A DNA stretch of 32,691 nucleotides from a virus, in IMG/VR virus record IMGVR_UViG_3300032053_009729, positions 1-32,691 of that record; one strand, written 5' to 3'. The notes below the pieces were generated by a model that had not been told where the DNA came from, made no database searches, and worked only from the letters and a program-made list of their open reading frames with translations. Position numbers and translations under genes: made by a program. Numbering within the stretch: position 1 is the stretch's first letter; each line of letters opens with the position of its first letter. Below, one piece after another: positions 1 through 32,691 of the stretch.

Positions 1-474
1 TTGGCTGACTTCACGGGAATCGCGGCCGTCCCCTTAGACACCTTTGAAGCCGCGACGGGCAACTTCTTGGTGGCGGGCGTACTGCCAGGCGACGTACTGC
101 AGCTTAGCGTCCTAGAACCGGAACAGTGGACTTCCATTGAATACCCCGGTACGAACCCGTACTCATTCATCATAACGGGCGTGCTAAGTGCTACACGCTT
201 GACGGTTACACCTCCCTTTCCGGGGTTCTTGGCAGCTGTAAATTGGTCAATACCCGCCAGGAGTATAAACAACACCGACGGCGTGACCCACCGCAATGGA
301 TCCCCTGCAGGGCCCATCCTCGTTCGCGATCAGCGGTTTAACGCTTATTTTCCTGATGCAGTGGGTGCGGAAAATTTCGTAGCAGCTACCAAAGCAGAGC
401 TAGATGCGCTGAGTACCGAGAGCGCCGGGGCTGCCCTTATCAACGAAAACTACACAGCGGTGCCGTCGATATGA
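1..474 (+). CDS. Unknown phage protein, possibly 5'-truncated; virion-type
   Basis: I do not recognise this protein. The reading frame opens at the first base of the window with TTG, so the true start and SD could lie outside and the 157-residue length is a minimum. The sequence is rich in Thr, Val, Pro and Ala with alternating hydrophobic residues (for example LSATRLTVTPPFPG around residues 61-74), suggesting beta structure. No Cys, signal peptide or membrane segment is seen. Its TGA overlaps the ATG of the next gene as ATGA, so the two are probably translationally coupled. Position at the head of a plus-strand run with a coiled-coil protein suggests a virion component such as a completion, tail or decoration protein. 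That role is inferred from context only. Confidence 0.6.
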   Translation: MADFTGIAAVPLDTFEAATGNFLVAGVLPGDVLQLSVLEPEQWTSIEYPGTNPYSFIITGVLSATRLTVTPPFPGFLAAVNWSIPARSINNTDGVTHRNGSPAGPILVRDQRFNAYFPDAVGAENFVAATKAELDALSTESAGAALINENYTAVPSI

Positions 475-839
475 CTGTAAGTATAAAGACCTACGTAGAG
501 CGTACGCTGCCTGCCGAGAACCAGTACCGCGTAAAGTTCACAGTCATAGAGGCGATAAATATCACGGCGGACGTATTCGTGTATGACACGGAGCATAACG
601 TCTTCTTGAACGTAGCGTCCGTCTATGACATGGAATCCTACCCTGCCAGCCGGGCCACCTCGCAAACCCAGGGGTTGCGCGTGTACCGCGCGTCTGCAGT
701 AGAGAAAACGTACGACACGGTACGGGGCGCCACTGGCTTTGAGATCATCACACGCAATCGCCTCAAGATACTAGCTACTGAGTGGGCCGCGATCTCAGCT
801 ACGTATCCGGGCGCCGAATACTACACTGCGGAGAGTTGA
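471..839 (+). CDS. Unknown phage protein (122 aa), virion-type
   Basis: I do not recognise this protein. Its ATG overlaps the preceding stop codon (ATGA), which supports this start despite the lack of a clear SD. The 122-residue product has many beta-prone segments (KTYVERTLP, YRVKFTVIE, ADVFVYDTEH) and ends in a Tyr-rich tail. There is no Cys, membrane segment or signal peptide. The next gene starts 3 bases after its TGA, with an SD-like GGAGAG inside this gene's last codons. Gene size and coupling resemble the small structural genes of tailed phage head or tail modules, but no family match can be named. Confidence 0.65.
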   Translation: MTVSIKTYVERTLPAENQYRVKFTVIEAINITADVFVYDTEHNVFLNVASVYDMESYPASRATSQTQGLRVYRASAVEKTYDTVRGATGFEIITRNRLKILATEWAAISATYPGAEYYTAES

Positions 840-842
840 TAA

Positions 843-1832
843 ATGCCGGGTACAATAGTGCGCATGGACCGCTCTACGATCACTGTAGACGGTACCAACA
901 AATACGAGATAGTCGCAACGTGCGACGTCAAGGGCACGCTGCCTGATGTAGCTATCTTTCTGTTGCAAATAGAGACCTCGGCGGATCCTCGAGATGACAC
1001 CCTACTCCGCGTGGTGGAGATTGCGGATACCGTCGAGGCTAACACCGACCGCGACGCGGTGATTGGCACCGGGGGTAGTCGGTGGAGGTCCCGGTCGGTG
1101 CTGCTGCAATACCCGGATATTGAAACCGCCAACACCGCCTGGAAAGAACTCAGTTCTCGTATAAATACCCTAGTGGGTAACGTAGACACATTCCTAACGG
1201 AGTTCGAGACCGGTGTAGACAACGAGACGATTGTATACCCCACAGCCGACGCCAGTACCAAGACGGCCCTTACGGACGCCTATTTAACCACCAGAGCCGC
1301 GGTTACGGATGCAGAGACAGCGCGAAATGCTGAGGTGTTAAGCTGTAATAACCTAAAGAAAGACATAGATAATACCCTCTTACGCTTGAATGACGCTACA
1401 CCTGACCTGGACAGGTACACGCTAGTCCAGGCGCAGCTCAGCACCTACAGCAGTACCTTAAACAGCGTACAGCCCGTCATATCTGGTGCAGTGAACACCA
1501 TTCGGGCCTTGAACACTGTGTCGGGAGGAACTGCTATTGACGCTATTGAAGCGCAACTACGTGCAGAGGAGGCCCAGCTCGCGGCATTTAGTTCAACCAA
1601 TAGCGGTATATCCATACTATTATCGGGCAGCGTAAGTACGGCAGTGTCCATTCTACAGGCGCGTGTTGCGTCACTGACTAGTCAGCGCACAACGCTAGTC
1701 ACGCAATACAACGCGTGTACTGCGCGTACCGCGGCGCTACAAGCTACGGTAGACACTGCTAGGGCTACGCGTGACGCAGCCCTAGCAAGTCTCCGTGTCG
1801 TATGTCCCGACTATGTACCCCCTACTAGCTAA
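843..1832 (+). CDS. Unknown coiled-coil protein (329 aa), probable virion protein
   Basis: The ATG follows a GGAGAG SD-like site by about 8 bases and lies just after the preceding stop. The first roughly 100 residues look globular and beta-rich (VDGTNKYEIVATCDVKG). From about residue 110 onward the protein is dominated by Ala, Thr, Ser, Leu and Asp with heptad-like spacing, predicting long helices or coiled coil (for example AQLRAEEAQLAAF and ATVDTARATRDAALASLRV). This layout is common in phage fibre, neck or tape-adjacent proteins, but the specific role is unknown. Its 3' end overlaps the 3' end of the convergent minus-strand gene by 8 bases, so no terminator hairpin separates them. Confidence 0.65.
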   Translation: MPGTIVRMDRSTITVDGTNKYEIVATCDVKGTLPDVAIFLLQIETSADPRDDTLLRVVEIADTVEANTDRDAVIGTGGSRWRSRSVLLQYPDIETANTAWKELSSRINTLVGNVDTFLTEFETGVDNETIVYPTADASTKTALTDAYLTTRAAVTDAETARNAEVLSCNNLKKDIDNTLLRLNDATPDLDRYTLVQAQLSTYSSTLNSVQPVISGAVNTIRALNTVSGGTAIDAIEAQLRAEEAQLAAFSSTNSGISILLSGSVSTAVSILQARVASLTSQRTTLVTQYNACTARTAALQATVDTARATRDAALASLRVVCPDYVPPTS

Positions 1833-3351
1833 GTATAACCGGTAGCCGAACCTTGGTATCCGCCGCGGCAAGAGCGGGTATAGGTAGTCGACTGTAGATT
1901 TGCGCTATTTTAGGGGCAGTTAAGTCGGAGTTTATTCGGACGTGGTCTTTAAGAAAGCCGCCACTGTCACACGAATCTTTGCAGGCCACGTAGCGAGAGT
2001 TAGCCCCGTCGACATGCACATGGGCGGAACCATCGCCGCGGAAGGTAGCCTGTATGGAACGCAGATGGTATGTGGGGGATCCGCTTCTACGTAGTGTCGG
2101 TTTATTGCCGAATGCGGCGAGTACGTAGAGTACCCTACGGTCCACCGGGCCTACTTCCGGGCTGTCGGGTAGTTCCGGAAGAACTTCTTGTAGTTCTTTG
2201 TAAGAGTTATATTGCAGATATCGGCTTAGGTTGTTGCCCGCAGAAACCAGCTGATATACCCAGGACCCCGCTGTGTAATACCCGGTCCGCATAAACCCAG
2301 CGTGCAGGTTTTTCACACGTCGCGCAGGACTGAAGGTTTTAGCCAGGACAGTCGTACCTCCCAGCCGTATTAGGTAATCACGCTGTGCGTCAGTAAACCC
2401 GGGCATACTTAAGTAACTTGAAGTATCTAGCCAGTCGTCTAATACACGCTGTACCATCTCTGGGGTACTAGGTGCCGTGCAATCACGTAGAAGTCCGCAA
2501 TCACTGGCAGCCATTGCGCCACGATACCGCGTCGCTAGTTCGCAACTGTTACACTTAGTTGCAACATGACGTACCCTGGCGTGGCGCGTCTTGGCTCTAG
2601 CACTGATCAGCTCTTGCCGCGCCTCTATGTTTACAAAAGTCTGATAATCCCACGGGCGTATGCTTTCCGTGAAATCGTAGGTGGCCGTAGTTTTAGGAGA
2701 GGTGCGTTTCCACTCTCCAGGAAGTGTAACGTACGCGACCTTGCGTAACATTGTGTAGTCTACCGGGAAATCGCGCGACAAAAGGCCCACGGCCCTGAAT
2801 GGTTCAGGTATCCGCGGCGCGACCCATGTAGCTTGGCATTCTTTCGTTGTAAGCAATGCGCAAGGACAGTGGCCTGTTAAGCGCTCTAACCGAGTACACT
2901 CATCGTAAAACGCGTTAGGTACAAAGGGGGTCGCCGCTACTGATGGGTCCTGTACTGATTCTACGAACCAGCCCGTCAGCGATTGTGTCCCCAACCACTC
3001 CCGCGTATTTTGACCTGTGTGTAGGCGGCCTCCATGCGTTGCGACTAGCGTTGGCGTCGGTAACGCGGACATGGAGAAGCTAGCCACGAGAGTATTGGCG
3101 TCTACCCTCAAAGCTAACGCCTGATTGGCTTTAGCGGGCGCGTCCTCCTCACCAACCTCGTGTAGGTTGGCAAGCCGGTGCAGTGCGTGGCGTATATCCG
3201 CGATGTCTATTGCCGCGTCGGTGTCGTGAAAAATGAAACCAGACGGCGCGCGGGGGTATATCCGCAAGTAAGTGGCGGCCTTACGGCTACGTGACGTAAG
3301 GCCGCTCACGAGCGAGGGTGTCATTTGGCAAATACTGTAATACCGTGTCAT
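1825..3351 (-). CDS. Unknown 508-aa Cys-containing protein, third gene of the RT operon
   Basis: The ATG lies two bases after the TAG of the reverse-transcriptase gene, so it is almost certainly co-transcribed with it. I recognise no family. Visible features are a cysteine cluster of the form CxxC-x14-C-x5-C around residues 268-292, an earlier CPC plus Cys group around residues 160-175, and many Arg/Lys-rich stretches. No Walker motif, HNH or DxD-type nuclease signature is obvious and no membrane segment is seen. In bacterial retrons the gene next to the RT is usually the effector. Here the phage origin leaves open a replication, repair, anti-defence or cargo role. It converges on the plus-strand coiled-coil gene with an 8-bp overlap. 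Confidence 0.7.
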   Translation of the reverse strand: MTRYYSICQMTPSLVSGLTSRSRKAATYLRIYPRAPSGFIFHDTDAAIDIADIRHALHRLANLHEVGEEDAPAKANQALALRVDANTLVASFSMSALPTPTLVATHGGRLHTGQNTREWLGTQSLTGWFVESVQDPSVAATPFVPNAFYDECTRLERLTGHCPCALLTTKECQATWVAPRIPEPFRAVGLLSRDFPVDYTMLRKVAYVTLPGEWKRTSPKTTATYDFTESIRPWDYQTFVNIEARQELISARAKTRHARVRHVATKCNSCELATRYRGAMAASDCGLLRDCTAPSTPEMVQRVLDDWLDTSSYLSMPGFTDAQRDYLIRLGGTTVLAKTFSPARRVKNLHAGFMRTGYYTAGSWVYQLVSAGNNLSRYLQYNSYKELQEVLPELPDSPEVGPVDRRVLYVLAAFGNKPTLRRSGSPTYHLRSIQATFRGDGSAHVHVDGANSRYVACKDSCDSGGFLKDHVRINSDLTAPKIAQIYSRLPIPALAAADTKVRLPVILS

Positions 3352-3353
3352 TA

Positions 3354-4439
3354 CTATTCCGCAGCGCTGAGTTCAGCGGGGTTGGCGCAGGCACGTTTGT
3401 TCTGAATAGGGGCTTCGTTACGCGCGCTACATGCGGCTAGATACTGGGCATTTAGCTGCGCTGATTTGACAGGACTGATCATATGGTAGTAGGAGATCTG
3501 CCCTTCAATTTGAGACTTCAACTTATCCGCGGAGTCCATACCCATGGTTGCCGCCACGGCCGCGAAACCTTCGTGATGGCAGTGGTGAATACGCGCGCGC
3601 ATCTTACGGAACTGCAACCGCATGACATTCGGCTTCTCATTAATAGTCATGCCAAGAAGCCGTTGCTGCCTCCCTGACCTTGCCACGCGCAATTTCTTCT
3701 TGTTTATCTGGTAACCCGCGGCTCGGATTATTTTCACGATCGCTTTGATGAAGTTGTTGGTCTTCTTACGATCGAGGCGCTCGTGACTAGAAAACGCCAA
3801 ATCGTCCGCGTAGCGCGTGTACGCCATGCCCCAGCGCGAGCAGAGGTCTAGCACCTGCTTATCTATGCGGTGGTGTGCCACCCAGTTGCAGATAGCACCT
3901 GACGTGGGCGCCCCCTGCGGCACCACAAAGCGCTTCCCGTAGGGGAAGGTCATGGGCACTGTCATCAGGTCCGACAACAGGCTAGCTACGCGGTGCGCGT
4001 ATCCGAACTCGTCTTGAATGGCACGCCGCACCCAGGAGCGGCGCGTACTAGAAAAGAAATCTTTCAAATCCAACACGATGAGGATGGGCTTCCCCGCGTG
4101 GACTAGCGCGCTGTCCCGAGTAGTGCGGCCCTGCACATACGCGGCAACGTGGTCCGGGTAAGTGAGAGGCGTTAGATACCGCTTCAATACACGCGTTTGT
4201 ACAAACTTGAGCATGCGCTCAGGCGCATGGATGGTGCGGCGTCCCCCCGATTTCTTTGGGATCGAGTGCACCTTATACATAGACTCGCGTTTCACGATCA
4301 TGTGCATAAGGGTGCGGTTGCGGATGCCCAGCGAGTGCGCGAGCGACATGCCGTCGAACACCTTGGGTAGGGGTTCTAGGATCTTTTCGAAATCCGGGAG
4401 ATCTATAACCTCCAAGGAGGTTTGGTTATAGGCAGCCAT
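3354..4439 (-). CDS. Retron-type reverse transcriptase
   Basis: This 361-residue protein makes cDNA from an RNA template. Motifs in order are IPKKSGGRRTI at 60-70 (fingers), SALVH at 110-114 (at the place of the retron NAxxH motif), DLKDFFSS at 124-131 (first catalytic Asp), PQGAPTSG at 174-181, and YADD at 210-213 (catalytic Asp pair) within YTRYADDLAFSS. Next come NKKKLRVARSG at 246-256 and LLGMTINEKPNV at 261-272, where retron RTs usually read VTGLxVN. Length suits a stand-alone retron RT. There is no maturase or endonuclease domain (against a group II intron) and no SQ motif (against a DGR). The ATG overlaps the upstream stop (TAATG) and follows a strong AGGAGG site. RT family is near certain; retron function is inferred. 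Confidence 0.93.
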   Translation of the reverse strand: MAAYNQTSLEVIDLPDFEKILEPLPKVFDGMSLAHSLGIRNRTLMHMIVKRESMYKVHSIPKKSGGRRTIHAPERMLKFVQTRVLKRYLTPLTYPDHVAAYVQGRTTRDSALVHAGKPILIVLDLKDFFSSTRRSWVRRAIQDEFGYAHRVASLLSDLMTVPMTFPYGKRFVVPQGAPTSGAICNWVAHHRIDKQVLDLCSRWGMAYTRYADDLAFSSHERLDRKKTNNFIKAIVKIIRAAGYQINKKKLRVARSGRQQRLLGMTINEKPNVMRLQFRKMRARIHHCHHEGFAAVAATMGMDSADKLKSQIEGQISYYHMISPVKSAQLNAQYLAACSARNEAPIQNKRACANPAELSAAE

Positions 4440-5188
4440 TAAAACTCCACCTCCTGTTCGTCGGCTTGTTGGGCGGTCTCGAGGTCCCCCTCGTCCACGC
4501 CTTCCGGGACTGCGGCGTCTACCGCACGTGAAGTGCCGATATCGTTGAAATTCAAAGCCTTAAGACAGACGGGCTGTCCAGGAGTACAAAGCCCCTGCAA
4601 CTGCAGTAACTGGCGCGGGCAAATGTTACAGATAGGCGAGACGCGGTCGTTAGGGGCTTCCAACGGGGTGGCCAGGTACGCAAACTCACTTATGGCCTGT
4701 TTGGACGAGGCTTTCTGAATGACCTTGAGCGGGCGTTTGCTTCGGGTGCGCGTTCGACGAACGGGCGTGCCCGCTTCGAAGTATTTTGACGCGGCCAGAT
4801 AGCGAGGATTGAGCTTCTTGCGAATCTTGGACGTGAGTACGGGAACGACTACAACCCGCTCCTCCATATTATAAACCGTCAAGACGTGCGTCTGCCACCA
4901 CGTAGCCACATCCGTTTCGGTGGTCTTGCGGCCATCTAGATCAATAGGCTGGTTTAACAGAGCGTCGTCTCGTCGGTGGCGGTACGCGCTAATGGTCTTG
5001 GGTCGCAGCTTTACGATTGCGGACATCAAGGTTGTCTCACAAGGAAACACCAGCGCGTAGCCGAAAATCTTGGGGATGTCTGTCGCGCGGCCCTTTGGAA
5101 AGAAATACAATTTGTCGAAAGGAACTGTAATGCCTGCGGCACTCCGGTCTACCTTAACAACTAAAACTTTGTTCGACGTATCTGTCAC
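4439..5188 (-). CDS. Unknown 249-aa basic/Cys-motif protein, first gene of the RT operon
   Basis: The start is GTG with a good AAGGAG SD five bases upstream. The product is not recognised. Residues 1-60 look like a beta-rich fold. A strongly basic patch, RRTRTRSKRPLK, lies around residues 143-155 and may contact nucleic acid. A CxxCP...C...C cluster follows near residues 186-207, and the tail is acidic (Glu/Asp/Gln-rich). The stop overlaps the RT start as TAATG, so production is coupled to the RT. In several known retrons an accessory gene sits between the ncRNA and the RT, and this gene occupies that place. A role as effector, RNA-binding partner or regulator is inference only. Confidence 0.75.
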   Translation of the reverse strand: MTDTSNKVLVVKVDRSAAGITVPFDKLYFFPKGRATDIPKIFGYALVFPCETTLMSAIVKLRPKTISAYRHRRDDALLNQPIDLDGRKTTETDVATWWQTHVLTVYNMEERVVVVPVLTSKIRKKLNPRYLAASKYFEAGTPVRRTRTRSKRPLKVIQKASSKQAISEFAYLATPLEAPNDRVSPICNICPRQLLQLQGLCTPGQPVCLKALNFNDIGTSRAVDAAVPEGVDEGDLETAQQADEQEVEF

Positions 5189-5228
5189 TACAACTCCTTG
5201 GCGGATCGCCAGGTAAACTCGTGGAGAA

Positions 5229-5288
5229 GGTAAGTAAGTACGTAGCCTGTAGGTAGTTTATCCTACAGGCTACGTACCCACTTATACC
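5229..5288 (-). ncRNA. Long hairpin in the leader of the RT operon
   Basis: A perfect 16-bp inverted repeat (5238-5253 with 5262-5277) encloses an 8-nt loop. Read as minus-strand RNA, the stem continues through two G-U wobble pairs, four more Watson-Crick pairs, a 2-nt bulge and a final GGU/ACC. This gives about 25 pairs over 60 nt. On the plus strand the two wobble positions become A/C mismatches, so the fold favours minus-strand RNA, which is the leader of the Cys-motif/RT operon. No U-tract follows, so it is not a classical terminator. It could be part of a retron-like msd, an mRNA-stabilising leader or a protein-binding operator. Confidence 0.5.
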
Positions 5289-5293
5289 GAATT

Positions 5294-5325
5294 GGGGGGA
5301 GCTTTTAGAATCAGTAGCTCTCCCC
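5294..5325. other. Hairpin spanning the stop codon of the VWA gene
   Basis: GGGGGGAGCT (5294-5303) pairs with AGCTCTCCCC (5316-5325) around a 12-nt loop that contains the VWA stop codon (TGA at 5313-5311, minus strand). Plus-strand RNA has all ten pairs with one G-U. Minus-strand RNA has one A-C mismatch. There is no U-tract on either side, so an intrinsic terminator is only weakly supported. It may protect mRNA 3' ends or act with the neighbouring long hairpin. Confidence 0.3.
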
Positions 5326-7290
5326 TAGCTGATAGTCCCGCATCTGCAGTGTGATGTGTCCGGCGTCGCGCATGACAGGGACCCCGCCAGCAGTGATCAA
5401 CCAGACTGTCGGTATGTGTAGCCGCGTTTCCGGCGGCGGCGCGTAACCGTCAGTGCAGTAAACTAGGATGTCCGGGCATTTGTCCTGCTTACGCATTAAC
5501 GACTGCACGTGCAAAAACACGTGCTCGAAGTCCGTGCCCCCACGCCCAGTCATTTTAGTGTCGAGCGAATCACTGCCACCTACCCAATACTCCGTACAAA
5601 CGCGGGTGTCCGCGTAGAGTACGCAAATACGGATATCGGAGTCCGACTTCTGTAGGTGCTGCAACTCGGTCAAACCTGCTTGCATGTCCGCGGTAGACAT
5701 AGACCCTGATGTGTCTATGGCGTATACGATGGTGTATTTGTTGTCTTTCTTGATTCCAGGGAACGGCGGTACGCGCCGAAAGGGGGCTAACCGCTGCGCC
5801 AACGCCTTATAGCGGGCTGCCCGCACGCCTGTGATAGGGGAGTCCGACTCCCCCTCTTTCTTGTCTACTATTACAGCGAATTTCTTCAGCGCGGCCATGA
5901 TCTTCGATGGCCGTGACATGCCGCGCCGATTCTTGGTTTGCCGCGTACGTTGCACGATATTGTGCAGAAATTGCGTCCACGGCACCACAGGTGGCAGGAG
6001 CATCATCTTGATCAGCTCTGCCATGTGTCCAGGGATAGTGCCCCGCGACTTTTTCTGTTGTTCAGCGGCGGCCTTGATGATAGCGCGCCCATGCTCCTCA
6101 ATCTTTTGCGACTCCCCCGCGTCCCCAGTAGCGCCCTCTTCCCAGCCAAGGTGCCCCGGCATGGATTCCAGCATCATCTTGAGAACCTGCTGATCTATGG
6201 CGTCCAGCTTTGCAATTTCACCGTCTAGCGCGTCAGGGGACATTCCAGCGTATTGGTTTTGGGCAGGCCCCTGTTGTAACCCGCCGCCTCCAGCACCGGG
6301 CTGACCCTGGCCCTGACCCTGGCCCTGACCCTGGCCCTGACCCTGGCCCTGACCCTGACCCTGGCCCTGACCCTGGCCCTGGCCCTGACCCTGACCCTGG
6401 CCCTGACCCGCCTGCGGAGACGCAGGTGCCTTGAGCCCTGCGAGAGCATCGTCTAACGCGTCAGCACCGCTTCCTGCCTTCTTAGCAGTCTGTTGGCCCT
6501 GCTGTGGCTGACCCTGGCCCTGCTGTGGCTGACCCTGGCCCTGCTGTGGCTGACCCTGGCCCTGCTTTTTCGGGGGTCCCTTAGACGGAGGCTCAGAAGG
6601 AGCCTGTTCGTTAGCGTCTTCGATCTCGGTTTTCTTTTGCTGCTGCTGCAGCGCTTGCTTCACCAAGTCAGCGCGCTTCTGCAGAATGGCCCGTGCCATC
6701 TGGTAGAGCTTGCTAGGTGACGACTTCAGTCGCGCGCGGAGCAGTAGTACGAGCAGCTTCTGGTAGTGCTCGTACGCCATCTTGGGCGGCAGCGGTGGCG
6801 TAAAATTAGTGTGCAGCACCCAGTACCCCAGCGGTTGTTTGGGGTCAGCTACGGAGGGCCACGCCTCCTTGAGAAGCTCGTTAGCGGCCATGTCCATGGC
6901 GAGATTCGCGGTGATCTTCAGGAGGTACAGGTCCTCGTCCTGCGAAACTGTGCGATACAGCGTGAGGCCCCGCGGTATGTGCTCGAGAACTATGTGCAGT
7001 ATCTCGTGCTCCAGCGTCGCGCAGAGCTCCTCATAGGAGACAAGCGCCGCGAAAATGGGGTCATAAAGCATGGTGTAACGCCCACGCACTAGGCTTACAC
7101 CCATCGTCCCGTAACCGGGTACGGGTACTCGATCGAGCAGTGTGACTATCCGCGCGTAGAAGTTTCCTACCTTAACGCTAGTCAGGAACGTCAAGGCTTC
7201 TACTACATAGTCCCTGCCCGTGTTTACGAGTTCTTGGATCTTCTCCGGCGTCATGTCTTCCGGCTTTAGCTTCTCGATACCTACGCGCAT
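5311..7290 (-). CDS. VWA-domain protein with putative metallopeptidase-like N-terminus (CobT/DUF2201-like)
   Basis: The N-terminal third carries HEILH (HExxH, residues 95-99), as in putative metallopeptidase domains fused to VWA domains. The middle is low complexity, with three copies of a 7-residue GQGQPQQ-type unit and then about 18 Gly-Gln dipeptides. The C-terminal VWA domain has a complete MIDAS: DTSGS near residue 525, GRGGTD and then CTDG. Such proteins usually partner MoxR-type AAA+ ATPases, and one is encoded at 10740-12023. The ATG at 7290, preceded by AGAAGAG, is preferred. A TTG at 7311 with no SD would add 7 residues. The function in phages is unknown; remodelling or chelatase-like activity is inferred from the family. 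Confidence 0.88.
   Translation of the reverse strand: MRVGIEKLKPEDMTPEKIQELVNTGRDYVVEALTFLTSVKVGNFYARIVTLLDRVPVPGYGTMGVSLVRGRYTMLYDPIFAALVSYEELCATLEHEILHIVLEHIPRGLTLYRTVSQDEDLYLLKITANLAMDMAANELLKEAWPSVADPKQPLGYWVLHTNFTPPLPPKMAYEHYQKLLVLLLRARLKSSPSKLYQMARAILQKRADLVKQALQQQQKKTEIEDANEQAPSEPPSKGPPKKQGQGQPQQGQGQPQQGQGQPQQGQQTAKKAGSGADALDDALAGLKAPASPQAGQGQGQGQGQGQGQGQGQGQGQGQGQGQGQGQGQGQPGAGGGGLQQGPAQNQYAGMSPDALDGEIAKLDAIDQQVLKMMLESMPGHLGWEEGATGDAGESQKIEEHGRAIIKAAAEQQKKSRGTIPGHMAELIKMMLLPPVVPWTQFLHNIVQRTRQTKNRRGMSRPSKIMAALKKFAVIVDKKEGESDSPITGVRAARYKALAQRLAPFRRVPPFPGIKKDNKYTIVYAIDTSGSMSTADMQAGLTELQHLQKSDSDIRICVLYADTRVCTEYWVGGSDSLDTKMTGRGGTDFEHVFLHVQSLMRKQDKCPDILVYCTDGYAPPPETRLHIPTVWLITAGGVPVMRDAGHITLQMRDYQLGESY
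6302..6412 (-). repeat. Hexanucleotide repeat encoding (Gly-Gln)n
   Basis: About 18 tandem 6-bp units (CAGGGC or CAGGGT on the minus strand) encode a run of Gly-Gln dipeptides within the VWA protein. The third base varies slightly, but the dipeptide is unbroken. It is a flexible linker between the HExxH and VWA regions. The array creates long apparent open frames in other phases that are not genes. Copy number is likely to vary by slippage. Confidence 0.9.
6497..6559 (-). repeat. Three exact 21-bp tandem repeats in the VWA gene
   Basis: A 21-bp unit occurs three times head to tail (6497-6517, 6518-6538, 6539-6559) and encodes GQGQPQQ-type heptapeptides. The repeats are in frame and sit just N-terminal to the Gly-Gln run, separated by a short Lys/Ala segment. 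They extend the flexible linker. Confidence 0.9.
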
Positions 7291-7305
7291 TCGTGTCTCT
7301 TCTAG

Positions 7306-7334
7306 CTGCAACGCAGCTTGTAAAGCGCTATACT
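7306..7334 (+). promoter_or_regulatory. Candidate promoter for the 7341-10702 cassette
   Basis: CTGCAA (7306-7311) is followed after exactly 17 bases by TATACT (7329-7334), a good -10 box. The same hexamer pair and spacing (CTGCAG-N17-TATACT) precedes the terminase gene. The -10 overlaps an inverted repeat, GCGCTA-TACT-TAGCGC (7325-7340), which could be an operator. Transcription would start at or next to the ATG at 7341, predicting a leaderless mRNA. That fits the absence of any SD there. Confidence 0.45.
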
Positions 7335-7340
7335 TAGCGC

Positions 7341-8357
7341 ATGCCTGATATTAACGACCAGTACCACGGCGACCCCTCCTTTGCGGAACTTCACGTGCTA
7401 ACTCGTGAACGCCCCCTCGCCCGTGAGATGTTAAAAACCGCATCATTCGTTACCCAGAAATTGGCTGTTGAGGGGCTGCCTTCAACGGTCTTTGCCTGGG
7501 AAGACGAGCGGCGATTCCCGGTGCACACGAAAGCTGATACGGTGGCTAGTGTCTTATACCGCAGCAAGCTAGGATCTTCGGTTCCTAAGCATGTGGACGA
7601 TAAGCTAGACAAGGCGTGCGAGATTTATGGCGTAGACTCGCACATATTCGCGTCTGTGAAGACTGCAGGCGTAGGCGAGTTCAGCGAAAAAGTGGCCTAC
7701 GCACTTGAAGCCACGCAGCGTCTTCCACTAGGGTCGCGGGCGCAGATAAAACAGGCTGAGGAAGTTCTAAATCGCGATTACACTAAGCTCGCCTTAGAGA
7801 CGCGTGCGGAAGCCTACGGCGCTCTAGTAAAACAAGGCAGTGCCAAGGGCGTAGAACTCACGCCGTTCACGCACCGCATGGCGGGGCTGACGGCCTGTAG
7901 CACCCAGATGCTTAATACGTGGCTGGGTGCGCGTGCGGCAGCTGTAGGTGAGACCAAATACGCCGCTGCGTATGACAAGCTCGCAGACGGGCTTGTAAAG
8001 GCGCCTGCGCTACTCACGGACCGTAAGCAATTAACCAAGCTGGCGGGGGCTATCGACCACCTAGACCGCGCTGCGGGCTTGGATAAGCACTACGACCGTA
8101 AGCTGCTCGACCCGATGCAAACTGTGTTTAATACGGACATGCTGCTTAGTAAAGTAGCAGGCTGTATGCTCGATCTTGGAGGTACGCAGGTACCTTGTGA
8201 GACGGTGATGAATCTACCGCCTGAGATCTGGCAGCAAGTAGATATGCCCGAGATGGCAGAGCTTGCGCAGAGCGGCGACGCGGATCAGTTCAAGCAGGTG
8301 TTTGATACCCTGCCGATGGATCTGAAGATGGTGCTTAGTAAGCAGCTGGGAGGCTGA
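7341..8357 (+). CDS. Unknown 338-aa phage protein; parent of a partial duplication
   Basis: I do not recognise this protein. It starts at ATG without an SD, directly behind a candidate promoter. It is helix-rich and charged with no transmembrane segment, and its three cysteines are dispersed (around residues 90, 190 and 275-290). The final 111 residues, from D227, recur at about 89% identity in the gene at 8634-9032, so this C-terminal part behaves as a transferable module (QLTKLAGAIDHLDRAAGLDK and the motif PPEIWQQVDMPEMAELAQSG). It ends just before an SD-led ATG of the next gene. Virion or ejected internal protein is a reasonable guess from the setting, but nothing in the sequence proves it. 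Confidence 0.7.
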   Translation: MPDINDQYHGDPSFAELHVLTRERPLAREMLKTASFVTQKLAVEGLPSTVFAWEDERRFPVHTKADTVASVLYRSKLGSSVPKHVDDKLDKACEIYGVDSHIFASVKTAGVGEFSEKVAYALEATQRLPLGSRAQIKQAEEVLNRDYTKLALETRAEAYGALVKQGSAKGVELTPFTHRMAGLTACSTQMLNTWLGARAAAVGETKYAAAYDKLADGLVKAPALLTDRKQLTKLAGAIDHLDRAAGLDKHYDRKLLDPMQTVFNTDMLLSKVAGCMLDLGGTQVPCETVMNLPPEIWQQVDMPEMAELAQSGDADQFKQVFDTLPMDLKMVLSKQLGG

Positions 8358-8358
8358 G

Positions 8359-8634
8359 ATGTCGCACGCGTATAACCTAGGAGCATTAGCTGCTCTAGAG
8401 CAACTAAGCCTACAAAAGTCTGCCGCAGATATCCGCGGGCTGGCGAATAGTCGCGTACAGAAAGCGCTGCGCGCTATGGAGCGCCGTGCGCCCTCAGGAC
8501 TCAATCCTCGCTGGGTTGCGGATGAAGTAAATCCTGCCCAAATAACTACAACACACTACGCATTGCCGGGACCCACAGCGTCTGCGCCTATGAGGGAATC
8601 GGCAGCTTGGCGGATGCACAACGCTATACCGTGA
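8359..8634 (+). CDS. Unknown small protein (91 aa)
   Basis: A GGGAGG SD lies within the end of the preceding gene, 6 bases before the ATG. The N-terminus reads NLGALAALEQLSLQKSAAD, an amphipathic helix of a type (small Gly/Ala/Leu helix ending in LxKxA) that I associate with small phage proteins, but I cannot assign a family. The rest is basic and then Pro/Thr-rich and probably disordered. Its TGA overlaps the ATG of the chimeric gene (TGATG). Downstream, the 317-aa gene starts with a comparable LLQKRA segment, so the cassette products may share a localisation or processing signal. That is inference. Confidence 0.6.
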   Translation: MSHAYNLGALAALEQLSLQKSAADIRGLANSRVQKALRAMERRAPSGLNPRWVADEVNPAQITTTHYALPGPTASAPMRESAAWRMHNAIP

Positions 8635-9032
8635 TGAAAATCTCCTCCAACAAAGCCGCTGCCAAAGAGCTCCTCCGCGACGACGCTACGTGCGCAGACC
8701 GCAAGCAGCTAACTAAGCTGGCAGGGGCTATCGACCACCTAGACCGCGCTGCGGGCTTGGATAAGCACTACGACCGCAAGCTGCTCGATCCGATGCAGAC
8801 TGTGTTTAACACCGACATGCTGCTGACTAAGGTAGCCAACTGCATGGTCGATCTCGGCGGCATGCAGGTACCCTGCGAAACGCTAATGAATCTACCGCCG
8901 GATATTTGGCACCAGGTAGACATGCCCGAGATGGCAGAGCTCGCGCAGAGCGGAGACAGTGCACAATTTAAGCAGGTGTTTGACACCCTACCGGTAGATT
9001 TAAAAATGGTTCTAGCAAAGCAGATAGGTTGA
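8634..9032 (+). CDS. Chimeric duplicate gene (132 aa)
   Basis: Residues 1-21 match the first 21 residues of the 225-aa protein at 10025 with two substitutions (T3I, P5S). Residues 22-132 match residues 227-337 of the 338-aa protein at 7341 with 12 differences. The gene is therefore a fusion of the start of one neighbour with the end of another. Both halves are in frame and the stop matches that of the 338-aa parent. Most nucleotide changes against the parents are silent, suggesting that the product is under selection. The ATG at 8634 (TGATG overlap with the previous stop) is preferred over an upstream ATG at 8607, because it aligns with the GTG start at 10025. Function is unknown. Confidence 0.75.
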   Translation: MKISSNKAAAKELLRDDATCADRKQLTKLAGAIDHLDRAAGLDKHYDRKLLDPMQTVFNTDMLLTKVANCMVDLGGMQVPCETLMNLPPDIWHQVDMPEMAELAQSGDSAQFKQVFDTLPVDLKMVLAKQIG

Positions 9033-9035
9033 ATC

Positions 9036-9989
9036 ATGTCGTTACACCGAACACTACTACAAAAGCGCGCCTTTGCTATACCAGGTGCCCTTAAGTCCAC
9101 TGCCGGGGGCGCGCTAATTGGCGGTGCCGTAGGCGCAGGCGGGGGTGCCCTGATGGGGGGCGAAGGTCACCGCATGGAAGGCGCCGCAATGGGCGGCGCC
9201 GCCGGAGCGGCGCTGGGAGGGTTAGCGGGAGGGGCATCGCACCACATGGACTTCGCGCCCGCGGCTACGGCGTTACACGAGGTTGCACCTGCTGAAAGTG
9301 CCGGAGCCGCCGCAATGGAAGCGGGCCTACATCAACAGGCTCCGGCGGCGTCAGCGCTAGAAGAGGCGGTGCACGCAGCGCCCGCAGCAGCCCCGGCGGC
9401 GCCCGCAGCAGCCCCGGCGGCGTCCGCGCTAGAAGAGGCGGTGCACGCAGCGCCCGCAGCAGCCCCGGCGGCGCCCGCAGCAGCCCCGGCGGCGTCCGCG
9501 CTAGAAGAGGCGGTGCACAGTGCACGCCCGTCCGATCCCAGCCACGCGATATTTCCTGGGTCACCCGACCACCCTACGCCCGAACAAATGGCCGAACTGC
9601 GTGGAGCGCACGGGGCCGCGCAAGCATCGCCGCCGGTAATGGACGACGCTACCATGGCCGCGGAGATGGCGGCTTCGCGTAAGGCGCAGGCTGCAGGACA
9701 CGGCCCCGCTAGGTCCAAGGAAGAGCTGCTAGCTATGGGCCCTGACGTCGAGCATTTTGACCATCCGGAAGAACAGCGGATGATGCTGGACCATTACCAG
9801 GGTATAGAGGATGCCAAGCGTGCACGTCGTGCAGCGGCGTCCGGAGCAGCACCAGAAGCAGCACCAGGAGCGGCGCCCCCGTCTAAGTTTAGAGAGATGT
9901 TAGGACAAGTACCCGGACTGGCAGCCTGGCTCAAAGGAGGGTCGTACTCTTTAGGCGCTAGCGATGCTCGCGCTCATTTCGAGCTATAA
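9036..9989 (+). CDS. Glycine-zipper, Ala/Pro-repeat protein (317 aa)
   Basis: After a short N-terminus (MSLHRTLLQKRA), residues 20-70 are a glycine-zipper-like stretch (GGALIGGAVGAGGGALMGG, then AAMGGAAGAALGGLAGG) typical of small-residue membrane-inserting or oligomerising helices. Residues about 105-160 contain 2.4 copies of a 24-residue Ala/Pro repeat with the anchor SALEEAVH. The C-terminal half is hydrophilic, charged and Ala-rich. No enzyme motif or cysteine is visible. A role as a virion-associated or ejected membrane-active protein fits the glycine zipper but is unproven. There is no clear SD. The ATG follows the previous TGA by 3 bases. Confidence 0.7.
   Translation: MSLHRTLLQKRAFAIPGALKSTAGGALIGGAVGAGGGALMGGEGHRMEGAAMGGAAGAALGGLAGGASHHMDFAPAATALHEVAPAESAGAAAMEAGLHQQAPAASALEEAVHAAPAAAPAAPAAAPAASALEEAVHAAPAAAPAAPAAAPAASALEEAVHSARPSDPSHAIFPGSPDHPTPEQMAELRGAHGAAQASPPVMDDATMAAEMAASRKAQAAGHGPARSKEELLAMGPDVEHFDHPEEQRMMLDHYQGIEDAKRARRAAASGAAPEAAPGAAPPSKFREMLGQVPGLAAWLKGGSYSLGASDARAHFEL
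9351..9519 (+). repeat. 72-bp tandem repeat, about 2.4 copies
   Basis: Units start at 9351, 9423 and 9495 with exact 72-bp spacing. The third copy breaks off after the SALEEAVH-encoding part. The copies are nearly identical at the DNA level (one visible change, TCA to TCC in the first Ser codon) and keep the frame, so this is a recent in-gene expansion of an Ala/Pro linker. It is not a CRISPR array because there are no unique spacers. Confidence 0.92.
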
Positions 9990-10024
9990 GCTTTGCCGCG
10001 TAGGTCACAACCGCGAGTAACTGA

Positions 10025-10702
10025 GTGAAAACATCTCCCAACAAAGCCGCGGCCAAAGAGCTCCTTAGAGACGACGCCACATGCGCATTCGCTTGCATGC
10101 GCAGCATGGACACGCTCCTAGGAGACTCTTGGTTTCTGTGGGAACCAGAGACGCTGTGGTTAGAGCTGTCCCGTGCGGGTGTTGCCGTATCTACAGGTAA
10201 CCGTGACCAGATAATGGCCGGACGTGGCGTAGTTACTACGGGGAGGTTTTACTACGACGCGCTGGTCTTCGAGAAGACCTGCATGTCGTTTAATAACGAC
10301 GTGCCTCATTACGAAGCCCTAGATGACGCCCCCGTAGAGTACATAGCGTGGACCAACGAAGAGGCGTACAGGATTCATCTGTTCTACACAGACCAAAATC
10401 AAGAGTATGACCGCGAGCCCGTAGAGTACACTGCGGTACAGTTAAAACGCGCGGGGTTTCTAGTAGCACCCAGCCAGTTACACTGGGCCCAGGCACGGCT
10501 AGATAAGTACTACACCGAGCTGTCTAAACAGCAGACACACCCGCTAAAAAAAGAAGTAATGGAGGTCTGGGCTACCGGGAAGCTGCCTAGCCTTACCGAG
10601 ACCCCTGTAGGGGTACAGTTAGCCCGGATGGCAGCTGTTAAGGTGCACTTTGAAGCTAAGAGCGCGCAATTAGCACAAGACCTGGCAAAGCTCGAGAGCT
10701 AA
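10025..10702 (+). CDS. Unknown 225-aa phage protein; donor of the chimeric gene's 5' end
   Basis: It starts at GTG with no clear SD. The start is supported by alignment of its first residues (MKTSPNKAAAKELLRDD) with the chimeric gene at 8634. It is not recognised. The middle is rich in aromatic and acidic residues (WFLWEPETLWLELSR; FYYDALVFEKTCMSF), and the C-terminal third is helical and Lys/Gln-rich. Two cysteines lie at residues 20 and 24, and no membrane segment is visible. It ends 4 bases before a strong hairpin terminator and is the last gene of the plus-strand cassette. It converges on the MoxR gene. Confidence 0.65.
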   Translation: MKTSPNKAAAKELLRDDATCAFACMRSMDTLLGDSWFLWEPETLWLELSRAGVAVSTGNRDQIMAGRGVVTTGRFYYDALVFEKTCMSFNNDVPHYEALDDAPVEYIAWTNEEAYRIHLFYTDQNQEYDREPVEYTAVQLKRAGFLVAPSQLHWAQARLDKYYTELSKQQTHPLKKEVMEVWATGKLPSLTETPVGVQLARMAAVKVHFEAKSAQLAQDLAKLES

Positions 10703-10706
10703 AAGA

Positions 10707-10729
10707 AACGGGCCCCTGACGGGCCCGTT
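10707..10729. terminator. Terminator hairpin between convergent genes
   Basis: AACGGGCCC (10707-10715) and GGGCCCGTT (10721-10729) form a perfect 9-bp GC-rich stem with loop CTGAC. On the minus strand the stem runs into GTTTCTTTT, a good U-rich tail, so it should terminate the MoxR transcript. On the plus strand the tail is weak, though the position right after the 225-aa gene suggests bidirectional use. Confidence 0.8.
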
Positions 10730-10739
10730 ACTCCACAGC

Positions 10740-12023
10740 TTACGCCTTCGTAACTCCGTCGGGGCCAATGCCCGCTTGCTGCCGATAGTTGCGCAGCGCG
10801 TTGACGATGATCCCCATTTTCTCTTTGTAGGGCGTGTACCCCGACAACGCACTCGATATGCGGTGCATGTACTTCGTACCCTCATCCCCCGCGACAGCAC
10901 TTTGGGCTGGCAACTGTTGTCCCACGAAGAGACTCAGTATTTCATTGGGTAGATCCCCTATGAACAGCGCCAGCTGGGGTGCCACCTTCGCGGCATCTGG
11001 TCGCGTAGAGAACAGCTCAAGAGCTACGCCGTTGCAGACCTCTTGAATTATGGCAGTTCGATTGGACGTCTTGTTGGTCTTCTCGATCAATTTGGTCGTG
11101 TCCTTATCGATCGTCATGTTCAACAACGCAGCAACGCGCTTACGTACATTGCTGTGCGTCTTGTAGTCATTTAGGATCTCTACAGGCTGAATCAGCGTAT
11201 TCTGATCCACCACGAAGTCCATGAATTTCGCCGCAGCTACGCTACCAATCTGCCCTTCGACCAGTGTGCGTACTGGCTCGCTAGCCAGGTCGATTCGGGC
11301 GCGCTCCGCCGCCAGAAGGACGTTACTCACCTTCTCCCAATTGGAGGGGCACGGGAAGGCTTTACCGGAATCGCGCATGCCCGCGTCGTACAAGAACGTA
11401 GACGCGGCCTTTATGAAGGCAGGCACGTGCGAATGCCACCCCGACTTCTGTACGTACGCCAACCACGCCGCCAGATCATGTGTCACGTACACAAAATTCA
11501 GACGCTTGCGAATAGCGTGGTCTTTCTCTGCCTCGTTGACGAGGTAAGAACCGTCGCTGGGGTTCATGGCAGCCACCACAAGCACGTTACGGTGCAAGTG
11601 GAAGTTGTGAATGCGGCGTTCGTCGGTGAGGGTGAACATCGCGTTTACAAGGGCTTTGTCTCCGCGGTTCCACTCATCTAGGAATAGAACCGCAAGGCCC
11701 TTTTCTGCCGCTTGCGCGTTGAGCTCGAGCAGGAACTTAGGAGGAACGAAGTCGAAACTGCTCCCATCCTCTTCGAACATAATCATTGAGATCTCTTCTT
11801 GGGACATATGTCCGAAGTTGAGAACGCGCATGTACCCCTTGCGCTCCGCGCACCATTGGTGCACGACAGGGGTTTTGCCGATACCGGTCTCTCCTACGAG
11901 GCAAATAGCCAGCTTTGTAGGCATCTCCCACACGATATCCAGCAGCCCGCCCACTTGGCCAATCGAGGTGGGCCGCACTCCGAGGCGCTCCCACGGATCT
12001 ACTACGTCTTTCTTGTCTGCCAC
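10740..12023 (-). CDS. MoxR-type AAA+ ATPase (CobS-like)
   Basis: This 427-residue ATPase has Walker A GETGIGKT (44-51), Walker B LFLDEWNR with D116/E117, sensor-1 segment VVAAMNPSDG and an Arg-finger-like AIRKRLNF. The C-terminal half is helical and unlike typical MoxR tails. MoxR proteins act as hexameric remodelling ATPases with VWA-domain partners such as the CobS/CobT, NorQ/NorD or RavA/ViaA pairs. The VWA protein at 5311-7290 is the obvious partner, on the same strand but separated by the plus-strand cassette. The start is GTG with AAAGGG about 8 bases upstream. It is transcribed divergently from the terminase, and a hairpin terminator follows. Confidence 0.9.
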   Translation of the reverse strand: MADKKDVVDPWERLGVRPTSIGQVGGLLDIVWEMPTKLAICLVGETGIGKTPVVHQWCAERKGYMRVLNFGHMSQEEISMIMFEEDGSSFDFVPPKFLLELNAQAAEKGLAVLFLDEWNRGDKALVNAMFTLTDERRIHNFHLHRNVLVVAAMNPSDGSYLVNEAEKDHAIRKRLNFVYVTHDLAAWLAYVQKSGWHSHVPAFIKAASTFLYDAGMRDSGKAFPCPSNWEKVSNVLLAAERARIDLASEPVRTLVEGQIGSVAAAKFMDFVVDQNTLIQPVEILNDYKTHSNVRKRVAALLNMTIDKDTTKLIEKTNKTSNRTAIIQEVCNGVALELFSTRPDAAKVAPQLALFIGDLPNEILSLFVGQQLPAQSAVAGDEGTKYMHRISSALSGYTPYKEKMGIIVNALRNYRQQAGIGPDGVTKA

Positions 12024-12038
12024 TATGGAACCCTTTTC

Positions 12039-12067
12039 CTGCAGGTTGCACGCGCGAGTGCTATACT
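12039..12067 (+). promoter_or_regulatory. Candidate promoter for the terminase gene
   Basis: CTGCAG (12039-12044) and TATACT (12062-12067) are separated by 17 bases. A TG one base before the -10 makes it an extended -10 element. The same arrangement precedes 7341. GCTATA repeats directly 13 bases downstream (at 12074), which may mark a regulator site in this divergent MoxR/terminase intergenic region. Expected transcription start is about 12074, giving a leader of roughly 27 nt. Confidence 0.45.
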
Positions 12068-12100
12068 GTTACGCTATAGCAGTCGTACTCACTTCTACCA

Positions 12101-13783
12101 GTGAAACTCATGGATTTAGAAAAGCCTGATTTGATAGTACGCCGGTCGGATTGGGCACAAACGTTGATATGCCTAGACGGGCACCCTTTCTCACTACAAG
12201 ACTACCCCTTTTACAAAGCTATTTATGACGGCTCTTACGACGGTCTTTTACTCAAGACGGCGCGTCAGGTAGCCAAGTCCACTACACTCTCAAATTTCCT
12301 AATAGCAGAGGCGTGCACTAAGCCCCACTGGAAGAGCCTGTTCATAGCGCCCAGCCAAGAGCAGACCACCAAGTTCTCCCAGACACGTGTGGGCAAGACG
12401 GTTTTCTACTCGCCTGAAATACGCTCACGCTGGGTTTCGCAAGAACTCTCTAGCCGCGTCTTTCAAAAGATGTTTACGAACGGCAGTGAAATCGCGTTCT
12501 CCTACGCTAGTGACGACCCTGACCGTGTCCGCGGCGTATCAGCGGACCGCGTCGCGTACGATGAGGTCCAGGACATTCAATACGATGCGGTCATCCCCGT
12601 GGTGAACGAGTGCATGTCTAATAGCGATTTCGGCTACGAGACATACTGCGGGACGCCTAAGTCTATGGAAAATACCATAGAGCAGCTTTGGCAGTGGAGT
12701 ACTCAAACCGAATGGGTAATAAAATGCACGGGCTGCAATACTTCGCAGTATTTCGTGGATGATCGCTGTCTGGGTAAGAAGGGGCCTATTTGCTTGAAGT
12801 GCGGCAAATACGTTGATGTACGAAATGCACAGTGGGTAGACACCAACGTCTTCAGCAAGAACTACACAGGAAAGCGCCTGAAGGGGTTTCATGTTCCACA
12901 GGTAATTCTCCCCAAGAACGTTCCTGCGTCCATGCCCTCGGACCTACGCAATCAGGACTTAGCCCAGAAACGCTGGGCGCGTATCTTGGAAAAACACGCC
13001 GCATACCCCACGTCGAAATTCAAGAACGAAGTGATAGGCATCTCCGATGCGGTCGGTACGCGCCTGATCTCTAAAGAACAGTTGGAAGCTCTTTGCTTAC
13101 CGTATGAAATCAGCGAATACCCCACCAACAACTTGCTCATGCAGGAATTGCGCGGTGTGGTCGCGGGCGTAGACTGGTCTGGCGGAGGGGCCAACGGCGC
13201 GTCTAGCACCGTCCTGTGGATCTGGGGTATCTGCCAGGGCGGAACTATGCATAACTTCCGCCTAAAAACGCTGTACTACAAGATATACCCAGAAACTAAC
13301 CCAATTTCTGGCGGGGTGGTAGATCACATCTGTGAAGTGTGTAACCGCTACGAGGTGCAGTTGGTCATTGGAGACGCGGGTGAAGGTGCCCTACCCAACG
13401 CTAATTTGCGTGAACGGTTAGGCGCCCATCGCGCGATGCAGGTGCAGTACCGCGGAGTGGCGAGTTCAGGCGGTGGCTCCAATAGCCGTCCCTTCTACTG
13501 GAACAAAACCGACCGCTTCATCGCGGAACGCACCACCATGATCGACCATTACTTCATGTATCTAATACGCGAAGGGGTGATATTCCCGAACATACGCCAG
13601 ATGCAGCAGCCCATAAAGCACCTGCTGGCAGAGTACGAAGAAGTCACTAACAACGGGCGCAAGGTCTGGCGGCACGCACATAGCCAGCCAGATGACGCTC
13701 TGCATGCGCAGATATTTGGGTGGATGGCCGCCAAGTTCGTAACCATGGACCCCATGTTTACTTACAACGGCACGGCTCCTTGA
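12101..13783 (+). CDS. Terminase large subunit
   Basis: This is the DNA-packaging motor ATPase and nuclease. The 560 residues show a Walker A-type segment, TARQVAKST (53-61), Walker B VAYDE with D154/E155, and a coupling-motif-like TYCGTP near 181. The C-terminal RNase H-fold nuclease supplies acidic residues in GVDWSGG (about 357), VIGDAG and PDDALHAQ near the end. Between the two domains is a zinc ribbon, C209/C212 and C231/C234, as in GpA-like terminases. The start is GTG at 12101; an ATG at 12110 is an alternative and neither has a clear SD. It is transcribed divergently from the MoxR gene and followed by a large structured non-coding element. No small terminase subunit is visible nearby. 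Confidence 0.93.
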   Translation: MKLMDLEKPDLIVRRSDWAQTLICLDGHPFSLQDYPFYKAIYDGSYDGLLLKTARQVAKSTTLSNFLIAEACTKPHWKSLFIAPSQEQTTKFSQTRVGKTVFYSPEIRSRWVSQELSSRVFQKMFTNGSEIAFSYASDDPDRVRGVSADRVAYDEVQDIQYDAVIPVVNECMSNSDFGYETYCGTPKSMENTIEQLWQWSTQTEWVIKCTGCNTSQYFVDDRCLGKKGPICLKCGKYVDVRNAQWVDTNVFSKNYTGKRLKGFHVPQVILPKNVPASMPSDLRNQDLAQKRWARILEKHAAYPTSKFKNEVIGISDAVGTRLISKEQLEALCLPYEISEYPTNNLLMQELRGVVAGVDWSGGGANGASSTVLWIWGICQGGTMHNFRLKTLYYKIYPETNPISGGVVDHICEVCNRYEVQLVIGDAGEGALPNANLRERLGAHRAMQVQYRGVASSGGGSNSRPFYWNKTDRFIAERTTMIDHYFMYLIREGVIFPNIRQMQQPIKHLLAEYEEVTNNGRKVWRHAHSQPDDALHAQIFGWMAAKFVTMDPMFTYNGTAP

Positions 13784-13789
13784 GTTAGC

Positions 13790-13979
13790 GAGATACCCCC
13801 TGCTTAGCTGCAATGTCACTACCATCGGTAGGGACATTCCGCATCCCCGGGCGTGACGGACTTCCGTAACTGACAGCAGTGCTTCACAGCTGTCAGTTCC
13901 GGACGTCGGTTACGTCACGTCTTGCGAAAACCAACCGCGACGGTACATCGCGCTAGTTGAGAAGGCCAGGGGGTATCTC
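13790..13979 (+). ncRNA. Candidate structured RNA with closing inverted repeat (retron ncRNA-like)
   Basis: This 190-nt non-coding stretch between convergent genes is closed by a perfect 13-bp inverted repeat, GAGATACCCCCTG (13790-13802) with CAGGGGGTATCTC (13967-13979). Inside are a 27-nt hairpin with loop ATC (13812-13838), a 67-nt hairpin (13850-13916) and a CGCGA/TCGCG hairpin (about 13932-13959). In the 67-nt hairpin 28 of 32 symmetric positions pair, mismatches face each other one to one and the loop is CTT. TTAGC follows the left arm, as in the retron Eco1 branch site. Strand is uncertain. Wobble pairs and TTAGC favour plus, whereas a TGGTATAAG box upstream on the minus strand would start RNA exactly at G13979. 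Alternatives are a packaging site or a transcription-stop structure. Confidence 0.45.
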
Positions 13980-13985
13980 TAGGCA

Positions 13986-13994
13986 CTTATACCA
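13986..13994 (-). promoter_or_regulatory. Extended -10 element facing the structured element
   Basis: On the minus strand TGGTATAAG (13994-13986) matches an extended -10 box. Six bases later comes G13979, the first base of the closing stem of the 190-nt element, so a transcript from here would begin exactly at that stem. No good -35 box is seen at 16-18 bp. The core GGTATAAGTG also occurs at 5288-5279 in the RT operon leader. Confidence 0.3.
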
Positions 13995-14000
13995 GCGTCT

Positions 14001-14609
14001 TCACGCGCTTACGGCTTCGCCCTCGTTAGTGAGCGGTTCAGTCTGCGTAACAGCCACGCGGGGCTTCAGCTGATATTTGAACATTTTGTTCTGTATAACG
14101 AACCCGGGGTATATCGCCACCAAGGACTCAGCTGGAGCCTGTATGGAGCGCACGGCAGACATACGCAGTCGCAGCGTACGCGCGACGTTTAGTATGGGCA
14201 ACAGCCTCAGGATCCCCTTAGTATCTTCGAAATGAACGATACATGGATCCAGAAGCAGCACGTCGTCATCCCTCCGCTCTAGGGTGATGCCCATGATGGG
14301 CCCCTCGACGGTTCCAAACAATTCGATGGCGCGCGCTACGGGGCAGTCGCGGTCGTCCTGGTATTGCGCGGACGTAACATACGTAGCCGAAAAGATGTTC
14401 TCCGTCTCTATCCAATCAGAGTAGGGGCGCGTGTCTTTCGGCAGGTTCTTCATCCAATCAGTAGTGGTAGTGTCAATGATGGTGCCGTTGGGCAGCTTCT
14501 GCACAGGGACCCATTGCTTACGCGACTCCGTAGTTAAGTACAGCGTGTACTTACCGCCGAATTTCTCAAAGGTTTTGGTTTCATACAAATTACTAGAGGG
14601 CTCAGTCAC
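14001..14609 (-). CDS. Unknown 202-aa protein
   Basis: The start is GTG with an AGGAGAG site about 5 bases upstream, and it overlaps the micro-ORF's TGA as GTGA. The family is not recognised. The protein is beta-rich with many Thr/Val/Ile residues, has two cysteines (in DRDCPVARAIELFG and LLDPCIVHFED) and no membrane segment. The central part, GPIMGITLERRDDDVLLLDPC, resembles a compact beta barrel, but no assignment is justified. It is the last gene of the replication block, downstream of the polymerase, and ends 21 bases before the large structured element. A replication accessory role is inferred from position only. Confidence 0.65.
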   Translation of the reverse strand: MTEPSSNLYETKTFEKFGGKYTLYLTTESRKQWVPVQKLPNGTIIDTTTTDWMKNLPKDTRPYSDWIETENIFSATYVTSAQYQDDRDCPVARAIELFGTVEGPIMGITLERRDDDVLLLDPCIVHFEDTKGILRLLPILNVARTLRLRMSAVRSIQAPAESLVAIYPGFVIQNKMFKYQLKPRVAVTQTEPLTNEGEAVSA

Positions 14610-14695
14610 GCTACTCTCCTGCGCTCACGGTGTTGAAGAAACTCATCGGCGGTTTTGGTGTATTTCTCATTATTACAACGGCGGCATTCTTTCAT
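14606..14695 (-). CDS. Micro-ORF encoding a 29-aa CxxC peptide
   Basis: The only reading frame filling the gap between the polymerase and the 202-aa gene encodes a 29-residue peptide beginning MKECRRCNNEKYTKTADEF and ending in a basic Arg-rich tail. The CxxC with a following Lys/Phe pattern resembles the short zinc-knuckle peptides often found in phages, which are related to the N-termini of HNH proteins. Its TGA overlaps the next gene's GTG (GTGA), a coupling pattern used throughout this genome. There is no clear SD. With only one CxxC it would need a second ligand pair or dimerisation to bind zinc. Confidence 0.45.
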   Translation of the reverse strand: MKECRRCNNEKYTKTADEFLQHRERRRVA

Positions 14696-14706
14696 AGCGG
14701 GCTGCG

Positions 14707-17700
14707 TCACTGTAACACCGGTTCTACGAAAGCGTCTTCCCGCAACTCTGTGAGTAGCTCCGCTTCTTCGATAACGCCCTCCGTTTTGGGCGTAAAGGCG
14801 CGTTTAGCAAGGTACTTGTGCAACGCCTGGCACTCGCCATAACTAGGGCCTACTTCAACATCAACCTCGAAGGGCACCGGGAGCCAAGAGTATTTTCGGC
14901 GTACCTGATCTCTTGCGTAGTGTTGCACGAAATCAGGCAATTGCGTCAGGTGCTTCTTAGGGAATTGCATAACTAGGCTGTCATGGACCGTAAGTAACAT
15001 GCGCCCCCCGTAGTCGTTGCGCAGCGGCTCGTCCATCTCTATAAGTTGTCCAATGACAATATCGGAGCTTGTAGATTGGATTTTGAAATTGCGCGCTTGT
15101 CGCACCGCGCGGCCCTTATGGCGGGATATCCTCGCCAAAGGAAATCGCCTACGCCGTTTGAAATGGGTCTCCACCCATCCTTTAGACAGGACTTCATGCT
15201 CTATGTCTATCGCGTATTGCTTAAGTGCGGGGAACATGCCGTACAACAGCTCGATAAGCTCTCGGGCAACTTCTTCAGTTACGCCGATTGTTTCAGCTAT
15301 CTTACTCGGACCTGCGCCGTAGGCCACCCCGAATACGACGCGTTTGATACGGGCACGTTCAATGTCTAATAGTTTACGTAGCGCGGCATCGGGTATGAAC
15401 TGCTCATCATCACGCCGCGCATACATTTCATACGGTCTATTGAAGACCTTGTGCGCAAAGAAGCTGTGCATATCCAGCCCCTGATTCAGCGCATCAATCA
15501 AGGCGTGGTCATGAGCGTACGCCGTGAATACTCGAATTTCCGCACCCTTGTAGTCTACGTTAACGATGACGAAGTCATCATTGTCCGGGATGAACAGCTT
15601 TTTGATGTTGAAATTTGCCAAGAACTTAGGCAAATTCTGCATGTTCATATCAGACGAGCTTAGCCTACCCGTACCTGTACCGTTCAGATGGAACTGCGTA
15701 TGCAGGAATCCATCGCGCTTAGACAGGGCCCTGGTGTTAGCCAAGAAAGTACTGAGCGCCTTGTTTGATTTGCGCCAGAGGATCAACCGCTCAGCGAAGA
15801 GCGCGTCGTGCGTGGGTATTTTACCCTCCACATCCTCGTACGAGATATACGTGCGCAGTACTTTCTCGGCAGTTGAAGGCTGCCCTTTCTTGGTCTTTTC
15901 GCGCTCTTCGTAGCGCACCATGACCCCGTCTGGGTGCGTCCAACCCCATGTGTAGAGAACGTCAGCCAACGTCTGTGAGCTGTTTAGATTGAGGTCTTTA
16001 CCGTTGCGAGTTCGCCCCGCCATGTCGTACAGCTGCGTATTGGTGGCGTCCGCCACCTTGCGCAGCCCCTCAGTCAGCTCCGGTAGATACGCATGATCGA
16101 CACGTGTACCGAAGAACTCCATACGGCCAAGCACACGTGACGCCGGTATTGCGTGGGTTTTCATCAACCCCGCGACGTGGGACCCCTCTTGCTGCATTCG
16201 CGCGCGCTGAATCAACGTCATTTGACGGGTGACGTCCGCGTCAATAGCCCCGTATATCTGTAGATCGTATAGAGGAACATTCTCGAAGCCCGCGTCTTTG
16301 GCTATCTGCTTTTCCTTCTTAGTACGGGGGTCCTCAGGGCGCGTGGGCTTCTTGCTTAGGGGAGGTTTGCTGGGCTTAACTAACCAACGCTTGGGCTTGA
16401 CGGGCTTACCGCGTTTCCCCTTAGGCCAGTCTTCTACCTGCACCTCCCAGGCGGCTACCTTGCCCCTTAAGTAGTCGCGGCAGAACTGGTAGTCCTCCTG
16501 TTGCTGTAGATACGTTGCTAGGGCGGCCACCTCGGCGGGCAGGGTATCTTCGTAAAGAGAGAGACTCTCTTTGTACGCGCGAAGATTTTCTAAGAATTGA
16601 GGGTGATCCTCTTTGAGGATCTCCTCCATATCCGTAATCTCTTTCTCCACCGTATCAGACTCAGCAAGGCCCTCTTCAGCTTTGAGCATGTCGTAGAGGC
16701 GATCCTCATAACCTACGTACGCAGGAAGGAACGTCGCCGTGAGTGCTTTTAGGCCGTAGTTTCCCTTCTTGTCCTCGTCAAGGAGGTGTTCTCCCAGCAA
16801 CGTGTCCCATGCAACGTTGGTTACCTTGAAACCATACCGCAGCTCTATGAACTTGAGATCGAATTTGGCGTTGTGAAAGATGGCTGGTTTAGGGCCGCCC
16901 AATATACGTTGGATTGCGTTGTGTATCTCGGGTAACCGCGTGAGGTACGCTTCAGGCGCGTTAGGGTGCTCGTAGAGTATGGTAGTGGCTCTACCCGTGT
17001 CCCAAGCAAAGCAAAACGCTATGATTCTAGCCGTCTGTTTCTCGGGCCGTAGCGTGGTAGTCTCAGTATCTACGGAAATAGCCCACTTATCGGGCGCGGT
17101 ATTGGTGCCTTCTCGAGTGTACTCCTCGATGAGCTTACAGACATCCAGCGCGTCGTCTACCGTAGAAGGTATGCGATAGTTCTGTGTAAGCTCTTCGAGA
17201 CTCTTGGTCTTTACCTCTCCATCGACCGCACGCGTGAACGCGTTCGCCAAGTCACGTCTGAATGTATCGTATACCCCTGGCGCAGCCATCAGCGCTTTCT
17301 CGCTGAAACTCACCAGGATGGGCGACAGGCTGCGTAAGTGTGTGTAGAGCTTCCCGCGCGCGTCATTGAATTGAACTTTCAAACCTAGCTGACGCAGTGC
17401 GGTGCTCCCCAATGCTACGATTACCTTAGGCTTCCATGCCGCAATAAGGCCTTCGATATACACGGAGCATTGGGCCATCGTTTGTTTGTTAGGGGCGGAG
17501 TCATCCGCCGACATACACTGCACCGCGTACGTCTTACGAATGTCTAAGCCCTTGAAACGTAGCTCGCTAGCTATTACCGTTTCCAGCGCTTTGCTAAGTA
17601 CAGTGCCCCCATGACCATAAAAGGCGCGGTTATTAACCGCGGACCTTTCGTCCGGTTGCTCTCCTACGATTAATACATCACAGCGCGTAGCCGCGGCCTG

Positions 17701-17799
17701 CGTGACGGGTAAACAGCGCTGTTCCGAGATACGGGGGCAGCCCTCACAGAGGGCGCCCTTGGTAGATAATATTTGGGGGTTAATCGACTCCTGCTCCAT
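14707..17799 (-). CDS. DNA polymerase family A with N-terminal UDG-like domain
   Basis: This 1030-residue replicative polymerase begins with a family-4 uracil-DNA-glycosylase-like domain (about 1-185). It has iron-sulfur cysteines C18, C21, C95 and C111 and the GEQPD segment (46-50), but the usual HPS-type catalytic histidine region reads SFSEKAL. The 3'-5' exonuclease follows with DTET (about 241), NAKFD and YGAIDAD. A Lys/Pro-rich charged insert precedes the last of these. Polymerase motif A is VDYKGAE (about 748), motif B K-x3-FGVAYG (about 821), and motif C VHDS (about 938), where the usual residue after Asp is Glu. The ATG overlaps the primase-helicase 3' end by 20 bases. The family assignment is secure. 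The glycosylase domain is probably a non-catalytic module. Confidence 0.95.
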   Translation of the reverse strand: MEQESINPQILSTKGALCEGCPRISEQRCLPVTQAAATRCDVLIVGEQPDERSAVNNRAFYGHGGTVLSKALETVIASELRFKGLDIRKTYAVQCMSADDSAPNKQTMAQCSVYIEGLIAAWKPKVIVALGSTALRQLGLKVQFNDARGKLYTHLRSLSPILVSFSEKALMAAPGVYDTFRRDLANAFTRAVDGEVKTKSLEELTQNYRIPSTVDDALDVCKLIEEYTREGTNTAPDKWAISVDTETTTLRPEKQTARIIAFCFAWDTGRATTILYEHPNAPEAYLTRLPEIHNAIQRILGGPKPAIFHNAKFDLKFIELRYGFKVTNVAWDTLLGEHLLDEDKKGNYGLKALTATFLPAYVGYEDRLYDMLKAEEGLAESDTVEKEITDMEEILKEDHPQFLENLRAYKESLSLYEDTLPAEVAALATYLQQQEDYQFCRDYLRGKVAAWEVQVEDWPKGKRGKPVKPKRWLVKPSKPPLSKKPTRPEDPRTKKEKQIAKDAGFENVPLYDLQIYGAIDADVTRQMTLIQRARMQQEGSHVAGLMKTHAIPASRVLGRMEFFGTRVDHAYLPELTEGLRKVADATNTQLYDMAGRTRNGKDLNLNSSQTLADVLYTWGWTHPDGVMVRYEEREKTKKGQPSTAEKVLRTYISYEDVEGKIPTHDALFAERLILWRKSNKALSTFLANTRALSKRDGFLHTQFHLNGTGTGRLSSSDMNMQNLPKFLANFNIKKLFIPDNDDFVIVNVDYKGAEIRVFTAYAHDHALIDALNQGLDMHSFFAHKVFNRPYEMYARRDDEQFIPDAALRKLLDIERARIKRVVFGVAYGAGPSKIAETIGVTEEVARELIELLYGMFPALKQYAIDIEHEVLSKGWVETHFKRRRRFPLARISRHKGRAVRQARNFKIQSTSSDIVIGQLIEMDEPLRNDYGGRMLLTVHDSLVMQFPKKHLTQLPDFVQHYARDQVRRKYSWLPVPFEVDVEVGPSYGECQALHKYLAKRAFTPKTEGVIEEAELLTELREDAFVEPVLQ

Positions 17800-20700
17800 C
17801 CAGCGGATCCTTCTCGGGAGTAGCCCTACCCGACTTCATTATGGCTTGTGCCTTTACCCGATCGGCTTCTTCCTCTAGCCGTAATTCTTCGTGCGCACGC
17901 TCGACACTCTGCACATACTCCGTAAGATCGAAAAAGGAGACGTGCTGCTCATCTCCGGTCATGCCGTGTACTTTCAACCGCGTGACTGCCCCTGAGGCCT
18001 TAGCGTTGCTGTATGGCACGTAGCGTCTTGACTGCGTAGACATGGTACGCAAACTAGGTGCGCCTACTCGAGAATAGGTGCCCGATAATAAGCAGGAAGC
18101 TGCTTGCGCCCATACGACCGCTAGGTAGTTTGTGCGCTTATCGAAGAATACCCCACGGTCCGATGTGTTGATTAAATCGCGCCAGTCAGCGCGCGATATC
18201 AAGTTGGCCAGTGACCGCCGGTTGGGCTTCTGGTCTATCTCAACTTCTATGTGGGGGCTGTAGATGACAGCATTGAAGAGCATCTCAGACGGAGCCCGCT
18301 CTTCCTTCTCTGCGTCCAGCTCCTTCTTTTGCCCGTGGAATACGTTGATGAATTTAAGTCCATCCCCGCCGAATGCGTTGTAAATAGCGGCTAGAGGCAC
18401 AAGGTTCTCTACCGCACGCGAGAGCGTCAATTCCTTCTGGCGCTGTCCCATCAGATACAGCGCGTCGTATTCCTTACGGATATGGCGGATGTGGTGCAAC
18501 CCATAGTAAAGAACCGCGTGTCGCAACTCGGCGAACGCGGCAATTCCATACTTGGATAACGCAGAGCCTATGTTGGCTTTGCCCGTACGCTTTAGTAGCT
18601 CTATGCGATTGAAGCGTGAGAGGTCCATAGGATCGTTGAATATGGTATTACCCAGCAGCCAGAACGGTATGTTAAGGCGCTGCATCTTACCATCGCTATC
18701 CTTGGACCCTAGAACGCGCTCAGCCTGCCCCTTAGTAGCTAGCCCTCGCAGGCTGATGAGTATTTGCTGCCGCGCCACGGAGTCTCTGGATCCGTCGTCC
18801 TTATCGTTGAATTCATCCAGCGCAACAATCACGCGCTTTTCTCCGTACAGCTGGAAGAGAGCAGCTTGCGTGTAGTTATCGGTAGTGATGGCCGACGTTA
18901 CTAAGTGATAGCCTCGAATCTGCTGATTGTTTGCGAGTAGGCACATCAAGGATGACTTGCCCGACTCCCACTCTCCCAGCACGTGGGTCATCACCTTCTT
19001 GTTCATGCAGTCGAACACAGCCGGGTACACGGTCATTAGCGCGCAGTAGACCGGATCAATGTCCGGATATTTGAAACTGAATACGTCGTTAAGCAGCAGC
19101 GCTATTTTGTCTAACGCCTGCAGAGGGTCCAGCTTGGGCTTCTGCTGCATGGCCTTTATCGAGTCATACTCGAACCAGCCAGCCTCAGGGTCTGTGTACA
19201 GCAGACCCGCGTGGTGCTTGGTGAGGAATACCTTGTTGCCGTCCACAGGCGCAGCGAGCCTCTCTATCTTGTGGAGGTCCATGTCTTTGTAAATGAGCTT
19301 GTACTGGCGGTTACCAGTCACCACGTACCCTACACCCTCGGTCTCGACCGTAGCCGTGTGAATGCCCTGGTCCAGGTTGTACCAACGCCCTGTAACTTCA
19401 CTCGCGATTACTGCGAAAGCCTGTACACAGGCTTCTTCGGCGCGCATCTCACAAATTTTCAGACTTTGCGCGCCTGTGGCGGGATCGTTGACGTCGGGGA
19501 AGTACGGAGGCAGGCCGACTTCGTCTTTTACCCAGTTGTAATAAATCCCACCTATGCGCGTCTGAAATAGGCTTAGGGCCCGCGGAGCGTTACTGAGCTG
19601 AAGGCCTATGTGCTCGCGAGACGTGTTGTCCCAGAGGTAGAGCTTATTCTCTTCCCGGTCATGGTGGCTCGGCGTGAACTGCCGCTTAATAGCTGACACG
19701 ATCCGTGTAATGAACGCCAGAGGCGAATCATCCACCTTCACGATATTCTGTAGAATATCCGTTGCTTGTAGCTTGGGGTAAGCCTGCGCGATGGCCTCGG
19801 CATACGCCCGCTGTTCCGCTTCAGTTCTAAGCGATTGGCCGTACTCTGACGCTATGTCCAGCTGGCGAACTACGTCTTCCGCGTCAACCCGCGCTAGCTT
19901 GCTTTTAGCCCTGCTGAAACACCATTCGTGTGCGTAGTCATAGTTTTTGGTGTTTGCGAGTTCCGCGAATACTACCGCGCCTCCCAAGCGCTTTATCAGG
20001 TCGTCCGGGTCGGTCTTATCCCCTGTAGGGGTGCGCAACACCGCGGGATACTTGAATACACGAAACCCTATTTTTGGGGACTTCTTTATCAAGCCCTCGG
20101 CCCACTCACGCCCTGCGTCGTCGTCGTCTCCGACGATGCTGCCGCGTGTGAGCCCGAGAGCGTGCATGCAGTCCAGGCCTGCGTGGCCCCCTCCGCCAGC
20201 CGCAATGTAGACGTGGTCTACAATGCCCGTCTTAAGCTGCTCTTGGTAGAGAGCTAGCTGGTCATGCTCTCCCTCGACGACAGTAAACGCGTCGATTTTG
20301 TCATGCGACAACAGCGGCGAATACCCGCCCATGGAAAGCCCGAACACGCCGGGGGGAGAGTCATCCCCCTCCTCCACTTTCAAGAAGCGTATCGAATCCT
20401 TTTTGTCGCCCGGAGGGCGAAACTTAAATCCCGTAACACGGTCCGGAGATTCGGAGTAGGTATAGACTACGCAGTCCATATACGCAGACGTCAAGTACGC
20501 CCCAATGAACGTCTTGATAGCTTGAATATCGTCGCGCGTTGCCCCGATGCTATCTAAGATACGTTCTAGATCCGCGTCGCGCGGTAACATACCTACGCCG
20601 GAGATAAGTGAGATGTCCGCAAGTCTGCGCGTTACTTTGAGCCAGTCTCGCGTGGACTTAGCAGACTCCGGTATGGCGGTAGATAGCCATATATTACACG

Positions 20701-21148
20701 CGTATATGTGGCACGCCTCTGACAGCATGCGCATACGCCGCTGTTCGTCGTCCACTACACCTAGTAACTTTACGTCCTCACGGCGTAGTTTGGCAATCGT
20801 ACCTGCGAAATGCGCGCGGTAAAGCTCGAGCGCGTGTTCGTAAGTATTCTTGTCAAGCGCCTTAACTACCTGTAGAGGGTCCTTTGTGTATTTACCGCAA
20901 GAGCCGGAATAGCACTTGAAAAACCCACCGCTCAGGTTGATGAACGCAGATGGATTGGAGTCCGGATGAAAAGGGCAGCAGAGCTTAATAGCCGTGCTGC
21001 CATGTACCATCGCCTTATCGGCGCCTACTGCGGTCAAGAAGTTTGTAAATTCGTTGACCGGCTGATTCCAGAGTTTTGTCCTAAGCTCCCATACTTCTCT
21101 CTTATTTGCGTCAGCGTTTCGTTGTTTCGGCTTCGCTTTCGGCGGCAT
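17780..21148 (-). CDS. Primase-helicase (CHC2-type zinc finger, Toprim, SF3/D5-like ATPase)
   Basis: The bifunctional 1122-residue protein makes primers and unwinds DNA at the fork. Domains are a zinc finger with C58-x2-H61 and C79-x4-C84, then Toprim with VEGEHD (about 292) and GDDDDAG (about 341), a long linker, and a helicase ATPase. The ATPase has Walker A GEWESGKSS (about 727), Walker B VALDEFND (about 777) and a sensor-like LLGNTIFND. The ATG at 21148, with GAAGGA about 9 bases upstream, is preferred over one at 21226 that would overlap the upstream nuclease gene by 116 bases. The C-terminus overlaps the polymerase start, so the two are coupled. Confidence 0.9.
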   Translation of the reverse strand: MPPKAKPKQRNADANKREVWELRTKLWNQPVNEFTNFLTAVGADKAMVHGSTAIKLCCPFHPDSNPSAFINLSGGFFKCYSGSCGKYTKDPLQVVKALDKNTYEHALELYRAHFAGTIAKLRREDVKLLGVVDDEQRRMRMLSEACHIYACNIWLSTAIPESAKSTRDWLKVTRRLADISLISGVGMLPRDADLERILDSIGATRDDIQAIKTFIGAYLTSAYMDCVVYTYSESPDRVTGFKFRPPGDKKDSIRFLKVEEGDDSPPGVFGLSMGGYSPLLSHDKIDAFTVVEGEHDQLALYQEQLKTGIVDHVYIAAGGGGHAGLDCMHALGLTRGSIVGDDDDAGREWAEGLIKKSPKIGFRVFKYPAVLRTPTGDKTDPDDLIKRLGGAVVFAELANTKNYDYAHEWCFSRAKSKLARVDAEDVVRQLDIASEYGQSLRTEAEQRAYAEAIAQAYPKLQATDILQNIVKVDDSPLAFITRIVSAIKRQFTPSHHDREENKLYLWDNTSREHIGLQLSNAPRALSLFQTRIGGIYYNWVKDEVGLPPYFPDVNDPATGAQSLKICEMRAEEACVQAFAVIASEVTGRWYNLDQGIHTATVETEGVGYVVTGNRQYKLIYKDMDLHKIERLAAPVDGNKVFLTKHHAGLLYTDPEAGWFEYDSIKAMQQKPKLDPLQALDKIALLLNDVFSFKYPDIDPVYCALMTVYPAVFDCMNKKVMTHVLGEWESGKSSLMCLLANNQQIRGYHLVTSAITTDNYTQAALFQLYGEKRVIVALDEFNDKDDGSRDSVARQQILISLRGLATKGQAERVLGSKDSDGKMQRLNIPFWLLGNTIFNDPMDLSRFNRIELLKRTGKANIGSALSKYGIAAFAELRHAVLYYGLHHIRHIRKEYDALYLMGQRQKELTLSRAVENLVPLAAIYNAFGGDGLKFINVFHGQKKELDAEKEERAPSEMLFNAVIYSPHIEVEIDQKPNRRSLANLISRADWRDLINTSDRGVFFDKRTNYLAVVWAQAASCLLSGTYSRVGAPSLRTMSTQSRRYVPYSNAKASGAVTRLKVHGMTGDEQHVSFFDLTEYVQSVERAHEELRLEEEADRVKAQAIMKSGRATPEKDPLDGAGVD

Positions 21149-21923
21149 GTCCCGTTTCCTTCGCCGTACAAATGTCTCTAAAATCACACCAGGAGCAGTG
21201 CTTGCCCAAGGTGGCAACAAATCCATCTAAGCGCGCGGTGCGCGCGTTCAACAAATTAACCAGCCACGGCTGCAGTACGGTTAGGATGTAATCAATCTTA
21301 CGTACATCGGCCCATTTTAAATCTGCGTTGCCTACGAAGTGCACGCCACACTGCACCGCGGTAAGTCCTGGTACATGGGCTAACCCGAATATCGCGTAGA
21401 TATCCAGCTGCGTCATGAACTTAGATATCCCCCAAGGCCGCCCACTCTTATGGTCAATGATGAGCAGCTGCCCGCTGTCCAACAGTATAGCCAAGTCCAC
21501 GACCCCGCGTATCATAGCCGCAGGGTCTAAGTAGTCTATGGCCTTGAAATCAGGGCCGATTGCCCATGATTTTTCCACAAAAACTTCCTTGACGGTGTGG
21601 CGTAACGCGAGCTTATCGAAGCGCGCTTTGAACGCCTCGATATTAGGAGCAAAGCTCCTAACTTTCTCCACCTCTACCGTTGTCAGGTCGTCTTTGTACT
21701 CTTCCAACGCTAACGCCATCGCGGCGTTGACCGTCACGCCAACAAGCACATGCTCCAGCACCTTGTGGACGGTCGTTCCGACCTTAGCCGCAGACCCCTT
21801 GGTGCCCGAGCGTATCTTATCTATGTAGCGGTACTTGAAGGCTAACGAGCACGTGTTTGCTAACTCCGCTTTTGACGGAGACCACGGGCTGTGCGCCAGT
21901 AGCGGGAGATGTAGCTTATCCAA
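21111..21923 (-). CDS. Cas4/RecB-like PD-(D/E)XK nuclease with iron-sulfur cysteines
   Basis: The nuclease core shows RGVVDLAILL followed by LLIIDHKSG (residues about 137-158), the GxxD...DxK signature of this superfamily. An N-terminal Cys (in NTCSLAFKYRYIDK, about 25) and a C-terminal CSWCDFRDIC group (about 243-252) supply four ligands, as in the [4Fe-4S] cluster of Cas4 and AddB. It probably acts as a 5' exonuclease or end-processing enzyme in phage replication and recombination. There are no cas genes or repeats, so it is not a CRISPR component. The start is TTG with AGGTGG just upstream; the spacing is short. It is separated from the upstream 285-aa gene by an intrinsic terminator. Confidence 0.82.
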   Translation of the reverse strand: MDKLHLPLLAHSPWSPSKAELANTCSLAFKYRYIDKIRSGTKGSAAKVGTTVHKVLEHVLVGVTVNAAMALALEEYKDDLTTVEVEKVRSFAPNIEAFKARFDKLALRHTVKEVFVEKSWAIGPDFKAIDYLDPAAMIRGVVDLAILLDSGQLLIIDHKSGRPWGISKFMTQLDIYAIFGLAHVPGLTAVQCGVHFVGNADLKWADVRKIDYILTVLQPWLVNLLNARTARLDGFVATLGKHCSWCDFRDICTAKETGHAAESEAETTKR

Positions 21924-21943
21924 GGGCCACCTAAAAAAGCCAA

Positions 21944-21971
21944 AGGGCCTGCGTCGTGTGACGCAGGCCCT
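21944..21971 (-). terminator. Intrinsic terminator after the 285-aa gene
   Basis: AGGGCCTGCGTC (21944-21955) and GACGCAGGCCCT (21960-21971) form a perfect 12-bp stem with a 4-nt loop. Reading the minus strand, the stem is followed by TTGGCTTTTTT, so this is a textbook terminator. It lies 6 bases after the stop of the 285-aa gene and about 20 bases before the nuclease start. It may partially uncouple the abundant upstream product from the replication operon. Confidence 0.88.
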
Positions 21972-21977
21972 GGCCCG

Positions 21978-22835
21978 CTACATGTTCTCGGAGAAGTCGA
22001 TCACACCGTCGGCATTGGGCTTTACGTCGATTACCCCGCCAGGAGTCTGAGCCGCTTGACGCTCCGCGTGCACCGCTAGCGCAATCTTCGCGCGCTCATA
22101 GACGGCCTTAAAAAACCCGTGAAGGCTCTCGCAGACCTGCATTACGTCAGCCGGTGTTTTATCGCCGGTCAACGCGGTCTTCAATTCGTAGTAGGTGCCC
22201 TTGTTGGCCGTCTTCTTTTCCGTAGTGAGCGCGAACGAGCGTGCCCAGAGAGCAGGAGGGCGCGCAAGACGCAGCAGGTTCTTGCCTGCACTGGCGCTGG
22301 TCTTGGTGAAATCAATGCGGTACAGGGCATCCAGCTCCGCCGTGACCCCGTAAACAGCGGTACCCTTGCTGCAAAGAGTGCGCACGCCCTCCTCATAACG
22401 TCCGTAGGGGCACGACTCACAAGAGCCGTGCTTAGTACCCGTTTTGCCGTCTAGGGACTGGCAGTCCATGGACTCTTCCCCCCACTTCTTACGAATGTCA
22501 TGCGCAAGAATCGGAAGGATTACCAACCGCGGTCCGATGATGCCGTCGGCGCTGAATAGCTCGCCAATCTTAGTGGCTTCGGGCATGCTCTGCGAGTTAG
22601 AGCTGGGCTGACGCACCTGCACGAAAGGGACTGAAGTGCGTTGCTTACTCTCTATTCCCGCGATACCGGGTCGAGTAAGAGTAGAGACGGTTAGAACTTT
22701 TTCCGCCAGCGCGGGGCTAAGCGTCTGTGCTAGATTTTCTAGCTGCTCAGCGGCCAGCAGAATCTGCGCGTCTAGATCTTCTTGACTTTGCTTGGAAAGT
22801 GGGGTGGACTGTGCTTTTGCAAGGGCTTCTGACAT
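21978..22835 (-). CDS. Conserved-looking Cys-motif protein (285 aa), possible ssDNA-binding/recombination protein
   Basis: The ATG follows GGAGAAG by about 8 bases and a plausible promoter lies upstream. The helical N-terminus is followed by a core with VPFVQVRQP, then DCQSLDGKTGTKHGSCESC and a further Cys about 12 residues on, a four-Cys arrangement that probably holds zinc or an iron-sulfur cluster. A later segment, RIDFTKTSASAGKNLLRLAR, is basic. The C-terminus is acidic (VIDFSENM), a feature of many phage ssDNA-binding proteins. Placement at the head of the replication block, with its own promoter and terminator, suggests a highly expressed DNA-binding protein. The family is not certain and the function is inferred. 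Confidence 0.72.
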   Translation of the reverse strand: MSEALAKAQSTPLSKQSQEDLDAQILLAAEQLENLAQTLSPALAEKVLTVSTLTRPGIAGIESKQRTSVPFVQVRQPSSNSQSMPEATKIGELFSADGIIGPRLVILPILAHDIRKKWGEESMDCQSLDGKTGTKHGSCESCPYGRYEEGVRTLCSKGTAVYGVTAELDALYRIDFTKTSASAGKNLLRLARPPALWARSFALTTEKKTANKGTYYELKTALTGDKTPADVMQVCESLHGFFKAVYERAKIALAVHAERQAAQTPGGVIDVKPNADGVIDFSENM

Positions 22836-22884
22836 TTCTTAGCTTCTCCGTATGACGCCGTAGGCGCCGCTTGGTGGGAACAGG

Positions 22885-22913
22885 ATCCTAGACCAGCGGT
22901 AGCAACACTTCAA
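22885..22913 (-). promoter_or_regulatory. Sigma-70-like promoter for the 285-aa gene
   Basis: On the minus strand TTGAAG (22913-22908) is followed after 17 bases by TAGGAT (22890-22885). Spacing is ideal and both boxes are near consensus. Expected transcription start is about 22878, giving a leader of about 43 nt before the ATG at 22835. It lies in the 98-bp divergent region shared with the sigma-factor gene. No matching plus-strand box was found there. Confidence 0.5.
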
Positions 22914-22933
22914 GATTTTTCTGGAGCATAGAA

Positions 22934-23650
22934 TTGACTGTCGTTAAAAGTAAACGGCCCACGCCGTACGGGTTGCCCAAGACGGCATCGCTTTCGATGT
23001 ATTACAGGGCAGTGGAGGGTACCCGTCTGTTAACGGCGGCCGAAGAACGAAAATGGATTTTACAACATCATGAGACTAAAAGTCCCGAAGCCCGGGATAA
23101 GATAATTCAAGGTGCGCTTAGATACGTGATATCTGAAGCGCGAAAACACCCACGCAGCCTGCACGACCGTACGGTGCTAGAGGACTTGATTGCTGCCGGT
23201 AATATAGGACTTATACGCGCGCTCTCTAAGTTCAACCCGGATGCCGGAACACGGTTCCTAACCTACGCCGGATGGTGGGTGCGCCATGAGATGCGAGAGG
23301 AGAGTCGTCGAATAGGACTCTTTCACATACCGGCACACGCTATCACCAAAGGCATACGCGCTCCTGGCACCGTAGAGCTTACTGAGGCCATCTCCGCAGA
23401 GACGGGCGCCCCTGACGCAACCTCAAACACATTCATGCATGAGAGCGTAAGCAAGTTACTCGAGCTTTCTCCGATGGGTGTTCGTGAAATGTTTATCGTC
23501 AAGACGTGCTTTGGGATACACACCACACCAAAGACCCTAAAGCAGATTGGCAAAATACTAGACATTACAGGCGAGCGCGTGCGGCAGCTACGCGAAACCG
23601 CTTTGGACAAGCTTCGCGTAGCTGCTGAACAACACGATATCTGTTTCTAG
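22934..23650 (+). CDS. Phage RNA polymerase sigma-70 family factor
   Basis: The 238-residue protein redirects host RNA polymerase. The N-terminus has a region-1.2/2.1-like stretch, LLTAAEERKWILQHHE (about 32-47). Region 2 is clear: DLIAAGNIGLIRALSKFNP and then GTRFLTYAGWWVRHEM, matching the 2.2-2.4 core for core binding and -10 recognition. The C-terminus has region 4 with a helix-turn-helix, TLKQIGKILDITGERVRQLR (about 204-223), for -35 contact. Region 3 is short. The start is TTG with GGAG 8 bases upstream. Its stop is one base from the stop of the convergent ParB-like gene. It probably controls middle or late phage promoters. Confidence 0.92.
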   Translation: MTVVKSKRPTPYGLPKTASLSMYYRAVEGTRLLTAAEERKWILQHHETKSPEARDKIIQGALRYVISEARKHPRSLHDRTVLEDLIAAGNIGLIRALSKFNPDAGTRFLTYAGWWVRHEMREESRRIGLFHIPAHAITKGIRAPGTVELTEAISAETGAPDATSNTFMHESVSKLLELSPMGVREMFIVKTCFGIHTTPKTLKQIGKILDITGERVRQLRETALDKLRVAAEQHDICF

Positions 23651-23651
23651 G

Positions 23652-24680
23652 TCACTCTGCGTCCGCAGGCGCTTCTAGCAACTTGGCCTTGGGCGGCCGT
23701 CCGCGCTTCTTTGGAGCCGTGGGCACTGCCGCGCTTGACGTGGCCTTTGGGGGCCGTCCACGCTTCTTGGGCGCAGCCCCTGGCGCTAGCGCCTTGCCCG
23801 GCTTGCCAGGCTTAAGGACCTTCTCGCGCCCCTTAGCGTGGAAATCCGTGTCAATGTATTCTGCTGTGGGTAGTAGATTACCAAACTGCGTATCGCCGAT
23901 GGCAACCCGCAATCCCGCGGCCACGCCGTTGTAGAAGAGCCGTTCATCATTGCTAGACGCGGGGGCCTTAGCGTCAAAGGATGCGTCACTTACGTACTGC
24001 GCGATGTTCTTCGCCGTAGGACGACCCTTGTTGGTGTAGCTGCGCCGCCCGCCCGCTATCTCCGACGCCTTCTTAGCTATCTGCCGCGCCTCAGTGCGGG
24101 TCTCAGCGCCCAAGATGGTAGAGATTACTTCTGCCTGAGAATCCTCAGGCACGTCCGCGATGTGGAGCGCTTGCTCCAGTGTAAGGCTGTTATCCCTAAA
24201 CGCCGTCCACGCCACGGGCCCTAGACGCGTAGCTACCTTGTAGTGGTAGCTCACCCATGACTGTGGCCTCCCTAGACGCGTTCCAATGTCGCGCTGTTCT
24301 AGCCCGGAATTAACCATCGTCTTGATGACCGATGCAATTTCATGGGGTTCGAGTTGCTCGCGGTCTATGTTCTCCTTGACCATGCGGTCTCGAAGCTCTT
24401 CGCGCGTACCTTCGTTCAGGAGGACTTCAATTTCCTCAAATGCTTCCGGACCCAGCTCTCCGCGGATCTTCTGTATGGCAAGGTATCGACGGAACCCGTA
24501 CACGACCTGGTACGTATCCGACTCACCGCGCTTTTCACAAACGCCGATGTTCTGTAGAAGCCCATTCTGCTTGATGGACTCAGCCAGCTCATCTATTTTC
24601 TTATAGGACGCGCGCGCGTTGAATGTGTGGTCACACTCGATCGCTTCGAAAGGTATCGTGATCGTCTTTTTCTTAGCCAT
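23652..24680 (-). CDS. ParB-like protein with two C-terminal AT-hooks
   Basis: The N-terminal ParB/Spo0J domain shows SIKQNGLLQNIGV (box I) and YGFRRYLAIQ (box II, at the place of the usual GERR). A helix-turn-helix follows, LEQRDIGTRLGRPQSWVSYH, then a helical middle. The C-terminus is Lys/Pro/Ala-rich with two nearly identical KKRGRPPKA motifs, classic AT-hooks that bind the minor groove of AT-rich DNA. The ATG at 24680 is preferred over the GTG at 24686; both overlap the previous gene. It could segregate or condense phage DNA, or act as a transcriptional regulator like other phage ParB-like proteins. No ParA was seen in the window, which argues against a complete partition locus. Confidence 0.88.
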   Translation of the reverse strand: MAKKKTITIPFEAIECDHTFNARASYKKIDELAESIKQNGLLQNIGVCEKRGESDTYQVVYGFRRYLAIQKIRGELGPEAFEEIEVLLNEGTREELRDRMVKENIDREQLEPHEIASVIKTMVNSGLEQRDIGTRLGRPQSWVSYHYKVATRLGPVAWTAFRDNSLTLEQALHIADVPEDSQAEVISTILGAETRTEARQIAKKASEIAGGRRSYTNKGRPTAKNIAQYVSDASFDAKAPASSNDERLFYNGVAAGLRVAIGDTQFGNLLPTAEYIDTDFHAKGREKVLKPGKPGKALAPGAAPKKRGRPPKATSSAAVPTAPKKRGRPPKAKLLEAPADAE

Positions 24681-25047
24681 TAGCACACCCGTTTTCCATT
24701 AGTTCTGCGAGCAATTCCAGCTGCGCGTCTATTCGAAAGTACGCCACGGTCTCCCTCTCCACTTTAGCCAGCTCCTGACTGAGTACGTGTAACTTCTTCC
24801 TGAACAGCAGTTCGTGTTTATTGGCGTAGTTAGTACTCGAGTTAGCGGCGCTAACCACGGTGTCTATGGCCAGGGAGATGAGCGGCTTATTGGTAGCTCG
24901 GAAAAGATCAGAGATAAACTCTAATGCCTCTACGATGAACGTCCACACACTTTCATTGAAGTACCAAGGAACCTTAGAAGCGGAAACGCCGCCCGGGTGG
25001 GCGGCGTTTATCAGGGACTCTCGAATCATCTGCGATCTTGTAGCCAA
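24673..25047 (-). CDS. Unknown 124-aa helical protein
   Basis: The start is TTG, supported by a strong AGGAGG five bases upstream. The protein is not recognised. It is mostly helical with a probable coiled coil near the C-terminus (LLFRKKLHVLSQELAKVERE) and a hydrophobic but not membrane-like middle. Codons 13-21 contain an 11-bp perfect hairpin in the DNA. It overlaps the upstream 86-aa gene by 22 bases and the ParB-like gene downstream by 8 bases, placing it firmly in the operon. A structural or regulatory partner role is possible. Confidence 0.65.
   Translation of the reverse strand: MATRSQMIRESLINAAHPGGVSASKVPWYFNESVWTFIVEALEFISDLFRATNKPLISLAIDTVVSAANSSTNYANKHELLFRKKLHVLSQELAKVERETVAYFRIDAQLELLAELMENGCANG
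24984..25009. other. Intragenic 11-bp hairpin
   Basis: AAACGCCGCCC (24984-24994) and GGGCGGCGTTT (24999-25009) form a perfect stem with loop GGGT, inside the first 22 codons of the 124-aa gene. On the minus strand it is followed by only a short T-run (TTTCC). It resembles a weak terminator or attenuator that is forced to encode protein. Confidence 0.45.
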
Positions 25048-25286
25048 GAAGCCTCCTCCCTCACTTTCTCTTTGTCGAGATAAGTGAGGCTTAGTAGCGG
25101 AATTGCCATCCCTTCTAAGACATCTCCAATGGCCTGTCGAAACTCAGCGTCTATCTCTGCGCGGGGGCCGTTAGCTGCCACACTCACGATGTACAACGAT
25201 CGAATGAGGCTAAGTCTGTGAGTGGTCAACTCCCAGGCCGCTAGCACGCGATTATTAGGCAGCGATTTGTGGCTAGGCCCCGTCAT
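25026..25286 (-). CDS. Unknown 86-aa protein
   Basis: The ATG at 25286 has AAGGA about 9 bases upstream and overlaps the end of the zinc-ribbon gene by 14 bases. An upstream TTG at 25322 would add 12 residues. The product is not recognised. It has a hydrophobic, helix-prone middle (LSLIRSLYIVSVAA; EGMAIPLLSLTYL) and a basic C-terminus, with no cysteines. The first hydrophobic stretch is short for a transmembrane segment. It overlaps the following TTG-start gene by 22 bases. Confidence 0.55.
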   Translation of the reverse strand: MTGPSHKSLPNNRVLAAWELTTHRLSLIRSLYIVSVAANGPRAEIDAEFRQAIGDVLEGMAIPLLSLTYLDKEKVREEASWLQDRR

Positions 25287-25458
25287 CGTCTTCGTCCTTA
25301 TATGTACCAAGGGGCCGCTCAAACGGCGCGGATCCGTGGGTGGTACATAAACGAATGGACCCCTCGAGCAGTAATGCCTGCCCGCATAGCGGACAGGTTT
25401 TGGAATCTCCGGCTTGCTTATCGCCGGGGGTGCTCTCCAGTACGCCGTACTTTTGCAT
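25273..25458 (-). CDS. Small zinc-ribbon protein (61 aa)
   Basis: The short protein has CPLCGQ (about 22-27) and then LCTTHG (about 37-42), a CxxC...CxxH zinc-binding arrangement like a C2HC finger or half zinc ribbon. The acidic C-terminus (KDEDDDGA) is unusual for a DNA-binding finger and may mediate protein contact. The ATG lies 3 bases after the previous TGA with only a weak SD (GGAATGAG). It may be an adaptor, an anti-sigma-like factor or a nucleic-acid-binding regulator. The fold class is visible but the function is not. Confidence 0.62.
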   Translation of the reverse strand: MQKYGVLESTPGDKQAGDSKTCPLCGQALLLEGSIRLCTTHGSAPFERPLGTYKDEDDDGA

Positions 25459-25461
25459 GAC

Positions 25462-25839
25462 TCATTCCGAGGCAGGCGTGGAGGAACTATTACTTGTACC
25501 GTTCTTTTCTCGCTTTTTACGAGTGGTGCTGGGTGCTACCTCAGGGAACACGGTCGAATGGGTTAGCTCGTGGAGCAAGCGCGCCATTCCAGTGTCACCC
25601 TCTTTAGTAACTACACGCCCTAACACTACAACCTTGCCCTTGTAGAGAATGGCCAGGTCGGGTGCTTCTGGAGGTAGCCCTCCGAGGAATGACTTCACCT
25701 GATCCGCCATCTCCGTGCGCAGACTCTGTTCCGCAGCCCACTGCGCGGCCTCCTCTACCGTCATTGGCATCTTGGAGACGCGCTTCGTGCGGTCACAAAC
25801 AATAGATACATCAACACTGAATCCATCGGGCTTACTCAT
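25462..25839 (-). CDS. Unknown 125-aa protein with a HELTH sequence
   Basis: The ATG at 25839, preceded by AGGAGG at 9 bases, is preferred over a TTG at 25857, because the SD itself would otherwise lie in the coding sequence. The first 100 residues form a mixed alpha/beta fold (FSVDVSIVCDRT; DLAILYKGKVVVLGRVV). LLHELTHS at about 88-95 matches HExxH, but no third zinc ligand is evident and the chain is short, so protease activity is doubtful. The C-terminal 25 residues are basic and then Ser/Thr-rich and disordered. It overlaps the upstream gene by 8 bases. Confidence 0.6.
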   Translation of the reverse strand: MSKPDGFSVDVSIVCDRTKRVSKMPMTVEEAAQWAAEQSLRTEMADQVKSFLGGLPPEAPDLAILYKGKVVVLGRVVTKEGDTGMARLLHELTHSTVFPEVAPSTTRKKREKNGTSNSSSTPASE

Positions 25840-26272
25840 TACTAGAATCCTCCTCAAACAGTTTTATGGCACCAAAGACTTCAGCTGGGCGGCGGGCCTC
25901 TGCCAGCATAGAAGCCACTTCTTCGTCGGATCCCCCGCCCATATCTACATACGCTCTAAGCAATCCTACGATTGTATTTCGAGTACAGTCGCGGGGCATT
26001 ATAACAGACGCCAGCGGAATGCGTCCACTGAAATCCATAGTATCCAGTTGTGCGCCCGTGACAGGCCCCGTAGTATCCTGCGGATCCCGATACCCAGAGG
26101 CAATGACACGCCCGTTGGGATGTACCAGCCCAGGAGTCCTATTGAAAATGACTACGCGCCCATACGTTTCGAGTGGGCGCAGCGGTATATTTCTAGTTAG
26201 CTGCTCCTTAAGATGTTGAGGAAGTCTAGCTAAGTTAGGACTGTTGTTCTGGTAATCCCACGGGCCGCTCAT
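25832..26272 (-). CDS. Unknown 146-aa protein
   Basis: The ATG has a clear AAGGAG six bases upstream. The protein is not recognised. The N-terminal half is Pro/Arg/Asn-rich with beta-prone stretches (YGRVVIFNRTPGLVHPNGRVI). The C-terminal half is helical and acidic (GGSDEEVASMLAEARRPAEVFG and a Glu/Asp-rich tail). It has one cysteine and no membrane segment. It lies between the second nuclease gene (gap of 10 bases) and the 125-aa gene (8-base overlap), so it is co-transcribed with DNA-processing genes. Confidence 0.6.
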   Translation of the reverse strand: MSGPWDYQNNSPNLARLPQHLKEQLTRNIPLRPLETYGRVVIFNRTPGLVHPNGRVIASGYRDPQDTTGPVTGAQLDTMDFSGRIPLASVIMPRDCTRNTIVGLLRAYVDMGGGSDEEVASMLAEARRPAEVFGAIKLFEEDSSNE

Positions 26273-26282
26273 ATCATGCTCC

Positions 26283-27173
26283 TTATCGCGCTTTACCGCG
26301 ACAGTCGTTCCAGTAGGGGCACCACTTTTCGGTGCACCACCAATTGTTGGGGTCTGTCTTGCGGAAACGGCCCGCCGCTATATCTGTAGCGGATTCGGCC
26401 ACGATGTCTACCGCATGGAGGGTCTCGCGCTTAGAACGCACGGCAGCCGTGCGTATGAACCGCACCCCCATAGTTTTTGTAGGCTTAATTAGTTGGTCCA
26501 ACGTAACGTGGGGCTTGCCCGTGATGTGTGCGTACAGGGAAAGTTGCAGGCTGTTATCGGCCTCTGCTTGCGAGGCAGCCTTACGCTTGGTCTTCAGGTC
26601 AGAGATCCTGTCCGCTTCCTCCAAGTCGATTACCGCCATAAACGGAATAGGGTCAGAATTCTCGCAGGTAAGTAGCGTACGTACTACGCGCTCGGCCGCT
26701 ATGGGCACTACGGCAGGTACCGGTTTTCCAGTGACGTCATCCGTAGAATCTCCCATGGCCACTTTGTGGTATCGGCGTGTTAGGCTAATTCCCACGTCTT
26801 TCAGTTTGCCAGGGTCTGGCTCGTCGTCAATGGAAACTGCGTCCACCATTTCGGCTTCATGCTGGTCCGAGTACACCTGAACCATTTGCTCTAAGGTTAC
26901 AGGAGCTCCGCCTATGATGCTATTGTGCAGGACTTCCGCCGCCTTGTGTACGCTGCGTCCTTGCGCCGAAAAGGTAGACGACGGGATTTTCTGCTCCAGT
27001 ACGTACCTACGATAGTAGGCCTCTCCGCACTTCATGTACTGGGTCGTCTGTGAAAGCGACATATACCCGCGGGGTAACGTACGCGCGAACGAGCTCTCTA
27101 GCAGAGGGGCCGGTACCGCGGCTTCCATGCCCTTGATACCCACGATGTCTTCCGAGTCTACTTCGTCTATCAT
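26283..27173 (-). CDS. RecB/Cas4-like PD-(D/E)XK nuclease, second copy type
   Basis: This 296-residue protein carries MAVIDLEEADRISDLKTKRK (about 179-198), the D...D-L-K core of RecB-family nucleases. One N-terminal Cys (in YMKCGEAYYRRYV, about 49) and a C-terminal group, WWCTEKWCPYWNDC (C-x4-C-x5-C, about 278-292), supply the four iron-sulfur ligands of the Cas4/AddB type. It differs greatly from the nuclease at 21111, so the two are distant relatives rather than a recent duplication. It sits directly behind the SNF2 helicase and a small gene. The ATG has only a weak SD (AGG at about 6 bases). It probably trims DNA ends in recombination-dependent replication. Confidence 0.8.
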   Translation of the reverse strand: MIDEVDSEDIVGIKGMEAAVPAPLLESSFARTLPRGYMSLSQTTQYMKCGEAYYRRYVLEQKIPSSTFSAQGRSVHKAAEVLHNSIIGGAPVTLEQMVQVYSDQHEAEMVDAVSIDDEPDPGKLKDVGISLTRRYHKVAMGDSTDDVTGKPVPAVVPIAAERVVRTLLTCENSDPIPFMAVIDLEEADRISDLKTKRKAASQAEADNSLQLSLYAHITGKPHVTLDQLIKPTKTMGVRFIRTAAVRSKRETLHAVDIVAESATDIAAGRFRKTDPNNWWCTEKWCPYWNDCRGKAR

Positions 27174-27184
27174 TATATGCCTGC

Positions 27185-27604
27185 TTACTTCTTCCTAGGC
27201 GGGGTTTCTTCAAGGTGTTGACTCTGTGCCAAAATGCGCTGTATTTCGCGCTGGTTATCTGCCAGCAGTTCTTCTCTCGAAGGCGCGCCCTTCAACTCCG
27301 AGTCGAACAAGTCGCTGGCGGTCATGCGCGGGTTTCCCCCGGGTGTACCCGCCACTGTTTGCGTACGCGACACCGCAGATGGAGGCGTGAGCGTGCTGTT
27401 AGGGTCTTTTGAGTACTCCGACGGAGTAGCCGCCACAGGCGGCGCCTCCGCCGTTTGCGCACTGACCTTCAACCCCTCTGGCCACGCCTGTGCGAATTGC
27501 TCCCGCAACTCGGACATGTTCTTTATCTCGAACCCGCGATCTCGAAAGTAGCCCGTCAGCATATCTTCCAAATCATCATCTTCGAATTGCAACTGTATTT
27601 TCAT
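27185..27604 (-). CDS. Unknown 139-aa acidic, partly disordered protein
   Basis: The ATG follows GAGGT by about 6 bases. The first 45 residues form a compact acidic region (QLQFEDDDLEDMLTGYFRDRG). The middle is Pro/Thr/Ala-rich and probably disordered, and the C-terminus is a charged helix (SREELLADNQREIQRILAQ) ending in Arg/Lys. There are no cysteines. Such layouts fit scaffold or adaptor proteins, but no family is recognised. It lies 12 bases after the SNF2 helicase stop and 11 before the nuclease start, which suggests a partner for one of these enzymes. Confidence 0.62.
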   Translation of the reverse strand: MKIQLQFEDDDLEDMLTGYFRDRGFEIKNMSELREQFAQAWPEGLKVSAQTAEAPPVAATPSEYSKDPNSTLTPPSAVSRTQTVAGTPGGNPRMTASDLFDSELKGAPSREELLADNQREIQRILAQSQHLEETPPRKK

Positions 27605-27616
27605 AGTTACCTCGTA

Positions 27617-29509
27617 TCAGGGGATCAGTCTAACTTGCGCGGTTTCTCGCATCTTAACACGCTCATGTATGCACAACTCGTCATAGAGGTTAATCTTGTA
27701 CTTTGCACAGCGCTTAGCGTACTCGGGGCAGGTCGCGCAAATACCGCGCGTAGTAACGAGGTTACTGAAATCCTGCTTCTGATCGAGCGCCGCGGCCTTG
27801 GACTCGTCCAGCGTATAGTGTGCCACTAGTCGATATACCGTAACCTTACGGGCTTGTCCGATGCGGTAGTTCCTGTCTATGGACTGTAGATAGTGTTCTA
27901 GTGACCATGGCAGATTGTAATAGACCGTGTAGTTAGCCGCGTTTAAGGTTATACCTATACCGGTAGATACCTGGCCGATGTACACGCGGGTGCTTGGCTC
28001 GGTGTTGAAGGAGGCGACGCGTGACTCTAGTTCCATTGCGGGAACTCCTCCCTCTACGCGTACATACCCTACACTGCGGTCTTTTACCGCAGATTCGACC
28101 TGATCTAGCTCTACGCGATAATTAGCCCAGATGATTATTTTGTTTGTCGCATCTTCTAATAATTCGTCTAGAAGACCCCCCAGCATTTCTAGGCGGGCAT
28201 TGTCCTTGGAGGATTCAACCACAGGCGCCGGTTCTTTAGAGACGACGCTGCAGCGGGGAGTGTAGGGCTGTATTCCACCGGCCGTACAGGAGTGTACATT
28301 GGCGCACCCGTCGCATAGGCGCGGATTCTTGGTTGTCTTGTACAAGAACCCGCTGTTCAGCTGGTCCAGCTTACCTAACAGCGTGATGGTCTCGGTAGCT
28401 ATGACGTGCGGGGGTAGCGTAGGCCCTGTTGCATGAGAGATAGTGCCCGCAGTGAGCTCTTTCTGTACTCCGTACCCCGCCGCGTCCGTGCGCTCTGTTA
28501 CTAGATCGTTGTACGCTTTCTTTTGAGAGAATTCCAAGGGGAATTTACGGTCCAGAATCGTCTGGTCCGGCAAGTCTAGACACTCTTCTTTGGTCTTACG
28601 CAGACATACCAGATTCACCCGCTCGTTCATTATGTCTAGGTTCTTAAACCCTAGCAGCATTTTAGGAACGTTCTCGTTAGCTTCCCATGCAGGGTACACC
28701 CCGAACTTTTTGCGAAAAGCCCACCAGTCTTCCGCGCAAAAGTAGTTCCCTAGGAAGCGTAGTTGAGCGTATAAGTCAAAGGGTGAGCCTAGCGAGGGGG
28801 TGCCCGTCAGCAGAATGCGCCGGTATGCGCGTGAAGCCAGCGCCTGGGCCGCCTTGGTCCTCTTAGAGAAAGGAGACTTCATTTGATGCGACTCATCAGC
28901 GACTATTACTGAGTAACCTACTTGTAGAATAGACTCGTGGTATAGTGCTGCGGTCGCGTATGTTGTTATGGTGACTCTGGGCGTGACAGCTATAGCTGCC
29001 GCAAGTTGTGCGTTCTTCTTAACCTTACCTGTCGCGTCGATGACGAGGCAGTCGTCTATACCGCCGTGTAACTTGAGCTCAGCTACCCATGCATGCAGCA
29101 TGACTCTAGGACATAGGATGAGCGCCGAGTCCCCCGTTAACCGCAGCAGATCCGCAACGATCTTGCACTTGCCAAGGCCAGGTGAATAGAACAGCCCCGC
29201 GCGCAGGTAGCCGTAGACGTGCGACAGGCCCTCACGTTGGTGCTGGTACGGGGTGGTGATGTAACTAAAATCGTCAGGGACCGCGTAACCCGTTCCAGCT
29301 ACAATCTCTGCGGGTACTATTATACCTGGAACCGCCTTACGAAGGTCTGCCAGTACTGCCGAACGCACCGGTTCAAATGCAGGGAACCTCCACGACCGCG
29401 TGGGGCCGTGGTACGTTGCTCCAAAAACCTGCTTCAGGGCTCCATCGTTAGTTCGCAAAACAAACACAGGCGTGTTATAGACTGTCGCAGTTTCTAATGT
29501 GAGGCGCAT
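27617..29509 (-). CDS. SNF2-family DNA helicase/translocase
   Basis: Helicase motifs are in order: YQHQREGL (Q-like/motif I region), SPGLGKCK (Walker A variant), VADESHQMKS (motif II, DESH), LLTGTPS (motif III), STGIGITLNAANYT (motif V) and QSIDRNYRIGQ (motif VI). This is the pattern of phage SNF2-like ATP-dependent translocases. Two inserted or appended four-Cys clusters are present: CDGCANVHSC...C in the middle and CATCPEYAKRC...C close to the C-terminus. They probably bind zinc or iron-sulfur. The ATG at 29509 (GGGAGG close upstream) is preferred over a GTG at 29533 that abuts the divergent portal gene. It heads a nine-gene minus-strand operon. Confidence 0.93.
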   Translation of the reverse strand: MRLTLETATVYNTPVFVLRTNDGALKQVFGATYHGPTRSWRFPAFEPVRSAVLADLRKAVPGIIVPAEIVAGTGYAVPDDFSYITTPYQHQREGLSHVYGYLRAGLFYSPGLGKCKIVADLLRLTGDSALILCPRVMLHAWVAELKLHGGIDDCLVIDATGKVKKNAQLAAAIAVTPRVTITTYATAALYHESILQVGYSVIVADESHQMKSPFSKRTKAAQALASRAYRRILLTGTPSLGSPFDLYAQLRFLGNYFCAEDWWAFRKKFGVYPAWEANENVPKMLLGFKNLDIMNERVNLVCLRKTKEECLDLPDQTILDRKFPLEFSQKKAYNDLVTERTDAAGYGVQKELTAGTISHATGPTLPPHVIATETITLLGKLDQLNSGFLYKTTKNPRLCDGCANVHSCTAGGIQPYTPRCSVVSKEPAPVVESSKDNARLEMLGGLLDELLEDATNKIIIWANYRVELDQVESAVKDRSVGYVRVEGGVPAMELESRVASFNTEPSTRVYIGQVSTGIGITLNAANYTVYYNLPWSLEHYLQSIDRNYRIGQARKVTVYRLVAHYTLDESKAAALDQKQDFSNLVTTRGICATCPEYAKRCAKYKINLYDELCIHERVKMRETAQVRLIP

Positions 29510-29533
29510 AGCCCTCCCGAGTAAAGGCACCAC

Positions 29534-31258
29534 ATGTCAGGCAACGGAAGTTTCGGGTTTTCGGATTTGGCAACGTCGCGCGGCGGCGCTTCGAATCCCA
29601 ACCCTATGTTCGACTTCCTAACTGGATTCGCTCCCAGAAAACTCAAAGATCTATTCCGATGGGTAGAGTACCTCTACTACAACTCGGCGCACATCTTCGC
29701 AGCTCTAAAAAAGTTCTCCGAGTATCCTGTAACGGAAATAAGCATAGACACGGATAATGAGGTCCTTAAAGACAACTGGACCCGCATCCTAGACAAGAAT
29801 CTCCGGGCGCGCAATGTAGCTATCTATTCGGGTTTGGACATGCATCTGTACGGGAATTCGTTCTCGTCTGTATACCATCCGTTCAACCGCTTCTTGATCT
29901 GTGAGGGGTGCCAAGCCCGCACTAACATCAAAAAGATTGCCTACAAGTTCAGTCTTAAGAGCTTGGCGTTTGACTACGTGTGCCCAGGCTGCAAGGCCCC
30001 TACACGGGGTAAGCTCAAAGACGAGAAGGTCTCTGATGAGAAGCGTATCAATGTCATCCGCTGGGACCCCAAGCTGATTGACATCAACCACAACCCTATC
30101 ACGGGCGAGTCGGAATATTACTACACCATCCCACAAGAACTCAAGCGCAAGGTTGAGAAAGGTGACGCACACATAATCAACACGATGCCTATCGAATTCT
30201 TGCGCGCAATAAAAGACAATAAGGTCTTCAAGTTTGCGCCAGGGCAACTTTACCACATGAAGATTAGCCCGCCCGCGGGCATTGAATCTCAGTGGGGATT
30301 TCCTCCGCTAACGTCTACCATAAAACTATTCTTCTATACCGCAGTGCTGCGCAAGGCCAATGAGGCTATCGCGCTAGAGCACATCGTGCCTTTCCGCATT
30401 CTACACCCAGCCCCCATCAGCGGCACCGCGGATCCGGCCACCCAAATCAACCTGCTTCGGTGGCGCCAGGAGTTAGAAGCCAACCTCAAGAAATGGCGCC
30501 GCGATCCCAACCATATCATGTTCGCACCCGCAGCACTGGGCGTGACCCTGATGGGCGGGCAGGGGCGCTCGCTCCTTACGCTAGGGGAAGTTAAAGAGGC
30601 GGAAGACAACATCATCGCCGCTATGGGTATCCCGCGTGAGTTTCTTTATGGGGGCCTGTCTTTCACAGGGTCTGCCATAACCCTGCGAATGCTAGAGAAC
30701 CAGCTAGAGACGTATACTGCGCAGCTTAACTCACAGCTAGAGTGGATCGTAGAGCAGACGGCCACCATCATGGGCTGGTCGAGTGCCAAAGCTGAATTCA
30801 TACCGTTCCGCCTCATCGATGACGCGCAGCAGAAACAGCTAATACTCAATCTCAACGCCATGAAACCCTTGGTGTCCGACGGTACTATCCTGGATATGTT
30901 GGACATTGATATCAACAGTGAGCGTAGTAAGCGGCAGCAAGAGCTACTGGACGAGACGCGCTCGCAACTTTCTACGCAAGCCAAAATACAAGCGCTACAA
31001 AACGACGTCATGCAGCAAGCAACGCAGCAGGCGCAGCAGGGCGCTAGCGCAGGACTCAACTACGATCCGCGCGCGGTATTGTCGCAGGCGGAACAACTGG
31101 TTACTCAGATGCAGAGCATGGACCCGGGTGGTCAGAAATCTTTCATGGATCAATTGTCGCAGGAGGACCCTGTTATGTATGCTGTAGTCAAGGATAGATG
31201 GGCCACGCAAAAAAGCATGGCTAAGCAACAGGGCAATGGCGCAGGCGCGGCACAGTGA
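29534..31258 (+). CDS. Portal protein with embedded zinc ribbon
   Basis: The 574-residue product resembles phage portal proteins. It has an N-terminal clip/wing region, the segment ANEAIALEHIVPFRILHPAP, and the late motif MGIPREFLYGG followed by a Ser/Thr-rich stretch and a long helix (LRMLENQLETYTAQLN), as in portal stem and crown helices. The C-terminal 100 residues are Gln-rich and coiled-coil-prone. Unusually, C123/C126 and C150/C153 form a CxxC-x23-CxxC zinc ribbon inside the N-terminal half. The ATG has AAAGG about 7 bases upstream and starts next to the divergent SNF2 gene. The next gene overlaps it as GTGA. The portal call rests on motif pattern and context. Confidence 0.85.
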   Translation: MSGNGSFGFSDLATSRGGASNPNPMFDFLTGFAPRKLKDLFRWVEYLYYNSAHIFAALKKFSEYPVTEISIDTDNEVLKDNWTRILDKNLRARNVAIYSGLDMHLYGNSFSSVYHPFNRFLICEGCQARTNIKKIAYKFSLKSLAFDYVCPGCKAPTRGKLKDEKVSDEKRINVIRWDPKLIDINHNPITGESEYYYTIPQELKRKVEKGDAHIINTMPIEFLRAIKDNKVFKFAPGQLYHMKISPPAGIESQWGFPPLTSTIKLFFYTAVLRKANEAIALEHIVPFRILHPAPISGTADPATQINLLRWRQELEANLKKWRRDPNHIMFAPAALGVTLMGGQGRSLLTLGEVKEAEDNIIAAMGIPREFLYGGLSFTGSAITLRMLENQLETYTAQLNSQLEWIVEQTATIMGWSSAKAEFIPFRLIDDAQQKQLILNLNAMKPLVSDGTILDMLDIDINSERSKRQQELLDETRSQLSTQAKIQALQNDVMQQATQQAQQGASAGLNYDPRAVLSQAEQLVTQMQSMDPGGQKSFMDQLSQEDPVMYAVVKDRWATQKSMAKQQGNGAGAAQ

Positions 31259-31827
31259 GCGAAGACTTCATCAAGGCTCTCTGGGACGCACAAGAGCTGC
31301 CGGATATCCCTGAAAGCGTAGCTAAACATATACCTGACCTGTTAGCGGGGGCCTCGGGACAGCAACGTCTCGTACGCAAGGTGGGCATTGACGAGGCGGG
31401 TAAGATACCTGGAGCCAAGGATTTCAACTTCGAATTCCAGTGTGCCCGTCTAGTGATCGGCAACGAAGTGGTAGATCGGCAAAATGGCAAAGAGATCACG
31501 GCCGAGCGCGATGACACTGCGCGCCTAAAAGAGATCATGGATAAAACCATGCGGGGTGAGGCCATTATAAGTAAGCGTGAGACTACCATACTAAAAGATG
31601 GTACTGTGGTGGCTTGGGTGGAGTGGATGGAGCCGACTAAAGCTCTATCCAAAACTGAGCGCGGATTTATGACTATAGACGAGCTGCTTGACCCAGAGCC
31701 GTCTAAGTCGAAATCCGAAGATTCCGACGAAGACGACTCTGAGTCAGGCGACTCGGATTACGCGGATGATGCAGGGGCCTCGCCGTTTAGGACGAGTGAC
31801 CAGCCTAACGACGACGAAGCCGAGTAA
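31255..31827 (+). CDS. Unknown 190-aa protein with acidic tail, head-module associated
   Basis: The GTG overlaps the portal stop (GTGA), so the genes are coupled. Residues 1-140 look globular, with beta-prone patches (FNFEFQCARLVIGNEVVD; ETTILKDGTVVAWVEWME). The last 50 residues are Ser/Asp/Glu-rich and disordered. The position after the portal would suit a scaffold, protease cofactor or portal-assembly protein, but no family motif is seen. The stop is followed by 47 bases without a gene before the convergent minus-strand gene. That gap shows only short imperfect repeats. Confidence 0.65.
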   Translation: MSEDFIKALWDAQELPDIPESVAKHIPDLLAGASGQQRLVRKVGIDEAGKIPGAKDFNFEFQCARLVIGNEVVDRQNGKEITAERDDTARLKEIMDKTMRGEAIISKRETTILKDGTVVAWVEWMEPTKALSKTERGFMTIDELLDPEPSKSKSEDSDEDDSESGDSDYADDAGASPFRTSDQPNDDEAE

Positions 31828-31874
31828 CTCTCTAGAACAGAGGTATCGGTCGTACGTCCACGGGAGGCTCCTTT

Positions 31875-32687
31875 CTAAGCCTCGCCGACTTCCAGCTGAG
31901 ATGCCCCTTCGATCACAGGCATCGGGGCACTCGGCTGGATGTCAGCGAAATCAGACGGCGGAACTCCCGCGGCAAGCACTGCTGCAGTGAGGGCAGGCGA
32001 GTCGCTAGTCTGCAACTCCCTGCGCCCACGCGGAGCACGCGCATTGCGCTTGGCGGTCTTCGGCACGGGCGCGACCGTGAGGGCCTTCTCAATCTTCTCG
32101 CCCAGTTCGGACTTGCCGCCCTTTCGCTGCGCCGCGAGCATGTCCTTCTCGTGGCTCATCTTGTCCTTCAGGAACTTACGCTCCTGGGCCGCGTGCTGAC
32201 ACGTAGGGCAGAGGCTGGGCGCGCGGTACGTCGTTACCGCCTTTGCCTCTTCGAAAGAGGACTTGTCCATGTGCATGGCGCGCGTGATGGCACGGCGCAG
32301 CGCGTCTTCCACGTTGCCCATGCTGACCGGGAACACGATACCGCAACCCGGAGTCGCACAGAAGTGCGTCTCGAACGGGATGTCTCGATAGCCGTTGGGG
32401 TTCTGATCCCGGTACTCTTTGACGTCGTCCAGCTTCGTAACATCGTCGATGTACTGAACGACTCGCGCCTCTTTGTAGCAGACGCAGAGCTCACCCACGT
32501 TGGGGAGCTTCCGTTGGCAAAGGAAGCAGTGCTCTCGGCAGCCGTCCCCCGTGCGGAGGGCGTTGACCTGCCACTGGGACGCGAAGAACGCCCCCAGCTC
32601 CTTGATCATGACCGGATCGATCAGCACGGCCTGCTTGGCAAGCAGCCGTTGCGCCTGGTCGACGCGGTCGTCGAACAGAGCCCACAC
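31875..32687 (-). CDS. Zinc-rich unknown protein (270 aa), possibly 5'-truncated by the window edge
   Basis: The frame opens with GTG 4 bases from the window end, so the true start may lie outside. Cysteine groups include CREHCFLC and then CVC (about 50-69), CATPGC (about 110-115) and CPTC (about 159-162), suggesting one or two zinc-binding sites. The middle is helical and the C-terminal part is basic (KTAKRNARAPRGRRE), followed by an Ala/Pro-rich tail. GC is visibly higher than in neighbouring genes (about 63-65% in two 60-base samples, against about 55% in the portal gene). The family is not recognised. It converges on the head-module genes. Confidence 0.65.
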   Translation of the reverse strand: MWALFDDRVDQAQRLLAKQAVLIDPVMIKELGAFFASQWQVNALRTGDGCREHCFLCQRKLPNVGELCVCYKEARVVQYIDDVTKLDDVKEYRDQNPNGYRDIPFETHFCATPGCGIVFPVSMGNVEDALRRAITRAMHMDKSSFEEAKAVTTYRAPSLCPTCQHAAQERKFLKDKMSHEKDMLAAQRKGGKSELGEKIEKALTVAPVPKTAKRNARAPRGRRELQTSDSPALTAAVLAAGVPPSDFADIQPSAPMPVIEGASQLEVGEA

Positions 32688-32691
32688 GCAG

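Follow-up and report, generated by a model that had tools for sequence, protein, structure and literature searches.

In known retrons, the template RNA is encoded next to the reverse transcriptase (RT), and their role is mostly to defend bacteria against phages. Diversity-generating retroelements similarly bring together an RT, in some cases from a phage, and a non-coding template repeat, of which a target gene holds a variable-repeat copy. In retrons, the inner end of the closing stem most commonly carries TAGC as the context of the priming guanosine, and the stem-loop bound by the Eco1 RT has 8 bp and a UUU loop (PMC6868368; PMC11754653). That an RT can use a separate structured RNA as its template is already an established idea for DRT2 and other defence RTs (PMC12039810). 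Phages also carry large structured RNAs of unknown function, such as GOLLD and ROOL (PMC12286853).

Here we describe a structured element of about 190 nt (13790–13979) in the window, by which we mean the whole stretch analyzed, a 32.7-kb viral contig. The element resembles a retron non-coding RNA (ncRNA; msr-msd, e.g. Retron-Eco1/Ec86) in its paired ends, in the triloop hairpin after the 5' arm, in its one long imperfect hairpin, and in the presence of a retron-type RT in the same genome. In addition, the arms of distant members of its family end at U(A/C)|GC, like the context of the retron priming guanosine. Unlike retrons, the RNA lies about 6–9 kb from the RT instead of in one cassette, relatives carry several tandem units, the RT is a core phage gene and not part of a mobile defence cassette, and the window element itself lacks the priming context, with LLG replacing VTG in the phage RT. 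GOLLD and ROOL are likewise large, highly structured phage RNAs, but the window element has no Rfam match and does not adjoin tRNA genes, and the phage elements have a unit architecture with closing arms and a link to an RT-bearing clade. DRT2 differs in that the phage RT is of the retron type, scoring 36 bits against a DRT2 cut-off of 390, and in that the RNA is not adjacent to the RT. A diversity-generating retroelement was considered and rejected: the 32.7-kb record contains no second copy of the element, and the RT profiles point to retrons.

A structured element between the terminase and polymerase genes

The element sits in a 217-nt gap between the stop codon of the terminase large subunit gene (12101–13783, plus strand), which adjoins it, and the end, at 14001, of a minus-strand gene for a 202-aa protein (J202; 14001–14609), beyond which lie genes for a PolA-type DNA polymerase and a primase. 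The locus of the element is the 3' end of the DNA polymerase A gene or of its neighbour J202, convergent with the terminase gene. A search with the J202 protein returned no match. Elsewhere in the window, at about 10704–10736, a clear bidirectional terminator-like hairpin (AACGGGCCC...GGGCCCGTT) separates convergent genes.

As the first-pass annotation had described, the element is bounded by a perfect 13-bp inverted repeat, whose arms lie 164 nt apart, and encloses nested hairpins. On the minus strand, the 5' closing arm is GAGATACCCCCTG (13967–13979, a1-like) and the 3' closing arm is its perfect complement, CAGGGGGTATCTC (13790–13802, a2-like); complementary ends of about 8–30 bases are expected of a retron ncRNA. 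Eight nucleotides inside the closing stem, the hairpin AACUAGCGCGAUG-UAC-CGUCGCGGUUGGUU (13929–13958), with a 3-nt loop, appeared in both the minimum free energy (MFE) and the centroid structures of the minus strand. The folds of both strands contained a long imperfect hairpin, msd-like in shape (approximately 13852–13918), and a 27-nt hairpin with a 3-nt loop (13812–13838). The long hairpin is centred at 13882–13884, within an inverted repeat (13837–13881/13885–13929) that is 73% complementary.

Folding of both strands against shuffled sequences, a check proposed in the first-pass annotation, gave an MFE of –98.4 kcal/mol for the plus strand (shuffles, –59.8 ± 4.4; z = –8.8) and of –97.2 for the minus strand (z = –7.9), and for neither strand did any of 200 shuffles fold as well. 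The element was the top-ranked intergenic stretch of the window for structure. Intrinsic terminators combine a GC-rich hairpin with a T-run; no T-run follows either arm of the window element. No Rfam family matched the window or 21 related loci at the gathering score, and lax settings yielded weak, chance-level matches to animal RNA families and nothing credible. A blastn search with the element against 50,697 phage records returned no match.

Strand and promoter-like motif

The minus strand carries an extended –10 promoter-like motif, TGGTATAAG (13994–13986). The six bases after it (tgccta) lead to G13979, at which the closing stem begins. The same arrangement, with TGGTA[TCA]AAG 5–6 nt ahead of the GAG that opens the closing stem, was found in the window and in the related loci L005 (TGGTAAAAG), L006, L008, and L011. 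In a slightly looser form, TG[GT]TA[TCA]AAG, the motif was present within about 25 nt of the stop codon of the last gene (PolA or J202) in 22 of about 43 related loci; with a background of 0.04 per strand-kb, well under one occurrence would be expected beside these stop codons across all of the loci. Sites of GGTATAAG were intergenic in 21 of 43 cases, an enrichment of about five times over the 9.4% of the sequence that is intergenic, and most lay 15–275 nt upstream of co-directional gene starts. We read the motif as the putative promoter of a phage transcription class.

The plus strand, first suspected as the functional one, was rejected because it has no promoter motif and because the wobble pairs are those of the minus strand; the question of strand is not decided by whole-fold energies alone. 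The TTAGC that had been pointed out inside the left arm is present at 13804–13808, but relatives do not conserve it, and the promoter motif is on the other strand. The element looks like a promoter-driven RNA gene on the minus strand, whose transcription we infer; the predicted RNA would have its 5' end at 13979, and its 3' arm would end at 13790.

Covariation and variation in close relatives

The putative RNA gene evolves fast. In the subgroup of phages to which the window belongs, the elements between the terminase gene and J202 have GAG...CTC as closing arms and range in size from 190 nt in the window through about 145–150 nt (L008 type), 135 nt (L005), and 120 nt (L011) to 86 nt (L006). 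With two bulged bases of L005 left out, the first nine pairs of the closing stem were all kept across five independent sequences, five of the nine through two-sided changes. The first-pass annotation had made its reading depend on covariation among relatives, and both the closing stem and a conserved hairpin do covary. On the minus strand of L005 and L006, the 3' arm is followed by a T-run, as it is by a shorter one in L011, but not in the window or L008. In L003, whose RT is the nearest to that of the window (73%), a 45-nt bidirectional terminator hairpin with its T-run is all that occupies this place.

At the inner end of the 5' arm, the minus strand of the window reads ...CCCCCTG|GCC, and neither the TAGC priming context nor its known variants occur there. 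The closest relatives likewise have no UAGC where the closing stem ends inwards, and counts for the window's group of loci showed no excess (2 observed, 1.9 expected). A separate observation concerns the L006 RNA (1857–1975), which contains a 12–15-nt complement of AACAAGGAGAAA, a sequence that immediately precedes an ATG at three further positions of that genome; such a Shine-Dalgarno complement was not common to the other members tested.

Tandem retron-like units in distant relatives

In distant relatives, the gap contains 160–1100 nt of structured sequence, in many of them repeated as units. The units of L064, L065, and L083 are joined by (G)ACTAG, and each contains, besides a variable hairpin and a GGCA...UGCGUG hairpin, one with a triloop. 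In the triloop hairpin, all 70 of 70 pairs were kept, 10 cells with a two-sided change, and about 10 wobble cells would become A.C mismatches if read from the other strand. Hairpins of at least 6 bp with exactly three loop bases were found 88 times in 19.9 kb of gap sequence, compared with 6.0 in shuffles; larger loops were far less enriched. The gaps of the clade are rich in G(NNA)C triloops.

The array units have end-pairing arms ending at U(A/C)|GC, followed in nearly all cases 6–24 nt further on by a triloop hairpin and then by variable hairpins. Typical units are AACUUUUACUAGUC|GCUA...GACUAGUAAAAGUU in L082 and UACUAGUA|GC...UACUAGUA in L069. Representative units fold as a closed stem with the triloop hairpin plus further hairpins, and the hallmark of the priming context was found in L044, L056, L066, L067, L069, L074, and L082. 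We defined a retron layout as arms of 7–14 bp, the 5' member ending at [UC][AC]|G[CG], accompanied by a triloop hairpin no more than 45 nt away. This layout occurred in 19 units on the minus strand and 7 on the plus strand, compared with 0.72 ± 0.74 in shuffles (maximum, 2), a comparison that somewhat overstates the strength of the result, since the definition was drawn up after the arrays had been viewed.

The same variable hairpin unit is shared among the gaps of L064, L065, and L083, and L064 has a different number of units from L065, as would be expected if recombination at the CTAG joints added or removed units. L218 (G048 32661–33881, minus strand) is a non-coding RNA region of about 1.2 kb that adjoins PolA; it holds two tandem units, each about 170 nt long and nearly identical to the other. 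The idea that phages of the G048/L062 type lack the RNA proved wrong: it is located two genes further on, beside the polymerase gene.

The reverse transcriptase and its operon

The proposed user of the RNA is an RT of 361 aa (3354–4439, minus strand; Pfam RVT_1) with intact YADD and QGAPTSG motifs. It matched the PADLOC model RT_XIII with 246 bits (1.7e-73), and its best PDB profile matches were retron RTs, from 3.1e-30 downwards; the retron-type assignment made in the first-pass annotation was thus borne out, its nearest characterized relatives being retron RTs. Against the NCBIfam St85 model it scored 197.9, below the cut-off of 235. Its region-Y triplet reads LLG, where VTG is expected; some known retrons also vary in this triplet (PMC6868368).

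The RT gene is flanked on the minus strand by genes for a 249-aa protein (4439–5188), which has no family match and has a conserved, zinc-finger-like C-x2-C / C / C pattern, and for a 508-aa protein (1825–3351) with invariant cysteines and no known family. Both partners are conserved alongside the RT across the clade; the AlphaFold model of the 508-aa protein (mean pLDDT, 57.7) was too poor to use. Together with a preceding VWA/DUF2201 protein, they form an operon in the order VWA-E249-RT-D508, and in nearly all loci the genes overlap or are separated by a few nucleotides, with no msr-msd in the RT cassette. The operon therefore leaves no room for an ncRNA in cis, and we rejected a cis ncRNA beside the RT across nearly all of the relatives. 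The only RT-operon gap in the window (5189–5310) holds the promoter-like motif GGTATAAG (5281–5288, minus strand), 96 nt upstream of the genes for the 249-aa protein, the RT, and the 508-aa protein, and a hairpin leader; the motif overlaps a perfect 16-bp hairpin (z = –6.7).

Distribution of the RT and the RNA

The window phage belongs to an uncultivated clade of large phages (contigs reach about 200 kb) that has a retron-type RT, syntenic among its members, as a core gene. The clade was assembled by terminase and RT searches, and several contigs measure 180–198 kb. Of the 17 contigs of the close group, 8 encoded the RT; those without a match are short or end near the terminase gene, so that the RT position lies beyond the sequence. 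The RT was also present in 21 of 34 contigs of the wider set, and three array-bearing contigs gave weaker matches. On contigs that include both, the RT and terminase genes are about 5.5–9 kb apart on opposite strands, and the RT is about 6–9 kb from the RNA locus in the clade (about 9 kb in the window). Among terminase relatives at about 30% identity, none of seven contigs of 95–204 kb encoded the RT, and relatives at this distance had no gap RNA of this kind.

L003, L013, L060, and L071 have no RNA element despite having the same terminase. In G033 and G041, the RT is present and the polymerase and terminase genes abut; genome-wide structure ranking of these two revealed no single dominant RNA. 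Terminase relatives were not found in bacterial and archaeal contigs representing one genome per species, and the clade is therefore left without a host.

Discussion

We conclude that the window element is a single-unit representative of a family in which the other members resemble tandem retron RNAs. At this locus, most members of the RT-encoding large-phage clade carry a putative structured RNA gene, which in distant members takes the form of a tandem array of retron-like units, each with an a1 arm, U(A/C)|GC, a triloop hairpin, variable hairpins, and an a2 arm. The window RNA would start at 13979, pair its two ends, hold three hairpins, and serve in trans, over about 9 kb, as primer-template for the core retron-type RT. 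We consider it modestly probable that the element is a minus-strand RNA gene of this retron-like-array family and most likely a trans primer-template for the core RT; binding by the RT and cDNA synthesis we infer, as we do the ability of the single window unit to work without the TAGC context. Service to the RT in trans is the best explanation, but one that draws on architecture and on the co-distribution of RT and RNA, the latter confounded by shared ancestry. Caution is required because L003, G033, and G041 encode the RT with no comparable RNA at this locus, and because UAGC is missing from the window element.

Two suggestions of the first-pass annotation accordingly survive in part. The likeness to a retron ncRNA extends to the paired ends, the triloop hairpin, and the long imperfect hairpin, and the window element has no further hallmarks. 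Action of the RT on the RNA in trans finds support at the family level, in the lack of an ncRNA in cis and the retron-like units of distant members, but not in the window element, which lacks the TAGC context. At the family level, the sequences suggest that the element may work like a retron RNA; we do not claim it as a retron, because cassette linkage and priming context were both tested and neither was found for the window element. More tentatively, these phages may possess a retron as a core component, with a four-gene RT operon free of ncRNA and a separate promoter-driven RNA gene expanded into arrays of units.

A phage lineage with a core retron-type RT, no RNA in cis, and an array-forming RNA gene would, if this is true, reverse the usual relation between retrons and phages. 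Template and enzyme could then be uncoupled and multiplied, a single RT could produce several distinct cDNAs in the course of infection, and retron engineering would gain a natural trans-acting, multi-template design. Even if the link to the RT fails, the family constitutes an undescribed kind of phage RNA gene with its own promoter motif and measurable covariation.

A discrete structured RNA gene is well supported irrespective of the RT. The RNA, which adjoins the terminase gene, might have a structural or regulatory role unrelated to the RT, whether as an ornate RNA like GOLLD and ROOL, precedents for such RNAs in phages, as a packaging RNA like phi29 pRNA, or as a small RNA pairing with ribosome-binding sites, with the RT acting on some other substrate. 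The complement of AACAAGGAGAAA in the L006 RNA fits the last of these, but it is missing from the other members tested. We consider an RT-unrelated role unlikely, though deserving of serious attention: no Rfam family matches, the retron-like layout of the distant arrays would be left unexplained, and no other RNA partner is available to the RT in cis.

An elaborated bidirectional transcription terminator, or 3'-end stabilizer, between two convergent operons is decidedly improbable. Such a device would suit the convergent position, the plain bidirectional terminator of L003, the second hairpin of this kind between convergent genes in the window, and the minus-strand T-runs of L005, L006, and, in shorter form, L011. 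However, neither side of the element has a T-run in the window or L008, the promoter motif stands exactly where it would start the element, arrays of 300–1100 nt far exceed the needs of a terminator, and the internal hairpins are conserved in kind. A DNA-level site for packaging (cos/pac) or replication origin, which the neighbouring terminase and polymerase genes and the large inverted repeats might suggest, is very improbable given wobble pairs on one strand only, a promoter motif, no conserved DNA motif in the element itself across relatives, and the absence of the element from four loci (L003, L013, L060, and L071) with the same terminase.

Features of the RT also count against the trans primer-template reading. 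Besides the LLG triplet of the window RT, the catalytic motif is YSDN and not YxDD in five phages represented by independent contigs (L256, L257, L258, L259, and L247). These are G040, G048, G038, and G046, which have retron-like arrays or related gap RNA, and G034. The occurrence of YSDN in independent contigs suggests constraint rather than decay.
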